From the NCBI RefSeq assembly GCF_000970045.1, contig NZ_CP009505.1, positions 2,876,808 to 2,940,807 on the forward strand: 64,000 nt of DNA, in the 5' to 3' direction. Numbering within the stretch: position 1 is the stretch's first letter; the number at the start of each line of letters is the position of its first letter. Source of the stretch: Methanosarcina sp. MTP4. GTDB lineage: Archaea; Halobacteriota; Methanosarcinia; Methanosarcinales; Methanosarcinaceae. Position numbers and translations under genes: made by a program. Positions 1 to 64,000 of the stretch are shown piece after piece. The notes below the pieces were generated by a model, which worked only from the letters and a program-made list of their open reading frames with translations, was not told the origin of the DNA and searched no databases.

Positions 1-64
1 CTGAAACTAATGGAAATGGAAATTAAATGGGAATTGATTGAAAACAAATGAGTGAGAAAGGTTT

Positions 65-1327
65 TCAGACCTTTCTCGGGTCGGTAATTTCTCCGGTAAG
101 GGCGGATGCTCCCGCTGTTGCCGGGGAACATAGATATACGAAGGATTCGGCACTTCCTTCCCTGCCCTTGAAGTTGCGGTTGGAGGTTGCCAGCCCCACT
201 TCTCCAGCACCGAGGAGGCCGAAAGAGCCACCCATACAGGGTCCACAACAGGGGGATTCAACGATTGCCCCGGCTTCCATGAGCTTTTCGATGTAGCCGG
301 CTTTCATCAGTTTCATGTATTCGGTCCTTGAAGCCGGGACTACCAGAAGACGCAGTCCCTTTGCCACGGGCTCGTCTCCCATGATATCAGCCAGAATCTT
401 GATGTCCTCAAACCTACCGTTCGTGCAGGAGCCCATGAAAATCTGGTCGACTTTCGTACCCTCGACTTCGGAAACGGGCTTTACGTTGTCCACGTTGTGA
501 GGGCAGGCAACCTGGGGTTCCAGGTCCGAGATGTCGTAATGCCTTACATCGAAGTACGCGGCATCCTCGTCAGACTTCCAGTACGGGTCAAACTCGTAGT
601 CTGGAATGCGCTCTTTCAGATATGCGGCTGTTACCTCGTCCGCCTCGATGATGCCTGCCTTTCCGCCCATCTCGATTGCCATGTTGGACATGGTCATACG
701 CTCGGGGATGGAAAGGGAACGGACGGCGGGACCTCCGAATTCGGCAGCCATATACCTGACTCCTTCTACTCCGACGTCCCCGATAAGGTGGAGGATAAGG
801 TCCTTGGAATAAACACGCTCAGGCAACTTTCCTTTGATATCAAAGCGGAAGGTTTCAGGTACCCTGAACCAGAGTTTCCCCGTGGCAAAGACGGCTGCCA
901 TGTCGGTTGAGCCTATGCCGGTAGAAAACGCCCCTAAAGACCCGTAAGCACAGGTGTGAGAGTCCGATCCCACGATAAGGTCTCCAGGCATCACGTGCCC
1001 TTTTTCGGGCAGGACCTGGTGGCAGACCCCTTCATAAACGTCATAATTTAAAATGCCCTGCTCTTCCGCGAACTTCCTTAACATGATATGGTTCTGCGCG
1101 GCGTGGATGGAATCCGCAGGGACCTGGTGGTCAAATACGATTACAATCTTGCTGGGGTCCCAGACTGTTTTCTCTTCCTGGCCATTCATAATCTCGTAAA
1201 AGCCCTGGATCGCCAGCGGACCTGTAATGTCATGCGTCATTGCCAGGTCTATATTTGCCAGTACAAAATCCCCGGCCTTTACGGATTTCCCGGAGGCTTT
1301 CGAAAATATCTTCTCCGAAACAGTCAT
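65..1327 (-). CDS. leuC: 3-isopropylmalate/homoaconitate-type dehydratase, large subunit
   Basis: Large subunit of an aconitase-family hydro-lyase that isomerises 3-isopropylmalate (leucine), citramalate-derived methylmalate (isoleucine) or homocitrate-type acids (coenzyme B side chain). The sequence alone does not separate these substrates. It is about 420 residues, the usual archaeal length. It shows [15 protein letters not shown] near the middle and the 4Fe-4S cysteines in [12 protein letters not shown] and [11 protein letters not shown]. The open frame extends to 1360, but the TATA box at 1375-1391 predicts a transcript starting near 1355, so the ATG at 1327 (MTVSEKIF, family-like) is preferred. 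The small subunit is not adjacent, which is normal for archaeal LeuC/LeuD. Family call firm, substrate open. Confidence 0.9.
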
Positions 1328-1374
1328 CGGACGTTCATCACTACCAGACATCCCGGTCATGGGGAATACTACGC

Positions 1375-1391
1375 TTTATAATAAATAAATT
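1375..1391 (-). promoter_or_regulatory. TATA box for the LeuC-type gene
   Basis: On the minus strand an AT block containing TTATTTATTATAAAG lies about 50 bases upstream of the preferred ATG. Archaeal transcripts start about 22-27 bases after the TATA centre, which puts the start near 1355 and supports the ATG at 1327. The adjoining 1400-1585 is purine-rich filler with no gene. Confidence 0.5.
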
Positions 1392-1585
1392 TAATTGATG
1401 GTTCGGAGATGGACTGTGAAGAGAAACGTTGTACAGAAGTGCCCGGAAATGTCCGAAAAAGCACAAATAAAGAAGATAAAAAGGGGAATAAAAGGAGATA
1501 ATAGGGAGAAAAGAGGAAGAGAAGGGAAGAAAAGAGAGATAGAAATAAAATGAGAAGTAAGAGAAAGCGCAATCACATAGAAAGT

Positions 1586-2497
1586 TCAATCATATTCCGG
1601 AATTTTCCAGGGGATCTTTGAAACCCCGCTGCTGTCATGGACAATAAAGGCAAAAGCACCTTTTGCCGCATTTTTCTTTGCGAGTTCCAGGCCGCCACCA
1701 TCTTTTTCGAAATTTTCAAACTTTTCGTACACAGCAAGCATGTCTTCAAGTTCGGCAAGGTATCTGGAAAGCAGGTCCTCAGCCAGTTTCAGGCTCTCTT
1801 CCCTGGATATTGGGCATCCCAGCCCTTCACATTCACAGGTATAAAGCTTCAGGTCTTCCATGTAAAAAGGGTAAGTCCTGCAGAGCATCGGGCGCACTGG
1901 GTAGATCCTGCACCTGTTTGCCCCCTGCTCCAGAAAAACACAGTCCCCGTTCCTTTTTCGCCTGAGCATCCAGCCAAAGGCATGGATATTGCCTTCGGAG
2001 TCGACGTCCTCTTCCAGTAGTTCCAGGAACTGCAGGGAATTCCCACCTGTATCACCAGAGATGCCCCCACATTTATCACGTCCTGCGGACTCTTGTTCCG
2101 CAAACTCCTGTCCTGCAGATTTTTCTGCCTCTTCGCCCTCGTAAACACCATCTTCAGAGGCACCTTTAACTTCATCAACCTCAGACCCGGATTCAAAAAC
2201 GTCCGGGATAAGGGGGCCTGCAATTTCGAGCTTTGACAGCCCGCTGTACTCCCGAATTTCCCCTATTTCCCGGGGAATTACCAGGACACGGTTGTCCCCG
2301 AAAGCCCTTCTGCAGCACTTCCCGCACTGGCGGCAGGAAAAGCCTGTTTTTTCAATTTCGGCTGCAAGTTTTTCAGGGTCAAGCCTGCGGGCTGCCTCGA
2401 TTTCTTTTTTGAGGCCGGAAATCAAAAGGAGCTGGAACTTTGTTTTCCCGGAATTTTGTTTGGATTTTTGCCCGCTGTCTGAACTGGAACCTTTCAT
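1586..2497 (-). CDS. YkgJ-type cysteine-cluster protein (putative Zn/Fe chelatase family)
   Basis: A 303-residue protein of the YkgJ/UPF0153 cysteine-cluster family, whose biochemical role is unsettled (metal binding is assumed). The first cluster is FSCRQCGKCCRR near residue 55. A second set follows in CRIYPVRPMLCRTYPF and in a downstream CEC...C stretch, the arrangement typical of the family. A glutamate/serine-rich insert of about 50 residues separates the two. An earlier in-frame GTG at 2509 exists, but the ATG at 2497 has GAGGTG four bases upstream and is the better start. It faces the ACT regulator divergently across about 220 bases. Family solid, function unknown. Confidence 0.8.
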   Translation of the reverse strand: MKGSSSDSGQKSKQNSGKTKFQLLLISGLKKEIEAARRLDPEKLAAEIEKTGFSCRQCGKCCRRAFGDNRVLVIPREIGEIREYSGLSKLEIAGPLIPDVFESGSEVDEVKGASEDGVYEGEEAEKSAGQEFAEQESAGRDKCGGISGDTGGNSLQFLELLEEDVDSEGNIHAFGWMLRRKRNGDCVFLEQGANRCRIYPVRPMLCRTYPFYMEDLKLYTCECEGLGCPISREESLKLAEDLLSRYLAELEDMLAVYEKFENFEKDGGGLELAKKNAAKGAFAFIVHDSSGVSKIPWKIPEYD

Positions 2498-2681
2498 ACT
2501 GCACCTCACAGATATTGCACTTCACAGTACCCTGCTGCTACATCAAATTAACGCAGGAATTGTTATGCGAAAAAACGGCACAAAATTTCACAGTAAATTC
2601 AGAAGAAAATAACCGGGAAGACCACCCGGAAAAAACCCTCGCCTTTCCAGCAATCAACGCAGACCAAAAATTCATCAGTAA

Positions 2682-2692
2682 GCTTTATATCC
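2682..2692 (+). promoter_or_regulatory. TATA box of the ACT-domain regulator
   Basis: GCTTTATATCC lies about 30 bases upstream of the ATG at 2719. No ribosome site precedes that ATG, so the transcript is probably leaderless or nearly so. Confidence 0.5.
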
Positions 2693-2718
2693 AGAACCCA
2701 ATTTAAACTCTAATTTAT

Positions 2719-3222
2719 ATGTGGCAGACATTACTCAAAAAATTTGAAAAATACCCGGCTCAGGCAAAGGTGCTTAAACTCTTATTCGAACGCGGCTTCC
2801 AGGTAAATGAAGAAGGCAAAGTAACTTCCGGAAGTATCGAGATAGCGCACACCCAGCTTGCAAAAGAAGCAGGAGTTGACCGGAGAGTGGTTGACGCAAC
2901 CACAAAAACCATCGTCTCGGACAAACTGCTCAGCACTATTTTCAAAAACGTCCATTCCATTCCCTTCTTAAGAGACGTTGCTCCCTCTCTGGACCTCGGA
3001 GTCATCATAATCATCCCCGAAGACGCCGCACATGTGGGCATACTTGCAGAAGTTGCAACTCTCATCTCAAGACACGAAGTGAGCATCCGCCAGGCAGTCT
3101 CCGACGACCCCTACCTGACCGACAACCCCCGGCTAACCATCATCACCGACCAGAAAGTCCCCGGCGATCTCGTGGACGATATCCTGAAACTCCCCAGCGT
3201 GAAGGGTGTAAGCATTTACTGA
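2719..3222 (+). CDS. Predicted regulator of amino acid metabolism, HTH plus ACT domain
   Basis: A 167-residue protein matching the archaeal COG2150 type. An N-terminal helix-turn-helix-like half (about residues 1-75, with QLAKEAGVDRRVVDATTKTI) precedes a C-terminal ACT domain (about 90-167). ACT domains bind small ligands, usually amino acids, and control neighbouring domains. The second half begins LGVIIIIPEDAAHVGI and ends on the last ACT strand, VKGVSIY, so the protein is complete. The gene stands alone with its own TATA box and a short or absent leader. Ligand and targets cannot be read from sequence. Proximity to a LeuC-type gene is suggestive only. Confidence 0.8.
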   Translation: MWQTLLKKFEKYPAQAKVLKLLFERGFQVNEEGKVTSGSIEIAHTQLAKEAGVDRRVVDATTKTIVSDKLLSTIFKNVHSIPFLRDVAPSLDLGVIIIIPEDAAHVGILAEVATLISRHEVSIRQAVSDDPYLTDNPRLTIITDQKVPGDLVDDILKLPSVKGVSIY

Positions 3223-3240
3223 AAAGTTCTAAAAAAATTA

Positions 3241-3305
3241 AAAGGAAAACAGGAAGAAAAAAGGAAAACAGGAAGAAAAAGGAAAACAGGAAGAAAAAGG
3301 AAAAA
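3241..3305. repeat. Tandem purine repeat between convergent genes
   Basis: A 17-18 base unit close to GGAAAACAGGAAGAAAAA occurs three times with small changes. It lies between the 3' ends of two convergent genes. No other function is visible. Confidence 0.7.
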
Positions 3306-3409
3306 AGAAAGCGGGACAGGAAAACCCCGCGTTTCATATTGTTTTTCCCTAATCAAAATATTTTTACGGACAGGATCTGAGAAAAGCTTAAGGTCTGTGT
3401 GGCAGAAAC

Positions 3410-4348
3410 TCAGATGAGTGTTGCCCATCCATTATTATAGGCATTATAGTAGCCATTGTAGCATTCATTGTCAAGCCAATAGCTCCCCTGCACGGTTCCA
3501 AAAAACCCTGCAACTTTGTATTCAGCGTTTTCGTACCCTTTCACCTGATGTCCGGGAATAATGAATATGTCATCGTCCTGGTGGGCATTTGCTACCACCG
3601 CACCGTTCGGAAGCTCCCAGAGCCGTACATGATAGCCCCCAAGCACCCTGTACTTGCTGTCGGCCATACCGTCCCCACGTACCCAGCTTCCGTCAGGGTA
3701 TGAGAGGTAGTGAGTGTATTCCGAGGGGTTGTCAACCCATCTTTGCCGCAGGATTACGCTTTTCACTGTTTTCAGGTTACTCTGTTCCCAGACAAGGTTC
3801 ACCGGGTCTTCGAGTTCATAGAACCACAGGACTTTTGACCATGTCCACTGAGAATAAGAGACAGAAGCAGAGTCACAAACCGGGGCAGAAGCAGAGTCAC
3901 AAGCCAGCCACCATTCATATGGGTCATCGGCAGTTGTCAGGACCACGGATTTCTCGGACAGGACCTCTTTTCGGTCTCCCGGATACATCGCAAAAGGACC
4001 TGCCTGTGTATTGACAGTTACCTGCTTTCCCGAAGGGGCGGTAAAAGATTTTGTTTTTGTTAATTTATCAACTTTGAATTTCTGTTTAAGTTTCTCTCCG
4101 GAATAAGTCTCGGTAATTTCGAACTTCCCGTCTTTTTTGTATTTGTAAACCGTTGCCACCTCTACTTCCACGGTGTGAGCTTGCTTCCATTCTTCCCAGG
4201 AGGAAGAATCAACGGGCTTTTCTCCACTGTCTTCATTCCAGGGAGATTTGTTCTCCTGAGCAGCTCCTGCCGCCGGAACCAGCCCCATTCCTAAAAACAG
4301 CATCATAACGACTAAGCTGATTAAAACCAATTTTTTGCAGATATTCAA
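3410..4348 (-). CDS. Secreted protein of unknown function
   Basis: A 312-residue exported protein I do not recognise. It has a clear signal peptide: KK in the n-region, a hydrophobic core LVLISLVVMMLFLGMGL, and AGAA just before the mature part. The mature protein is rich in Trp, Tyr and Lys and ends with a glycine/asparagine/tyrosine-rich tail (CYNGYYNAYNNGW). No transmembrane anchor or PGF tail follows, so it is probably released or held by other surface components. The start is TTG, supported by a strong GGAGGGG site six bases upstream, with a TATA box further up. Export is well supported, function unknown. Confidence 0.75.
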   Translation of the reverse strand: MNICKKLVLISLVVMMLFLGMGLVPAAGAAQENKSPWNEDSGEKPVDSSSWEEWKQAHTVEVEVATVYKYKKDGKFEITETYSGEKLKQKFKVDKLTKTKSFTAPSGKQVTVNTQAGPFAMYPGDRKEVLSEKSVVLTTADDPYEWWLACDSASAPVCDSASVSYSQWTWSKVLWFYELEDPVNLVWEQSNLKTVKSVILRQRWVDNPSEYTHYLSYPDGSWVRGDGMADSKYRVLGGYHVRLWELPNGAVVANAHQDDDIFIIPGHQVKGYENAEYKVAGFFGTVQGSYWLDNECYNGYYNAYNNGWATLI

Positions 4349-4767
4349 CTATTCCCCTCCAATAATTTCCTGAACACCAGAAACAATTATCGCATACAAA
4401 AACAAACGTGATCCGTATATATTTATTTGAGAAACACAATGCCAGTATAGTTACAAAGTAATATTAGAAACAAAAAAGTGATATGGGAAACAAAACTTCA
4501 CATATTTTAAGATCCGAAGCTGCGAGTTTAAAGACAGTTTCCTGGAATTCGGGACAAAACTTTAGGATAAGAGTATTCCTGCCGATGGTGCAGGGGAAAG
4601 CCGGAAAAAAGCCCTTGGGAAGGGATTGAAAAATTCCAGGGGGAAAATATCCATGTTCAGGGTTTTTTATAATTTAAAGCGTCAATAGACCCTGATTAAT
4701 AAAAATAACTTCGAACAGGCCTGCAGTTAAAGCCACCTATAAATAATAACAGTGTATATTTTCTAAT
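4349..4767. other. Divergent intergenic region with TATA boxes for both flanking genes
   Basis: No gene is visible. The minus-strand TATA element at 4415-4428 (AAATAAATATATACG read on that strand) serves the secreted protein. The plus-strand element CTATAAATAATAA at about 4737-4749 serves the vWA gene and predicts transcription starting very close to 4765. The middle is unremarkable AT-rich DNA. Confidence 0.5.
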
Positions 4768-6852
4768 ATGTCCCGAGTAAGCATTTTTCCCTGCTTATTC
4801 GGAATTTTGAAAAAAATTAAAAGAACATTTCATTTCCAATCCTTACAGAACAAAGGGGGATTTTGCATAAAGAAAATTCTTATCATTTGCTTAATTTTGC
4901 TGGCAGCAGTACAGGTGGGCGCTGCCAGTTCCAGCTCCGAGTACTTAAAAATTACTACGGATGTGAACAACGGATATGCAATTACCACAGTTGAGGAAAA
5001 GCTTAACAACCCGACAGATACGGCGATAAACGACGAATTCAGTTTCCTGATCCCGGAAGAGGCTTTCATCTCTGGTTTTTCCCTGATCGTTGACGGGAAA
5101 GAATACAGGGCCAAAGTCCTTCCTGAAGAGGAAGCCTCCGAGAAATACGAAACTGCGGCATCTGAAGGGAGGACAGCCGGACTCCTGGAAACGAAAGAAG
5201 AAAACCTTTTTTCCTATGTCCTCAGCTTCGAACCCGGCCAGAGCATTACCGTGAAACTGAGCTATGAACAGGCGCTTAAGAAAACGCTCGGTGAGTACGA
5301 ACTGGTGCAGCTCCTGGAAAGCAATCATCCGGTTAACAACCTCTCGGTAAACGTAAACGTAAATGCTGCAAACCAGCTCACCCGCCTGGAAGCCCCGGAC
5401 TTCCCCGGAGCCGAAGTTGAGTACCTTTCTGCAAACAGCGGACAGGTGAGATATAAGGCAAACTCGCTGTCTTCCTCGGAACTCAGGGTAATTTTCGAAA
5501 CGGCAAACCCACCCCTGAACGGGAACATGCTCTTTTACGAAAACGGGGGTAAGGGATACATGATGCACATTTTTTCCCCGAGTGAAGAGGATATGGGGAC
5601 TTCGGCCATGAGCAAGGAAATAATCTTTGTGCTTGACAAATCAGGCTCGATGCAGGGCTACAAAATGGAGCAGGTAAAGGAAGTGTTCGGAGACATAATT
5701 GAGGACCTGCCTCCCGGAGACCGCTTTAACATAATCTCCTTCGACGGGTACGTCCGGAGCTATTCCGAAAGCCTCATGGAAGCAAGCTCCGAGGAAAAAG
5801 CCGGAGCCCTGGACTTTGTAAACAGCCTCAATGCAAGAGGCGGCACGAACATCAATGAAGCCCTCCTTACCGCCCTCGGGATGTTCGACCCTGCAAGTGA
5901 AAGGGTGCCTATCATCGTCTTCCTGACCGACGGGGAACCCACGGAAGGGGTTACCTCCCCTTACGCAATCCGACAGAACATCCAGGGTGTCAACGAGGCA
6001 CAGGTCTCGGTCTTCTCCATCGCCTTCGGGATCGATTCCGAAAGCAATTACCAGTTCCTCAGAGCCATGAGCCTTGAGAATTACGGGACCGCAGAGTGGT
6101 TTTCCCCTGAAGATAACGCAGCCGAAGAAATAGGCGGCTTCTACGAAACAATTTCAACGCCCCTGATCACGGACATGGAATTTTCCTACGGCGAAGGAGT
6201 CTCGGAAATCGTAAACACCGGGGTAAAGAACCTCTTTGCAGGCTCTGATGCCATTATCCTCGGCAAATACCCCTCTGAAACCGGCAGAGTCCTTACGGAT
6301 GTCACGGCAACTACCAGGACGGGAGACAGGGATTTCTCAGAAGAGTTCGAGGTAGACCCGGCAGAGGTAAACTCTTTTATTCCACGCCTCTGGGCCTACA
6401 CCACCATCGAAACCCTGATGGACAGGATCGAGGTCGAAGGGGAAACCGAAGAGCTTGTGTCCGAAGTCACGGCACTTGCCCTGGAATTCGGATTCGTGAC
6501 TCCCTATACCTCCCTCTTCGTGGAACTGCCTGAACCGGCCCCGGAAGAGGACAAAAGCGAAGACTCTGAGGCAGCAGAAGAAGCAATGGAAATGCCTGCA
6601 GAAGAAGTAGAGGAAGCCGGGGGAGAATGGGACGAAGAGGAAGTTGTAGAAGAAGAAGATGAAATGGCCGAATCTTACCCGGCACAGCCAAAGCCTGGCG
6701 CAGGCTCATCCTACGACAGGAACACGGCGTATGAAGAAGCAGAAGATGTTGAAGAGCTTGATGAAGAGGAACCAACCCCCGGTTTCGGATTGCTTTCAAC
6801 CCTTATGGGAGTGCTAGGAATCGGCTTTTTACTGCAGAGAAGACAGGGATGA
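4768..6852 (+). CDS. VIT/vWA-domain surface protein with PGF-CTERM tail
   Basis: A large exported protein with inter-alpha-trypsin-inhibitor architecture. A VIT domain (about residues 55-190) is followed by a von Willebrand A domain (about 285-455) with the metal site FVLDKSGSMQG. After a further beta-rich section comes a very acidic Glu/Asp linker (about 600-670), then a C-terminal archaeosortase-type signal starting TPGFGLLSTL and ending in RR. It is expected to be displayed at the cell surface for adhesion or protein binding. The only canonical start (4768) gives an unusually long 31-residue n-region before the signal peptide KKILIICLILLAAVQVGA. See the finding on the start codon. Confidence 0.85.
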   Translation: MSRVSIFPCLFGILKKIKRTFHFQSLQNKGGFCIKKILIICLILLAAVQVGAASSSSEYLKITTDVNNGYAITTVEEKLNNPTDTAINDEFSFLIPEEAFISGFSLIVDGKEYRAKVLPEEEASEKYETAASEGRTAGLLETKEENLFSYVLSFEPGQSITVKLSYEQALKKTLGEYELVQLLESNHPVNNLSVNVNVNAANQLTRLEAPDFPGAEVEYLSANSGQVRYKANSLSSSELRVIFETANPPLNGNMLFYENGGKGYMMHIFSPSEEDMGTSAMSKEIIFVLDKSGSMQGYKMEQVKEVFGDIIEDLPPGDRFNIISFDGYVRSYSESLMEASSEEKAGALDFVNSLNARGGTNINEALLTALGMFDPASERVPIIVFLTDGEPTEGVTSPYAIRQNIQGVNEAQVSVFSIAFGIDSESNYQFLRAMSLENYGTAEWFSPEDNAAEEIGGFYETISTPLITDMEFSYGEGVSEIVNTGVKNLFAGSDAIILGKYPSETGRVLTDVTATTRTGDRDFSEEFEVDPAEVNSFIPRLWAYTTIETLMDRIEVEGETEELVSEVTALALEFGFVTPYTSLFVELPEPAPEEDKSEDSEAAEEAMEMPAEEVEEAGGEWDEEEVVEEEDEMAESYPAQPKPGAGSSYDRNTAYEEAEDVEELDEEEPTPGFGLLSTLMGVLGIGFLLQRRQG

Positions 6853-6903
6853 GAAGGTAGGAATTAAGAAAAAGACAAAACCACCGTTACCTGCGGAAAA
6901 TTG

Positions 6904-6935
6904 AAGGGGTAAAACCCCTTCCCATACATCTTTTT
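6904..6935 (+). terminator. Hairpin terminator after the vWA gene
   Basis: AAGGGGT and ACCCCTT (6904-6910 and 6914-6920) form a perfect 7-bp hairpin with a 3-base loop. A CTTTTT run follows about ten bases later. Confidence 0.55.
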
Positions 6936-6961
6936 AAGATAAAGAGAAGAAATAAAGAGAT

Positions 6962-7007
6962 AAGTAAGAGCAGAAGTAAGAGCAGAAGTAAGAGCAGAAG
7001 TAAGAGA
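6962..7007. repeat. 12-bp tandem repeat
   Basis: AAGTAAGAGCAG is repeated at 6962, 6974 and 6986, with a degenerate fourth copy at 6998. It lies in non-coding DNA. Confidence 0.75.
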
Positions 7008-7016
7008 AAAGAATGC

Positions 7017-7082
7017 GCTCCCGTCAAGATGAAAATGGCTACATCTTTGATTAACGTGCAGAAAGTGGACGGGAGCACACGC
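7017..7082 (-). ncRNA. Putative structured small RNA A (divergent partner of B)
   Basis: Read on the minus strand, GCTCCCGTC and GACGGGAGC (9 bp) close a 42-base region containing the hairpin AAGATG/CATCTT, which abuts the 3' side of the closing stem. A TATA-like ATTAAATAAT at 7103-7112 is about 26 bases before the stem. RNA B has the same architecture with a compensated base pair. No family is recognised and no start or end is proven. Confidence 0.4.
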
Positions 7083-7242
7083 AATAGAGAAGATACTTTG
7101 TAATTATTTAATCCAGCTGATTCAGCTAATGCTTATTAGCACCCTGGGTAAAAGAAAAAGGATAATAAGAACCTATAAGCAAAAAGTAAGGTTCGTTACC
7201 CGAATAAATTAGTTTAAATCACTGCATAACGTTTTTATTTTT

Positions 7243-7320
7243 GATGCTTCCGCCAAAACTATCCTACAGCAGATGTTTCCAGAGATAAGTAGCTCGCTTA
7301 TCTGGCGGGAGCAAATCTCC
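7243..7320 (+). ncRNA. Putative structured small RNA B
   Basis: GCTTCCGCC (7246-7254) pairs with GGCGGGAGC (7304-7312). Inside, AGATAAG (7283-7289) pairs with CTTATCT (7297-7303), directly abutting the 3' strand of the outer stem. TTTAAATC at 7213-7220 is correctly placed to start transcription near 7243. A short CCGG hairpin follows. The outer stem resembles that of RNA A, with a T-A to C-G covariation. No known RNA family is recognised. Confidence 0.4.
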
Positions 7321-7391
7321 GGGAAACCGGTCGCTTCCTTTGCTGAAAGGAAAAAGGGAAAGGAAACAAAGAAAAGGATTATTTGAAGCTC

Positions 7392-7880
7392 TCAGAATTT
7401 AGGTTCGGTTTCAATTATTCGGCTTAAATTCCGAATTGTCCGGTCCGTATTTTTGTGCAGTACCCCGATTCCCCCGGCGTCCTCCCATTCACTGATATTT
7501 TTGAAGTTATCATCGATAAGTACCCTGGTGGGGCCGGAATGAAGGGCTTTTTCCGTCCTCTGGCAAAGAATAGCTTTTTTTGCATAAGCTTCCCCGAGTT
7601 CTCTCCTGAGCCATTCTATTTTTCCGGCCCTGGCGTTTGCCAGAGCTTCTCTTCTTTCCGGAAAGGGGAGAGCCGAGAGGATTGAAAGAGGTAAATTCGA
7701 AGCGTTCAGGTGAGCGTAAAGCTCCCTTCCCCCCGGTATCCAGGACATGTCGGACCAGAAACTAATCCCCGCATCTGTTAACCTTTTCCAGAAACGGTCT
7801 TTATCACACATGTACCAGGTCATCATATTCGGCTCAATTTCTTCGCAAGCCCCGTTGAAGTCCGTGAGTACCCCGTCCAT
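7392..7880 (-). CDS. HAD-family phosphatase, NT5C-like, with start-codon problem
   Basis: A HAD-superfamily hydrolase resembling 5'(3')-deoxyribonucleotidase-type proteins. Motif I reads FLDMDGVLTDF and motif IV-like residues read VLIDDNFKNISEW. The only canonical start (ATG 7878-7880) is the methionine inside DMDG, so the protein as called loses the first aspartate, the expected nucleophile. The frame stays open upstream to 8019, reading ...GLKIFLD before that ATG, but contains no ATG, GTG or TTG. Either a non-canonical start is used near 7890-7898 (homologs of this type begin with KIFLDMDGV), or the gene has lost its start. Family clear, expression doubtful. Confidence 0.65.
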   Translation of the reverse strand: MDGVLTDFNGACEEIEPNMMTWYMCDKDRFWKRLTDAGISFWSDMSWIPGGRELYAHLNASNLPLSILSALPFPERREALANARAGKIEWLRRELGEAYAKKAILCQRTEKALHSGPTRVLIDDNFKNISEWEDAGGIGVLHKNTDRTIRNLSRIIETEPKF

Positions 7881-7898
7881 ATCAAGGAATATTTTTAG

Positions 7899-8205
7899 GC
7901 CCGGGGTTTCCGGAGCCCGGAACCGTACGGAGGATAAATCGGGAATTGTATTCCGGAATCCTCCTTTACTGCATTGGTCGATGGAAATAGTATCACAACC
8001 ACATGGTGATTTTCTTGATTAGCATATTTCTTATTGAATGCATAAAAAAGCCAGTATAAAAAAATATACATTGTAAGTAAAAGAGAAGAGTTTGTGAATG
8101 GATGGAGACAAAACACTGAAGCGAAAGTTTACCTCAAGCATTTCATTCAGGGGATGCAGGATAAAAAATGAAAAGAAAATGAAAAAGAGATCAAAAGAGG
8201 TTGAT
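7899..8205. other. Intergenic region upstream of the HAD gene
   Basis: An AT-rich stretch. On the minus strand AAGGAGGAT (about 7958-7966) looks like a ribosome site, but no start codon in the HAD frame follows it at normal spacing. No gene is seen. Confidence 0.3.
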
Positions 8206-8625
8206 TCAGCTTTCAGTTAAGTCATCTCTTACCAGTACAAGGGTCTTTGCAAGCATATCATGTATACCCTGTCTTTTTTCGTTGAAGATTATTGGCAGGA
8301 AACCGGCGCCTAAAGGCAGAGCAGCCAGGATCTTAGCAACAAACCTCTTTGTGGCCCGGTCAAAAGAAATCCTGTTCCCCTCAAGATCGGTTACAATGAT
8401 GTTCATTGCCTGCTTGCCCACGGTCCCCTGCCGAGACGAACTTTCCTGATAGGCAAAGTAGTTCCAGGAGACGAGTATCACCAAAATGTAAAAGAAAGGC
8501 CCCCCCAGCACACCTCCTTCCCTCATGCCCGAGATGAACTGGAAGAAAGCCACCAGGACTATGATTATGAACAAATCGATGATTGAGGCGATGAACCTCC
8601 TCAGAAAGCCGGAATAATTATGCAT
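8206..8625 (-). CDS. RDD-family membrane protein
   Basis: A 139-residue integral membrane protein of the RDD family, small proteins with conserved Arg and Asp residues in membrane segments and suspected transport or ion roles. It begins MHNYSGFLRRFIASIIDLFI with the conserved R and D of helix 1. A second membrane helix surrounds FYILVILVSWNYF, then comes the family feature TVGKQAMNIIVTDL and a final hydrophobic segment, LAALPLGAGFLPII. GAGG eight bases before the ATG supports the start. The gene stands alone, with nothing nearby to suggest a substrate. Confidence 0.8.
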   Translation of the reverse strand: MHNYSGFLRRFIASIIDLFIIIVLVAFFQFISGMREGGVLGGPFFYILVILVSWNYFAYQESSSRQGTVGKQAMNIIVTDLEGNRISFDRATKRFVAKILAALPLGAGFLPIIFNEKRQGIHDMLAKTLVLVRDDLTES

Positions 8626-8626
8626 G

Positions 8627-8705
8627 GATTTTCCTCATGAATTCTTTAATGAATTCCTTTCACGGATTCTTTTCATGGATTTTCTTCGTGGATTCCTTTC
8701 ATTAA
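8627..8705. repeat. Imperfect tandem repeat upstream of the RDD gene
   Basis: A 13-16 base motif close to ATGGATTCCTTTC recurs about five times with variations just upstream of the RDD coding start. It may overlap the leader. No function is inferred. Confidence 0.5.
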
Positions 8706-8916
8706 TCTCACTCTAAGATATTTCAAACATTAGACGGCGATAAATAATAAAATTACCCATTATTGAAAAAGCGGCTACTTTAAATAAGGGCCACTAAAAG
8801 ATGTGAAATCATTCTGCAACTTAAGTTCAAAACGATTCAAACCTTAAACAATTCTTAAATAATTCTCACTTCATAATAAACGGCAAGAAAAAAAGAGAAG
8901 AAAAAAGAGGCTCTCC

Positions 8917-9912
8917 ATGAAAAAGTACCTTCTACTCCCCGCAATTCTCATGATTATCTGCATCGTTACAGCCTTTTCCGGCTGCACGGAATCCGGTGAA
9001 AACGGCCCAGCCGAATTCAACGAAACTTCTGAGGAAGAAAGCCAGCAGATCGCCGAAGCCTATGTAAAAAACCTGGATTCTTACATAGAGTATCACCTGA
9101 CAGAACCGGTACTTCTAGAAAGCATGACCCTGCGATCTCCATACTCCTGGCAGTTCGTCTACGAATTCGACCTGGTATCTGAAAAAGATCCTGAAGTAAT
9201 CGATACTGCCACAGTAACAGTCACGGTTATCGAAGGAGAAGTAGTGGATTCGGTCTATGCACAGGGCAGCAGGTACAAACTGGGAATGCCCACAGGTTCC
9301 ATGGGTGTGGATTCCCTTCTGAAAAAACCGTTTTACGGTGCGGAAATCTTCGTATACGGCACGGTTTCGGATCTTGAAAAAGAGCCGGCAGCCTCATTTA
9401 AGCTGAACTGGGAAGGAGCTGTCCTGGACGTGGAAACGGTAGTAGCGGCTTCGGGCATTGAAGACATAGAAAACGGGGACTGGGTCATCGTTACAGGGAG
9501 CTTGAAAGCCGAAAAAGAAGACGGAAATGAAAATGAAACCGAAGGCGGCAAGAAACATGTCCTTCTCGCAAAAATGGTCCAGACCGAAGACCTTTCAGAG
9601 GACGAGATCTTCAGCAGCGAGATGGTCCAGGTGAACGAAGAAGCGATAGTCGTCCATGAAATTCCCGGAAACGCGACCGCCCAGAGCTACCGCGTCAGGT
9701 ACGAAATATGGGAAGATTACCTGAAAGTGGCGGCAGCAGAAGAAATTTTTGAAAACATTTCCCCGGAAAATCCCATCGAACTCAGGGTCGATGATGTAAA
9801 AGTCGGGAGCACGTACACCATCCGGGCCTTAATAAGGAATATGGAAGGAAAGATCCTTTCCGATGCCGAGCATGTGGGAGGTTTCGGGGAAGAAAAAGTT
9901 GGTCAGGATTGA
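8917..9912 (+). CDS. Predicted lipoprotein of unknown function
   Basis: A 331-residue exported lipoprotein. MKK plus a hydrophobic core runs into the lipobox AFSGC, giving cysteine at about residue 23. The region around residues 145-200 (GAEIFVYGTVSDL ... GDWVIVTGSL) looks like an OB-fold-type beta barrel. The C-terminal part ends in another beta-rich module (YTIRALIRNMEG). No catalytic motif is visible. AGAGG precedes the ATG by about seven bases. The next gene starts 35 bases downstream on the same strand and encodes a membrane protein, so the two probably form an operon. Function unknown. Confidence 0.75.
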   Translation: MKKYLLLPAILMIICIVTAFSGCTESGENGPAEFNETSEEESQQIAEAYVKNLDSYIEYHLTEPVLLESMTLRSPYSWQFVYEFDLVSEKDPEVIDTATVTVTVIEGEVVDSVYAQGSRYKLGMPTGSMGVDSLLKKPFYGAEIFVYGTVSDLEKEPAASFKLNWEGAVLDVETVVAASGIEDIENGDWVIVTGSLKAEKEDGNENETEGGKKHVLLAKMVQTEDLSEDEIFSSEMVQVNEEAIVVHEIPGNATAQSYRVRYEIWEDYLKVAAAEEIFENISPENPIELRVDDVKVGSTYTIRALIRNMEGKILSDAEHVGGFGEEKVGQD

Positions 9913-9946
9913 AATATAGAGATAAAAGAACCCCGGAAATGCCAGC

Positions 9947-10687
9947 ATGAAAAACCTGAAACTCTACCGCAGCTTTGTTCTTGCATTGCTAGTAACTTCA
10001 GTACTCCTGTACGGCGTAGAGTACCTTATGCTCGGGGACTCGGGGACTATCCTTACGGCGTTCATAGGCAACCTGGCATTCCTCCCGATAAACGTCCTCC
10101 TGGTCTCGATAATTATCCACCGGCTGATCAACGATATGGAAAGGAAAAACCGTATCGAGAAGCTGAACATGGTCATCGGAACTTTTTTCAGTCAGACTGG
10201 GACCCGGCTGTTAGGGTACTTTTCCGAGGCAGATCCGGAAATTGAAGAGATCAGAAAGTACCTTCTCGTGAAAAAGGACTGGGAAAAGAAGGATTTTACC
10301 GACGTGAACCGGAGGCTGAAAAATTATGAATACGCCATCACAGCCGGTCTCCTGGACCTGGAAGACCTCAGGGACTTTCTTGAACAGAGGAACACTTCCC
10401 TGCTTCGCCTGCTCGAAAACCCGGTAATGCTCGAGCACGAGACCTTTACCGAGCTCCTGAGAGCCGTCTTCCACCTGACCGAGGAACTGCTGAACCGGGA
10501 AGACCTGGACGAGCTTCCCCCGAGCGACCTTGAACACCTAGAAGGGGACGTAAAAAGGGTATACAGCCTCCTGGTCTACGAGTGGGTAGCTTACATGGAG
10601 TACCTGAAGAACAATTATCCGTATCTTTTTTCGCTTTCCATGCGGACGAACCCCTTTGATAGGGAAGCTTCCCCTGTGGTGAAATGA
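9947..10687 (+). CDS. Membrane-anchored helical protein, conserved hypothetical
   Basis: A 246-residue protein with two N-terminal membrane helices (about residues 9-25 and 36-60) and a long, charged, helical cytoplasmic part containing LEDLRDFLEQRN and a motif-like LLVYEWVAYMEYLKNNYPY near the end. Not recognised as an enzyme. Its likely partner is the upstream lipoprotein, 35 bases away, suggesting a paired extracellular/cytoplasmic unit across the membrane. This is inference from position only. Confidence 0.65.
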   Translation: MKNLKLYRSFVLALLVTSVLLYGVEYLMLGDSGTILTAFIGNLAFLPINVLLVSIIIHRLINDMERKNRIEKLNMVIGTFFSQTGTRLLGYFSEADPEIEEIRKYLLVKKDWEKKDFTDVNRRLKNYEYAITAGLLDLEDLRDFLEQRNTSLLRLLENPVMLEHETFTELLRAVFHLTEELLNREDLDELPPSDLEHLEGDVKRVYSLLVYEWVAYMEYLKNNYPYLFSLSMRTNPFDREASPVVK

Positions 10688-11196
10688 CTGAAGGCATTAT
10701 GAAGCCCCATTTCATTGAAACCACATTTCCTTAAAATACGATTTTACCGGAACCTTATTCTCCGGACTTATCCTATAGAAATCTAATTCCACTGAAATAT
10801 TACTCCCCGGTTTTATTCCTTCTTAGCCTTATCCCCGATGAACCTTTTTCTCTCTGGAAGTGAGAGGCACTTCTTCCTTAAAAAAATAAAATATTCTATT
10901 TAAGTTTATATTAACTGAAATTTGGGACTAAAACCTGAAAGAAAGTAAATATTTACTACACGTGGTTAATCCTGCAAGTTATATTTTTTACAGGTTTTTA
11001 GGCGATTTTTTCGGATTATAAACCCATTAGAAGCTTATTTTTTGAAATAATCTAAAAAAAGTAGCTAAAAAGTACACCCTACAGTGCAAATATTAAAGAT
11101 GAGTTAAAAATTATAGAACCCGAATATATATTAACTAAGAATATAATACTAATTTATTAATTTTAAAGAATTTATTAAAAATTATTTTGTAAGTAA
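10688..11196. other. AT-rich promoter region of the first beta-helix gene
   Basis: No coding region is seen. The last 85 bases (from about 11112, including ATTAACTAAGAATATAATAC) are nearly the same as those before the second beta-helix gene at about 14695-14777, so the promoter and leader were duplicated with the gene. TATA-like strings are abundant. Confidence 0.5.
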
Positions 11197-11244
11197 ATGA
11201 AAGAAAAGTTGAATGTGTTTCATAAAAACCCAAGAGTGAGAAAA

Positions 11245-14200
11245 GTGGCTAAAAACAAAATTACAACCCTTGTACCTTTTATGCTTCTCCTGATACTTCT
11301 GGTGGGAGTAGTGACAGCAGTGGCACCTCCAGAGCCAGGCGTCCTTTATGTCGATGACGTGGATGACGGCGAAGGAGGCAACTTCTCAACGATACAGGAA
11401 GCCGTAGACTATGCGGTTTCCGGAGACACAATCCTGGTTTACCCGGGCACATACACGGAAAATGTTGATGTATTCAGAGAACTGACAATACAGTCCGTAT
11501 CCGGCAATCCGGAAGATACGGTTCTTAATCCCTCCGGTTCTGACAATGCTTTTGATGTCAGTGCAAATAACGTGACCATCAGCGGATTTAAAATCAATTT
11601 CCCCATGGCTACTTACGGCAAAGCAGCGGTAAGCATTTCATCCCGGAATAACACAATCCTCAACAATGTCATCTCGATCACATACACGGGGTCCTGGTAT
11701 AACACATACGGAATCTATCTGACAGGAAGTTCAGCCCGGGATAACACAATTCTCGGCAACACAATCACAGGAAGTAATTACGGGAACGTATACGGCATAT
11801 ATCTTAATCGCGCATCCCCGAATAACAGGATTCTCGGCAACACAATCACAGAATGTAATTACGGCCTTCAACTCCATTATTCCGAAGGAAACGAACTGAG
11901 AAACAACATAATGGAGAATAATTCCTACAACTTCCATGCTGGATGGGAAGACTTTAACAATGATATCGATACCAGCAATCTCGTAAATGGAAAACCGATT
12001 TATTATCTTGTAAATGAGTCGGACATTTCTGCGGATTATTTCTCCAATGCAGGAACAATATACCTTATTAACTGTTCTGGCGTAACGGTCAGGGACCAGA
12101 CCCTGGTAAACAATTACCATGGAATATTCCTTTTCAACACCAGCGACTCTAATATTGAAAATAACAATGTAAGTTCAAACGAATATGGCATTTACCTTGA
12201 GTACTCAAACGACAACAACTTCATCGGGAACGATGTCTTCAACAATGATGAAGAGGGCATCAACCTCGAGTACTCTAACAGCAATACCATCATCGGGAAC
12301 AACGCAAGCCTGAACTATAAGGGAATCAGGCTAGGAGATTCCCAGTTCAACACCGTAAGCAACAACGTTGCAAACGCCAACGACGCCCCTGGAATCGTGC
12401 TCTGCTATGCGGACAACAACACCGTAAGTTCAAACACGGTGCTTGACAACAATGGAAAAGGTATAAACCTGTATTACAGTTCCAACAACATCCTGGATTA
12501 CAATACGGTAATAGGGTCTTCAGCGAAAGGAATTGACCTGTATTCAGATTGCAATTACAACAGCCTCATCGGCAATACCGTGACCCACAGCAGCTGCAAG
12601 GGCATTAATGTAGACGGGTACCACAACACGCTTACAGGCAACAACGTAAGCTATAATGGCGGTCCAGGAATCGGCTTATATGATGACGAATCTGGTAACA
12701 CTACCCTGACAGATAACGTTGTTAGTTATAATGACAAACACGGCATAATCCTGAAGGGTTCGGACAACTACGCTGCAAGCAATACAGTGTGCAATAATGG
12801 CGAAAACGGTATCCAAGTAAAGGATTCAGACAATTACGTTGCAGGCAATACGGTGTGCAACAATGAATACGGGGGAATTTTCATCGGGACCTGTGACGGG
12901 TCAAGCAATAACACGGTAATTGAGAACACTGTCAGGAACAATCTCGTGGGTATTGTTTTCAGAGACCTCTATGACAGCGAGGTAACCAACAATACCATAA
13001 CAGACAACGGAATAATGGGAATTTACCTTTCAGAGTCCGAAAACCTCACCCTGCAAGACAACACCGTGAGCTCAAACGGATACCTGGAAGAAGAATACTA
13101 CAAGGCCGCTTCAGTCGTTAACTCTGATGAAAAGGAAGAATGCATCAAGCGTTCGGAAGAGCACGATATTGTAGAAGAAACCGACTTTTCAATGGCTTCA
13201 GACCTGCTGCTGGGCGAGGGCATGGGTCCTTTTGGAGCAGGCATCTACCTTGAGTTTTCCAGCGAGAACTGCCTGATTGGCAACTCTGTTGAAAACAACA
13301 GCGATACCGGACTTTACTTCATCGGTTCCTGGAACAACACAATTTACGACAACTACTTCAACAACACGAATAACACCAAATTCGAAGATGGATTACTGTT
13401 CACAGAGATTCCGGTTGAAGAAGAAGGAAACAACACCTGGAACATCAACCTGACTGAAGGCACGAACATTGTGGGCGGGCCTTACCTCGGAGGAAACTTC
13501 TGGGCCCTTCCGAACGGGACAGGCTGGAGCCAGACCTGTAACGATACCGACGGAGACTGGATCTGCGACCTTCCCTACAATGTCACTGAAGATGGGGAAA
13601 GCGTGGACTACTTCCCGCTGATCGATTTCCCGGAGCCTGAACCGGAACCAGAACCGGCACCTGTGAAAAGAAGCAGCAGCAGCGGTTCTCCCACCTATAT
13701 CCCGCCTCCGGCAGGGGAAAATGCAGGACCTGTTGACTCGGCCCAGAAAAAAGTCGTTGCAGGCCAGGAAAGCAGTGTCCAATTCCCGAACCCGGAGAAC
13801 GGGGTGCTCGGAGTCGGCTTCAAGTCAAAAGGATACTCCGGAATGGTTATTGTAAGGGTTGAAGGAGCCTATGAAGGAGACAGTGGCAGCAACAATAAGC
13901 CCAACGGCAAAGTTTACAGGCACGTGAAGATCCTTGTCGGAAACGAACGCTTTGAGGAAAACATAGACCAGGGCTACATCGAGTTCAGGGTCCCGAAAAG
14001 CTGGATGGAAGAAAATAACATCGACCCGGCTACAATTGGCCTGAACAGGTACCACGACGAAGCCTGGAACCCTCTCTCAACCGAGATGACCGGGGAAGAT
14101 GAGGAATTCTACTACTTCAGAGCCGAAACCCCGGGCTTTTCCCTCTATGCAATCACAGGAGAGGCGAAAAGCAGCGGAGAAGTGGATGGAACTGAGGTAA

Positions 14201-14352
14201 TTACTCCGAACGAAGAAGAAACCGGAACCGAAACCGGAGAAGAGCAGACTAAGCCCGGAGAAAGCGAAAGTGCACCTGGCTTCGAAAGCATCTTTGCGGC
14301 CCTTGGAATCCTTGGTTCTGCGTTCCTTGTAAGAAAAGAGATGTTTAAATAA
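11245..14352 (+). CDS. Giant beta-helix (NosD/PbH1-repeat) surface protein with PGF-pre-PGF and PGF-CTERM
   Basis: An exported surface protein of about 1035 residues. A signal peptide (LVPFMLLLILLVGVVTAVA) is followed by GGNFSTIQEAVDYAVSGD, typical at the start of NosD-like right-handed beta-helices. Dozens of short repeats follow (patterns such as NTVSNN and GIYLEYSN, about residues 90-800). A proline/serine hinge, a PGF-pre-PGF domain (about 850-990, ending in ETPGFSLYAI) and an APGFESIFAALGILG archaeosortase tail complete it. An upstream ATG at 11197 is in frame, but the sister gene cannot use the equivalent one, so the GTG at 11245 is preferred. Such repeats usually bind polysaccharides or form fibres. 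The ligand is unknown. Confidence 0.85.
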   Translation: MAKNKITTLVPFMLLLILLVGVVTAVAPPEPGVLYVDDVDDGEGGNFSTIQEAVDYAVSGDTILVYPGTYTENVDVFRELTIQSVSGNPEDTVLNPSGSDNAFDVSANNVTISGFKINFPMATYGKAAVSISSRNNTILNNVISITYTGSWYNTYGIYLTGSSARDNTILGNTITGSNYGNVYGIYLNRASPNNRILGNTITECNYGLQLHYSEGNELRNNIMENNSYNFHAGWEDFNNDIDTSNLVNGKPIYYLVNESDISADYFSNAGTIYLINCSGVTVRDQTLVNNYHGIFLFNTSDSNIENNNVSSNEYGIYLEYSNDNNFIGNDVFNNDEEGINLEYSNSNTIIGNNASLNYKGIRLGDSQFNTVSNNVANANDAPGIVLCYADNNTVSSNTVLDNNGKGINLYYSSNNILDYNTVIGSSAKGIDLYSDCNYNSLIGNTVTHSSCKGINVDGYHNTLTGNNVSYNGGPGIGLYDDESGNTTLTDNVVSYNDKHGIILKGSDNYAASNTVCNNGENGIQVKDSDNYVAGNTVCNNEYGGIFIGTCDGSSNNTVIENTVRNNLVGIVFRDLYDSEVTNNTITDNGIMGIYLSESENLTLQDNTVSSNGYLEEEYYKAASVVNSDEKEECIKRSEEHDIVEETDFSMASDLLLGEGMGPFGAGIYLEFSSENCLIGNSVENNSDTGLYFIGSWNNTIYDNYFNNTNNTKFEDGLLFTEIPVEEEGNNTWNINLTEGTNIVGGPYLGGNFWALPNGTGWSQTCNDTDGDWICDLPYNVTEDGESVDYFPLIDFPEPEPEPEPAPVKRSSSSGSPTYIPPPAGENAGPVDSAQKKVVAGQESSVQFPNPENGVLGVGFKSKGYSGMVIVRVEGAYEGDSGSNNKPNGKVYRHVKILVGNERFEENIDQGYIEFRVPKSWMEENNIDPATIGLNRYHDEAWNPLSTEMTGEDEEFYYFRAETPGFSLYAITGEAKSSGEVDGTEVITPNEEETGTETGEEQTKPGESESAPGFESIFAALGILGSAFLVRKEMFK
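13221..14340 (+). repeat. Near-identical 1.1-kb block, copy 1
   Basis: The 3' third of this gene matches 17238-18357 with only about a dozen to fifteen base differences by eye, while the upstream beta-helix parts are clearly diverged. Confidence 0.9.
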
Positions 14353-14777
14353 ACAAAAAATGATAGATGTGCAAGGGCTTTTACAGTCCTCACATTTTTC
14401 ACCTTTTCTCTATTTTCTGAATTTATTTCACTTCGTTATTTATTTCTTATTTTTGAAAAAGAAACATGTTGAGTTTTATTGCTTGAAATTCAGGGTGAAA
14501 ACTCAGAAGAAAACAAAGATTTAAATTCTTCATATTTATCCGGAAAAGTTCTTACAGGTTCAAAAATTTCTTTGTAGACCCCTGATTTTCGTATTGATTT
14601 TAAACCTTCAAAAAGCCCTTTTTTGAAATTAAGTCCTAGAAAAGGCAGAAAAAACAAGCTTGTATAAAAAATCATTTTTAAAAATATAAGATTATAAAAC
14701 CCTTAAATATATTAACTAAGAATATAATACTAAGTAATTAATTTTGATAAATGTATTAAAAATTATTTTGCAAGTAG
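14353..14777. other. Intergenic region between the two beta-helix genes
   Basis: AT-rich with no convincing gene. Its last 85 bases duplicate the promoter and leader of the first gene. Confidence 0.5.
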
Positions 14778-14834
14778 ATGGAAAAAAAGTTGAATGTGTT
14801 TCATAAAAACCCAAGGGTGAGAAAAAGTGGCTAA
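14778..14834 (+). other. 18-codon upstream reading frame overlapping the beta-helix start
   Basis: The ATG matching the 5' ATG of the sister gene opens an 18-codon frame (MEKKLNVFHKNPRVRKSG) ending at TAA 14832-14834. It overlaps the GTG start at 14827. One extra A in an A-run puts it out of frame, whereas the sister copy reads through. Confidence 0.6.
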
Positions 14835-17800
14835 AAACAAAATTTCGATCCTCATACCTTTTATGCTTCTTCTGATACTTCTGGTGGGAGCATCAACAGC
14901 AGTGGCACCTGCCATGGCAGGAGACAAGTATGTAGACGGTGAAGGCATAGGAGGAAACTACTCCTCAATACAGGAAGCTGTGAGTGTGTCTTTGCCCGGA
15001 GACACGATTTACGTTTATCCCGGGGAATACTGGGAAAACGTGGTCGTGGATGTGGCAGACCTGCGCATCCTTTCAGTTTCGGGAAACCCTGAAGACACAA
15101 TCATTTTTCCTGATGACACAATGGAACATGTTTTCGACGTCAGCGCAAACAACGTCACAATAAGCGGATTCAGCCTGCTGAATCCTGACATATATACATA
15201 TTCCTTAAGCTTTGAGAACGCCGGAATATACCTGACATCGTCGGAAAACACGATATCAAACAATATAATATCAGGAACCAGTTACGGCATTTATCTGGAT
15301 TGCTCGGACAACAACGATATCAATGACAACACAATAGCATCCAACCAGAAATACGGTGTTTTTGTAAACTGTTCCGATTACAACAGCTTCCTCAACAATG
15401 AAATGAGTCTGAACGAATGGGGAGGCATTTACATCGAAGATTCCGATTATGCCGAGTTCACCAACAATAACGTAACCGGGATCCCTGAGCTATATTGGGC
15501 AACCGTGGAGTCCTCCTTTGAAGAAAGCTCTGGCTCCCTCGAAGAATACAGCAGTGAAGATCCTGAAAAGCCCCATGACAGGGAGATGGCAAAAGAGGTC
15601 TACGGTGTCGATTACGAGTCTTCGGAAGGGTGTTCCTACGGGGACCAGTACCACGGCATTTACATGCTCAACTGTAACCACAGCACCCTTGACAGCAACG
15701 ATGTAACCCTCAGCGGGAAAACCGGGATTTATGCCAGAGGATATGACAACAGCTTTGACGGCAACAACGTTAGCAATAACTGCTGGTCCGGAATCCATAT
15801 CGAAGGCGGCGAAAATGACCTTTACGACAATATCGTAAACGACAACGAATACTGTGGAATTCGTCTGGGGAAGATTGACTGGGACAATTACACAGCAATT
15901 GCAAGCAACAACAATGAACTGGTCAATAATAACGTGTCCCTGAACGGGTACTGCGGAATCCGCATAGACGGCGATTACAACGAGCTTCGGGAAAACGACG
16001 TAATTGACAATAACTACTGCGGCATCCGCATAGGCAGCAAGACAAGCAGCATAGAAGGTTACATCATATTTGAGAGCAACCACAGCACACTGGTCAATAA
16101 CGATGTGTCCTATAACGGGGAAAGCGGGATCCGCATAGACGGCTCCTCCAACACACTCACCGACAATGATGTGATCGGCAACGACGGAAGCGGTATTCGC
16201 ATGGGGAATGCATACTATGACTGTTTGAGCAGCGATAATATCATAAGCGGAAATAACGCTTCCTTTAACTATTGTTGCGGGATTTACATGGAAGGGGAAA
16301 ACAACTCAATATCCGATAATACCGTAATTGAGAATGATGACGAAGGCATCAACCTCGAGTACTCCAACAACAATACAATCACCGGGAACAACGCAAGCCT
16401 GAACTATAAAGGGATAAGGCTGGATGAGTCCCAGTTCAACATCGTAAGCAACAACATTGTAAACGCCAATGACTACCCCGGAATCGTGCTCTGCTATGCG
16501 GACAACAACACCGTAAGTTCAAACACGGTACTTGACGGGGATGCAAAAGGTATCAACGTCTACGAAAGCGACCACAATACCCTGATAGGAAACACTGTAA
16601 ACAATAGTGGAGCCATGGGTCTGCACCTGTACTACAGCTCCTACAATACCGTAGTTGATAATGTTATAACATACAGCGAGTGCGTGGGTCTCAAAGTTGA
16701 AGACGGCTGCTACAACACCCTTACAGGAAACACCGTAAGTTTCAACGACGGTGCCGGGATTGTCATTTATGATGATGACTCGCACAACACAACCATAGAA
16801 AACAATGTTGTAAACAACAACGGCTGCAACGGTATCCGCGTAAAGGGTTCGGACAACTACGTTGCAGGCAATACCGTGTGCAATAATGAAGACTGGGGTA
16901 TTTTCGTCGGAACCTGCGACGTATCAAGCAATAATACAGTAATTGAAAACACTGTCAGGAACAATCTCATGGGTATTGTTTTCAGAAGCCTCTATGACAG
17001 TGAGGTGGCCAGCAATACCGTAACTGACAACGGAATAATTGGAATTTGTCTTTCAGAGTCCGAAAACCTCATCCTGCAAAGCAACATCGTGAACTCAAAC
17101 GGGTACCTGGTAGAGGAAGAAGAGGAAGAATACTACGGGGCAGCCTCAGTCGTTAACTCTGATGAAAAGAAAGAATGCAGCAAGCGTTCAGAAGAACCTG
17201 ACATTGTAATGGCTTCAGAGTTGGTGCTGGGAGAAGGCATGGGTCCTTTTGGAGCAGGCATCTACCTTGAGTTTTCCAGCGAGAACTGCCTGATTGGCAA
17301 CTCTGTTGAAAACAACAGCGATACCGGACTTTACTTCATCGGTTCCTGGAACAACACAATTTACGACAACTACTTCAACAACACGAATAACACCAAATTC
17401 GAAGATGGATTACTGTTCACAGAGATTCCGGTTGAAGAAGAAGGAAACAACACCTGGAACATCAACCTGACTGAAGGCACGAACATCATGGGCGGGCCTT
17501 ACCTTGGAGGAAACTTCTGGGCGCTTCCGAACGGAACAGGCTGGAGCCAGACCTGTAACGATACCGACGGAGACTGGATCTGCGACCTTCCCTACAATGT
17601 CACTGAAGATGGGGAAAGCGTGGACTACTTCCCGCTGATCGATTTCCCGGAGCCTGAACCAGAGCCAGAACCGGCACCTGTGAAAAGAAGCAGCAGCAGC
17701 GGTTCTCCCACCTATATCCCGCCTCCGGCAGGGGAAAATGCAGGACCTGTTGACTCGGCCCAGAAAAAAGTCGTTGCAGGACAGGAAAGCAGTGTCCAAT

Positions 17801-18369
17801 TCCCGAACCCGGAGAACGGGGTGCTCGGAGTCGGCTTCAAGTCAAAAGGATACTCCGGAATGGTTATTGTAAGGGTTGAAGGAGCCGATGAAGGAGACAG
17901 TGGCAGCAACAATAAGCCCAACGGCAAAGTTTACAGGCACGTGAAGATCCTTGTCGGAAACGAACGCTTCGAGGAAAACATAGACCAGGGCTACATCGAG
18001 TTCAGGGTTCCGAAAAGCTGGATGGAAGAAAATAACATCGACCCGGCTACAATTGGCCTGAACAGGTACCACGACGAAGCCTGGAACCCTCTCTCAACCG
18101 AGATGACCGGGGAAGATGAGGAATTCTACTACTTCAGAGCCGAAACCCCGGGCTTCTCCCTCTATGCAATCACAGGAGAAGCGAAAAGCAGCGGAGAAGT
18201 GGATGGAACTGAGGTAATTACTCCAAACGAAGAAGAAACCGGAACCGAAACCGGAGAAGAGCAGACTAAGCCCGGAGAAAGCGAAAGTGCACCTGGCTTC
18301 GAAAGCATCTTTGCGGCCCTTGGAATCCTTGGTTCTGCGTTCCTTGTAAGAAAAGAGATACTCAAATAA
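14827..18369 (+). CDS. Second giant beta-helix surface protein with PGF-pre-PGF and PGF-CTERM
   Basis: An 1180-residue paralog of the preceding gene with the same plan: signal peptide (LIPFMLLLILLVGASTAVA), GGNYSSIQEAVSVSLPGD, a long NosD-type beta-helix with repeats such as YCGIRIDGDYN, then PGF-pre-PGF and an APGFESIFAALGILG tail. The helix section is longer than in the sister and contains a serine/glutamate-rich insert (about residues 225-260). The start must be GTG: the upstream ATG frame terminates. GGGTGAG six bases before the GTG is a good ribosome site. The 3' third is almost identical to the sister gene, consistent with recent duplication followed by gene conversion. Confidence 0.88.
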   Translation: MAKNKISILIPFMLLLILLVGASTAVAPAMAGDKYVDGEGIGGNYSSIQEAVSVSLPGDTIYVYPGEYWENVVVDVADLRILSVSGNPEDTIIFPDDTMEHVFDVSANNVTISGFSLLNPDIYTYSLSFENAGIYLTSSENTISNNIISGTSYGIYLDCSDNNDINDNTIASNQKYGVFVNCSDYNSFLNNEMSLNEWGGIYIEDSDYAEFTNNNVTGIPELYWATVESSFEESSGSLEEYSSEDPEKPHDREMAKEVYGVDYESSEGCSYGDQYHGIYMLNCNHSTLDSNDVTLSGKTGIYARGYDNSFDGNNVSNNCWSGIHIEGGENDLYDNIVNDNEYCGIRLGKIDWDNYTAIASNNNELVNNNVSLNGYCGIRIDGDYNELRENDVIDNNYCGIRIGSKTSSIEGYIIFESNHSTLVNNDVSYNGESGIRIDGSSNTLTDNDVIGNDGSGIRMGNAYYDCLSSDNIISGNNASFNYCCGIYMEGENNSISDNTVIENDDEGINLEYSNNNTITGNNASLNYKGIRLDESQFNIVSNNIVNANDYPGIVLCYADNNTVSSNTVLDGDAKGINVYESDHNTLIGNTVNNSGAMGLHLYYSSYNTVVDNVITYSECVGLKVEDGCYNTLTGNTVSFNDGAGIVIYDDDSHNTTIENNVVNNNGCNGIRVKGSDNYVAGNTVCNNEDWGIFVGTCDVSSNNTVIENTVRNNLMGIVFRSLYDSEVASNTVTDNGIIGICLSESENLILQSNIVNSNGYLVEEEEEEYYGAASVVNSDEKKECSKRSEEPDIVMASELVLGEGMGPFGAGIYLEFSSENCLIGNSVENNSDTGLYFIGSWNNTIYDNYFNNTNNTKFEDGLLFTEIPVEEEGNNTWNINLTEGTNIMGGPYLGGNFWALPNGTGWSQTCNDTDGDWICDLPYNVTEDGESVDYFPLIDFPEPEPEPEPAPVKRSSSSGSPTYIPPPAGENAGPVDSAQKKVVAGQESSVQFPNPENGVLGVGFKSKGYSGMVIVRVEGADEGDSGSNNKPNGKVYRHVKILVGNERFEENIDQGYIEFRVPKSWMEENNIDPATIGLNRYHDEAWNPLSTEMTGEDEEFYYFRAETPGFSLYAITGEAKSSGEVDGTEVITPNEEETGTETGEEQTKPGESESAPGFESIFAALGILGSAFLVRKEILK
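17238..18357 (+). repeat. Near-identical 1.1-kb block, copy 2
   Basis: Partner of 13221-14340. It covers the end of the helix region, the PGF-pre-PGF domain and most of the sorting tail. Confidence 0.9.
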
Positions 18370-18425
18370 AGAAGCATCCGGGAAAATAAATCGAGAATAA
18401 AAATCGAGAATAAAAATCGGAAAAA

Positions 18426-18450
18426 GAAGACAGAAGAAATTTCTGTCTTC
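18426..18450. terminator. Bidirectional terminator hairpin between convergent genes
   Basis: GAAGACAGAA (18426-18435) and TTCTGTCTTC (18441-18450) pair perfectly over 10 bp with a 5-base loop. Pyrimidine-rich ACTTTTCTTTTTTC follows on the plus side. It overlaps the stop codon of the minus-strand gene. Confidence 0.6.
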
Positions 18451-18784
18451 ACTTTTCTTTTTTCTTTGTAACCTTAGCCATTAACCCTTTGACGTCTCCC
18501 TTAACGTCAGATGCAAGCTTTTTTGCAGAATCTCCTGTGCTATCAGCCAGTTTTTCAACTTTGCCTGTGATTCTTTTGACCTCATTTTTCACATCAATGG
18601 ATTTGACATCTCCGGAAAGGGACTTTATATCCCCGTTTATGCTCTTTGCAAGCTTTGAGGCTTCATCACCGGTCCTCTTTGCAAGGTCATCTATGTCGCT
18701 TCCAAGTTTCCCGATTCTTTCCTGAACCCCGGAACCTTTCTTGACGGTTTCTTCTTTCTTTTCGTCTTCCATTAGTTTAGCCAC
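18449..18784 (-). CDS. Small charged coiled-coil protein
   Basis: A 111-residue, lysine/aspartate-rich, wholly helical protein with no hydrophobic membrane segment. Repeating units such as KLADSTGDSAKKLASDVKGD and DLAKRTGDEASKLAKSI give an 11-residue-like periodicity, reminiscent of LEA/apolipoprotein-type stress proteins. I do not recognise a named family. The start is GTG at 18782-18784 (MAKLMED) with GGGGG a few bases upstream; the ATG four codons in is an alternative. It is convergent with the second beta-helix gene. A desiccation or osmotic role would be speculation. Confidence 0.65.
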   Translation of the reverse strand: MAKLMEDEKKEETVKKGSGVQERIGKLGSDIDDLAKRTGDEASKLAKSINGDIKSLSGDVKSIDVKNEVKRITGKVEKLADSTGDSAKKLASDVKGDVKGLMAKVTKKKEK

Positions 18785-19348
18785 TAAAAACCCCCGTAGC
18801 TGTCTTTTAAGAATAGTTTATTTTAATACAATTATTAATTGGAGATCAGAAATTATAAAATTATCTCAAAAATATCCAATAATAACCGATATACAAAAAG
18901 TTTACATACGGGACATACAATGCCCCAAAGAACATCAAACGGCTCCACAAATGCCATATGAAGAAGAGAAAAATTTGAAGGGTTTTAATCCTGTTATCCA
19001 GAAGGCAGAAAAAAGTATACCGCTTCAAGAAAAAACGCTTCAAGAAAAAACGCTTCAAGAAAAAACGCTTCAAGAAAGAAACAACTTCAAGAAAGAAAAA
19101 TCCCCATACCTATAAAAGTATAAATTGAAATAGTATGTTATCAAAGAATAATACTACAGTTAAGGAATTAAAAGAAGGTATTAAAAAAGGGGAAAAATTA
19201 TTCCGACAACCTGAACTCCCCGGACGCCGGAATATACCCAAGCATTATATATCGATAATGGCTTTAGATGATAGCACCGGATTAAGAATATTCTTCCAAT
19301 CTAGCTCTGGGACCCGCAAAACACGTAATGAGAAGAAATAGAGGAGCC
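18785..19348. other. Intergenic region with 15-bp tandem repeat and two promoter candidates
   Basis: At 19021-19080, CGCTTCAAGAAAAAA is repeated four times at exact 15-base spacing. TATA-like elements are seen at about 19110-19120 and 19242-19251 (ATTATATATCG). The second suits the downstream DUF373 gene. No convincing coding region is present. Confidence 0.55.
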
Positions 19349-20491
19349 ATGCAAACTTTAGTTATCTGCATAGACCGGGACAACGACCTTGGCGAAAAGG
19401 CAAAACGCACAACCCCTATCGTTGGAAGGGAAGCAAATATTGAAGCTGCCACAACACTGGGAATCGCCGATCCCGAGGATTCGGACACAAACACCATTTT
19501 CGGGGGAATCCGGGTCCTTGACGAACTGCGGGCAAAGGGCATCGACGCGGAGATTGTCTCATTTGCAGGCGACAGGAACGTAGGGGTTATCTCCGACCAG
19601 AAGATTGCCGAACAGCTGGAGAACTTCCTGGCCACGCACGAGGTGAAAGGAGCCGTATTTGTCTCGGACGGGGCAGAAGACGAGACCCTTATCCCGATTG
19701 TGCAGTCCCGCATAAAGATAGATTCAGTAAAACGTATTGTGGTTATGCAGAGCGAAAACCTGGAAAGCACCTACTATATCCTCAAACACGCTTTTAGTGA
19801 CCCGAAAATATCCCAGACCTTTTTCGTTCCGGTCGGGCTCGCCTTCCTTATCTATGCCATCTTCCTGCTTGCCCGCTACCCCGAAGGCGCAGTCGTGGGG
19901 ATCCTCGCTGCCGTCGGGATGTACATGCTCTACCGGGGCTTCGGGCTTGACGACACCCTGGCCCTCCAGAAAGAACGCCTTGGAGAGGCTTTCAAGCAGC
20001 AGAGGCTTATCTTTGTCAGCTATACCGCCGCCTTGCTTACAGGGATCGTTGCCACCGCCCACGGGGCAGCGGAAGTCTGGGGACTTTACTCCGAAAGCGG
20101 GATCTGGTACCATGGGACCCTCACTTTGATCTCGGTATTCATCAATGCCTCAGTCTGGTGGTATGCAGGCGCATTCCTGCTTGCAGACTGTGGAAAAATG
20201 TTTGATCTTAGGATGGCAGGAAAACCCACCCAAAAAACCATCTCTGTATCCCTATTCATTATCGCAACCGGCCTGCTCTTCTGGGGTGCCAGTACCTACC
20301 TTCTGACAGAAGCTTCCCTTACAACCGGGTTTCCGAAGGATGCTTCCCTGGCTCTCCAGTACTTCGTATATTCGGTAATCGTCGCAATCCTCATAGCCCT
20401 TGCAGGAATCAAAGTTTCCCTTGGAAACCCTGACTCAGGAGAGGAGAAGAAAGCAAGGGGAAGAGGGAAAAAAAGGAAAGAAGCAGCCTGA
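19349..20491 (+). CDS. DUF373-family membrane protein
   Basis: A 380-residue archaeal protein of the DUF373 family (function unknown). The N-terminal soluble half (about 1-150) begins MQTLVICIDRDNDLGEKA and resembles a nucleotide-binding alpha/beta fold, with conserved TPIVGREANIEAAT and VSDGAEDE. The C-terminal half has about six hydrophobic segments. A longer frame starts at 19328, but the ATG at 19349 has GAGGAGCC directly upstream and matches the family start. The neighbouring phosphorylase gene begins 85 bases after its stop. Family assignment is strong; no role can be given. Confidence 0.85.
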   Translation: MQTLVICIDRDNDLGEKAKRTTPIVGREANIEAATTLGIADPEDSDTNTIFGGIRVLDELRAKGIDAEIVSFAGDRNVGVISDQKIAEQLENFLATHEVKGAVFVSDGAEDETLIPIVQSRIKIDSVKRIVVMQSENLESTYYILKHAFSDPKISQTFFVPVGLAFLIYAIFLLARYPEGAVVGILAAVGMYMLYRGFGLDDTLALQKERLGEAFKQQRLIFVSYTAALLTGIVATAHGAAEVWGLYSESGIWYHGTLTLISVFINASVWWYAGAFLLADCGKMFDLRMAGKPTQKTISVSLFIIATGLLFWGASTYLLTEASLTTGFPKDASLALQYFVYSVIVAILIALAGIKVSLGNPDSGEEKKARGRGKKRKEAA

Positions 20492-20576
20492 GAAAGGAAA
20501 GAGCCAGCCTGAAAAGGAAGGGCAATTCACTCTAAAAAGGAAACTAATACAGGCAGAAAAGGAGAGGAGAAAGGAA

Positions 20577-21353
20577 ATGGAAAAAACAGCCGAAAACGTT
20601 GAGATTGCAGTTCTGGGGGGCGTTGGTTTCGATTCATACAGGGACTTTGAAAAACGGGAAGTTGAGACCCCTTACGGGGAAGTAAACGCCTATTTGACCG
20701 ACATAAAAAGCAAAACCATCGCGGTAATCCCCCGGCATGCCGGCAAGAACCACATCCCTCCTCACAGGATAAACTACAGGGCCAACGTCTGGGCCGTGCA
20801 GGCCCTGGGAGCCGAACGTGTCATTTCCACAAACTCCGTAGGGTCCATGCGGGGACACCCCGTGGGCAGCTTTGTCGTGCTCGACGACTTCATTGACTTT
20901 ACCAGGAGCAGGGTTTCAACCTTTTACGACGAGAATACCGTCCATGTAGACGTCTCAGAACCCTACTGTCCGGAAATCAAGGAGAGCCTCATAAAGGCCC
21001 TTGAAAAACAGGGGATAGCCCATACCGAAGGCATCTACGCCTGCACCGAAGGCCCCCGCTTCGAGACCAGGGCAGAAATCCGAATGATTAGCCAGTTTGC
21101 CGACGTCGTGGGCATGACCGGGGTCCCGGAAGTCACCCTTGCAAAGGAACTCAGCCTCTGCTACTCTTCTCTTGCCATTGTCACGAACCAGGCCTGCGGA
21201 ATGACCACGGAAAAACTGACAGCTGACGAGGTCACGGAAGTTGTTGGAAAAGCCCAGGACGCAATCTTCGAGATCCTTTCCGATACAATCGAAAACATCC
21301 CCGAAACCCGTAACTGCAGGTGCAGGTTTGCAAAGGTGGGGGCCTGTCTTTAA
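20577..21353 (+). CDS. S-methyl-5'-thioadenosine/thioinosine phosphorylase (PNP family)
   Basis: A 258-residue purine nucleoside phosphorylase-family enzyme that cleaves methylthio-nucleosides with phosphate to the base and methylthioribose-1-phosphate, salvaging the by-product of polyamine and SAM chemistry. Landmarks are VLGGVGFDS at the N terminus, the phosphate-binding PRHAGKNHIPPHRINY, GSMRGHPVGS, TEGPRFETRAEIRM and the specificity segment DVVGMTGVPEVTLAKEL. Some methanogens act on methylthioinosine rather than methylthioadenosine, so the substrate is left open. The ATG at 20577 follows GGAGAGGAGAAAGGAA; the frame is open further upstream, but that part is an artefact overlapping the previous gene. 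Confidence 0.85.
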   Translation: MEKTAENVEIAVLGGVGFDSYRDFEKREVETPYGEVNAYLTDIKSKTIAVIPRHAGKNHIPPHRINYRANVWAVQALGAERVISTNSVGSMRGHPVGSFVVLDDFIDFTRSRVSTFYDENTVHVDVSEPYCPEIKESLIKALEKQGIAHTEGIYACTEGPRFETRAEIRMISQFADVVGMTGVPEVTLAKELSLCYSSLAIVTNQACGMTTEKLTADEVTEVVGKAQDAIFEILSDTIENIPETRNCRCRFAKVGACL

Positions 21354-21472
21354 GCCTGCCCTTCACCGAAGGGGTTTCACTTTAAACCGGTTCTCCTTTT
21401 TGAATGGGACTGCTTTTAAACCTGCCTTTCTCGCGAGGGAGTTTGTTTTAAAATCATCCGAGTAAGACCTTC

Positions 21473-21547
21473 TTTCAGGGTTAAGGGAGACTGGATTTCA
21501 GGGTTAAGGGAGACTGGATTTCAGGGTTAAGGGAGACTAGATTTCAG
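21473..21547. repeat. 23-bp tandem repeat
   Basis: TTTCAGGGTTAAGGGAGACT starts at 21473, 21496 and 21519 at exact 23-base spacing, and a partial copy starts at 21542. The flanking 21354-21725 has no gene. Confidence 0.85.
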
Positions 21548-21694
21548 GAGGGGGGTTGATACGTAGCTTTTTGTGTCAGGGAAGTCTCCAGGAAAATCAA
21601 ATAATATAATGAGCAAGTTATACTTCTGAAAAACAAATTCAGAAAACCAAAAATTCTGAAGCAAGCTTCCTGAAACAGGCCTGTGAAGGAAGCT

Positions 21695-21704
21695 TACTTA
21701 TAAC
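21695..21704 (+). promoter_or_regulatory. TATA box of the helicase gene
   Basis: TACTTATAAC lies about 26 bases before the ATG at 21726. No ribosome site is visible, so a leaderless or very short-leader mRNA is likely. Confidence 0.45.
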
Positions 21705-21725
21705 ATTCACATAACTGGGTATGCA

Positions 21726-24209
21726 ATGACGCTCTGGGTCCTCATCTCCGCTGAAAAATCGAAACTAACCTTAATGACGATAAAGGACCGGATGAAACAA
21801 CCTCTCGCGGTGGCTGAACTCGTCCTGAAAAACGGGTCAAAGGGACCGCGTCCACACAAAATAAGGGTTCTTGCGAACAACAAGAAAAAAGAGGAGTTTC
21901 TTCCGCCTCAAAAATTCATAGAACTGCTCCGCAGTGCAAACAGGGTCATGCTGGCAGAGGGAGGGGACCCTGCAAATTCGGCTGCTTTCCTGGAAATGCT
22001 GGAAGGTTTTCAGTTGAAGGCAGACAAAGTTGATATTTGCAGGCACTGCCTGCTCAATAAACGCTTTAACTTTGTCAACAAAAAATCAATCAAATTCCAT
22101 AACGAACTCATCTGCAGGGAATGTGCAAAAGAAGAACTCCTGAGAGGAGTGCGGACCGCGGAAGGAAATTACGGGGAAAAGTCCGTGGACTTCCTGGAAC
22201 AGGTCTTGCTCAAGACCAGGGACCTGGACCGGACACTCCGGATGCTTACCCCTGAGCGACTGGACCCGGAGTTCACCCGTTATGACACCATCGAAACAAA
22301 CCCCTCGACGACTTCGGTGCGGATAAAGGAGCTGCCCCTGGCAAAAAAATTCAAGCAAATGCTCCTGGAAAAATCCGATACCTTGCTTCCCGTACAGGCA
22401 CTTTCCGTGGAAGCCGGACTGCTGGAAGGGAAGAACCAGTTCGTTGTCTCGGCAACGGCAACAGGGAAGACCCTCATCGGGGAGATGGCAGGTATCCAGA
22501 ACCTCCTGAAAAGGAAAGGAAAAATGCTCTACCTGGTCCCCCTGGTCGCCCTGGCAAACCAGAAATACGACCAGTTCACAACACGTTACACGAAACTCGG
22601 GCTCACCACATCCATTAAAATCGGGGCAATCCTTATCAAGACAACCCAGCGGGTGAAGATGCATACCACCCTGAACTCGGATATCATAGTCGGAACCTAC
22701 GAAGGGCTGGACCACATCCTCCGGTCCGGGAATGCGGACTTCCTCGGGAAAATAGGAACTGTAGTAATTGACGAAGTCCATACCCTGGAAGACCAGGAAA
22801 GGGGACACAGGCTGGACGGGGCCATAGCAAGGCTGCGTTATATAGCCCCGGAAGCCCAGTTCATCTATCTTTCCGCAACCGTTGCAAGCCCCGGGTCCTA
22901 TGCAAAAAAGCTCGGTGCAGAACTGATCCTCTATGAACACCGCCCTGTACCTATTGACCGGCACCTGCTCTTCTGCCAGGAAAGTGAGAAAACCCAGCTA
23001 ATTACCCGGCTTTCAAAGGAAGAATACTCCCGGATATCTTCAAAGAAGCACCGCGGACAGACCATTGTCTTTACAAACTCCAGGCGAAACTGCCACAGGC
23101 TAGCTTCCGCAATTTCGATCCAGGCGGCTCCCTATCATGCGGGGCTTTCCCAGTACGAGCGCAAAAAAGTGGAGACCCAATTCGGAGAAGGAAAACTCCC
23201 GGTCATAGTGACCACCGCAGCCCTGGCCGCAGGCGTGGACTTCCCGGCGTCCCAGGTTATTTTCGAGTCCCTTGCAATGGGAATCGACTGGCTCTCTGTC
23301 CAGGACTTCCTCCAGATGAGCGGGAGGGCAGGGAGGCCTGATTACCACGACAGGGGCGTGGTCGTGCTCATGCCGGTCCCCGGAAAATCCTACGCCAGTT
23401 CCCAGTCGGAAACGGAAGAAGAGCTTGCAATCAAACTCCTGCAGGGAGAGATGCTCTCATCAGGGGTTGAATATGGGGAAGCCGAACAGCTGGAAGAAGT
23501 TCTGGCATCAGTTGCCGTGACCGCCTCGATCCGGGACCTGAAAAGCATCCATCAACTTATGTTCGGGAGCTTCGAACTGGAAAAACTGGTTTCCCGGCTT
23601 CAGAAGTACCGCTTTATAGAAAGAAAAGGGGACAGGGTAACGCTTACCCGCTTTGGAAAGATAGTTTCCGCCCACTTCCTTTCGCTCTCGAAAGCCTTCC
23701 TGATAAGGGACGCCGTGCTTATGGAAAACAGCCCCCTGAGGATCGTGACGAACCTGGAATTTTTCGATGCCGCATATTTTAAGTACGCCAACCAGATAGG
23801 AAGCACCCTCCACGTGAACATGCCTTCAAGGGTCTTCCAGGGAGCAGCCCTTGACATCGTTTTTGACGGAGATTCCCTGGCTCTTCTCAACATTAAAATC
23901 CAGGACCTTCTAATGAATTTTGCCGATGATTTCCTTACCTGTACCTGCAAGGATTCGCCATATTGCGGCTGTGCCGAGCAGAAGTTTTCCGAAGAAATAG
24001 TCCGGCTGCGGACAGAAGGACTGGACCCTACCCGGATAGTGAAAAAGCTTGAAGATAAGTACGGGATTTCCGCATATCAGGGGGATATATTTGGGTACCT
24101 GGATGGCGCGGTGAGAAATCTTGACGCTGTGGAACTGATTGCAAAAGTCCATTCAAAGAAAGGGATTGCTGAAGAAGCCCACAAGTTGAAAAAACAAATC
24201 CAGGGCTAA
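21726..24209 (+). CDS. Archaea-specific superfamily 2 helicase (COG1202 type)
   Basis: An 827-residue ATP-dependent DExH helicase. The N terminus carries a CxxC...CxxC zinc element (ICRHCLLNK ... ICRECAKEE, about residues 102-135). The motor follows: motif I SATATGKTLIGEMAG (about 245), motif II VIDEVHTLED, motif III YLSATVAS, then motifs V/VI with TTAALAAGVDFPAS and QMSGRAGRPDYHDRG. The C-terminal third has winged-helix-like DNA contacts and a second Cys group, CTCKDSPYCGC. Related Ski2/Hel308-like enzymes act in DNA repair or RNA turnover; which applies here is unknown. Domain order and length fit the archaeal family well. Confidence 0.9.
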   Translation: MTLWVLISAEKSKLTLMTIKDRMKQPLAVAELVLKNGSKGPRPHKIRVLANNKKKEEFLPPQKFIELLRSANRVMLAEGGDPANSAAFLEMLEGFQLKADKVDICRHCLLNKRFNFVNKKSIKFHNELICRECAKEELLRGVRTAEGNYGEKSVDFLEQVLLKTRDLDRTLRMLTPERLDPEFTRYDTIETNPSTTSVRIKELPLAKKFKQMLLEKSDTLLPVQALSVEAGLLEGKNQFVVSATATGKTLIGEMAGIQNLLKRKGKMLYLVPLVALANQKYDQFTTRYTKLGLTTSIKIGAILIKTTQRVKMHTTLNSDIIVGTYEGLDHILRSGNADFLGKIGTVVIDEVHTLEDQERGHRLDGAIARLRYIAPEAQFIYLSATVASPGSYAKKLGAELILYEHRPVPIDRHLLFCQESEKTQLITRLSKEEYSRISSKKHRGQTIVFTNSRRNCHRLASAISIQAAPYHAGLSQYERKKVETQFGEGKLPVIVTTAALAAGVDFPASQVIFESLAMGIDWLSVQDFLQMSGRAGRPDYHDRGVVVLMPVPGKSYASSQSETEEELAIKLLQGEMLSSGVEYGEAEQLEEVLASVAVTASIRDLKSIHQLMFGSFELEKLVSRLQKYRFIERKGDRVTLTRFGKIVSAHFLSLSKAFLIRDAVLMENSPLRIVTNLEFFDAAYFKYANQIGSTLHVNMPSRVFQGAALDIVFDGDSLALLNIKIQDLLMNFADDFLTCTCKDSPYCGCAEQKFSEEIVRLRTEGLDPTRIVKKLEDKYGISAYQGDIFGYLDGAVRNLDAVELIAKVHSKKGIAEEAHKLKKQIQG

Positions 24210-24381
24210 AAATCCGGGAATGAAAATCGTAACGTTTTTGCAGATCGGAAGTCAATATAAGAATAGAGATGCAAAATCAAAAGTTAATATAATAATAAAG
24301 ATCTAAATATCGGGCAATATTGAGAGGGAAACCCGGACAATATTGGAACAGGATCCCAGGCTCCGGAATTTGAGGAAGAGC

Positions 24382-24405
24382 AAGCAAACAAGCAAACAAG
24401 CAAAC
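24382..24405. repeat. 8-bp tandem repeat in the DUF3467 leader
   Basis: AAGCAAAC occurs three times in a row just before the ribosome site AAGGAGGT. It lies in the 5' leader of the DUF3467 gene and may keep that site unstructured. Confidence 0.6.
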
Positions 24406-24420
24406 AAGGAGGTAGATTTC

Positions 24421-24816
24421 ATGACCGAAGATGTCAAATCTAGGGAAGATAAAGAAAGTGTGACCCCCAAAAAAGCAAAAAAAGGCATAACCATCGAATT
24501 CTTAAAGCCCGAGGACTTCCGGCAAATTTACGCCATAGGAGCCGCAGGCGGGCACAGTCCTTACGATTTCAGGATCGGTTTTTACAACGACACACCCAAG
24601 ATGTTCGGGGACTCTTCCGAATCAAGGGTCATCGAAAGGCGTGTAGAAACCGAAGTCATACTTTCTCCAGTAGCCGCTCTTGAACTGAACCGCTGGCTGA
24701 CCCAGCACATAAACGAATATGAATCCGTTTTCGGCCCAATTTCAAGAACCGTCGCGAGACCAAAGAAAGAACCACCCAAAACCGTTGACAGCACCGAGCT
24801 CCAGGGGTACATCTGA
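24421..24816 (+). CDS. DUF3467-family small protein
   Basis: A 131-residue soluble protein of the DUF3467 type. A charged N terminus is followed by a compact domain with YAIGAAGGHSPYDFRIGFYND and ending VALSPVAALELNRWL-like residues (here SPVAALELNRWLTQHI). The function of the family is unknown. The ATG at 24421 has a textbook GGAGGT seven bases upstream, so the longer open frame is not the start. It stands alone, with two stable hairpins after the stop codon. Confidence 0.8.
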   Translation: MTEDVKSREDKESVTPKKAKKGITIEFLKPEDFRQIYAIGAAGGHSPYDFRIGFYNDTPKMFGDSSESRVIERRVETEVILSPVAALELNRWLTQHINEYESVFGPISRTVARPKKEPPKTVDSTELQGYI

Positions 24817-24833
24817 ACCCCTGACCGAAAACC

Positions 24834-24898
24834 CCGGACAGCAGGTCCGGATTGAAGTTATTCTGATAGGAATTTCCGGGCAGGAATCGTACTGCCCG
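24834..24898 (+). terminator. Two hairpins downstream of DUF3467
   Basis: CCGGAC/GTCCGG (24834-24850, 5-base loop) and CGGGCAG/CTGCCCG (24877-24898, 8-base loop) are both perfect stems. They are plausible transcription stop or mRNA 3'-end structures. A strong U-run is absent. Confidence 0.45.
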
Positions 24899-25307
24899 AA
24901 GCTATTCAAAGAGGAAGTTTCTGAAAAGAATTATTCAAACAGGACTATCCTGATTATAATTCCCGAACAGGGCAGATTTTGTAAGATTAAGGAAACTGAG
25001 GGAATAGAATTTCCCGGACCTTTTATCCCCACCTACTTTTTTGCAGACTGGAAATATTGATCGCATGCCAAAGTGATTAAGTATATATAGATTTTCCTAG
25101 GAAATGCAGTTTAGATAGATAAAGTATAAATAAGTTTGCATTTTGAGACTTAAGAAAATACATACATATTTATATATAATTCTAATTATCGGAAAGTTTA
25201 GGCGAATATTTAATATAATGAAAATGCCTGTACAATTAGAAGTTATAAAAATGGCAAAATAAAACGTACATAAACTGCGTATAAAGCCGCATAAAAAACG
25301 TATAAAA
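24899..25307. other. AT-rich upstream region of the permease operon
   Basis: No gene. Several TATA-like strings occur. The one at 25240-25249 (GTTATAAAAA) would start a transcript near 25270. Repeats of CGTATAAA and CGTACATAAA lie between 25264 and 25307 and could be operator sites. Confidence 0.4.
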
Positions 25308-25385
25308 AGTGTGTTTGACCTCTTCGGGACTGGCTATCCTAAAACGTTTTTGAGAGGACGTTTGAAGAGCTTTTCCGGACACACT
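25308..25385 (+). promoter_or_regulatory. Folded leader, candidate riboswitch or attenuator
   Basis: Nested perfect stems: AGTGTGT/ACACACT (25308-25314 with 25379-25385), CTCTTC/GAAGAG (25320-25325 with 25364-25369) and AAACG/CGTTT (25342-25346 with 25359-25363). TCCT (25337-25340) can also pair with AGGA (25355-25358), which crosses the last stem as a pseudoknot. The structure ends 26 bases before the first gene of the permease operon. Confidence 0.45.
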
Positions 25386-25411
25386 ATCTACTAAAAATAT
25401 GGAGTGTATCC

Positions 25412-25510
25412 ATGGATATATGGACTCTTGTAAACGGCTTGATCTATCTGGCTTCCTTTGCCCTTTTCGGCTGGGTGTTGCTGGATGCAAGCAAAGTTTC
25501 AAAAAAATAA
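25412..25510 (+). CDS. 32-residue single-pass membrane microprotein
   Basis: A tiny gene encoding 32 residues, starting MDIWTLVNGLIYLASFAL and ending in KVSKK: one membrane helix (about residues 5-25) with a positive C-terminal tail. GGAGTG about five bases before the ATG is a good ribosome site. It sits 50 bases before the APC permease on the same strand, after the folded leader. By position it is probably a small permease subunit or regulator. It is too short for routine gene callers. Coding potential is inferred from the ribosome site, composition and context. Confidence 0.6.
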   Translation: MDIWTLVNGLIYLASFALFGWVLLDASKVSKK

Positions 25511-25560
25511 TATTGTATGAGAAAACCCCATAAGATTTTTAAAAACGGAGGTTTAAAAAA

Positions 25561-26991
25561 ATGGCAGAATCGATATCAGAGACCTCGCATAGCGGAGGTC
25601 TTGTAAAAACCCTCAGGCCGTACCATGTCTGGGCTTTAGGCGTGGGAATCGTGCTTGTGGGAGAATACATGGGCTGGAACTTCACGATTGCGAAAGGAGG
25701 TGTTTTAGGCTCCCTTTTTGCCATGCTCGTGGCAGGGACCATGTACACGGTTATTTCGCTCTGTGCAAGCGAACTCGGCTCGGCAACAAAGCTTGCGGGC
25801 GGCCCCTATGACTGGGCAAGGCTCTTTGTAGGGCCAGGAGCTGCGGCAATCGTAGGGCTTGCGGTATATATGGAATTTATCGCCCTTGAGGCGGCAGATG
25901 CTATTGTCGTTGCTTTCATTGCAACCGAGATCTTTCCCCAGCTTCAGGTATTCCCCATAACCCTTTTTGTGATTTCACTTTTGACCTTTATCAACTACCG
26001 GGGAGTCGTGGGAGCCCTTACACTCAACTTTGCCCTTACAATGCTAGCTTTCTTTGCAATTATCACCTTCTTCTTCGCAAGTACCCTCGGCCTCGGCGGT
26101 CTTGAAGTCCATCCCGAATACCTCTTCGAAGGAGCCATGCCAAACGGCCTTATCGGGCTTTTTGCAGCGCTGCAGTTCGGGCCCTGGTTTTTCCTCGGAA
26201 TCGAAGGAGCGGCAATGTGCGCAGAGGAGTGTAAGCACCCCTCAAGAGCTGTCCCCCTGGGCCAGCAGGCAGGGATGATCACCCTCCTGGTAGGAGCAGC
26301 AATGACCCTCTACCTCTGCACCTCGCTGATCCCCACGGACGTGCTCGGGGTTTCCGTCTACCCGCTTTTTGAAGCTGCCCAGAACGGAGGCCTTTTCATC
26401 TTCATCGCCCTTCTGGGAGTGGGTACCCTCCTGACCTGCATCGCCAGCGCAAACGGCTGCATCTGCGATGCCTCAAGGTCCTGGTACGCCCTTTCCAGGG
26501 ATGAATACGTCTCCCCCTGGTTCTCAAAAGTCCACCCAAAATACAGCACTCCCTACAGGGCAGTGATCTTTACGGCCCCGATTGCCGTTGCCTTTGCTTT
26601 CAGCGGTTTTCTCGACCAGGTCATTACCTTCTCGATCATTTCGGGCCTGCTCTGCTATGTGCTGATCCCCTTCTCCCTGATCCGCTTCAGGAAACTTTTC
26701 CCGGAAACCACAAGCAAGATAAGGCCCTTTGCCTCCCCGCTCCAGCCCTACATCGCCTACTTCGCGATAGGGATCGCCATGCTGATCATGTCCACCCTCT
26801 TCTGGGGCTACAGGTATAACCTGATCTTCGGACTCCTCTTCTATGCAATTGCGTACTTCTACTTCTCTTCAAAACGCAAGAACACGACCGGAAACGACCC
26901 CCTCTGGAGCGAACTCGGCTGGCCGGAACCCGAACAGACAGGCAGCAGGAACTTAAAGGAGGTGAGTTGCATTGAGTGCAGCGACAGGTAA
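25561..26991 (+). CDS. APC-superfamily permease, ethanolamine-permease-like
   Basis: A 476-residue, about 12-helix amino acid/polyamine/organocation permease. The first helix region (HVWALGVGIVLVGEYMGWNF) closely resembles ethanolamine permeases, and AALQFGPWFFLGIEGAAMCAEE and SANGCICDASRSWYALSRDE are typical of that branch. Methanosarcina also uses APC-type carriers for methylamines, so the substrate is uncertain. GGAGG precedes the ATG. A 32-residue membrane peptide lies upstream. Two further small membrane proteins follow, the first overlapping the 3' end, so the four genes should be translated together. The C-terminal tail holds a CIEC motif. Confidence 0.88.
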   Translation: MAESISETSHSGGLVKTLRPYHVWALGVGIVLVGEYMGWNFTIAKGGVLGSLFAMLVAGTMYTVISLCASELGSATKLAGGPYDWARLFVGPGAAAIVGLAVYMEFIALEAADAIVVAFIATEIFPQLQVFPITLFVISLLTFINYRGVVGALTLNFALTMLAFFAIITFFFASTLGLGGLEVHPEYLFEGAMPNGLIGLFAALQFGPWFFLGIEGAAMCAEECKHPSRAVPLGQQAGMITLLVGAAMTLYLCTSLIPTDVLGVSVYPLFEAAQNGGLFIFIALLGVGTLLTCIASANGCICDASRSWYALSRDEYVSPWFSKVHPKYSTPYRAVIFTAPIAVAFAFSGFLDQVITFSIISGLLCYVLIPFSLIRFRKLFPETTSKIRPFASPLQPYIAYFAIGIAMLIMSTLFWGYRYNLIFGLLFYAIAYFYFSSKRKNTTGNDPLWSELGWPEPEQTGSRNLKEVSCIECSDR

Positions 26992-27295
26992 AATAACTGG
27001 CAATTCAGCAGCCGGCAACATAACAGGAAATGCCGCTCTGCAGGCAAAATACCGGGGCAAGCTGAACCTGGACTCCGTTCTGATTGCAATCATGCTTTGC
27101 CTCCTCTATGGAGCCCAGCTCTTCCTGGTCTACTCGGTCCTCACCGCAACAAAACCCGTGCTCGCGGAATTCCCCGGACTTACCCCTATCTACCTGCTCT
27201 TCATAGGCCTGATGTTCACAGTAGAGACCATCGGCTGCCTGAAAGTCCGCCATTCCATAAAGCAGCACATGCACGAATTCCGCTACTACGACTAA
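26972..27295 (+). CDS. Small two-helix membrane protein of the permease operon
   Basis: A 107-residue membrane protein I cannot assign to a named family. A polar Thr/Ala/Gly-rich N terminus precedes two hydrophobic helices (about residues 38-57, SVLIAIMLCLLYGAQLFLVY, and 70-90) and a His-rich tail, RHSIKQHMHEFRYYD. The start is TTG, convincingly placed six bases after AAGGAGGTGA, and overlaps the last 20 bases of the permease gene, implying coupled translation. It is followed 14 bases later by another small membrane protein. A permease accessory subunit is the simplest reading. Confidence 0.75.
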   Translation: MSAATGKITGNSAAGNITGNAALQAKYRGKLNLDSVLIAIMLCLLYGAQLFLVYSVLTATKPVLAEFPGLTPIYLLFIGLMFTVETIGCLKVRHSIKQHMHEFRYYD

Positions 27296-27309
27296 GGAGG
27301 CACCTCCAA

Positions 27310-27582
27310 ATGAGTGTAAACAAAAGCATAAAAAAGAGCGCAAAAAGAAAGGAAAAAAGCCTGCTCGCCCAAGTCTTTGACATCGCCTTCATCTTCGTGC
27401 TGGCCTTCGTCTGCCTGGTAGTTCCCACAACTCTCCAGGGCGCGGTCCTGGTCTCCTGGGAAGAAGGCGGAGCCGGCATAGGCTTCGTATGGGACCCCAT
27501 AGGCTACTTCTCCCTCATGCTTCTGATCGTGGGCTTCTTTGCCCTGATCCTTTTCCACTCGGTCAGGAACTACAGGGTTTGA
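27310..27582 (+). CDS. Small two-helix membrane protein, last gene of the permease operon
   Basis: A 90-residue membrane protein with a lysine-rich cytoplasmic start (MSVNKSIKKSAKRKEKS), a helix around FDIAFIFVLAFVCLVV, a loop containing SWEEGGAGIGFVWDPIGYF and a second helix, SLMLLIVGFFALILF. GGAGG eight bases before the ATG supports the start; a longer open frame is out of context. No family is recognised. With the 32- and 107-residue proteins it forms a set of three small membrane partners around one APC carrier. A hairpin plus T-rich run follows, marking the operon end. Confidence 0.75.
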   Translation: MSVNKSIKKSAKRKEKSLLAQVFDIAFIFVLAFVCLVVPTTLQGAVLVSWEEGGAGIGFVWDPIGYFSLMLLIVGFFALILFHSVRNYRV

Positions 27583-27618
27583 AAATAAGGTTTGAGTTGA
27601 ACAGGTATTAAGTTGAAA

Positions 27619-27655
27619 GGTCTGCCCCGGTTATGAGGCGGATCTTTTATCTTTT
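27619..27655 (+). terminator. Terminator of the permease operon
   Basis: GGTCTGCC (27619-27626) pairs with GGCGGATC (27637-27644) over 8 bp with two G-U pairs, followed by TTTTATCTTTTT. Confidence 0.6.
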
Positions 27656-28233
27656 TAGGATTCTTCGTTTTTTTACCTTGATTCAATTAAGAAGTAAAAT
27701 TTCCTTTTTTGTCACCGTCCCGCTGCCCCAACTTCCCCTGCCTGCCGCAACTCCCCAAAACAGCCCTTTAACAGCATAAAAATCACGGAACTGCCGGATA
27801 TCTCGAAAACTCAGCAGACATTTGAAGGCTTAAAAGCGGATTGGATCCGGTTGTACACCTGAGACAGGTAAAAACACGGACCGAAACACCGGAAGCGAAA
27901 TTAAGAACCGAACACCAGTATAAAAACCGGAAACCCGAATTTCCAGACCAAAACTCCCGGACAGGACAAAGTTTAAGCGAAGCCCGGACATCGATGGTTA
28001 TATATCTTTGAAGGGGATATGTATTTCTCAGTTTTCGTGAAAGCCGGTGGAGTGAGAACGCTTTATTAATTTCGGCTGCTTATTAAGGCGGCTGAGTAAA
28101 GGAAGCATGCGACTGGAAATGCACTGTCTATTTTGCAGTTTGCGCAGCCCCGGCTTCTGGATTGAAAAGATAGCACCCGGGAGTACGGGAAATCAATATT
28201 CAATAATAATCATTAAGCAGCGAGGGATTAATT
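27656..28233. other. Long leader or non-coding region before the Lsm gene
   Basis: No gene. A TATA box GGTTATATATC (about 27993-28003) predicts a transcript from about 28030. Within it GAAAGCCGG (28038-28046) can pair imperfectly with CCGGCTTC (about 28151-28158), and shorter stems lie between. It could be a structured leader or a small RNA. Confidence 0.3.
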
Positions 28234-28458
28234 TTGTTCCCAAATAAAAAAGTCCAGAAAATCGTTGGATCCAAAATCCAGGTAGAGATGAAAGGCGACC
28301 TGAACTTGCTTGAAGGCACTCTCAAGAGTGTGGATGACTACATGAACCTCCACCTTATGGACACAATGGAGATCGTGAAAGGAGAAAAAGTCCGCTCCCT
28401 CGGTTCCGTGGTCCTGAGGGGAAATAACATCATACTGATTACTCCTGTAGAAGACTGA
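28234..28458 (+). CDS. Lsm/Sm-like archaeal RNA-binding protein
   Basis: A 74-residue Sm-like protein that forms rings binding U-rich RNA. The Sm1 motif region reads VEMKGDLNLLEGTLKSVDDYMNL (split here as two overlapping strands) and Sm2 reads SLGSVVLRGNNIILI, both canonical. The start is TTG (TTGTTCCCAAAT), with GAGGGAT upstream. It is followed 38 bases later by a winged-helix/FeS-type protein rather than the L37e ribosomal gene often seen next to archaeal Lsm. Complete and typical. Confidence 0.9.
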   Translation: MFPNKKVQKIVGSKIQVEMKGDLNLLEGTLKSVDDYMNLHLMDTMEIVKGEKVRSLGSVVLRGNNIILITPVED

Positions 28459-28496
28459 AGCGTCCGAACAGGATTGGCTAAAGAGTGGAAACAGGC

Positions 28497-28874
28497 ATGG
28501 ATCTCGAAGAAGAAGCATTCAAAATTATAAGTAAACATAAGGAAGGCATCTTCCAGAACACGATCTGGAAAGAGCTTGACATCGACAGCAGGAAATGCTC
28601 ACGGCTCATAAAGAAGCTCCAGGACAAGGGACTTATCATCCGTGAAGTTGCCGTTTCCAACGGGGCAAGAACCTACCTCCTGAAGGCAAAGGAAGAAGCC
28701 AAGGAGAAATACGACCTCCTGCTTTCCGGAGAGATGTTTTCGGCCTGCACCAGCTGTACCGGCGACTGCCAGCCCGAGTACTGCGGAAGGCTTTCCGAGT
28801 GGATCGCAAACCTCCCGGAAGAAGAGGAAGGAGCCGGGGAAACCGGAGATGTCGAAGAACCCGAGGAAGCTTAA
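28497..28874 (+). CDS. Winged-helix protein with C-terminal Cys cluster, TFE-beta/RPC39-like
   Basis: A 125-residue protein. A winged helix-turn-helix (about 3-65, IISKHKEGIFQNTIWKEL ... LIKKLQDKGLIIRE) is followed by a four-cysteine motif, FSACTSCTGDCQPEYCGRL, then SEWI and an acidic tail. The spacing and the trailing hydrophobic EWI resemble the FeS cluster end of RNA polymerase III subunit RPC39 and archaeal TFE-beta (C..C....C...NC.YMTEWL). A role with RNA polymerase or general transcription is therefore plausible. An earlier GTG at 28485 is possible, but the ATG fits better. It lies just after Lsm. The family parallel is by eye. Confidence 0.65.
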   Translation: MDLEEEAFKIISKHKEGIFQNTIWKELDIDSRKCSRLIKKLQDKGLIIREVAVSNGARTYLLKAKEEAKEKYDLLLSGEMFSACTSCTGDCQPEYCGRLSEWIANLPEEEEGAGETGDVEEPEEA

Positions 28875-28938
28875 GCTTCCGAAGGAACGGAAGAATCCAT
28901 AATAAAGGAAAGGCAGAAAACCGGACCGACAAGCGATA

Positions 28939-28949
28939 AGTATATATAC
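28939..28949 (+). promoter_or_regulatory. TATA box of the first tRNA-Glu gene
   Basis: AGTATATATAC lies about 75 bases before the mature tRNA start. A transcript would begin near 28970, inside the inverted repeat at 28957-28983. Confidence 0.5.
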
Positions 28950-28956
28950 AAAAAGT

Positions 28957-28983
28957 CCTTATTGAAGACCCCGTTCAATAAGG
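28957..28983. repeat. Perfect 10-bp inverted repeat before tRNA-Glu
   Basis: CCTTATTGAA and TTCAATAAGG flank a 7-base loop, GACCCCG. It lies between the TATA box and the tRNA. It could be a repressor site at the transcription start or a hairpin in the precursor. Confidence 0.8.
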
Positions 28984-29018
28984 GCTAAAAGACCCCTACC
29001 TTAAAATACAGACAATGT

Positions 29019-29093
29019 GCTCCGGTAGTGTAGTCCGGCCAATCATTCCGGCCTTTCGAGCCGAAGACTCGGGTTCGAATCCCGGCCGGAGCA
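29019..29093 (+). tRNA. tRNA-Glu (anticodon TTC), copy 1
   Basis: A 75-base cloverleaf. The acceptor stem is GCTCCGG/CCGGAGC with discriminator A, and CCA is encoded directly after (29094-29096). The anticodon loop CTTTCGA gives TTC. The T arm contains GGTTCGAATCC. T-rich DNA follows. It is identical to the copy at 31369. Confidence 0.95.
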
Positions 29094-29215
29094 CCAAACT
29101 TTTTTCTTAAAGTCTTTTGTCGTTTAATTTTGTCATTTAATTTTGTCATTTTAACTTGGTTCATGCATCTATAGTCAAGGCCCCAAATTCCTTCACCAAT
29201 CTCAAGTGAAAGTTT

Positions 29216-29294
29216 AACCACAGAAAGCACGGAAAACACGGAATAAAGGAAAATTGGGGCACAATACTTCCGTGCTTTCTGTTCTTCCGTGGTT
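29216..29294. repeat. Inverted repeat element, CAGAAAGCACGGAA type
   Basis: CAGAAAGCACGGAA (29221-29234) and TTCCGTGCTTTCTG (29268-29281) are perfect 14-bp complements. AACCAC and GTGGTT bound the unit. Similar accents on ACCACRGA/TCYGTGGT recur in dispersed archaeal and bacterial intergenic repeats. A minus-strand frame through it also runs antisense through the tRNA and is not a gene. Confidence 0.7.
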
Positions 29295-29305
29295 ATAATG
29301 TAAGT

Positions 29306-29317
29306 GTAAATATTTAC
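29306..29317. promoter_or_regulatory. 12-bp AT palindrome
   Basis: GTAAATATTTAC is a perfect palindrome, embedded in AATGTAA...TTTACATT. It looks like a dimeric-regulator operator, but no gene starts nearby. Confidence 0.35.
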
Positions 29318-29467
29318 ATTCGGGACTATAATTTCATCGAGAGCTATTTTTAAGTCTTGAATTAGGAGTTTAGGGATTCTAATCCGGATTTCCATAGTTA
29401 CTTCTAAATAGGAGCTTACAGTCCAGACTCCAAACACTCCGGAATGGAACCAATGTATAAATTCTCC

Positions 29468-29531
29468 ACAATAAATTCACCACAATAAATTCACCACAAT
29501 AAAGTCTCCATAATAAAGTCTTTACAATAAA
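29468..29531. repeat. 14-bp tandem repeat
   Basis: ACAATAAA recurs at 29468, 29482, 29496 and 29524, with ATAATAAA at 29510, at exact 14-base spacing. Confidence 0.75.
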
Positions 29532-30269
29532 TTCTTTACAAAAAAATTAGTTAATATAAGACGTATATTTTTAATAAGTCGATACTTTGCCTTTTGGAAG
29601 TTGTTGATCCACTTCCCACTTTACAAGCCAATATAAGGAAATAAACAGATATTAACTTCTATTTTTCCATAAAATGATTTCAAAGTCCATTTTTACCCGT
29701 TTATGGACAAAAAGACTGAAAATTAAGGCTACAATCATATAAACTGAATAGTAGGGGTGGGATATCAACAAAGTCAGTATAAGAATAGCCTAAGAAAATA
29801 TGCAGAGAATCTCCCGAAAAGATTGCAAGAATGGGAAAATTATTTTATAAAGCTTCTTTACAAAAAAATTAAATTGAAAATAGGATAGAATTTTCTTTTA
29901 CATCATAAAACATAATATGATCAACAATTTCAACAATATTCAAAATTTGATCCAGGAAGTTCTTTGAGAAGGAGAAGCCTGGAAGTGAATTCATAAAAAG
30001 TTCTTTCCTTCAATTTGTAAGACCCCAAAATTCCAGAAAATGGAACCTTCCTCAAATTTACATATATACTTTACTGAGACTGAAAACATCTCATATTATT
30101 TCATCTGAAAGGAAAAATATGGAACATTAATTTGTAAAAAAATTTAGTAATATAAGAAAGATAAGTAACAAAATTTCTTTGAATTTTATATACAAGTAAA
30201 ATCTATGTGACAGTTGACCCAAAATTCCTCATATAGTCTTGATGAATAGAGAACGGGGGTATATAAATA
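29532..30269. other. Gene-free AT-rich region before a secreted-protein gene
   Basis: About 740 bases with stops in all frames and no RNA gene recognised. A TATA box (GTATATAAATAG) lies at 30259-30269, too close to the GTG start at 30270 to drive it unless a later start is used, so the functional promoter may be further upstream. Confidence 0.4.
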
Positions 30270-31082
30270 GTGAAGAAAATACTGACATTAGGAATTACAG
30301 CAGTGCTTCTATGCGCTGGACTGATGGTATCGGTGGCAGCAGCGGCACCAAAAGGAATAGACTATAATGGCTTCCACTACACCCTTAACCTGATCGGAAA
30401 GAAAGCCGACTTTAATGGAGTAGGCGGTGGCGGAAGTACAATGTTCGTGCCCCAGAGCACAGAAAACATGGAATTTTATATATATAATGAGACCGGCGAC
30501 GTAGTAGGGACGTTTGACGGCGTCAAAATCGATGTAGAAAACACCGGAACCGAGTACGTTGTCACTGACGGAAATGTGCTTGACGACGGTCATGGCTCAT
30601 TCACATTGCCCACAGGGAAATATGCTGTCTACATTGCTGTCAAAGGCAAGCCAATTAAAGACCCTAACGCCGAACCTGCAAGTATCACTGGATGGATGCA
30701 GTACACAAACGGTACTGAAACTTACTACTTCCTTGATGTAGGAACAATAACAGTCAAAAGGAATGATGACTGGGTTGACGCTTCAACCATCTTCTACATA
30801 ACGAATGAAGAAGTTGGTATTCACAACGATAAAGATTTGTCTGACCCTTACAGACAGCTCCCAGCCCCTTCATACATCGCTGATAATTACTTAGACTATG
30901 ATTATGATAGTTACAATTACAAGGGTATGCCCGGATTGTGGATATTCGATTACATGACAGGACTGGAAAATCTAGCGGATGATGATCTGAACGATGATCT
31001 GAACTATGATAATCTGGATTACTTCTGGCAGCTAAAAAATCCCGGGTACAAGCTGATTAAGTTACGCTTCTATCCAATCTAA
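30270..31082 (+). CDS. Secreted protein of unknown function
   Basis: A 270-residue exported protein. The signal peptide is MKKILTLGITAVLLCAGLMVSVAAAA, then the mature part starts APKGIDYNGFHYTLNLIGKK. The middle is beta-rich (GVKIDVENTGTEYVV, GSFTLPTGKYAVYIAVKGK), and the C-terminal third is rich in Asp, Tyr and Asn (DDDLNDDLNYDNLDYFW). There is no membrane anchor. The start is GTG with GGGGGT about ten bases upstream. I know of similar small exported proteins in methanogens but cannot name a family. A TATA-like element directly abuts the start codon. Confidence 0.7.
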   Translation: MKKILTLGITAVLLCAGLMVSVAAAAPKGIDYNGFHYTLNLIGKKADFNGVGGGGSTMFVPQSTENMEFYIYNETGDVVGTFDGVKIDVENTGTEYVVTDGNVLDDGHGSFTLPTGKYAVYIAVKGKPIKDPNAEPASITGWMQYTNGTETYYFLDVGTITVKRNDDWVDASTIFYITNEEVGIHNDKDLSDPYRQLPAPSYIADNYLDYDYDSYNYKGMPGLWIFDYMTGLENLADDDLNDDLNYDNLDYFWQLKNPGYKLIKLRFYPI

Positions 31083-31368
31083 ACCCTTTTTTCTTTTTTA
31101 CATAAAGTGGCTCCAAGCACTCACAACTTAAAACGTATAAACATAAAAGATATCAAGTGCCGCTATTTTTCCAAAAATATGATTGCTAATTAGATAATAT
31201 CAGAATGTAATGGTATTTCCACATTAAACCTTTTCAAGTCCGTAAAGAAAATATACAAACTATAGCGGCTAGCACTCAAAAAAGATTTAAAACCCAACTT
31301 CCACAAAAAAGGGACAGATTTATATATTACAAGGTATATTGTTGGTCTCGCAGTAAGGTGACAAACGT
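31083..31368. other. Intergenic region with the promoter of tRNA-Glu copy 2
   Basis: No gene. TTTATATATT at 31319-31328 is a good TATA box about 45 bases before the tRNA. The upstream hairpin of copy 1 is absent here. Confidence 0.5.
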
Positions 31369-31443
31369 GCTCCGGTAGTGTAGTCCGGCCAATCATTCCG
31401 GCCTTTCGAGCCGAAGACTCGGGTTCGAATCCCGGCCGGAGCA
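31369..31443 (+). tRNA. tRNA-Glu (anticodon TTC), copy 2
   Basis: Base-for-base identical to the copy at 29019, including encoded CCA (31444-31446) and the preceding GT. The further flanks differ, so this is a gene duplication or conversion limited to the tRNA itself. Confidence 0.95.
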
Positions 31444-31607
31444 CCAAACCCAATTCTTTTCTCAGATTTCTGCTTTCTAAATGTTTTGATTTCTGATTTA
31501 CGATTTTTTCGAGCTATTGCTTTTTTAAGATTTTGCCGCTCTTTAGATGAAGAGAGAAAAAGAGTAAAAAGGGAAACGGCATCGTTTTTGACAACTATTC
31601 CCGGATA

Positions 31608-32519
31608 TCAGCTTTTTTCCATAATCTTTCGGTGGAATTTCTTGATTTCCTGGATTTTTTCCAGGGTCTGCTCTTCGTCCAGGGCACCGGCCGCTTTTAC
31701 GGATTCCAGTGTAAGTTTTGCTATCCGAGAGACGGCATTCATGCCCTTATCCTCGGCAAGGACACGGATTGTTTCCACGGACCAGGCTGCCTGGAAGAGC
31801 AAGCTTTTCATGCCATGCATGGAGGAGGCCTTGCCCAGTTTTTCAAAGGCGTTTATCACAACCTTTGCTTCAGGTTCGTGGTTTTCCCTGACAGCGGCAA
31901 TCCCGAGTTCCTCGAGGAGGATTGAAACCCCTATGGCACTTTCCTCGAGTTTGTTCTCAACCGAAACTGCCCCCACCTCTCCAAGGAAAGCCACGGCTAT
32001 TATTCCTGTTTCAGATAAATCTTCCTCCATGGCTTCCCTTACCAGCTGCATGAGGTAGATTTCGGAAAGGGTCACCTGGTTTTCTACGCCCATCCTTGCC
32101 GATACCGCCCCGAACTTCCCGAGACCTTCGGCTGCACTCTTTGCTGCCGTGTCCATCCCCCGGGCGGCAAGTTCCCGGGAAAGGCTTCCAAGAACTGATA
32201 CGGCTTTTATTGCGAGAGCATCCCGCCTCTGGCTCGCTGCCTCTGCGGCTATGTCCCCAAGAGCACGGCTCGCAGCCACTGATGCTATTTCCATACTCTG
32301 TTTGGCAGTAATCTTTCCCATATCCCCGATAGACACTATGAGCGCTTTTGCATCAAGTTCGTGCTCCGCAGTAACATTCAGATAGATCAACCTGATGGCA
32401 AACTCCCTGAGCCTATCAAAAGCTTCGACTGCTTCTTTCGTATTTCTTGTATAAGCCGCTTTGAGTCCTTCTTCAATACCCCTTATCTCATCAAGACCCC
32501 TTTGCTCCTCCGAAGACAT
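31608..32519 (-). CDS. All-helical repeat protein, HEAT/ARM-like, conserved hypothetical
   Basis: A 303-residue soluble protein made of regularly repeated helices of about 35-45 residues with recurring Ala/Gly/Leu patterns (AASRALGDIAAEAASQ, VSVLGSLSRELAARG, AEGLGKFGAVSARMG). This is typical of HEAT or armadillo-like scaffolds. No catalytic or metal motif is seen. It starts MSSEEQRGLDEIRGIEEGL, and no clear ribosome site is visible. It is transcribed away from the ECF transporter operon. Function unknown; a protein-binding scaffold is the likely class. Confidence 0.65.
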   Translation of the reverse strand: MSSEEQRGLDEIRGIEEGLKAAYTRNTKEAVEAFDRLREFAIRLIYLNVTAEHELDAKALIVSIGDMGKITAKQSMEIASVAASRALGDIAAEAASQRRDALAIKAVSVLGSLSRELAARGMDTAAKSAAEGLGKFGAVSARMGVENQVTLSEIYLMQLVREAMEEDLSETGIIAVAFLGEVGAVSVENKLEESAIGVSILLEELGIAAVRENHEPEAKVVINAFEKLGKASSMHGMKSLLFQAAWSVETIRVLAEDKGMNAVSRIAKLTLESVKAAGALDEEQTLEKIQEIKKFHRKIMEKS

Positions 32520-32746
32520 ACCAGACCCCCAAATAACTTCAATTCACGAATAACTTCAGTTCACGAATAACTCCCTTGTTACTTTATGTCCTGCCCCACA
32601 GATCAGTTTTCCTGTTAAAATATATATTAAATGTGATCTGGATTTGTACTGAGATTTTTATTGCCCACCAAAAATGGAGTGAACCCGGATCAGATAAGCG
32701 GAACCTGACTAAGCATATGGAACAAATAAAGGATCCAGAGCATAAG

Positions 32747-32765
32747 TTATATATATCAATGTACA
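32747..32765 (+). promoter_or_regulatory. TATA box with adjacent TrpY-type TRP box
   Basis: TTATATATATC (32747-32757) is followed three bases later by TGTACA (32760-32765), the sequence bound by the archaeal tryptophan regulator TrpY in Methanothermobacter. Imperfect repeats (GATGTATTATTATGTC) follow. Its position between TATA box and start site suits repression. Confidence 0.5.
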
Positions 32766-32867
32766 TTAGTATGCTTTGATGTATTATTATGTCTAATGCT
32801 TTTTCACTGTTCACCAGTCACAGGTCAATTACACGGTAACAATCAACAATAATGGAAAGTGAATCTT

Positions 32868-33392
32868 ATGAAATCTCAGGATATTGCTGTCGTTGGAATT
32901 TTATTAGCAGTTGGCGCAATCGTGCGCTATTTATCCCTGGTAATCCCGGGACCCATTGTCTCGAACCTTGTAATCGCTTTTTACTGTCTTGCCGTAATCC
33001 TCGTGGTCCCCACCTTCAAAGAAGTAATAGGGATCGGGGTAGTGGCAGGAATAGTGTGTGCGCTTCTCAGCCACTCCATTTTCCCGCCTGCAAACCTTAT
33101 CAGCGAACCTGTGGGAGCTGTGGTCTGCCTGCTTACATTCACAGCTTTCAAGAGCAGGTTTTCCATCTCTCCTGCCCTGGCAACCCTTGCCGGGACCCTT
33201 GCCAGCGGAACCACCTTTGTCATCGTTGCAATGGTGATGATTGCCCCGACAATCCTCTCGAAGTTTGCAACCATGGGAGCTTTTGTCGCAGCCGTAATCC
33301 CCATCGTGATCGGGACCGCAATCGCCAACGCAATTATCGCCCAGATCCTTTACATGCCGGCCTCAAAGGTCCTTGCGAGGGGAAGAGCATGA
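32868..33392 (+). CDS. ECF transporter S component, TrpP-like (probable tryptophan)
   Basis: A 174-residue membrane protein with about six helices that would bind the substrate for an energy-coupling-factor importer. The pattern AVVGILLAVGAIV ... PTFKEVIGIGVVAGIVCALLSH ... LATLAGTLASGT resembles the TrpP/YhaG tryptophan transporters. A TGTACA box at the promoter supports tryptophan as the ligand. GTGA six bases before the ATG at 32868 supports this start; a GTG three codons earlier is the alternative. It overlaps the next gene by ATGA and forms an operon with the ATPase and T component. Confidence 0.75.
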   Translation: MKSQDIAVVGILLAVGAIVRYLSLVIPGPIVSNLVIAFYCLAVILVVPTFKEVIGIGVVAGIVCALLSHSIFPPANLISEPVGAVVCLLTFTAFKSRFSISPALATLAGTLASGTTFVIVAMVMIAPTILSKFATMGAFVAAVIPIVIGTAIANAIIAQILYMPASKVLARGRA

Positions 33393-35041
33393 TCAGGGCA
33401 AGGGACTTCTCCTACACCTACGGCACAGCGGAAAAACCGACCCTGGAAAACATCAGCCTTGAAGTCCCTGCCGGAGAACTGCTCCTGGTCACCGGCCACA
33501 GCGCAGCCGGGAAAACCACCCTTGCCCTCGCCCTGGCTGGCATCCTCCACCAGGAAATAGGGGGCAGCTTCGAAGGGAGCGTCACGTTTAAAGGAAAAGC
33601 CATAGGGGAATTCGACGGCATGAAAGAACTGAGCCGGCACGTGGGAATGGTCTTTGATGATGCCGAGTCCCAGCTCATCTTCACCAGCGTCGAGGAGGAA
33701 ATCCTGTCAGGGCTTGAGAACCGCGGTTTCTCCGAAGCCGAGATAGGACGCAGGCTGGAAGAAGTAATGCGGCTCTGCGAGATCAGCCACCTGAAACACC
33801 GGGCACCTCATACCCTTTCCGGGGGCCAGAAGCAGAAAGTAGCCCTTGCGGCCACCCTTGCCCTGGACACCGAAGTCCTCATCCTGGACGAAGCAACCTC
33901 GGAAATGGATACAAACGCAGTAAAAAGAGTTTTTTCCATCCTGAAAAGGCTAAAAGAAGAGGAAGGAAAGACAATCATAATCGTGGACCACAACGTGGAA
34001 GCTTTCCTGGAAATAGGGGACAGGGTAGTGCTCCTTGAGAAAGGAAGAATAAGAGATGTAAAAAGCCCAAAAGGTTTCACGGCTTCAGGCACCGGACCTG
34101 CCGAACTTCCTGCCGAAAGCACCGGCAAAAGCGCCACCGAAGCCCCCGCCAAACAAGCAATATCCGAAACTCACGATAAAAAACCACATCACCCCCCGGA
34201 GAAAGGAAGAACAGACCTACATCCTTCGGGGGCAAATCCCAATAATCACCCGATCATCTCCGTAAAGCAGCTCTCGCAGCGCTATGACGAAGTCCGGGCT
34301 CTCGAAGCCGTAGACCTGAAAATATATCCGGGCGAGTTCATTGCCATCCTCGGGGAAAACGGGTCAGGAAAGACGACTCTGGTAAAGCACTTCAACGGCC
34401 TCCTAAAACCCCACTCAGGAAGCGTAAGCGTAAAAGGGCTCGATACCGGGCAGGCCCAGATAAACAAGCTTGTAAGGCACATGGGCCTGGTATTCCAGAA
34501 CCCGGACAACATGCTCTTTGAAGACACCGTTGAAGCCGAAATAGCCTTTGGGCTTAACAATATCGGCGCAGGAGGAGACAGGGAGGCAATCGCCCGTGCT
34601 CTGGAACTCGTAGGGCTCGGAGACAAGGAAAAAGTCTTCCCCCGCCACCTGAGCAGGGGAGAGAGGCAGCGCCTGGCCGTTGCCTGCGTGATTGCCATGC
34701 GCCCCGAACTGATCGTGCTCGATGAACCGACCACAGGCCTGGACGCCGAAGAGTCCGACCGGATGATGCAGCTCATGTGCCGGCTCCAGAAGGAAGGGCA
34801 CACCATCGTGATGGTGACTCACAACATGCAGATCGTGGAAAACTACGCCGAAAGAGTCATCCGCATGGAATCCGGAAAAATCATTGAAGATAAAGCAAAG
34901 GGAGCAACAAAGGGAGCAACAAAGGGAGCAGCACAGGGAACGGCTCTCAACGGAACTGCCGCAGCAAGCGTCACAGACAGGATCAAGGAAAATAACACGG
35001 AAAATATCTCAGAAAATAACAGAGGGGGCATGTGTGCATGA
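33389..35041 (+). CDS. Fused two-domain ECF transporter ATPase (EcfA-EcfA')
   Basis: A 550-residue protein carrying both ATPases of an ECF importer in one chain. Domain 1 (about 1-230) has Walker A GHSAAGKTT, signature LSGGQKQK and Walker B LILDEATSE. Domain 2 (about 290-510) has GENGSGKTT, a variant signature LSRGERQR and LIVLDEPTTG. A low-complexity linker of about 55 residues joins them, and a Lys/Gly/Ala tail is built partly from a 12-bp tandem repeat (34897-34932). The start ATG overlaps the S-component stop (ATGA), and its stop overlaps the T-component ATG. The open frame upstream of 33389 is a shadow. Confidence 0.9.
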   Translation: MIRARDFSYTYGTAEKPTLENISLEVPAGELLLVTGHSAAGKTTLALALAGILHQEIGGSFEGSVTFKGKAIGEFDGMKELSRHVGMVFDDAESQLIFTSVEEEILSGLENRGFSEAEIGRRLEEVMRLCEISHLKHRAPHTLSGGQKQKVALAATLALDTEVLILDEATSEMDTNAVKRVFSILKRLKEEEGKTIIIVDHNVEAFLEIGDRVVLLEKGRIRDVKSPKGFTASGTGPAELPAESTGKSATEAPAKQAISETHDKKPHHPPEKGRTDLHPSGANPNNHPIISVKQLSQRYDEVRALEAVDLKIYPGEFIAILGENGSGKTTLVKHFNGLLKPHSGSVSVKGLDTGQAQINKLVRHMGLVFQNPDNMLFEDTVEAEIAFGLNNIGAGGDREAIARALELVGLGDKEKVFPRHLSRGERQRLAVACVIAMRPELIVLDEPTTGLDAEESDRMMQLMCRLQKEGHTIVMVTHNMQIVENYAERVIRMESGKIIEDKAKGATKGATKGAAQGTALNGTAAASVTDRIKENNTENISENNRGGMCA

Positions 35042-35823
35042 AAGAAATTATGCAGTACATAAATACGAACAGCTTCTTACACCGAATGAACCCGCTTTCG
35101 AAAATCGCAGCAGTAACAGGGATCATAGCGCTCAGCGTGCTCTCAACCGACCCTGCCGTCCTGGCAATCATGGTGCTGGGAATTTTCCTGGCTTCCCTTA
35201 AAGCCGGGCTCCAGCAAGAACTCCTTCGCCAGCTCAAGCTCCTGGTCTTCCTGAGCGTCACCCTGATCCTGCTCACCGTTTTCACCCTTAAGAGCGGGGC
35301 CACCATCGGCCACCTCATCCCCCCGGGTACCTTTGCAGCCGCCGGAATGGTCCCCATAACAACCGGAGCCCTTGACTTCGGAATGGTCCTATCCCTGCGC
35401 TTCTTCGCAATGCTCTTTGCCTTCCAGCTCCTGGTAGTCACAACAAAACCGAGCGACCTCATGAAAGCCCTGCTCGCTATCCACGTCCCTGTGGACTACG
35501 TCCTCATGTTCATTATCGCACTCCGCTTCATCCCGAGTCTCCAGGTAGAAGGCCAGAAGATCCACGAAGCCCAGCTCGCAAGGGGCTACAACCCCGGGAC
35601 AGGCATCCGCGGGAAAATCCGGAGCGTAAAGCCGATCCTCGTCCCCCTGGTAGCAAACTCCCTTGGCCGGACCCAGGTGCTTGGCCTGACCATGGACATG
35701 CGGGGCTACAGGAACAGGCAGAACGTGGAAAAACACAGGCTCGAATGGAATAAGACGGATGTTGCAGCCGTCGGCTGTGTGGCGCTTATGGGTGTAGGGG
35801 TCATACTGACAGGGTTGATGTAA
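35038..35823 (+). CDS. ecfT: ECF transporter T component (EcfT)
   Basis: A 261-residue membrane coupling subunit linking S component and ATPases. It starts MKEIMQYINTNSFLHRMNPLSK, with the conserved P-x-S-K after the first segment, several helices, and the two cytoplasmic coupling-helix motifs QLARGYNPG and DMRGYRNR (Ala-Arg-Gly type). The ATG overlaps the upstream stop (ATGA), with GGGGG upstream. It completes the S-A-A'-T set, so this is a dedicated one-operon ECF system rather than a shared module. The gene ends with a short repeat (GTTGATGTAAGGTTGATGTAA-like) and converges on a surface protein gene. Confidence 0.92.
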   Translation: MKEIMQYINTNSFLHRMNPLSKIAAVTGIIALSVLSTDPAVLAIMVLGIFLASLKAGLQQELLRQLKLLVFLSVTLILLTVFTLKSGATIGHLIPPGTFAAAGMVPITTGALDFGMVLSLRFFAMLFAFQLLVVTTKPSDLMKALLAIHVPVDYVLMFIIALRFIPSLQVEGQKIHEAQLARGYNPGTGIRGKIRSVKPILVPLVANSLGRTQVLGLTMDMRGYRNRQNVEKHRLEWNKTDVAAVGCVALMGVGVILTGLM

Positions 35824-35937
35824 AGGTTGATGTAAGGTTCCCCGGAAAATTCACAGAAGCAAAAAGGAAACTCCCAATTCGAAGCAAGCGGAAAACTTCC
35901 GGATCCAAAAAAGAAAGGTCAAAAAGGAGCAAAGAAT

Positions 35938-38900
35938 TCAACTTTGCTTCTTTGCAACCATAAATCCGATAAGGATCATAACCGAAAGCAGCCCAAAAGA
36001 CAGCAATATTTTTGTCATGCTTCCGGATGTCCCTGCGCCTTCCTCCCCATCTTCCACCTCAACTGCCGAAGCTTCCAGAACAAAGGAATCGTTTTCACTC
36101 GAAACCTCACCTGATTCTCCCCTGACAATATCCTCGCCTTCAGCTGCCGATGCAGCAGAACCTGAAACTCCGCCCTCCGGAGACGGAACAGTTATTGAGA
36201 AAGGTGAAAATCCAGGTGTCTCGGCTTCGAAGTAAACATAATTGCTGTCTTCCCTGATTTTCCGGGTAGAAAGCTCACCCCACTTTTCCTCACTGAACCT
36301 GCAAAGCCTTATTTCAGATTCATCAACCCCATTTGAGGCAATCCAATCCTTTTCCACCCTGAACCCGACAACTGCGTTTTCAATGTTATCCGGACTTGCA
36401 GTCCCTGCATTTCCCACCCAGATGTTAGCGTTCCTGTAGACCATGCCTGAAGGAGGCGTTGAGACTACCTTAGAGACGCCTTTCAGCATTTCCACAATGG
36501 TAGTCACCTTCCCTAAACTCCGCTTCGGGTCGAAATCAACATAGGTGATGCAGGTCACATTCCTCGGGAATCCGAATTTAACATGGTTCCCGTTAGTGAC
36601 GAACTGCTGGGAGAGTTCTTTTACTTCAACATTACCGGCAGGTTCGGGAGAGCCGGCTCCACCGCCGCCTCCGCCTCCGCCGCCGGAGGATGAGGAACTG
36701 GAAGAAGAGCTGGAAGAAGAACCACCATTGTTAGCACTAGAAGAAACATCGCTATCCTCTGAAGAACTCTTATTTTCAGGAATACCTGAACCGGATTCTG
36801 GATCTATGGAACCAATACTGAAACTTTGTATCATTTCATTAGCCGGCTCCTCCCTTTCCGCAACTTCAAAATCGGCATGTGACACAAAAGATACATGAAC
36901 ATTTCCTACCCGGTCTGCAACCCAGCTAAAAGTTTGTATGAATCCAGAGTAGGCTTCAAGTTCAGGGATGAACTTAGATTCAATTTCGACTCCGTCAACA
37001 TAAAATCCAAGAGTAGAACTTCCAGCAGGTACAGGAGCCTCATTGTATACATGTACATCAAAAGTAATCGTATCTCCTATCTTTGGGGAAGAAATGTCTC
37101 GAGAGACAGATTGAACCATCAGATCCGGAAGTTCAGTAGACGGGAATTCGGGAATTTCTTCATCTTCTTCCGGCGGGATCAACACCATATCAATTGCATG
37201 GATAACGCCGTTGCTAGCTTCGATATCTGTCAGGACAATTTCGGCATCCTCGACAAACACCCTACCGTCGTCTTTCACACTGATGGCGATGTCTTCACCC
37301 TGTATAGTAGAAATACTAACCAGATTGGCAAGATCTGCAGCCATCATTTTCCCATCAGCCATATGGTACAGTAGAATCTCAGTTAGCGCTTCGGTGTCAT
37401 CCATCAGCGCATCCATAATTCCTTCCGGAAGGGCTGCAAAAGCTTCATCTGTAGGTGCAAAGACGGTGAAAGGTCCTTCACTGCTGAGGGTTTCGGCTAG
37501 ATTGGCGGCATTGAGATTTGAAACAAAAGTTGTAAAGCTTTCATCAGCTTCCAGTGTTTCGATGATGTTTTTGATTTCTTCTTCATCCCCTGTTTCATAT
37601 ACCTCGATATAGTTGCTCTTGACCTCAGAGCTGCTGCCTTTATCATTGCTTACGTTGAGAGAGACCGAGTAAATCCCGGACTGTTCATAAGTATAAACAG
37701 GATTCTGGTCACCGGAATCTACAGTTCCGTCTGAATCAAAATCCCAGGCCCAGGATATAGGATAAGCGGTAGATAAATCTGTGAATTGAACAGTCATCGG
37801 GGCGAGACCCCAGGTTAGGTCTGCTGTGAAATCCACAACCGGAAGCGGAACGTCATCAGAACTGTCCGAAACGCCTTCCGTGAGCCACCTGACAATATTT
37901 AATGCAAGGACATCATTTTCATACTCATTAAAGTTCGGAATCCCGTCATTGTCAAGATCCATATTGTCAAAAGCATTGGAATCCGGTACAATTACAACTT
38001 TTTCCTGTGAAGAATAAGCGATCACAGGCCACGAGCCCATGGTTTCCCCGGAATCGTACACCTTATCATTGTCAGCGTCCAGCCAGCTATCCTCATCCGA
38101 GTATCCAACCCCTATTACTTTCCCGGAAGAATTTGCAACGGGAACATACCCTCCGTCATACATTACTATCCGGTTTACATTTTCAGTTATAGGATGTGGA
38201 GAGAAACTTTTGATTACAACCCAGTCCGCGTCTCCCTCATTATCTGTCGCATCACACAAGATGTATTGGCCATACCACTCAACAGAACTTCCTCCGGATG
38301 AGAGATCATCAAAAAGATGTGTTATTTCATTAACTAAACCTATCGTCCCTCCAGCCAAAAACAATCCCCTGTCCAGGTTCACAACAAAGTTTTGAATGGC
38401 CGACTTTTCCTCATCAGAAAGAGATTCCTCAAGTGCAACTATTATCAGGGCATCGTACCCGTTCAGTTTTTCCGGGGTAATGGGACGGGAAATCTGATCA
38501 ACAGTGTAACCTTCGGCTTTCAATGCATCCGAATAATAAGAAAGCCCGGATTTTGTCATGCTTGCATCGGAGATGTATTTGGAAGTGCTGTAGATGGCAA
38601 TTTTCGTATCCTGTGGCAACGGATCTCCTTGCACACCAAAATCAAGGACTTTCTGTCGCACAACATCACCTTTGATAGCTTCTATGACTAACCGATAATT
38701 ACCTCCCTGAACCAACTTGGAAGACATACCTGTATAAAGACCATCCCCCTCATTGTTCAGAATTATGTTTTCAACAATACTTCCATTCAATTTGAGTTCT
38801 GCATTAACACTGGCGTTTTCTATTCCGCCAATATCGTCGAATAGTTCAGCTGTAATATTAACTACTTCACCAGTTGAATAATCAGTTTTATCAGTGCTTG

Positions 38901-41478
38901 CTGACAACTTGGTAGAAGTACTTGCAGATATTGTAAGAGTATAATCCTCCTCCCCTATTACATCCGCAGCATATACATCATACGACCAGTTCCCAGAAAG
39001 TGCATCATATACTTTATAAATTTCATAGGTCTCCGACGGAATATAAGTGATGTTCGGATCTACTGTTCCACTGACACTATTCGAGTCAACCTGGACCTTT
39101 GTGCCATTAGGATAGTACAATACGAGATCAAGGTCACTTCCAGGCCATGTGAGCAGGAGATCCATATAATCCACGGAATTGTCAACTGTTGCCGAACCCT
39201 GTAGAGTTGCTCCCTGAGAGATCTTTCCGGAATCTTCCTTCAGTTGAACCTTGCCTGTTATTGACTGACCAATACGATTATAGATGTCCTGAAGAACAGC
39301 ATTTGTGGGCGCGTCGTAGAATGCTCCCCCGGTTTCATCGGCGATTTTTCTAAGTAGGTCCTTATCTGAATTTTCTGAAAGAGCAATTGTATAAATTGGC
39401 CACCCTTTTGCAACATAGGAAAGGACTATTGAAGACATAGGGTCAGGTTTTCCAGCACTAGATTTCCCATCAGTCAACAAAATTGCAGCTTTTTTGTTAT
39501 TGTCCACTGCATACAGACCGGTTAGTTGATCATAACTAGCCTTCAACCCCTCGTGTATGTCCGTTCCCCCGTCGGAATCTACGTTGTCAACTGCCGCCTT
39601 GAGATCAGGGATATTTTCTTTTACAATGCACAATTCTGTCCAGACCCTTGAAGAACTATCAAAATCTACCACAGCTATCTGGTCATCATCACCTGCCAAG
39701 TCAATGAACATTTTTGCAGCTTGTTTCCTCCTGTTTTCAGGATCATTATCTTTCATACTGCCGGAACTATCGATTACTAGGGCCACATCGGCGTTTTTGG
39801 TGCTATCAGGATATTGATGTTCCGAAGTTACATTAATAGGCCATGAAACAAAAGAAGAAGTGCCGATCTTTACTTCAACAGTATAGATTCCTTCACCCGG
39901 AAAAATATAAGTTGCTTCATCGTAAAATGCTCCAAGTCTGCAACACTTAAACGTATCAGTCTCACCCACGATTTCATTTCCATCAGGATCAACTATGAAC
40001 CATCGAATAGAAGTACCGTCACTGACTTGGTCGTTATCTATATCTACTATTCCAAGAGTGGTATTTTCCCCTTTTTTTGCAAAATCAGGATAAAAATAAA
40101 AATCATCCGACGTTTGACCCTTAGTCACATTAATAGGCCAAGAAATAAAATAAGAATTGTCAATTTTTACCTGAACAATATAAGTTCCCTCTTCGGGAAA
40201 ATTGTAGGAAGATTCGTCATAATAAGCTCCAATCCTACAACATTTAAATGCATCAACTTCACCTATAACGTTGGTACCATCTGGTTTTATTATGAACCAC
40301 TGAACTGGAGTACCGTCACTAACTGCATCATTGAAATCATCAAAAATTCCAAGAAGAGTTTCCTCACCCCTTATTGCAGAACTTGGATAGGAAGTGAAAC
40401 CTTTATTTGAAGGTGATTCTTCAGTTATATTTTTGTGGCGGTAATTTAGAAGCAAATCGTTGTAGTAACCTTCAATTCTAGGTCCTATGGTATCTTCACC
40501 AACTCTCTTTTGATTCTCTAACGTATCAATTTTAGACGTTAAATCAGCAATTAGAACTTGGTCACTTCCCAACTCAGCAATATTTTTCAAGCTATTAAGA
40601 ATCTGAATATAATTATCTAAAATATCATGATCCAAGCCATCAGAATCTGGAATAAGTAATTTTAATCCTTCGTAGGAACCTTCAGAAGCTGCCAACCATA
40701 TATCGGTTCCTGAAGCAAAACGAGTGGCAAGTTCGGAATAATTTACAGATACTTGCTCAAAATTAATTTTTGCTTGTTCAAGTAGTACAAGATCGTTTCC
40801 AGTCATCCATCCACTAACTAAACTCGATAAACCACTGGCAACAGCTGCAAATGAAGCAGGTGGAATAAGAGATCCAACAAATCCACCAACAATCAAACCT
40901 CCCACAAAGAAAAGAGTGTCAAATACCTCAACATAACTATCTACCAAAATGTAATCCTCAATTTGGTTGAGATCTGAGATTGCCTGCAAGTGTAATTTTA
41001 AATATTCTTGAGCTCTAACTTCAGCAAAGATCACAAAATCATCTTGAAAAATCTCATTTTTGTTTAGTTTGTAATGAAAAGCAAAAGCTGGATAATAAAA
41101 GATGTCTGAGGAAGGAACAAGTTCAGAGGATGAAGTATCTTCTAAAGGCAAAACACTATATGTTTTTGCATCAATTACCAAACTGCCTGTAATTTTTATT
41201 CCATGAATTTCATTAGGATCAATTATAGAATAAACTACTACGTACCAATAATGAATAGGGTCCGACCCATTAGAAAATGGATCCTTATCATTCACAGAAT
41301 AGATGAAATAAATTTCCCCGTTTTTTTTATATTTATCTGCAGTTTGTATTACTTCATCTGGAATCGAAGGATCTGCTATCGCTTTTTCAACAATCAGAAC
41401 GTTAAATCCAGAAGACAGTAACATCAAAGCCAATCCAAAACTAAAGAATTTCTTCAGAAAATCTCCTTTTATACACAT
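35938..41478 (-). CDS. Giant surface protein: vWA, PKD, FAS1, CARDB, PGF-pre-PGF, C-terminal anchor
   Basis: About 1846 residues. Signal peptide (FFSFGLALMLLSSGF); a novel N-terminal region with helical and hydrophobic parts; two tandem roughly 95-residue repeats each holding a Cys-Cys pair (FKCCRIGAYYD and FKCCRLGAFYD, about 375-560); a vWA domain with VIDSSGSMKDN (about 565-725); PKD (about 1215-1290); a fasciclin domain with FTVFAPTDEAFAAL (about 1300-1430); CARDB (about 1455-1560); Ser linker; PGF-pre-PGF; and a single helix ending KKQS. ATG 41478 has GGGGTG ten bases upstream and beats the TTG at 41511. A CTG at 41457 has an even better GGAGAT spacing. Probably an adhesin. Confidence 0.85.
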   Translation of the reverse strand: MCIKGDFLKKFFSFGLALMLLSSGFNVLIVEKAIADPSIPDEVIQTADKYKKNGEIYFIYSVNDKDPFSNGSDPIHYWYVVVYSIIDPNEIHGIKITGSLVIDAKTYSVLPLEDTSSSELVPSSDIFYYPAFAFHYKLNKNEIFQDDFVIFAEVRAQEYLKLHLQAISDLNQIEDYILVDSYVEVFDTLFFVGGLIVGGFVGSLIPPASFAAVASGLSSLVSGWMTGNDLVLLEQAKINFEQVSVNYSELATRFASGTDIWLAASEGSYEGLKLLIPDSDGLDHDILDNYIQILNSLKNIAELGSDQVLIADLTSKIDTLENQKRVGEDTIGPRIEGYYNDLLLNYRHKNITEESPSNKGFTSYPSSAIRGEETLLGIFDDFNDAVSDGTPVQWFIIKPDGTNVIGEVDAFKCCRIGAYYDESSYNFPEEGTYIVQVKIDNSYFISWPINVTKGQTSDDFYFYPDFAKKGENTTLGIVDIDNDQVSDGTSIRWFIVDPDGNEIVGETDTFKCCRLGAFYDEATYIFPGEGIYTVEVKIGTSSFVSWPINVTSEHQYPDSTKNADVALVIDSSGSMKDNDPENRRKQAAKMFIDLAGDDDQIAVVDFDSSSRVWTELCIVKENIPDLKAAVDNVDSDGGTDIHEGLKASYDQLTGLYAVDNNKKAAILLTDGKSSAGKPDPMSSIVLSYVAKGWPIYTIALSENSDKDLLRKIADETGGAFYDAPTNAVLQDIYNRIGQSITGKVQLKEDSGKISQGATLQGSATVDNSVDYMDLLLTWPGSDLDLVLYYPNGTKVQVDSNSVSGTVDPNITYIPSETYEIYKVYDALSGNWSYDVYAADVIGEEDYTLTISASTSTKLSASTDKTDYSTGEVVNITAELFDDIGGIENASVNAELKLNGSIVENIILNNEGDGLYTGMSSKLVQGGNYRLVIEAIKGDVVRQKVLDFGVQGDPLPQDTKIAIYSTSKYISDASMTKSGLSYYSDALKAEGYTVDQISRPITPEKLNGYDALIIVALEESLSDEEKSAIQNFVVNLDRGLFLAGGTIGLVNEITHLFDDLSSGGSSVEWYGQYILCDATDNEGDADWVVIKSFSPHPITENVNRIVMYDGGYVPVANSSGKVIGVGYSDEDSWLDADNDKVYDSGETMGSWPVIAYSSQEKVVIVPDSNAFDNMDLDNDGIPNFNEYENDVLALNIVRWLTEGVSDSSDDVPLPVVDFTADLTWGLAPMTVQFTDLSTAYPISWAWDFDSDGTVDSGDQNPVYTYEQSGIYSVSLNVSNDKGSSSEVKSNYIEVYETGDEEEIKNIIETLEADESFTTFVSNLNAANLAETLSSEGPFTVFAPTDEAFAALPEGIMDALMDDTEALTEILLYHMADGKMMAADLANLVSISTIQGEDIAISVKDDGRVFVEDAEIVLTDIEASNGVIHAIDMVLIPPEEDEEIPEFPSTELPDLMVQSVSRDISSPKIGDTITFDVHVYNEAPVPAGSSTLGFYVDGVEIESKFIPELEAYSGFIQTFSWVADRVGNVHVSFVSHADFEVAEREEPANEMIQSFSIGSIDPESGSGIPENKSSSEDSDVSSSANNGGSSSSSSSSSSSSGGGGGGGGGAGSPEPAGNVEVKELSQQFVTNGNHVKFGFPRNVTCITYVDFDPKRSLGKVTTIVEMLKGVSKVVSTPPSGMVYRNANIWVGNAGTASPDNIENAVVGFRVEKDWIASNGVDESEIRLCRFSEEKWGELSTRKIREDSNYVYFEAETPGFSPFSITVPSPEGGVSGSAASAAEGEDIVRGESGEVSSENDSFVLEASAVEVEDGEEGAGTSGSMTKILLSFGLLSVMILIGFMVAKKQS

Positions 41479-41861
41479 ACCTTTACTACACCCCCCAATT
41501 GGAATAATCAAAATATAATATAATTAAATTATAGTAAAATATATGCTTGTAAAGTCTGAGTAATAAAAGACAAACTAGAAATCTAAGAATGATATTATAT
41601 GATCAATTAAATAACATGAGGAAATATAAATTAGAATGTACGTTCGTGAATAAAAATAGATCAAAAAAACATTAGCTAAGTGTCCAAAATCAAAGTTGTG
41701 CTGGCGCACCCCGCAGCAAGCTGCAGAGTATTCGACTGAAATAAATTATCATTTGAATTGATGTGTTGCAAGCGAAAAAGAGATCGAATTATCAACAAAG
41801 GTTAGTATATTTCCTATAAAATTGTGGAGTTAAGGTTTCAAACAAACGAACCAGAAAAAAA
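41479..41861. other. AT-rich intergenic region with degenerate IS200/IS605-like hairpin
   Basis: Mostly AT-rich, with no gene. CCGCAGCAAGCTGCAGAG at about 41711-41728 forms a GCAGC/GCTGC hairpin. It resembles the GC-rich ends of IS200/IS605-type elements, but no transposase is present and the stem has decayed. Confidence 0.3.
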
Positions 41862-42033
41862 CAGGAAAGGATTCGCCGCGAAAGGCAGGAACAGACATGT
41901 GACGCGTTATTGCTTGCAGATATTAAGGTTTCAAGCATATATCGAGCATTAACGACTTAAGATCTACCCCAGAACTCCGACACCCGGGAAATTCCACTGA
42001 TCTGATATTTTTGGAACCTATGCCCCAGTAAAA
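41862..42033 (-). pseudogene. Degraded DUF2769 gene fragment
   Basis: Related to the intact DUF2769 gene at 48040-48333 and its upstream region (48177-48410). On the minus strand it reads NICKQ, then TAA in place of the Tyr codon, then RVTCLFLPFAANPFLF, against NICKQYCGTCPSLPFSPNPYLF in the intact protein. It keeps the N-terminal context but lacks the second cysteine group and the rest of the gene. The match continues upstream with GGAAATTCCACTG and TTTTTGGAA. Confidence 0.75.
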
Positions 42034-42063
42034 CAATCAAATAATGGAAAAGGAAACAGAGCC

Positions 42064-43845
42064 TTAACTTTGCTTCCTTAAAACCATATATCCTACCAAA
42101 ATCATGACCGAAAACAAGCCAAGAGACAGCAGGACATTTGTTCTGTTACTTGATTTTGATTCTTCTCCAACCCCTTTGGCAGAAGACACTGCCACTGAAG
42201 CATTCCCCTCCGGCACCGTACCCGAAATCGCCGTTACACCTTCGGTTTCTTCCTCTGGAGAAGAGCTTAAGAGCGGTACATCTTTTCCACTGAGCGCACC
42301 TGCCTCCTCAATAGCGCTTATCGCAAATGGCGAAAATCCGGGCGTCTCAGCTTCAAAGTAAACATACCTGTCATCTTCCCCGACCTTCCGGGTGGAAAGC
42401 TCACCCCACTTTTCTTCACTGTTCCTGCAAAGCCTTATTTCGGATTCATCGACATCTTTAGAGTCGATCCATTCCTTTTCCACTCTGAAACTGACAACTG
42501 CGTTTTCAATGTTCTTCGGGTCCGCAATGCCCTGGTTTCCCACCCAGATGTTAACATGCCTGTAAACCGTACCGTAAGGAAGCTTTGGGACAATCTTTGA
42601 CTGCCCTTTCAACATCTCAACAACGGTGGTTACCTTTCCGAAACTCCGCTTAGGTTCGAATTCGACCGAGGCGATACAGGTAACGTTCCGAGGGAACTCG
42701 AATTTAGCCTGGTTGCCATTTGTTATGAATTCCCGGGAGAGTTCCTTTACTTCAACGTTGCTGGCAGGTTCGGGAGAGCCCCCGCCTCCACCGCCTCCGC
42801 TACCACTGCTGGATGAGGAAGAAGAGGAACTGTATGAAGAAGAACTGGAGGAAGAGCTGGAAGAAGAACCGGAAGATGAAGAGGTATTGAGAGCTTTCAC
42901 GGTAAATGGCTCTACTTTTTCATTATTTCCTTCATCAGATTCAGGAACCTGACTATCCGCGTCTGCAACCGCCTTTATATTCAGGTCACCCGAAGATGGT
43001 GGAACCCAGTCAAATGTAAAGGAAGTATTTGAACCTGCTTCGAGTCCGGAAATTGAATCTGAAGACACTTCATCCCCATCAATATAGCATTTTACACCGA
43101 AACTTCCGGAAGGTCCGGAACCCTCATTTAGTAACGTAACCTCAAAAGTCATATTTTCGTTTTCATAAGGATCCGCAGGTTCCCATGAAATATCCTCTAT
43201 GATTAAATCAGGAGCCTGATCATCGGATTCTGGACTATCTGATACGGGAGCATCGGAATCAGGATTTGCTAGAGGGGAAATGGTCCCGTTAACGGCGGCT
43301 TCTGCAAAACCCAAAGTTGCATGCTTGGCCGAAGCCCTGACCGTACAGGGAGTAGCCGTTTCTCCACCATCAATTATTGCCGGAATCCATTCATTTGTGA
43401 ATATCCCGTCATGAGCTGAAGTATCCCCGTTTGTCCCGTCATCGAATAGCTGGAGATTGGAATTACCGTTGCTGAAACTGGCATTAACAAAAATGAGACC
43501 TGAATCAGTGACCGGATTTCCGGAATCGTCCGTAATTTTGACCTCCACGGGCTCAGAAACGTTTTTCGTGGCAGTAAAATTAGCTGCAGGAGATAAGATT
43601 TCCAGATTAAGGGAGCCAGAGAGGGAGCCCGGGTCCACAGCGGTCACGGGAATTGAATGAGTATAAACATACCAGCCCTGCTGGTCAACATTTTCTGAGG
43701 AAACAGGGTCTATTTCATAATCGACAGCAGCGTCATTTTTCAGAGCGGCTCTTGCGAAAAACAGGATTTCATCCGAACCTGCATTCGGTTTCACTTCAAT
43801 CGTCAGGGTTTCTTCCTGGCCTGAGTCCCAGTTAAGTTCCTGGAG
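42064..43845 (-). CDS. Downstream part of TAG-interrupted surface protein: CARDB, PGF-pre-PGF, anchor
   Basis: In-frame continuation of the TolB-like gene after the TAG at 43846-43848; it reads LQELNWDSGQEETLTIEVKP immediately after that codon. The parts are the rest of a beta-sandwich, an Ig-like module, CARDB (PDLIIEDISWEPADPYENEN), a Ser-rich linker, PGF-pre-PGF (ending ETPGFSPFAI), and a terminal helix ending RKQS. As a separate gene it would need the GTG at 43794, which has no ribosome site, no signal peptide and no promoter in between, so independent expression is unlikely. The last 240 residues are closely related to the end of the neighbouring giant protein. Confidence 0.7.
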   Translation of the reverse strand, partial: LQELNWDSGQEETLTIEVKPNAGSDEILFFARAALKNDAAVDYEIDPVSSENVDQQGWYVYTHSIPVTAVDPGSLSGSLNLEILSPAANFTATKNVSEPVEVKITDDSGNPVTDSGLIFVNASFSNGNSNLQLFDDGTNGDTSAHDGIFTNEWIPAIIDGGETATPCTVRASAKHATLGFAEAAVNGTISPLANPDSDAPVSDSPESDDQAPDLIIEDISWEPADPYENENMTFEVTLLNEGSGPSGSFGVKCYIDGDEVSSDSISGLEAGSNTSFTFDWVPPSSGDLNIKAVADADSQVPESDEGNNEKVEPFTVKALNTSSSSGSSSSSSSSSSSYSSSSSSSSSGSGGGGGGGSPEPASNVEVKELSREFITNGNQAKFEFPRNVTCIASVEFEPKRSFGKVTTVVEMLKGQSKIVPKLPYGTVYRHVNIWVGNQGIADPKNIENAVVSFRVEKEWIDSKDVDESEIRLCRNSEEKWGELSTRKVGEDDRYVYFEAETPGFSPFAISAIEEAGALSGKDVPLLSSSPEEETEGVTAISGTVPEGNASVAVSSAKGVGEESKSSNRTNVLLSLGLFSVMILVGYMVLRKQS

Positions 43846-43848
43846 CTA
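43846..43848 (-). other. In-frame TAG codon, candidate pyrrolysine site
   Basis: The only obstacle to one 1048-residue frame from 45210 to 42064. It falls inside a beta-sandwich between EDPMG and LQELNW. Every other stop codon I read in this window is TAA or TGA. Methanosarcina decodes UAG as pyrrolysine. Confidence 0.6.
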
Positions 43849-45210
43849 GCCCATCGGATCTTCTGAAAAAAAGGAAATGCCGTTCTTTCCGTAGATAGAA
43901 CTGCCTTTGGGATAAAATTTATTGTACTCGCCGCCGGTGCCCGTAACACTCAAGATTTCCTCATCGTTCGGGAAAGAAACAGTGATATAGCCCTCGGATG
44001 ACATTCCACCGTCATTTATTAAGGTTACGGAGATGGTGGCGGTCCTGTCTTCGGGAACTTCACCCGAAGGGTCAACCGTAACATCGGTTATGTTTGGCAA
44101 TGGAGCATTCTCGGGAGTGGGAACACCCCCGGGAGTGCTTTCAGAGAGCTCCATTATCCAGATGTCAAAGTTTCCTGGCCTGTCAGAGCAAAAAGCAATC
44201 TTTGTGCCGTCAGGGCTCCATACGGGACAGTCGTCAGATGCCAGACTGACAGTCAACTGAACTTTGTTCTTCCCGTCCGCGTCCATGACCCAGATGTCTT
44301 TGTTTCCGGTCGTATCAGACACGAAGACGATCCTGTCCCCATCCGGCGAAAAACGCGGATTACGGTTATCCGAGTCAGTTGCAGTCAACGAGGTTTTTCC
44401 GGAACCATCGGCGTTTACGGTGAATATGTCCCTGAACAACTTTTCCTCCGGGTCGTTTTCATAAGAGGAATACAAAATTCTTGAACCATCAGGAGACCAC
44501 AGTTCCGACTGCCAGGACTGGATTTGAGGAGTCAGATATCCGTATGCTACGGTTGTCAGGCCGCTTCCATCGGAATTTAGAACTCCGATATATCTTCCGA
44601 ACTCAACCGAATCCGATTCGAACACCAGCTTTGATTCATCAGGAGCCCAGGCAACGGAAGAGAAATAATTGCCGCTGAAACCTGCAAGGCTCTGTTTACC
44701 GGAACCGTCCGGCTCCATTACAATAAGGTTGCTTGAGTGAAGCCCGAGCACGGAAGTATAGGCTATTTTCGAGCCTGAAGGAGACCAGGACCCGAAATCA
44801 TTTTTTGTCGGTTCCACATATTCTTCCGTCGGGACGGTCAGCCTGCTCGCCGAGGACCCGTCTGCATTCATGACCCAGAGATTGGAATTAAACTCCTCTT
44901 CAATTACAAGGGTATACAGGATTTTATTCCCGTCCGGAGACCATGAATAATCCCCGACCTTCCCTCCTGTATCGGTTAGCCGGGCTTCTCTAGAGCCGTC
45001 AGAAAATACCCTGTAGAGCTCCCCACTTCTTCGGAAAAGGATTTCATCCCCATCAGGAGACCAGACAGGCCCTCCGTCGTCCGCAGTATCAGACGTCACA
45101 GCTGTAATCTTATCGACTGCAAAGGCATCAGCTGCCGCTGCATTTGATGCAATGACCGTCATAAGAGCAACGCATATCAACAGAAAAATTAACCTTATAT
45201 TCATTTTCAT
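43846..45210 (-). CDS. TolB/PD40 beta-propeller surface protein, N-terminal part up to TAG
   Basis: A 454-residue section with a signal peptide (LIFLLICVALMTVIASNAAAA) and a TolB-like propeller of about seven PD40 blades, each with a WSPDG-type motif (VWSPDGDEILF, SWSPDGNKILY, RFSPDGDRIVF and so on, about residues 40-350). A CARDB/beta-sandwich module follows, cut at ...FFSEDPMG by TAG. The next codons continue the same frame and finish the domain, the PGF-pre-PGF region and the anchor. Ending here would yield a secreted, unanchored propeller. GGTGG about 13 bases before the ATG supports the start, with a TATA box near 45315-45328. Confidence 0.8.
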   Translation of the reverse strand: MKMNIRLIFLLICVALMTVIASNAAAADAFAVDKITAVTSDTADDGGPVWSPDGDEILFRRSGELYRVFSDGSREARLTDTGGKVGDYSWSPDGNKILYTLVIEEEFNSNLWVMNADGSSASRLTVPTEEYVEPTKNDFGSWSPSGSKIAYTSVLGLHSSNLIVMEPDGSGKQSLAGFSGNYFSSVAWAPDESKLVFESDSVEFGRYIGVLNSDGSGLTTVAYGYLTPQIQSWQSELWSPDGSRILYSSYENDPEEKLFRDIFTVNADGSGKTSLTATDSDNRNPRFSPDGDRIVFVSDTTGNKDIWVMDADGKNKVQLTVSLASDDCPVWSPDGTKIAFCSDRPGNFDIWIMELSESTPGGVPTPENAPLPNITDVTVDPSGEVPEDRTATISVTLINDGGMSSEGYITVSFPNDEEILSVTGTGGEYNKFYPKGSSIYGKNGISFFSEDPMG

Positions 45211-45543
45211 AAACCCATACCACCCACATTCGATGAAAAATTAAATACAAACCCCGTAAAGGCAGCATAATCAGGAACAAAGCTACCCCCATCATAATAA
45301 CAAACATTCGAACGAATATATAATTAACGGAAAATAATTTATGAGAGTGTCTTCGTGAAAAAAATAAGCTTGAAAAGATTTATCCAGGCTAATAGAAGAT
45401 TAATTTAGCTTAATTAAAAAAATAAAAGCTTAAAAATGCCATAATTTGTAAAAATATATATTTTATCTCTTAGAAAGCTTCAAAAATTAATATTATTCCT
45501 TTCAATTGTTTTCAATCTCTTCAAAAAAACAAGACTCACACGC
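45211..45543. other. Promoter region of the propeller gene
   Basis: No gene. The minus strand carries TTAATTATATATTCG around 45315-45328 as a TATA element. The rest is AT-rich. Confidence 0.4.
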
Positions 45544-46002
45544 TCAAAACTTCGCCCACTTCGAATACTCATCCAGAAAATCTTTGATGATATCATCCAT
45601 GGAAAAAGAATTTATGTCCCCCATATGATGGCTCCCGCTCCTGAGTATCACTTCGGCTTCAAGGGAAGACTCATTTTGGGTCTCGGCATGCTGTGGGAAT
45701 GCGAAATCGCCTTTCTGGTAGGTTCTCCCTCTGACAGCGTAATAAAACTCCTCTGCGTCCTGGAAATAAACCTTCAGGGAAGCTTCGGTTTTTTGTTCAT
45801 CGACATCAATGACAGAGCAGCGCTTATGTTTTTCCAGTTCGGCAGAGAGTTCCCTGAAAGCAGGAAGCACACTGTTTTCGATAAAAGAAGTAACATGGAC
45901 TTCAGCCTTTTCCTCTATCCTTTCCTCCAGGACAGGGGCTTCCGACTCATCTTCGATTTTTCCTTCCAGGATATCTCTAAGGCGGCCCTTCCAGTTATTC
46001 AT
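45544..46002 (-). CDS. Conserved hypothetical protein downstream of the BCCT transporter
   Basis: A 152-residue soluble protein, acidic at the N terminus and predicted alpha/beta. It holds FIENSVLPAFRELSAELEKH, then a beta section, SLKVYFQDAEEFYYAVRGR, and ends MDDIIKDFLDEYSKWAKF. There are no Cys clusters or membrane segments. GAGGG seven bases before the ATG supports the start. It lies 36 bases downstream of the BCCT transporter on the same strand and is probably co-transcribed. Not recognised beyond that. Confidence 0.65.
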   Translation of the reverse strand: MNNWKGRLRDILEGKIEDESEAPVLEERIEEKAEVHVTSFIENSVLPAFRELSAELEKHKRCSVIDVDEQKTEASLKVYFQDAEEFYYAVRGRTYQKGDFAFPQHAETQNESSLEAEVILRSGSHHMGDINSFSMDDIIKDFLDEYSKWAKF

Positions 46003-46038
46003 GCTTTTCCCTCATGTGAAAATATGTTATCCGATGAA

Positions 46039-47595
46039 TTAAAAGGCTTCTGATAGCTCAGGATGAGTTTCAGCTGTGATTGTATCCGGAGCTTGCGGGG
46101 GGTTTTCTCCGGGACTGAGGGCATAGCTCTCCGAACGGAGGCCCTGTAAGAGGCTTTTGCACATGAAAAGCATGACCACGCAGAAAGGAAGAGCAGTTGT
46201 AAGGGCAGCTGTCTGCAGGGCAACAAGCCCGCCAGTCAGGAGCAAAACAGCTGCAACAGCCCCCTGAGTAAAAGCCCAGAAAATGCGCTGGGAAATCGGA
46301 GGTGTAGGCTCCCCGTTGGAGGCCAGGATTGCGATTACAAGGGAACCTGAGTCCGAAGAAGTAATGAAGAAGGTTGCTACGACCAGGGTTGCAAGTGCGG
46401 AGCTTAGAAAACCCAGAGGCAGCTGGCTAAGCATGGCGTAGAGGGCTGTTGGCACACTATCCGAAACCGCAGCCACAATCCCGCCGGGGCCGAAGAGTTC
46501 CATGTGGATGGCAGTATTCCCGAAAACGATCACCCAGAGAAAGGTAACAAAAGTTGGAGCAACAAGGACTCCGCGGATAAATTCCCTGATCGTCCTTCCC
46601 CTTGAGACCCTGGCAATAAACATGCCCACGAAGGGAGACCAGGAAATCCACCAGCCCCAGTAGAACATGGTCCAGCTTTTCTGCCACTCGACTCCCTTAA
46701 AGGCGTCCGTTTGAAAACTCAGGGCAGGAAGGGTCTGCAGGTAGTAACCCAGGCTCTCTACGAAGGAACTTAGCAAAAAAACCGTGGGGCCCGTGAGAAG
46801 CACGAATAAAAGGAGCAGAACCCCGAGCCCGATGTTCAACTGGCTCAGGCGACGGATACCCTTATCAAGCCCCGAAACCACGGAAGCCGTGGCTGCCAAG
46901 GTGATCAGGATGATAAGCCAGATCTGGTTTTCGATTGAGCTCTCGGCAAAGCCCAGGTAAGTCAGCCCGGAATTGATCTGCATGACACCGAGCCCCAGAG
47001 AGGTCGCAACCCCGAAAAGGGTTCCGAAAATAGCCATGATTTCCACCAGGTCCCCCAAACTCCCGTATATTTTTTCACCGAGCAGGGGATAGAAGGTAGA
47101 GCGGATTGTAAGAGGAAGATCGTGCCGGTAAGCAAAGTAAGCAAGGGAAAGCCCGACTATGATGTAGATCGCCCAGGCATGCAGTCCCCAGTGGAAGAAG
47201 GTAAGGTTCATGGCTTCCTTTGCGGCTAGGACGGTCCCCCCAGGAGCTTCCGGGGGAGCACTGAAGTGCATGATAGGCTCGGCAACGCTGTAAAAGAGGA
47301 GACCGATCCCCATTCCAGCACTGAAAAGCATCGCAAACCAGGTGGAATTTTTGTATTCCGGCCTGTCCTCATCTTTCCCGAGCCGCACTTCCCCATAAGG
47401 GCTTACGTACAGCCAGAGCACGAAACCCAGGAAAATTGCCACCGAAAGGATGTAAAACCATCCCAGGTAGGAAACGATAAAGTCCTGGACCGTTCCGAAA
47501 AAAAGTCCTGCAGGTTCCGTAAAAACCGCCCCCAGAACCACAAAAAGGACAACAATACTTGCCGAAACGAAAAAAACAACCGGATTGATCCTCAT
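46039..47595 (-). CDS. BCCT-family betaine/choline-type transporter
   Basis: A 518-residue, 12-helix sodium-coupled carrier of quaternary ammonium compounds such as glycine betaine. Diagnostic features are MGIGLLFYSVAEPIMHF, the tryptophan-rich signature WGWWISWSPFVGMFIARVSRG and TSSDSGSLVIAILASNG. Methanosarcina imports betaine as an osmolyte, and some relatives take up betaine or choline as methyl donors, so the precise use is open. The C-terminal tail is short and polar, without a long regulatory domain. The ATG has GAGGATG about eight bases upstream. The 152-residue gene follows 36 bases on. Confidence 0.9.
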   Translation of the reverse strand: MRINPVVFFVSASIVVLFVVLGAVFTEPAGLFFGTVQDFIVSYLGWFYILSVAIFLGFVLWLYVSPYGEVRLGKDEDRPEYKNSTWFAMLFSAGMGIGLLFYSVAEPIMHFSAPPEAPGGTVLAAKEAMNLTFFHWGLHAWAIYIIVGLSLAYFAYRHDLPLTIRSTFYPLLGEKIYGSLGDLVEIMAIFGTLFGVATSLGLGVMQINSGLTYLGFAESSIENQIWLIILITLAATASVVSGLDKGIRRLSQLNIGLGVLLLLFVLLTGPTVFLLSSFVESLGYYLQTLPALSFQTDAFKGVEWQKSWTMFYWGWWISWSPFVGMFIARVSRGRTIREFIRGVLVAPTFVTFLWVIVFGNTAIHMELFGPGGIVAAVSDSVPTALYAMLSQLPLGFLSSALATLVVATFFITSSDSGSLVIAILASNGEPTPPISQRIFWAFTQGAVAAVLLLTGGLVALQTAALTTALPFCVVMLFMCKSLLQGLRSESYALSPGENPPQAPDTITAETHPELSEAF

Positions 47596-47953
47596 TCAAA
47601 CTCATCCTCATTTCTTATTACCGATTTTACCAGTAGGGGAGTTGGCAACATTTATAAATTTAATTGAGAAATATATAATAAAAGATTAATATTTTAAAAA
47701 GTCCGTATACTTGCGTAATTCAAACCTCTGAAGCCATGTTCCCAGACTGCTTTTTGTCCTGATTCATGAGATATCCGAAAAACAGAGTGATGCTCCCGGG
47801 TAAAAGATAGGAAACGAAGCGCAAGAAAAAGAAAAAAAGAAAAAGGAAATGAAACGAAACTAAAGAAAGGTAAACGAAAGGAAAAAAAACGAAAACAGGA
47901 AGTAAGAATCCCCCTTCAGAAAGAGAGTTAGAAGTTCTGAAGAGGCACAGAAA
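47596..47953. other. Intergenic region upstream of the BCCT gene
   Basis: A minus-strand TATA-like TTATATATTTC lies around 47670-47680. A purine-rich AAGAAAAAGAAAAAAAG block follows. No gene. Confidence 0.4.
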
Positions 47954-48067
47954 GAAGAGGATATTATTCCCGCCTTTCCTTGGCCTTCCCGGAAGAGGAT
48001 ATTATTCCCGCCTTTCCTCGGCCTTCCCGGAAGAGGATATTATTCCCGCCTTTCCTCAGCCTTCCCT
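47954..48067. repeat. 38-bp tandem repeat spanning the 3' end of the DUF2769 gene
   Basis: GAAGAGGATATTATTCCCGC starts at 47954, 47992 and 48030, exactly 38 bases apart. Copy 3 contains the last codons (KAEERRE) and stop of the DUF2769 gene. The other copies are duplicated gene ends lying downstream. Confidence 0.9.
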
Positions 48068-48333
48068 GTTTCGCAGAAATATAGACTCCCTAATCTGTAT
48101 TTTTTATAAATCGGGCAGCCCGTACAATTGCAACCCTTCTTCTCAACATTTGCGGAAGAACAGCCCCGGGCACAGAACAGGTAAGGATTCGGTGAGAAAG
48201 GCAGGCTCGGACATGTACCGCAGTATTGTTTGCAGATATTAAGGTTTTCAGGCGTATCGGGCACTACCAACTTAAGGCCTATTACAGATTTAAGATCCAC
48301 CGCAGACTTAAGTTCCTTTTCATTTCTCTCCAC
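48040..48333 (-). CDS. DUF2769-family cysteine-rich protein
   Basis: A 97-residue protein with a Cys-rich domain typical of DUF2769, common in Methanosarcina: NICKQYCGTCPSLPF, then LFCARGCSS, KGCNCTGCPIYKKY and YFC (about nine cysteines). The pattern suggests binding of zinc or iron-sulfur, but no function is established. The N-terminal 25 residues contain a short internal near-repeat (SAVDLKSVIGLKLVV). The start MERNEKE is the first ATG. The gene's 3' end has been duplicated in tandem, and a broken relative lies at 41862-42033. Confidence 0.8.
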   Translation of the reverse strand: MERNEKELKSAVDLKSVIGLKLVVPDTPENLNICKQYCGTCPSLPFSPNPYLFCARGCSSANVEKKGCNCTGCPIYKKYRLGSLYFCETGKAEERRE

Positions 48334-49025
48334 TGGAAATACCCCCTAATCCCGGAACTCCACTTTCCGAGAATTCCACTGCACCTATGTTTTTGGAAGC
48401 GGACCCCGGAAAACCTGAGAAAAACATACTCATGAAACCTGCTTATATCAGGTTCCGTACCTCATGCCGTGAAAAGAATTCCGATATAAAAATATCATGT
48501 ACCAATATATATAATTGATGATAAATATAATGCGTTGCATTTATAACTCGTACTTGAGGCTATAGATCAAAGCAAATGCATCCAAAATGGAAAAAAATAA
48601 TTATGAAGTTAAGAGGGTAATTTAAAAAACTAAAGAGGAATTTTCAGTAGTCCTAAAAACTTCCCAATTAAGCCCGTTTAAAGGGAAGTTATGAAAAAAT
48701 TTAGATCTGATTGAAACATATTAAATTATAATCAATACTTTAAAAAATAGACCAACAGCAAAAAAGGGAATAAAGGAGCAGGGTAAAAAAACATAATTAC
48801 TGAAGCAGATTAACTATAATAAGCGGAGTATTTCGGTTTCCGGTCAAGCGGGCTCTTTCAATATATCCTTTAGAGCCGGAATTGGTCTTCCCTTTAAGGT
48901 AATTGTTGACTGAAGGGGGAACTAACTCAAGGAAGAGAAAAAAACGGGAAGAGCAGAAAATCGAAAAGGCTTAACAAAAAATTGATTGTTCAAGAAGAAG
49001 ATAATCGATTGCTTAAGATGTTGGT

Positions 49026-49201
49026 GATTGAGAGCCCTTTTTGGCCCTGAGCCCTCAATCGGTGAAACCCCCAACTCAAAGAATACTCCCATATATTCTC
49101 TGAAAGTTGTACTACTCATACAACTGCACTATACAACTGCAATCTTTTTTACGCGGCATTACTATATATAATAAATTACGCTGAATTTTCAATTATTCGG
49201 A
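49026..49201 (-). repeat. Hairpin-TATA element, copy 1
   Basis: On the plus strand: hairpin at 49026-49060 (12-base arms, loop TTTTTGGCCCT), then GAAACCCCCAACTCAAAGAATACTCCCATAT-like DNA, a variable middle, then CTATATATAATAAATTACG and TGAATTTTC. Read on the minus strand, the TATA box is at about 49162-49176 and the hairpin about 80 bases after the predicted start, like a small RNA gene. Confidence 0.7.
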
Positions 49202-49654
49202 ATGTTTTAAAGGTGTGAAAGTTTTTTAGTTGCTTGAAACTTTTGTGCCTGTCAAATACTTTTAGGTTTTAGGATATTTCCAGCACTTAAAAAGGTATTA
49301 AAAGCTAAAATATTATAATTGCTTCAAAAATGTGGTTCCTTGAGGAGATTGATTCAGAAGATTCTGATGGCTTCAGAAGGTTCTTTATGTAACCAGGAGT
49401 TGAGATTTACAACCGACACAAAAAGAAAGCTGCAAAGGACGGGAAAAAGTGCAATAATTTTGAAGCTTATTTCGGGGAGAAAGAAAAGAAAAAAATAATG
49501 TGGAAAAAGGTCAATGTCAAAACCGATTATTTGAAAAAAAGAGGCACAAGGGTAAGAAAAGAGACATATTGTAAGAAAAATAGTGTAAGAAAAACGAAAG
49601 ATCCAAAAAGAAGATTTAAAAGCTGGTATTCAAGAATCGGAATTAAAAGGTAGT

Positions 49655-49822
49655 GATTGATTGAGAAACCCTTTTTGGCCCCGAGCTCTCAATCGATGAA
49701 AACCCCTTAAATATTCCCATATGTCTTGTTTAAACTGGATTGCAGTTCTTCTACTTCTAATAATTCTAATGTCAAAATTCTATATATAATGAATTATGTC
49801 AAATTTTCAATATTCCTCAATG
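49655..49822 (-). repeat. Hairpin-TATA element, copy 2
   Basis: The hairpin at 49659-49694 keeps the loop TTTTTGGCCC. Arms have changed mostly in compatible ways. It is followed by GATGAAAACCCCTTAAATATTCCCATATG, a variable middle, and CTATATATAATGAATTATGTC. Confidence 0.7.
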
Positions 49823-50337
49823 TTTTTAGGATCTTCAATATTGTTGGATATTTAAAATTTTTTAAAGTCTCCGAAATTACTATTTCATTAAATAATTTAA
49901 CGCCTTAGAAGTTTATAACCATTTGAAAATTTGGCATTGCATTAAAACCTGCATTGAAATCTGATTTAGAATTTTGATATTGTGCAACTGTTGTCTAAAG
50001 ATTGGAACATTTAAGGATCATTCGAATCCAATTTAAAGCATTTTGAACATCCAATAAAAACCCATCATTCCAATAAATTAGCAAATTGAAGAATCTTTGG
50101 AAAAAGGAAGAATCTGAAAACCAAGAAAGCAGTATAAAAAACTTAAACCCACATAATATTGAAACAGTGACGTAAAGTATATATAAAAGCAACTGAAAGG
50201 AGTTAGTGTTCATCTATGATGGACGTAACAGGGGTTCGGGGAACAGATCAGAAAAGTAATTTGAACATAAAGCAATTATTCTAAAGTAATTACTCCTTGT
50301 TTCCTTGTTCTATACTGCTTAAAAACGTCAGGTTTAG

Positions 50338-50533
50338 GATTGATTGAGAGCCCTTTTTGGCCCTGGACCCTCAATCGATGAAACCCCCCAACTCAAACAA
50401 CTCAAAGAATACTCCCACATATTCTTTGAGTTACTTATCTTTGAGTTTTTGAAGTACTTCTGTACTTCTTCTACAACTACACTCCTTTCAATGTTGAAAT
50501 TGTATATATAATAAATTATGTCGATTTTTTAAT
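50338..50533 (-). repeat. Hairpin-TATA element, copy 3
   Basis: The hairpin at 50342-50376 has the same loop and GGACCCTCAATC as one arm. The middle is longer and includes an extra ACTCAAACA repeat. It then reaches TGTATATATAATAAATTATGTC. The short peptide frame seen in copies 1 and 2 is shifted here. Confidence 0.7.
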
Positions 50534-50848
50534 ACCCATCCAAAATTTAATGTCCCCTTAATATTTAACCCCGCTTAAAGATTTGAAATTGCTTAAATAT
50601 TCATAGATGCCCCTAGAAATGGATAGCTTTAAATTTTGGTTTTAAGGCAAAGAATTTAATGCGGAACAAATTTTTAACGGCTTTAAACTCCAGAGGTTTC
50701 ACTTGTCCTGTGTCTGCCCGACCTGAGAGCCTGCTTATCCGGGGCTCACAATTTGAAAAAAGGAAAAAAAGGAAAAAAGCAGCCGACTTGTTAGCCGACT
50801 GTTAGATAGGGTTTTCTGACAGATGTTCCAGGAGAATACCAGACAGAA

Positions 50849-52492
50849 TCAGTTCTTACTCTTTTCAGAAAGTTCCACTGCCAGATCCCTGAGCCTGTAC
50901 TTCTGAATCTTGCCGCTTGCAGTAAGGGGATACTCATCAACAATGAAAATGTGTTTCGGGACTTTATACCGGGCAATCTTGCTTATGGCATAGTCCCGGA
51001 TGTCCTCTTCAGCAAGGTCCACGCCTTCCTCGAGGATCACGAAAGCACCTACGATTTCCCCGTATTTCTCGTCCGGGATTCCCACCACCTGAGCGTCCCT
51101 GATACCGGGCATGACGTGCAGGAACTCTTCGATTTCCCGGGGGTAGATGTTTTCCCCGCCCCGGATAATCATATCCTTGATGCGGCCTGTTATCCGGTAG
51201 TACCCATTTTCGTCGCAGGTCCCGAGGTCTCCGCTGTGCAGCCAGCCCCGCTCGTCGATTGCCTGCTTTGTGGCTTCCGGCATCTTATAATAGCCTTTCA
51301 TCACATTATAGCCACGACAGCAGAGCTCTCCCACGGTGTCCGGGGGAAGGATTTCTCCCGTATCGGGGTCCATGACACAGACTTCCACGCCCGGGAAGGA
51401 CTTGCCTACAGTCTCCACCCTGAGCTCCAGGGGGTCGTCAACCGTGGTCTGGGTCATACCTGGAGAAGCTTCCGTAAGCCCGTAGACGCTGGTAATCTGG
51501 TAGCAATGCATGTCATCGACCACCTTTTTCATGGCCTCCACAGGGCAGGTCGAACCTGCCATGATCCCTGTCCTGAGAGAACTCATGTCAAACATGTCGA
51601 ACATGGGGTGGGTGTACTCGGCAATGAACATGGTCGGGACGCCATAGAGCGCCGTACACTTCTCTTTCTGCACCGCAGCCAGCACCAGCAGGGGGTCGAA
51701 AATTTCCAGCATCACCAGGGTTGCCCTGTGGGTCAGGATCGCCATTACCCCGAGCACGATCCCGAAACAGTGGAAAAGAGGCACGGGCAGGCAGAGCCGG
51801 TCCTCGTGGGTAAACTTTTGCCGGTCCCCGATGGAAAGCCCGTTGTTCAGGATGTTTTTGTGGGTTAGCATGACCCCCTTGGGAAAGCCGGTGGTCCCTG
51901 AAGTGTACTGCATGTTGACCACGTCATCGGAGCGAACGGTCCCCATGATTTCCCGAAGCTCATCGTCAGGGGAATGGCTGCCAAGAAGCATCAACTCGTT
52001 TGTATTGTACATGCCCCTGTGCTTTTCCTGCCCGACATAAATGATACTCTTCAGGTGGGGAAAATCCTTGCTCCTCAGACGTCCCCTTTCGGATTTCCTG
52101 AGTTCCGGGATCAGCTCGTATATGACCTGCAGGTAGTCGACATCCCTGAAGCGGTCGATAATAGCCAGGGCTTTCATGTCCGACTGCTTGAGGACGTATT
52201 CCACCTCATGGCTCCTATAGGATGTGTTTACCGTAACAAGCACGGCCCCGATTTTTGCGGTTGCAAACATGAAAGTCAGCCAGTCAGGGACATTCCTCGC
52301 CCAGATCCCGACATGGTCTCCTTTTCCGATGCCGATTGCAAGCAACCCCTTTGCCAGGTCATTAACCCTTTCGTCGAACTGCCCGTAAGTAAAACGCAGG
52401 TTCCGGTCCGGATAAACGATGAATTCATGGTCCGGGTCCACAGCCACCTGTTTTTCAAAATACTCCCCTATTGTATCTTCAATAAGCTGCAT
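50849..52492 (-). CDS. AMP-forming acyl-CoA synthetase
   Basis: A 547-residue adenylate-forming ligase that activates a carboxylic acid with ATP and joins it to CoA. Motifs are [16 protein letters not shown] (ATP binding), [45 protein letters not shown], and the C-terminal catalytic lysine region [14 protein letters not shown]. Closest in style to medium- and long-chain or branched acid synthetases; Methanosarcina has such enzymes acting on methylbutyrate-like acids. The ATG has GAGG eight bases upstream. A thioesterase and an HTH-cupin regulator follow upstream on the same strand, so the three form a likely acyl-CoA unit. Confidence 0.88.
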
Positions 52493-52770
52493 GGTTTCAG
52501 CCTCTTAATCGTGTATATAATCTCAAAACTGTGAATGGTAAAAAGTACTCTGTCTATCGTAAAATATCGTGCGCGCTGCAGAACCTCGAGGATTACATCT
52601 GATTCCGGTTCTGAGCCTGAGTTTAAGTTGAGTTCGGGCGTATAAGTCAGGCCTGAAATCAAGCCCGAGTCTTAGCCAAAGTTCGAACATGATTCATGGT
52701 GAAATCAACCCTTAAATTAAACCCTGGTATAAACCCGAGTATGAGCCCGGGTTCGGGTCCAGAATAAGGC

Positions 52771-53208
52771 TTAGGCTTCTAAACCGGGGGATTCCGCACT
52801 CTCTACCGCCGCAGGGAGCATATGCTCTTTCAGCATCTTCCGGACAGGGTCTGGAAGTGGAAGAGCTTTCTGGAGCTTGAAGTCGTAATAGACAAGCACT
52901 GCCTGTCCCCTTACTTTTAGTTCCCCTTCCTGCCAGGCTTCATGCCCTACGGTAAAAGAACTGTTCCCGATCTTTTCAATAAAAGTCCTGATCTCCACAT
53001 CTGACCTGAAATACATCTGGGAAAGAAAATCAAACTCGATCCTGACAAGAATCAAATGCCATATTTCAGGAGACAGGTCGAGATCCGGGCTAAAAAGCCG
53101 GAATATGGAATTTCTCCCGATTTCAAACCAGACAGGAAGGACCGTGTTATTCACGTGCCCGAGGGCGTCAATATCTCCAAAGCGTGGAGCAACCGTTGTT
53201 TTGAACAT
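52771..53208 (-). CDS. Hotdog-fold acyl-CoA thioesterase (YbgC/FadM-like)
   Basis: A 145-residue 4HBT-type thioesterase. It begins MFKTTVAPRFGDIDALGHVNN, carrying the catalytic Asp in R-x-G-D-x-D-x-x-G-H-V-N. The central hotdog helix reads VWFEIGRNSIFRLF, and the sheet follows with IRTFIEKIGNSSFTVGHEAW. It hydrolyses acyl-CoA esters in the cytoplasm. AAGGA seven bases before the ATG supports the start. It lies next to the acyl-CoA synthetase with a gap of about 280 bases, which suggests opposing formation and hydrolysis of an acyl-CoA. The exact substrate is unknown. Confidence 0.88.
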   Translation of the reverse strand: MFKTTVAPRFGDIDALGHVNNTVLPVWFEIGRNSIFRLFSPDLDLSPEIWHLILVRIEFDFLSQMYFRSDVEIRTFIEKIGNSSFTVGHEAWQEGELKVRGQAVLVYYDFKLQKALPLPDPVRKMLKEHMLPAAVESAESPGLEA

Positions 53209-53335
53209 GTAAATTCCTTTAGACCTTCAGACTCTTGGGGTTATGTATCTAGAAATCCCCGAGATTCCCGAGATTTTGATGGTATATTTTACGCTTAACT
53301 GCACTTACCCTGTGTCTTGCATCTGTTTTCTATCC

Positions 53336-53914
53336 TCAGAGAGGGGCGTAGACGACAGCCAGGATTTTTGTGTCTTCGCTTCCCGCCACGTGGACATCAT
53401 GCGGGACGATTGAGTCGTAATAGATGCTGTCTCCTGCACTCAGCCTGTGGACGTCTTTCCCGTAGAAGATCTCGATTTCCCCGGTAAGGACATAGATGAA
53501 CTCTTCACCTTCATGGGAAGAGAGCTTGTGGCTTTCCTCAGGGGAGGGGTGGATGTCAATGATGAAAGGCTCCATATGGCGGTCTGACTTATCCGAGGCG
53601 AGGGAGTAGAACTCCAGGGCGCTCTTTTTGGGCTGTTCGGTCTTTCCCGAAAAACGGACGACGTTTTCGGAAAGCCCTGCCCTGACTACCACAGGCCCAC
53701 TCTGGGGCATGTCATCCAGAAAAGTACCGAGGCGGACGCCTAAAGCCCGGGCAATCTTTAAAAGAGGTGTCAAGGACGGAACCAGGGCTCCGTTTTCTAA
53801 CTGCTGGATTAATTCCACGCTGCTCTGGCTTGCTTCAGCCAGTTCTTCAACGGTCATTTCCTGGGCTTCTCTAAGCTGTAGGATCTTACTTCCGACACGG
53901 TTCTCATCTGACAT
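53336..53914 (-). CDS. XRE-type HTH plus cupin transcriptional regulator
   Basis: A 192-residue regulator. The helix-turn-helix is at about 5-62 ([20 protein letters not shown], then [20 protein letters not shown]). The C-terminal cupin is at about 110-190 ([20 protein letters not shown] ... [16 protein letters not shown]), with metal-type His and Glu residues. This fusion commonly sits beside acyl-CoA synthetase genes in archaea and bacteria and likely senses a small ligand through the cupin. The ATG at 53914 has GAGGA nine bases upstream; the longer open frame is not needed. It probably controls the adjacent synthetase and thioesterase genes. Confidence 0.85.
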
Positions 53915-54340
53915 TATGCTGTTCCTCATCTGTGTTTTAAGGTAGCGGACCCGGCGTAAAAATAAAACTGGAAATCCGTAGATTGCCGATAAGGCGTATC
54001 TCTTTTTGCCAGCATCTATTATAAAAATTATACGTTCAGGTGCGTTATTAATCAGTGGCTGAAACTTAAGGACGTACAAAAAGAAAAAGGAGAAGGGTTT
54101 TGGTTGCTAATTTGTATTTGAATGGGATTCTGACACTATTTATATAAAGAAAAAGCCGTTTCCTGCGGGACCGGGAGTGGACATGAGACCCGGAAGTGGA
54201 CAAGGGGCATGAACGACGAAACAAAAACCCCTGTCAAGATCAAAAAGCAAAAAAAATGTACGGGTTTAAAGCTCAAACATGCGAAAATCCGGATCTCAGA
54301 TATTATAAAAAGGATATAAAAAGGAATTTCAGATAGTAAA
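53915..54340. other. Intergenic region with possible 36-codon frame
   Basis: A plus-strand TATA box (TATTTATATAAAG, about 54136-54148) precedes an ATG at 54209. That ATG opens a 36-codon lysine-rich frame (MNDETKTPVKIKKQKKCTG...) ending at 54319. AAGGGG lies too close to the ATG for a good ribosome site. Recorded as a possible microprotein only. Confidence 0.3.
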
Positions 54341-55198
54341 TCAATAAAGTTCCGGCCGCCGGTCTTCAAAAGCAGGAATCGCTTCCCTTACCTCTTCTTT
54401 GTGCTTAAGATCGAGCTCTGAGATTATTATGCATTCCTTATGCCCGGCGTCGGCTTTCACATCTCCCCAGGCATCAATGATCATTGATCCTCCGAAATAG
54501 CTCGCGTCAGGGGCTTTTCCGGTACGGTTGCAGGCTATGTGGGGGAGCTGGTTTTCGATTGCCCGGGCTTTCACAAGGGTCTTCCAGTGCTCCGAGCGAG
54601 GGTTGGGAAAAGCGGCGGTGGTGATAAGGAGGCCGGAGCCGGCAAGAGTGAGTTTTCTCGCAACTTCGGGGAAGCGCAGTTCATAGCAGATCTCAAAACC
54701 GATTTTCAGGTTATGTTTTTTCAGGAATATGGGCTCTATCGAGTCACCCTTAGAGAAGTAAATGTTTTCGCTTTTGAAAGGATGGGTTTTCCGGTAGGTG
54801 CCCACAAGCTTCCCGGACTCAATGCAAAAGCCCATGTTGTAGAAGAGGGCGGAATTTTCATCGACGTTTCCACCCTTTAAACCAATTTCCGGAGAAGACT
54901 TTTCTGAAGCGGTTTTTTCGGCAGTGAATCTTTCTGCAGAGACTTTTTCGATTACCGAACCTACAAGAATGCAGTCATGAGTTTCGGAAAAACATGATAG
55001 GTCGTCGAGGGTCGGACCAGGGAAACTTTCCGCAACCCGGTCAAATTTTTCATAACAAAAACCCGTAGAAAAGACCTCAGGAAGCACGATAAGTTCGGCT
55101 CCATTTTCTGCGGCTTCCACCGCCATGGAGAGAGCTTTATTAAGATTTTTTTGCTTCATGCACTGCTGCACGTCCATCTGGACGCAGGCTACTTTCAT
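54341..55198 (-). CDS. Carbon-nitrogen hydrolase (nitrilase superfamily, omega-amidase-like)
   Basis: A 285-residue amidase-type hydrolase with the complete Glu-Lys-Cys triad: E41 in VLPEVFSTGF, K137 in YRKTHPF and C171 in GFEICYELRFPE. It starts MKVACVQMDVQQ, typical of the family, and ends PAFEDRRPELY. The closest style is omega-amidase/Nit2 (2-oxoglutaramate or related amides). An insert of about 28 polar residues around position 88-115 (TAEKTASEKSSPE) is unusual and repetitive. It is transcribed with the winged-helix gene upstream, 90 bases away. Specific substrate unknown. Confidence 0.85.
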   Translation of the reverse strand: MKVACVQMDVQQCMKQKNLNKALSMAVEAAENGAELIVLPEVFSTGFCYEKFDRVAESFPGPTLDDLSCFSETHDCILVGSVIEKVSAERFTAEKTASEKSSPEIGLKGGNVDENSALFYNMGFCIESGKLVGTYRKTHPFKSENIYFSKGDSIEPIFLKKHNLKIGFEICYELRFPEVARKLTLAGSGLLITTAAFPNPRSEHWKTLVKARAIENQLPHIACNRTGKAPDASYFGGSMIIDAWGDVKADAGHKECIIISELDLKHKEEVREAIPAFEDRRPELY

Positions 55199-55288
55199 GG
55201 TCAGAACACCGTCAGCTTTGATTAATTTTTACCCAGTTAACACCAAAACTTAAAAAATGATTTGACATTCAAAGAAAAAAACTGATTT

Positions 55289-55942
55289 TCAGGGAAGGAG
55301 GGTTGTTTGTTTGCTCTTCGCGACAAGACCATCAAGGTCGATCCTGTGCTTAATTATCCCGGCAAGCACTTCGTTTGCAAACCTGGAAATCTCTTCGCTG
55401 TTTTCCCGAATTTCGTAGGCAGGGTCGTCAGGAGGGATTTCTATCCGCGTCACCTCGGAACGATATTTTTTCAGGTGCGTGGCGAAGGCTTCACTTACAA
55501 CACCGGACTTTTCACAGTACTGATCCAGGTGTTTGCTGGTAATCCCGACAAGCTTCAGCTCCTTGCGAAAGCAGGGTCTTTCGAACAACTTTGAGATTAC
55601 ATGCACACCGACGGGAATCCGGAGGTCCAGGTCGATTTTAAGGAGCTGAGTCCTTATAAGGAAGTAAATGTTTTCAGAGTTTTCGGAAACCCCTGAAGTC
55701 CCGGCAACCGCGAGCCCTGTAGATTGGGAGTCCACGAATGATTCGGGCATGGCATAGATTTTGGAAGGGGGGACCTCTATTTCCTGCAGAATTTCCAGGT
55801 CCCTGAGCGCCCTCAGGTAGCCGGTTAGGATCAGGCGGTGTTCGTCCACACCTTCGGCTTTCAGTTCCCTGGTAAGCCCGCTTATCGAGAGCTGTTTGTC
55901 AACCAGCAATTCAAGAATTTTAAGGTTAAGCTTTTCTATCAT
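55289..55942 (-). CDS. Winged-helix domain protein, conserved in methanogens, function unknown
   Basis: A 217-residue soluble protein. The N terminus (about 1-60) is a winged helix (LKILELLVDKQLSISGLTREL ... YLRALRDLEILQE). The rest is alpha/beta with no catalytic motif, including LIRTQLLKIDLDLRIPVGVH and a charged C terminus with EEISRFANEVLAGIIKHRID. No clear ribosome site precedes the ATG. It may regulate the adjacent nitrilase gene or act on RNA; neither is shown. Confidence 0.6.
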   Translation of the reverse strand: MIEKLNLKILELLVDKQLSISGLTRELKAEGVDEHRLILTGYLRALRDLEILQEIEVPPSKIYAMPESFVDSQSTGLAVAGTSGVSENSENIYFLIRTQLLKIDLDLRIPVGVHVISKLFERPCFRKELKLVGITSKHLDQYCEKSGVVSEAFATHLKKYRSEVTRIEIPPDDPAYEIRENSEEISRFANEVLAGIIKHRIDLDGLVAKSKQTTLLP

Positions 55943-56650
55943 TTAAACCGACATAAAGGTCAATTAACAATAATCAGATATCAGATATCAGATAAGATAA
56001 AAGGCATTCCCAATAAGGATATTCCGCCCGAAAGCTTTTTTCTCTGCAAATGCCTCCACAGCCGGGAGCATACGGAAAAGATTCCCTTTTGATATAAAGA
56101 CCAGGAAGGCCAGTTGCAAGCCGCTTTTAATTGCCTCTCGAAAATATGAGAAACTGCAGGGAGTGAACACAATAACGATTTAATTCTTCTACAGGATATA
56201 AAGTTTGTGAGGGATAATGAAAAAAAAGAGAAAGAAAAGGGGAGAAAAAGAAGAAGAAGAAGAAGAAGAAGAGAAGTAGGGAAGTAGGGAAGTAAAGAAG
56301 TAGAGAAGTAGAGAAGTAGGGAAGTAAAGAAGTAGAGAAGTAGAGAAGTAGAGATAAAGGAGAAAGAGCAGGAACCCAGGAGACAGAAAAAAATCAGTAG
56401 ATTAGATATATTTAAAAGTTAATAAAAATTTAAATCAAGTATATTTAGAAAAATGTGCATTAAAAGAGTTTTTTTGGACAAAAAGACATTAAAAATACAA
56501 CAATAGGAAATATAAATAGTTTATAACCATTATTTACCAGGATAAACAATAATTGACTCTTTTTTTGCGCCAATATCTAAGGGCAATGCTTAAAAATAAT
56601 AATTGCTATCTGAACTCAGTTTAAATTGACTATTTTTCAAGGATGTAAAA
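55943..56650. other. Gene-free region with GAAGTAGA-type repeats
   Basis: At 56270-56355 a 9-10 base unit (GAAGTAGAG/GAAGTAGGG) is repeated about nine times, preceded by GAAGAA repeats. The AT-rich part from 56400 holds the promoter of the arginine decarboxylase gene. No gene is seen. Confidence 0.5.
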
Positions 56651-57148
56651 ATGATCACGAAATTAATTCCCAGGAAGGTATTTTTTACAAGTGGAGTGGG
56701 CACCCACCCCGAGCACTTAGAATCATTTGAAGTTGCGCTCCGAGATGCAGGTATTGAGACTTTTAACCTCGTGACCGTAAGTTCGATCTTGCCCCCAAAA
56801 TGTGAAATTGTATCCAGGGAAGACGGTTTGAAAGAGTTAAGTCCGGGAGAAGTCGTCTTTTGTGTAATGTCCAGAATCTCTTCAAACGAACCGAGAAGGA
56901 TGCTCAGTACTTCTGTCGGATGCGCTCTTCCACAAGACATAAATAAGCATGGTTATATTTCAGAATACCACGCTTATGGAGAAACTGCAAAAGACGTAGG
57001 GGAACATGCTGTAAAGCTTGCAAAAAGCATGTACAGTACCTGGACCAATGAGATACCCCTCAAGACTTTCAGCATTCCCGACTCGTCCGTTGTCGGGGAG
57101 AACGGAGATTGGATGACTGTAATCTCTGTAGCGGTTTTTGTAATCTAA
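56651..57148 (+). CDS. pdaD: Pyruvoyl-dependent arginine decarboxylase
   Basis: A 165-residue proenzyme that self-cleaves to create a pyruvoyl cofactor and converts arginine to agmatine, the first step of archaeal polyamine synthesis. The self-processing site is the Ser-Ser pair (residues 44-45) in FNLVTVSSILPP. Other family marks are FFTSGVGTHPEHLESFE, SVGCALP and SEYHAYGET. AAGGATG five bases before the ATG supports the start. Polyamines made from agmatine supply the aminobutyl group used by deoxyhypusine synthase, encoded 380 bases downstream. Confidence 0.93.
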   Translation: MITKLIPRKVFFTSGVGTHPEHLESFEVALRDAGIETFNLVTVSSILPPKCEIVSREDGLKELSPGEVVFCVMSRISSNEPRRMLSTSVGCALPQDINKHGYISEYHAYGETAKDVGEHAVKLAKSMYSTWTNEIPLKTFSIPDSSVVGENGDWMTVISVAVFVI

Positions 57149-57150
57149 TA

Positions 57151-57225
57151 GGATCTGTTATCAAACATAGGACCTGTTATCAAACATAGGACCTGTTATC
57201 AAACATAGGACCTGTTGTCAAAAAG
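57151..57225. repeat. 19-bp tandem repeat
   Basis: GGACCTGTTATCAAACATA (first copy GGATCTG) starts at 57151, 57170, 57189 and 57208, exactly 19 bases apart. The fourth copy is diverged (GTTGTC). It is immediately downstream of the pdaD stop. The remaining 57226-57529 is AT-rich without a gene. Confidence 0.9.
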
Positions 57226-57529
57226 GGGCCCCGTATTCGGCAGACAAATCCCTTTTTCAGGGATTTAATGCTTTTGAAGTCCTGTCGGGACGGCAGGTCT
57301 GAACCGAGGGTCAGCATATATTAATATTTAATAAATAATATACAAACTCATGAGCTAATAGTACCTCCAATCCTGTTGCCGAATACATACAGATCCGGAA
57401 ACTGTTATCATTCAGAAGAGACTATTATATGAGATCTTATTAGTCGCTTTATAGGAGACCCTACTGCCTCCCAAAAAGAAGAACTATTAACCCCAATTCA
57501 TCAATCAATTATTCATTGCGGAGAGTGGC

Positions 57530-58567
57530 ATGCATCACAATGTATTTACCAACACCCCAACCGTTCCAATAGATGTAAAGGACCGGTCCGTAAGCGATGT
57601 ACTGGACGGGATGCTCAGAACCGGCTTCCAGGGTAGAAAACTGGCTGAATCAGTCCAGGCCTGGCAAAACATGCTCAAAGAAGAGAACATGACAGTCCTC
57701 ATGGGCTTATCCGGAGCCATGGTCCCTGCAGGCATGCGCAGGGTCATCTCCTACATGATCCGGGAAAGAATGATCGACTGCCTTGTAAGTACCGGGGCAA
57801 ACCTGTTCCATGACTGCCACGAAGCCCTTGGCAGGAAACATTACGTGGGTTCACATCTGGCAAATGACGAAAAACTTTTTGAACATGGTGTGGACCGGAT
57901 CTACGACGTTTTTGCAGTTGAAGACGAGTTCAGGGTAGCTGACAACCTTATTGCGGACTTTGCAGAGGAAATCGGAGAGATGTCCTGTTCGTCAAGGGAG
58001 TTCATGTACCTGCTCGGAAAGGAACTGGCAAAGCGCGGAGCCCCAGAAGACTCAATAGTCGTAAGTGCATACAGGCACAACATCCCGATCTTTGTCCCGG
58101 CAATCTCGGACAGTTCCATTGGAATCGGGCTCACAATTGCAAGGAGAAGAGGAATAAAAATCGAAATTGACCAGATAAAAGATGTGGATGAGATCACGGA
58201 AATTGTGGAAAAATCCAGGAGAACCGGCGTAGTCTACGTTGGCGGTGGAGTTCCCAAGAATTTCATCCAGCAAACGGAAGTAATCGCGTCCATCCTGGGA
58301 AACGATGTAGGAGGGCATGATTATGCAATCCAGTACACATCAGATTCTCCCCACTGGGGAGGACTCTCAGGCTGTACTTTTGACGAAGCAGTTTCCTGGG
58401 GGAAAATAGCAGCCCAGGCAAAAAAAGTACAGGTCTTTGTGGATGCGACCATTGCTCTTCCCATAGTTGTCCATGCCCTGCATGAGAAATGCCGCGGAAT
58501 GAAGCGTTCAGCCCCCATTTTCAAGTGGAAAGGAACGGAAGGGCTTGAAATCGGATTTGAGGACTAA
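57530..58567 (+). CDS. dys: Deoxyhypusine synthase
   Basis: A 345-residue enzyme that transfers an aminobutyl group from a polyamine to a lysine of translation factor aIF5A, using NAD. The catalytic lysine is K292 in EAVSWGKI. Substrate and NAD regions read TGANLFHDCHEALGR, VYVGGGVPKNF and DSPHWGGLSG. Length and motifs are complete. GGAG seven bases before the ATG supports the start. It pairs functionally with the arginine decarboxylase upstream. Methanosarcina species often carry two synthase-like genes, and I cannot tell which paralog this is. Confidence 0.93.
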   Translation: MHHNVFTNTPTVPIDVKDRSVSDVLDGMLRTGFQGRKLAESVQAWQNMLKEENMTVLMGLSGAMVPAGMRRVISYMIRERMIDCLVSTGANLFHDCHEALGRKHYVGSHLANDEKLFEHGVDRIYDVFAVEDEFRVADNLIADFAEEIGEMSCSSREFMYLLGKELAKRGAPEDSIVVSAYRHNIPIFVPAISDSSIGIGLTIARRRGIKIEIDQIKDVDEITEIVEKSRRTGVVYVGGGVPKNFIQQTEVIASILGNDVGGHDYAIQYTSDSPHWGGLSGCTFDEAVSWGKIAAQAKKVQVFVDATIALPIVVHALHEKCRGMKRSAPIFKWKGTEGLEIGFED

Positions 58568-58632
58568 TCACCCTCACAAATATTTATTATATTTGAAAGC
58601 TTATAGTGTAAGGCGAGAAGGAGAGGAAATAA

Positions 58633-59154
58633 ATGGGTAAACGAACTCGAATAATCAACGATCCTTCCTATTTAGTACCATTACTCAGGACTTTCGGGTC
58701 CCGAACTCACAAAAAAGTTTTTGATGCACTTTCGAGCAAATGGATGACAAAAACCGAACTTGATGAGTTTATGGGCACTGACTCGGGAAGAAGTCTTCAG
58801 ATTCTGAAAAAAGCCGGACTTCTTGAGAGCCAGTGGAGAGTTCCCGAAGCGGGGCAGAAGCCCTCAAAAGAGTTCCATACATCCTATTCAAAAGTACAGG
58901 TAAATTTCCAGTGTTCTTTTGAAGATTTGAGCGATATAATCATGCTGACCTTTAAACCCTATGAAGAGGTCAAGGACGCAATCGAAGAACTGGAAAGACT
59001 GGTCGGAGAAGGTAATAATTCAATGAGCAACCTGACCCGGACCCTTAACAAGAACCCATTTTACATATGTTCCGTTGCCCGCAGGTCTGAACACCTTTCG
59101 GTTATGGGACAAAGATTAAAACTAATCGAAGGAAACGAGGAGAATTACGATTGA
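58633..59154 (+). CDS. ArsR-like winged-helix regulator
   Basis: A 173-residue regulator. The winged-helix fold is at about 10-75 (VPLLRTFGSRTHKKVFDAL, then LDEFMGTDSGRSLQILKKAG). A C-terminal half without metal-binding cysteines typical of ArsR follows (FEDLSDIIMLTFKPYEEVKD ... PFYICSVARR). The ligand is unknown. AAGGAGAGG lies seven or more bases before the ATG. The stop codon overlaps the start of the next regulator gene (TGATG), so the two are co-translated. They follow the deoxyhypusine synthase by 65 bases. Confidence 0.75.
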   Translation: MGKRTRIINDPSYLVPLLRTFGSRTHKKVFDALSSKWMTKTELDEFMGTDSGRSLQILKKAGLLESQWRVPEAGQKPSKEFHTSYSKVQVNFQCSFEDLSDIIMLTFKPYEEVKDAIEELERLVGEGNNSMSNLTRTLNKNPFYICSVARRSEHLSVMGQRLKLIEGNEENYD

Positions 59155-59945
59155 TGATTAAAATCCTCCAGACAAAGAGCGGAGTCACGAAGTTCCAGGT
59201 CCTGATCGAGGTCGCAGCCCACCAGCCGAATGTGAGGCAAAAGGAAATCGCTGCCAAGATAGGGATAACCCCCCAGGCAGTTTCCGAATACATCAAAGAG
59301 CTGGTTGCTGACGGACTGATCGTCACCGAAGGACGGGTGAGGTACAGGATTACAAAAGAAGGCGTTGAATGGGTCCTTGAAAACGCCGGAGAACTTAAAC
59401 GCTACGCCCGCTTTGTCATGGAGGACATCATCAGCCATGTCTCGACCTGGACAGCCATCTCAAGGGAAGAACTCAAGGAAGGCCAGGAGGTCTACCTGAA
59501 AATGGAAGGCGGACTCCTGTATGTCAGTAGTACTGATAAGACAGGAGCAGCCGGGACTATCATTTCCAATGCGGAAGTCGGGGAAGACGTTGGAGTAACC
59601 AACCTCAGAGGCCTCATCGACCTGGAAACCGCAAGCATTACGGTCTGCAAGGTCCCCAGGGTAGAGAGAGGGGGCTCAAGAAATGTGGACATAGAACGTT
59701 TGAAGATGCTCGCAGCTTCAAAACCGTATATATCAGCCATTGGAGTAGAAGCCCTGATAGCTCTTCGCAAGATCGGGGTAACCCCGAACGTCATGTTCGG
59801 CACCAGCGAATCCGTAATAGAGGCAGCATATCATGGGCTTTCTTCTCTTGTCGTATCCGTCGACGAACAGGTTGCGGCGCTCCTCAACCGGCTCGAGACC
59901 GAAAACCTTGAATATGAACTCGTTGACCTGACCCTTGAATCTTAA
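59154..59945 (+). CDS. Winged-helix transcriptional regulator with sensory C-terminal domain
   Basis: A 263-residue predicted regulator. An MarR-like winged helix (about 8-70: HQPNVRQKEIAAKIGITPQ, then YIKELVADGLIVTEG) is followed by a linker and an alpha/beta domain (about 115-250) with VYLKMEGGLLYVSS, VERGGSRNVDIERLKML and a ligand-fold-like GTSESVIEAAYHGLSSLVV. The latter resembles a periplasmic-binding fold. The ATG at 59154 overlaps the upstream stop; a TTG one codon earlier is possible. GAGGAG about ten bases upstream. The regulated genes are not evident. Confidence 0.75.
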   Translation: MIKILQTKSGVTKFQVLIEVAAHQPNVRQKEIAAKIGITPQAVSEYIKELVADGLIVTEGRVRYRITKEGVEWVLENAGELKRYARFVMEDIISHVSTWTAISREELKEGQEVYLKMEGGLLYVSSTDKTGAAGTIISNAEVGEDVGVTNLRGLIDLETASITVCKVPRVERGGSRNVDIERLKMLAASKPYISAIGVEALIALRKIGVTPNVMFGTSESVIEAAYHGLSSLVVSVDEQVAALLNRLETENLEYELVDLTLES

Positions 59946-60200
59946 ATAAGTTCCCGGGAAATTCCCGGCTATTTTTTATTTCCACAGGTTCAACCCGGAA
60001 AACGGTTTTAATCCGGATCAGTCAGGCACCTGAGGCTGTTACTTAATGTTATCAGGGTCTCGTGCTAATTCCATATTGCACGTTTTTATCTTTTGTACAC
60101 CTAATCTGAAGGACAGACTTTGTACAATCAATGCTTTATCCCATCAGTAGGGGTTAAACGCCAGGAGTTAAAAAGTAAAGAGCTAGAAAGAGGTTTTCCA

Positions 60201-60752
60201 ATGAAACTTATCGTACTCTCCGACACTCACATGAAAACCGGCAATATCCCTCCGCAACTTCAAACCATTCTCGCTGACTGCGACTTGGTCGTCCACGCAG
60301 GCGATTTCAGTTCTCTCGAAGCTTACGAAGCTTTCAAAGCCACAGGGAAACTTAAAGCCGTTTTCGGAAATACGGACCCCTTTGAACTGAGGCAGCGCCT
60401 ACCCGAAAGGCTGAAATTCGAAGTTGAGGGGGTAAAAATCGGAGTCGTGCATGAAGGAGGGCTCTCCATAACGGACACGACTGCCCAGGGCTATCTTGCA
60501 CAGGAAATGGGTGTGGACGTTTTGATTTTCGGACACCTGCACCACCCCCTGATAGAGAAAAAAGAAGTAATGCTGATCTGCCCGGGCTCGCCTACCAAAC
60601 CCAGGATGTCAAGGCCCAGCGTCGTGGAACTGCTAATCGAAAAAGGATCCGTAACCGGCAGGATCATTTCCCTCGAAGGAGACATCTGCGGGTTCATGAA
60701 GTTTAAGGATACCCTCAAGGGACTTGAAAAAGGCAAAAAAGGTACACCCTGA
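60201..60752 (+). CDS. YfcE/MJ0936-type metallophosphoesterase
   Basis: A 183-residue calcineurin-like phosphodiesterase binding two metal ions. All motifs are present: SDTHMK (Asp-x-His), HAGDF, FGNTD, GVVHEG and IFGHLHHP. Typical length for the MJ0936 group, which hydrolyses model phosphodiesters; the natural substrate is unknown. The frame is open from 60120, but the ATG at 60201 has AGAGGT seven bases upstream and matches the family start MKLIVLSDTH. It stands alone. The preceding 59946-60200 holds no gene. Confidence 0.9.
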   Translation: MKLIVLSDTHMKTGNIPPQLQTILADCDLVVHAGDFSSLEAYEAFKATGKLKAVFGNTDPFELRQRLPERLKFEVEGVKIGVVHEGGLSITDTTAQGYLAQEMGVDVLIFGHLHHPLIEKKEVMLICPGSPTKPRMSRPSVVELLIEKGSVTGRIISLEGDICGFMKFKDTLKGLEKGKKGTP

Positions 60753-61006
60753 ACTTATACTGATGAGCCGGAAGGAAAAGAAAACATGCCGAAAAGAACT
60801 AATTCAAATTAAGGCATATATTGATAGCCCGGACTACACTTCCGGAACAATGCCTTCAAAGAACTGATTTTACCGAGCTTTTTTACCGGAAACAGCCATG
60901 ACCCGGCATCTGGAGTCTCTGAGACACCTATGCCCCTGCTACCCCTTTATCCGCTTCATTAGTTCATGCGGCTTATATTGTCTTGCGGTTCATATTGTCG
61001 TGAAGC

Positions 61007-61228
61007 TCACATAGTTTCCAGTTTGAACATAGCACCCGTACCATGAAGGCTAAGGTACACCTTGTCCCCAAGCTCCAGGACCTGATCGAGGCTTGCGATG
61101 CCGTTCCACTGGAATTCAAAGTCGTAACTGCCCTTGGTGAGTTCAAAACCGAGAGACATAAGTCTCCTGTTGACCTCGGAAGGACGCTCGCCTTCACTGT
61201 TGAACCAGACCAGAAGATAAGTTTTCAT
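61007..61228 (-). CDS. Small conserved methanogen protein
   Basis: A 73-residue soluble protein starting MKTYLLVWFNSEGERPSEVN and containing LMSLGFELTKGSYDFEFQW, with a compact alpha/beta pattern. Not recognised as a named family. The ATG at 61228 is preceded by GATGATCCT, close to the anti-16S sequence GGTGATCC; the longer open frame to 61282 lacks support. It stands alone between the phosphoesterase and the RPA pair. Confidence 0.6.
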   Translation of the reverse strand: MKTYLLVWFNSEGERPSEVNRRLMSLGFELTKGSYDFEFQWNGIASLDQVLELGDKVYLSLHGTGAMFKLETM

Positions 61229-61426
61229 AGGATCATCTCGTGATGCTTTTTTATTTATAAGCATGCTTCTTTTGTTTATCAAGATTTTGCCTTTAACCTT
61301 ATTAGCAAACGAAATAAAAGAAAGGACGTTGTAAAGTGATGGTTATTTTGCTTCTTATATCGGAAACTTTAGCAGAGCAGCGGCAGAATATTACATAAAG
61401 AATCAAGGGTAAGTTGACGCTTATAG

Positions 61427-61449
61427 CCCCTGGGCTAAAGACCCAGGGG
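61427..61449. other. GC-rich perfect hairpin, IS200/IS605-end-like or terminator
   Basis: CCCCTGGG (61427-61434) and CCCAGGGG (61442-61449) pair over 8 bp around CTAAAGA, followed by TTTTACGCT. GACGCTTATAG before and TTTTACGCT after give the look of an IS200/IS605 or TnpB-element end. No transposase frame is near. It could also be a terminator. The surrounding 61229-61546 has no gene. Confidence 0.4.
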
Positions 61450-61546
61450 TTTTACGCTCTATATATAAAGAGAAAGGACAAGAAAAAGAAAGGAAAGAAA
61501 CAGAGAAAAGGAAAATAAATCTCCTGTTCTCCGGAAAGGTTTTCAA

Positions 61547-62116
61547 TCACACATTTTCCCTTAGGGACTCAAGTGTTTTCTTAACTATAGAACGGTAAAA
61601 AGCCGTATCCGTTGCATAGTGTTCCTTTGCAAGTTTTGCGTTTGGGTCTTCTTCCGTCTCAAAGCCCTTAATCCGTTCAAGAGTCTCTTTTGCCGTATCG
61701 AGCACCCAGAGGTCCCGGGTCAGTTCGTCCACCTGCTGGATAGATTCGGGACGGATTGAAGTTAAGACATTTCCGTCATCTGTGGTGTAGGTACTGGCCT
61801 TCCCCACCACCGCCACAAAAGCAGGAAGTTCGCACTCCGACAGGAACTGTGCGGGTTCGGGCTGGTACTGCCCTGCGTAGACAAGGAAAGAGCCCGTCGG
61901 GTCCGAGACCCTGCCTCTCCAGTACTCGGAGTCCGTACCGATGTCCTCTTTTTCGATAAGGGTGCCCACAAGGAAGATGCGGTTCACTTTTGCCCCGGTC
62001 GGGGTCAGGAGATACTGCGGAGCGTACTGGTCGCTCTCGTCCCTGGAGGTCAGGTTCGAATCCTTCAATTCCTGAGCAAATACTCTACGTGCCACTTCTC
62101 TGAAAAAGCCAGCCAT
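61547..62116 (-). CDS. RPA-associated OB-fold protein (COG3390 type)
   Basis: A 189-residue protein, conserved as the partner of archaeal RPA. The N-terminal helix reads MAGFFREVARRVFAQELKDS, then an OB-fold (about 45-140) with KVNRIFLVGTLIEKEDI and GRVSDPTGSFLVYAG. The C terminus is helical (LAKEHYATDTAFYRSIVKKT). It starts at ATG 62116, after GGAGGTGGAG, lying essentially at the RPA stop (62118), so the two are translationally coupled. It likely stabilises or modulates RPA on single-stranded DNA. A longer open frame is not the start. Confidence 0.85.
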   Translation of the reverse strand: MAGFFREVARRVFAQELKDSNLTSRDESDQYAPQYLLTPTGAKVNRIFLVGTLIEKEDIGTDSEYWRGRVSDPTGSFLVYAGQYQPEPAQFLSECELPAFVAVVGKASTYTTDDGNVLTSIRPESIQQVDELTRDLWVLDTAKETLERIKGFETEEDPNAKLAKEHYATDTAFYRSIVKKTLESLRENV

Positions 62117-62117
62117 T

Positions 62118-63374
62118 TTACTCCACCTCCAGTTCCGCAAGCATTGCCTCAAGGAGTTCCCTGTCCAGAGAATCCTTCGGTGCAATCGATTCCACAAGGA
62201 GGTACCGGTCAAGTTTCGGACCGCTAACTATGTAATACCTTCCTATGAGTTCCTGTTTCAGCCTGTCCAGCACAACCCCCGGATCAAGAGCATCTGCAGC
62301 CATGGCAATTGCGCCGTCAAGGGAGATGCCTGCAAGCTCTTCGGTAAGTTCGCGGTTTATCAGGGCATCCTGGGTAGAAGTTCCGGAATCCAGGACCGCC
62401 TTGATCCTTAGATCGTATTCCCCCCTTACCTTCCCGTGCTCGGCACAGGCGCCTTTCACAAGGGCCCGCTTACACTCAGGGCAGCGCTTGATCAGCCCTG
62501 AGCCAGTCTGGATGTCCACCATTGCTCCGGAGTATGTGAAAGTTGAGGTCCCAACTTCAATATCCTCATCAAGCCCTTCAATGGAACTCCCTCTGTTAAG
62601 CTGGATCTGAGCTCTGCCGTTCCACTCGCTCACCACCACGTTTTTCAACAGGTAACTTTTGCCTTCTTCCATGTCCGGAAGTTCGGAACTTGCCCAGTTA
62701 GTAAACTTGACAACCCCTGTCTCGTCCCCTATAAGCCCTGTCTGCTCTATTGACTCGTGGGAATTTTCCCAGAGCTGCACCACTTTTCCCCTGACCGTAA
62801 CCCACTGGTTATTTCCCTCAAGGTCGACAATATTCCTGAGTTCGGACTCCCTTTGGCCTGGAGTGAAATCGCCCCCTCCGACTTCCACTGGTTCGGAAAG
62901 CTTCTCTGCCGAGCTATTCCGATTGAGCTGGACCTGGAACCTGTCGTTATATTCACCCGTCACCACACTCCGGAAAAGATAGCTTTCCCCTTCTTCGAGG
63001 TTAGGGAGTTCAGCGTTTTGCCATTTGGTAAACTTTATGATGCCAGTCTCATCCCCCAGAAGTCCGACCTGGGAAATAGACTCGTGATTGTTTTCCCAGA
63101 GCTGTATGACCTTTGCATTAATGTTTGCCCACTGCCCATTTTCAGAGATATCAGTAATTTTGGTAAGTTGAGGCTCAGCCTGTCTCACATAAAACTCATT
63201 TTTAGGAATGGAATATTTCTTCAAGAAATAATTGACAACGCTGCGCTGCGCTTCATTGTCAGGCACTTTGAATTTCTTTATCAGTTCGTCGAGTCTTTCT
63301 TCGATGTCCTCAATAGGCACATCGACGCCAAGTTTCAAAAACCTGTCTTTAATTGATTCTGCAATTTGTCTCAT
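62118..63374 (-). CDS. Replication protein A, single-stranded DNA-binding (multi-OB, zinc finger)
   Basis: A 418-residue RPA of the Methanosarcina RPA2/RPA3 type. A helical N terminus (about 1-65) is followed by two tandem, closely similar OB-folds (about 70-165 and 180-280, each with INAKVIQLWENNHESI- or VRGKVVQLWENSHESI-type strands). Then come a zinc element, CPECKRALVKGACAEHG, and a C-terminal OB-like region. It binds single-stranded DNA in replication and repair. GAGGT six bases before the ATG. Co-transcribed with the OB-fold partner. Confidence 0.92.
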   Translation of the reverse strand: MRQIAESIKDRFLKLGVDVPIEDIEERLDELIKKFKVPDNEAQRSVVNYFLKKYSIPKNEFYVRQAEPQLTKITDISENGQWANINAKVIQLWENNHESISQVGLLGDETGIIKFTKWQNAELPNLEEGESYLFRSVVTGEYNDRFQVQLNRNSSAEKLSEPVEVGGGDFTPGQRESELRNIVDLEGNNQWVTVRGKVVQLWENSHESIEQTGLIGDETGVVKFTNWASSELPDMEEGKSYLLKNVVVSEWNGRAQIQLNRGSSIEGLDEDIEVGTSTFTYSGAMVDIQTGSGLIKRCPECKRALVKGACAEHGKVRGEYDLRIKAVLDSGTSTQDALINRELTEELAGISLDGAIAMAADALDPGVVLDRLKQELIGRYYIVSGPKLDRYLLVESIAPKDSLDRELLEAMLAELEVE

Positions 63375-63437
63375 AGTTCTACCTCAGGCCTCTTGGTTGT
63401 CTTCTTATAGAGAGGCACTTTAAGGTATGCATTTGGA

Positions 63438-63448
63438 ATATTTAAATC
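63438..63448 (-). promoter_or_regulatory. TATA box of the RPA operon
   Basis: On the minus strand GATTTAAATATTCC lies about 70 bases before the RPA ATG. A transcript would start near 63415. The remaining 63449-63719 is AT-rich without a gene. Confidence 0.5.
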
Positions 63449-63719
63449 TGTACAAAGCAGGGTGAAAGTGTTCAGTCTTTAATCAGTCTGCTATCCCCCA
63501 CAGGAAAAAATTCAGGAGAAGAAAATCAGAGTGATTATCCCCTTCCGTATATGTTTTTCACACACAGGAAAAAAATCACTCGTCCTTTTTAAGCCTGAAT
63601 TTATAATGCTAAATTATTTTCGCAGTTTTTTTATTTTCATAAAGTATATTTATAGGAAATATATTCTCAGGGACATCAAGAACCATTATCAAAGACTATA
63701 CCTTGCAAAATATTTAAAA

Positions 63720-64000
63720 TTATTTGTGAAGTATATCAGCAGTGCGCTTGGCTGCATCCCCTTCCCCGATCACGGTTATTATATCTTCATATTCAAGCAC
63801 AAGACTCCCGTGAGCGATGATGGAATCACTACCCCGCTGCACCATTACAAGGAGGCTCTTTTCAGGGAACTGGATATCTTTGATGGCTTTTCCGACTACT
63901 TTGGGGTTAGTGACCTTGACTTCCATCATGTCCCCTTCACCCCCGACCTCGCACATGGAGAAAAGGTGGGGCCTTCCGATCATGTTGTCAAGCACAACTG
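63720..64000 (-). CDS. TrkA C-terminal (RCK-C) domain protein, truncated by the window edge
   Basis: The last 93 or so residues of a protein whose frame stays open to the window edge. RPHLFSMCEVGGEGDMMEVKV followed by VVGKAIKDIQFPEKSLLVMVQRGSDSIIAHGSLVLEYEDIITVIG is a TrkA-C domain, the nucleotide- or ligand-sensing part of potassium uptake regulators and related carriers. The N-terminal TrkA-N or membrane part is outside the window, so it could be a Trk regulator or a fused ion channel. The internal GTG at 63995 is not a likely start. Confidence 0.75.
   Translation of the reverse strand, partial: VVLDNMIGRPHLFSMCEVGGEGDMMEVKVTNPKVVGKAIKDIQFPEKSLLVMVQRGSDSIIAHGSLVLEYEDIITVIGEGDAAKRTADILHK

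Follow-up and report, generated by a model that had tools for sequence, protein, structure and literature searches.

A conserved in-frame UAG in a predicted surface protein of Methanosarcina sp. MTP4: a candidate pyrrolysine protein outside the methylamine methyltransferases

A surface-protein gene with a single internal TAG

The window analyzed here, a stretch of 64,000 nucleotides from the 4.21 Mb, single-contig genome of Methanosarcina sp. MTP4, encodes on its minus strand a surface protein (positions 45210-42064) whose frame, when translated, comprises 1048 codons followed by TAA. The sole internal stop in this frame is a TAG at 43846-43848 (codon 455), which we propose to be read as pyrrolysine; translation thus confirmed the description, given in the initial annotation, of one minus-strand frame running from a signal peptide to an anchor and broken only by TAG. 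The predicted product begins with a typical signal peptide of ~26 residues, judged by reading the sequence (MKMNIRLIFLLICVALMTVIASNAAAA, 45133-45210), followed by a TolB/PD40-type beta-propeller (44140-45102; Pfam PF07676, E=2.8e-43, together with NCBIfam TolB-type models) and an Ig-like beta-sandwich (43624-44103, residues ~370-529) that holds the TAG. The latter domain was delineated with AlphaFold2 and Foldseek and has no Pfam match above the cut-off, the top sub-threshold match being BACON. Further downstream, all on the minus strand, are a choice-of-anchor X match (43387-43455; NF041940, E=2.8e-7), a CARDB domain (42916-43215; PF07705, E=2.4e-28), a Ser-rich linker, a PGF-pre-PGF domain (42316-42771; TIGR04213, E=9e-62) and a hydrophobic C-terminal membrane anchor, again judged by reading (VLLSLGLFSVMILVGYMVLRKQS, 42079-42135). 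The read-through protein scores 207.6 bits against TIGR04213, compared with a cut-off of 28, and the anchor follows this domain, as in PGF-pre-PGF surface proteins. Methanosarcina PGF-pre-PGF proteins with TolB-type propellers share its domain order, signal peptide and anchor but have a sense codon at the site of the TAG.

In-frame start codons downstream of the TAG are sparse, with a GTG at codon 473 and the earliest ATG at codon 687, and no GGAGG-like ribosome site precedes these starts, in agreement with the initial annotation. The length of an in-frame extension alone is not rare, since several of 320 TAA- or TGA-ended ORFs have extensions of at least 290 codons past the stop. What is decisive instead is that the homology carries on past the stop and that other species have TAG at the very same codon.

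Elsewhere in the window, a BCCT-family transporter gene (46039-47595, minus strand) precedes a distinct ORF of 152 aa (45544-46002, minus strand) whose product aligns with the C-terminal portion of BetT (NF007399, 538-658), and it seems that the usual C-terminal domain of the transporter has been split off as a gene of its own. Two tRNA genes on the plus strand (29019-29093 and 31369-31443), ~2.3 kb apart, have equal Rfam model scores.

Pyrrolysine machinery of the genome

The methylamine methyltransferases MtmB, MtbB and MttB are the known pyrrolysine proteins. The MTP4 genome contains two mtmB genes with one TAG each, and the full set of genes for tRNA-Pyl(CUA) (pylT), pylS, pylB, pylC and pylD, the lack of which the initial annotation had named as a refutation, was found in one cluster. 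The PylC-like N-terminal domain PF21360 has no match in the genome; pylC was nonetheless placed by its position and by reading of the sequence (L113). The PylS protein (L113:2433-3890, plus strand) is 485 residues long, with a long Ala/Ser/Pro-rich linker joining its two domains. The expectation of a pyrrolysine-decoding genome was supported, with the small correction that the genome belongs to genus bin g1 of the Methanosarcinaceae and not to bin g13 of the same family, the bin of the M. acetivorans-like genomes, among them G074, which is presumably Methanosarcina. Apart from MTP4, pylS was found in the three other genomes of the genus examined (G001, G002 and G003) and in G096 of bin g13. 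Among the 733 MTP4 ORFs of at least 80 aa, 38 end in TAG, a count that includes interrupted and spurious ORFs; TAG still terminates some genes here, so that much of the surface-protein product could terminate at codon 455.

The TAG codon in sister species and relatives

Orthologues of the surface protein in the sister species G002 and G003, which come from separate assemblies, also carry TAG at this codon, flanked as PMG-TAG-L(Q/K)E, with identities upstream of the TAG of 91% and 85% for the two, and a read-through search flagged one TAG in each. The G002 orthologue is divided between contigs, and all comparisons cover its available part. Neither the MTP4 gene nor its G003 orthologue nor the available part of that in G002 contains any further stop or frameshift of the kind expected of a pseudogene. 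The Ig-like domain has no match in G001. A homologue in G096 (L169:7045-9765, plus strand) also has TAG at the aligned codon, at a dS of ~0.8-1.0, but it carries five internal stops (TAA, TAG, TGA, TAA and TAA) over ~900 codons and is clearly a pseudogene, one that decayed recently. Phylogenetic analysis of 26 copies of the domain placed the four with TAG in a single clade (support 94/93) that requires one change, and accordingly a single origin is the simplest account. Relatives that lack the TAG are uninterrupted across the site, where Glu is the commonest residue and Gln, Asp, Gly or Val are found otherwise; the change from GAG or CAG to TAG is one step. Alignment of orthologues at codon 455, another of the proposed checks, thus returned TAG in both sister species, and the sense codons of the relatives, mostly for Glu, do not speak against read-through.

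Conservation of the TAG was considered as proof of function and dropped because ordinary codons show comparable invariance: the three sister species agree at 57% of codons, and all four sequences at 28%. The CTC codon and the residues that follow the TAG are conserved as well.

Selection on both sides of the TAG

Comparison of the MTP4 gene with its G003 orthologue yielded a dN/dS of 0.19 upstream and 0.34 downstream of the TAG (95% range of the latter, 0.27-0.44), and that with the G002 orthologue gave 0.21 and 0.31, respectively, compared with 0.22 for a neighboring uninterrupted surface-protein paralogue. None of 1000 bootstraps reached a dN/dS of 1. Within the downstream part, the lowest value between MTP4 and G003, 0.11 (0.05-0.22), is that of the PGF-pre-PGF domain. 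The dS between these two genes is unequal on the two sides of the TAG (0.22 vs 0.51), perhaps owing to a recombination patch. Judged by these ratios, the codons downstream of the TAG are under purifying selection, which suggests that the downstream half is translated and important, and only read-through would connect this half to a signal peptide.

The fold around codon 455 and RNA signals

In the AlphaFold2 model of residues 370-545 (mean pLDDT 89.7), the TAG residue lies within the strand spanning residues 84-89 of the modeled piece, and more strands come after it, in line with the proposal of the initial annotation that the codons past the TAG complete the beta-sandwich. Foldseek matched the model to integrin leg, cohesin-like and YcnI Ig-like folds, with TM of about 0.4-0.55. 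Because the predicted position is in mid-strand with strands to follow, termination at the TAG would leave a partial Ig-like domain. By comparison, the unanchored relatives from bin g13 that consist of the propeller and the Ig-like domain only (in G074, G080, G094 and G101) end just past the complete domain.

Rfam search for a PYLIS element after the TAG, run on 43600-43950, gave no match up to an E value of 10, and the RNA downstream of the TAG folds no better than shuffled sequences in either MTP4 or G003. PYLIS_1 is present in the mtmB locus examined in the same genome.

Other in-frame TAG codons

A non-exhaustive survey of ~850 kb of the genome as sampled stretches, the window included, identified four further genes with an in-frame TAG and homology on either side of it, three of these TAGs being private and one genus-wide. 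The private cases, all on the minus strand, are a rhodanese (L165:11367-11807; CAG in three sister species), a DUF4139 protein (L189:19167-19997; GAG or GAA in three sisters) and an endonuclease/exonuclease/phosphatase (L162:12286-13053; AAG in G003), the last of which is perhaps frameshifted, with the match ending at residue 236. The genus-wide case is a cation-efflux (CDF) transporter (L150:11567-12556, corresponding to C1:311567-312556, minus strand) with TAG ~56 codons into the gene, in the context LLADAVRSF[TAG]DF. The four species of the genus all have this TAG, whereas G096, other g13 and paralogous copies have Ser; the site presumably adjoins the metal-binding region of the family. The cation-efflux orthologues of two g13 genomes, G084 and G097 (L219 and L221), share a TAG elsewhere in the gene, close to its C-terminal end (YG[TAG]G), which looks like an independent case. 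A PKD-like PGF-pre-PGF protein of G003 (L114:4114-6315, minus strand) carries a GAG-to-TAG change of its own, located after the PGF-pre-PGF domain and just ahead of the anchor. A codon-score screen for interrupted genes was noisy, missing the surface protein and the rhodanese and listing spurious frames. Several long TAG extensions that lack a Pfam match (in L155, in L156 and at L165:14872-15831) were set aside as probably non-coding.

The pattern of in-frame TAGs is consistent with UAG codons arising near-neutrally in a cell that decodes pyrrolysine, as has been proposed for Thg1 and other candidates (PMC3639795). The surface protein and the cation-efflux transporter are, under this pattern, the retained cases; given the other genes with in-frame TAG, the spread and retention of a tolerated UAG would account for the conservation observed.

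Read-through and its alternatives

The pyl set of the genome, the continuity of frame and homology across the UAG, and the UAG of the orthologues with selection downstream of it make this gene a candidate for a new pyrrolysine protein outside the methylamine methyltransferases, a possibility that the initial annotation had raised. We consider it probable (roughly 0.8) that UAG is decoded as pyrrolysine and that the full-length, anchored surface protein is the functional product. One gene would then specify the signal peptide, the propeller, the Ig-like domain, further Ig-like/CARDB domains, the PGF-pre-PGF domain and the anchor. Pyl-tRNA(CUA) would decode the UAG at codon 455 in the usual competition with the release factor, with no dedicated RNA signal; competition of this kind, for which a special signal is not required, has been described (PMC9499178). 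The UAG would have arisen once from a sense codon, probably one for Glu or Gln in an exposed place, before the genus and the G096 homologue split or were exchanged, and would have persisted because the site tolerates pyrrolysine. The case for pyrrolysine insertion is built on the decoding machinery and the conservation of the codon; that pyrrolysine is incorporated, how efficiently, and that retention is near-neutral and not due to a special role of the residue are inferences.

A sequencing error or a lone recent nonsense mutation is excluded by the same-codon TAG in the sister species and by the selection downstream. For the same reasons, the alternative offered in the initial annotation, a nonsense mutation in a decaying gene, fared poorly: although the G096 copy, which shares the TAG, is itself decaying (TAA, TGA, TAA, TAA), the frame is intact in three sister species, with TAG as its only internal stop (in G002 up to the contig end), and the downstream dN/dS of 0.31-0.34 is far below 1, most of all in the PGF-pre-PGF domain, which makes it very improbable that the downstream part is a relic. 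Coding sequence is conserved in both parts, as would also be expected of two separate proteins, an upstream one stopping at the UAG and a downstream one with an internal start. This arrangement is extremely unlikely because the TAG falls within what is modeled as one domain, the downstream part has neither a ribosome-binding site nor an ATG before codon 687, a separately started downstream product would have no signal peptide despite its extracellular-type domains, and the uninterrupted homologues are single chains.

The initial annotation also suggested a regulated switch, in which stopping at the UAG gives a secreted propeller and read-through an anchored protein. In the form considered here, the ratio would follow pyrrolysine supply and hence methylamine use. 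The position of the TAG between propeller and anchor, kept in three species, is the one piece of positive evidence from the gene itself; naturally unanchored relatives made of propeller and Ig-like domain occur in Methanosarcina-type genomes, and amber suppression in Methanosarcina reporters is partial, 20-30% (PMC2933860). However, the terminated product would not be a complete unit, as the stop would remove the remaining strands of the modeled Ig-like domain, whereas the unanchored relatives end only once that domain is complete; neither a PYLIS element nor an unusual RNA fold follows the TAG; the cation-efflux gene retains its TAG equally well, although a stop there leaves just ~50 residues; and other genes of the genome carry TAGs that could play no part in localization. 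Truncated products of UAG termination are, moreover, said to be degraded (PMC9499178). We therefore regard the switch as distinctly unlikely for this gene. The PKD-like protein of G003 would be a better natural test of it, since the stop there leaves complete domains and no anchor. Pyrrolysine itself could have a positive function, for instance in surface chemistry or ligand binding at the Ig-like domain: the TAG has survived the divergence from G096 (dS about 0.8-1.0) despite eight possible one-step sense changes, in company with the conserved CTC codon and the residues that follow. Such retention is nevertheless within the range of ordinary codons (28% invariant in all four sequences), and the presence of Glu, Gln, Gly, Asp or Val in relatives indicates that the position tolerates variety, so that we give this reading very little weight. 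A broader conjecture, to which we assign a low but not negligible likelihood, is that UAG is a minor sense codon spreading in the proteome of the genus, with pyrrolysine in the surface protein and in the cation-efflux transporter kept because it, or a methylamine-dependent dosage, is useful; if this were true, surface display would depend on pyrrolysine supply.

Relation to known systems and implications

As decoded by read-through, the surface protein resembles MtmB, MtbB and MttB in having an in-frame UAG conserved across species, a pyl-bearing genome and a full-length protein under selection. It differs from them in that it is no methyltransferase and shows no obvious catalytic requirement for pyrrolysine; in addition, the MTP4 MtmB has PYLIS_1 and the surface protein has none, and relatives of the latter use ordinary residues at the site. 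Heinemann and co-workers reportedly described in 2009 pyrrolysine in the tRNA-His guanylyltransferase (Thg1) of Methanosarcina acetivorans as a case of 'neutral evolution', a study to which PMC3639795 and PMC2933860 refer. In both proteins the UAG occupies a tolerant position, with a sense codon elsewhere in the family, but the UAG of the surface protein, which is extracellular, is shared by three species within the genus and by a homologue from elsewhere. In-frame stops maintained under purifying selection have been described in bacteria (PMC7918605), similarly with dN/dS values of less than 1 near a conserved internal stop, although the host of the surface protein, unlike those bacteria, has a dedicated suppressor tRNA and amino acid.

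Work on a genome-wide pyrrolysine code exists for some methanogens; in the literature that we searched, no papers on such a code were found. According to a recent review, the use of pyrrolysine is confined to a few methyltransferases (PMC11363022). If peptides confirm the read-through proposed here, these archaea would tolerate pyrrolysine as a residue of proteins in general. Gene finders would then be breaking up or throwing away genuine proteins, and natural genes could serve to measure what ambiguous decoding of UAG costs.
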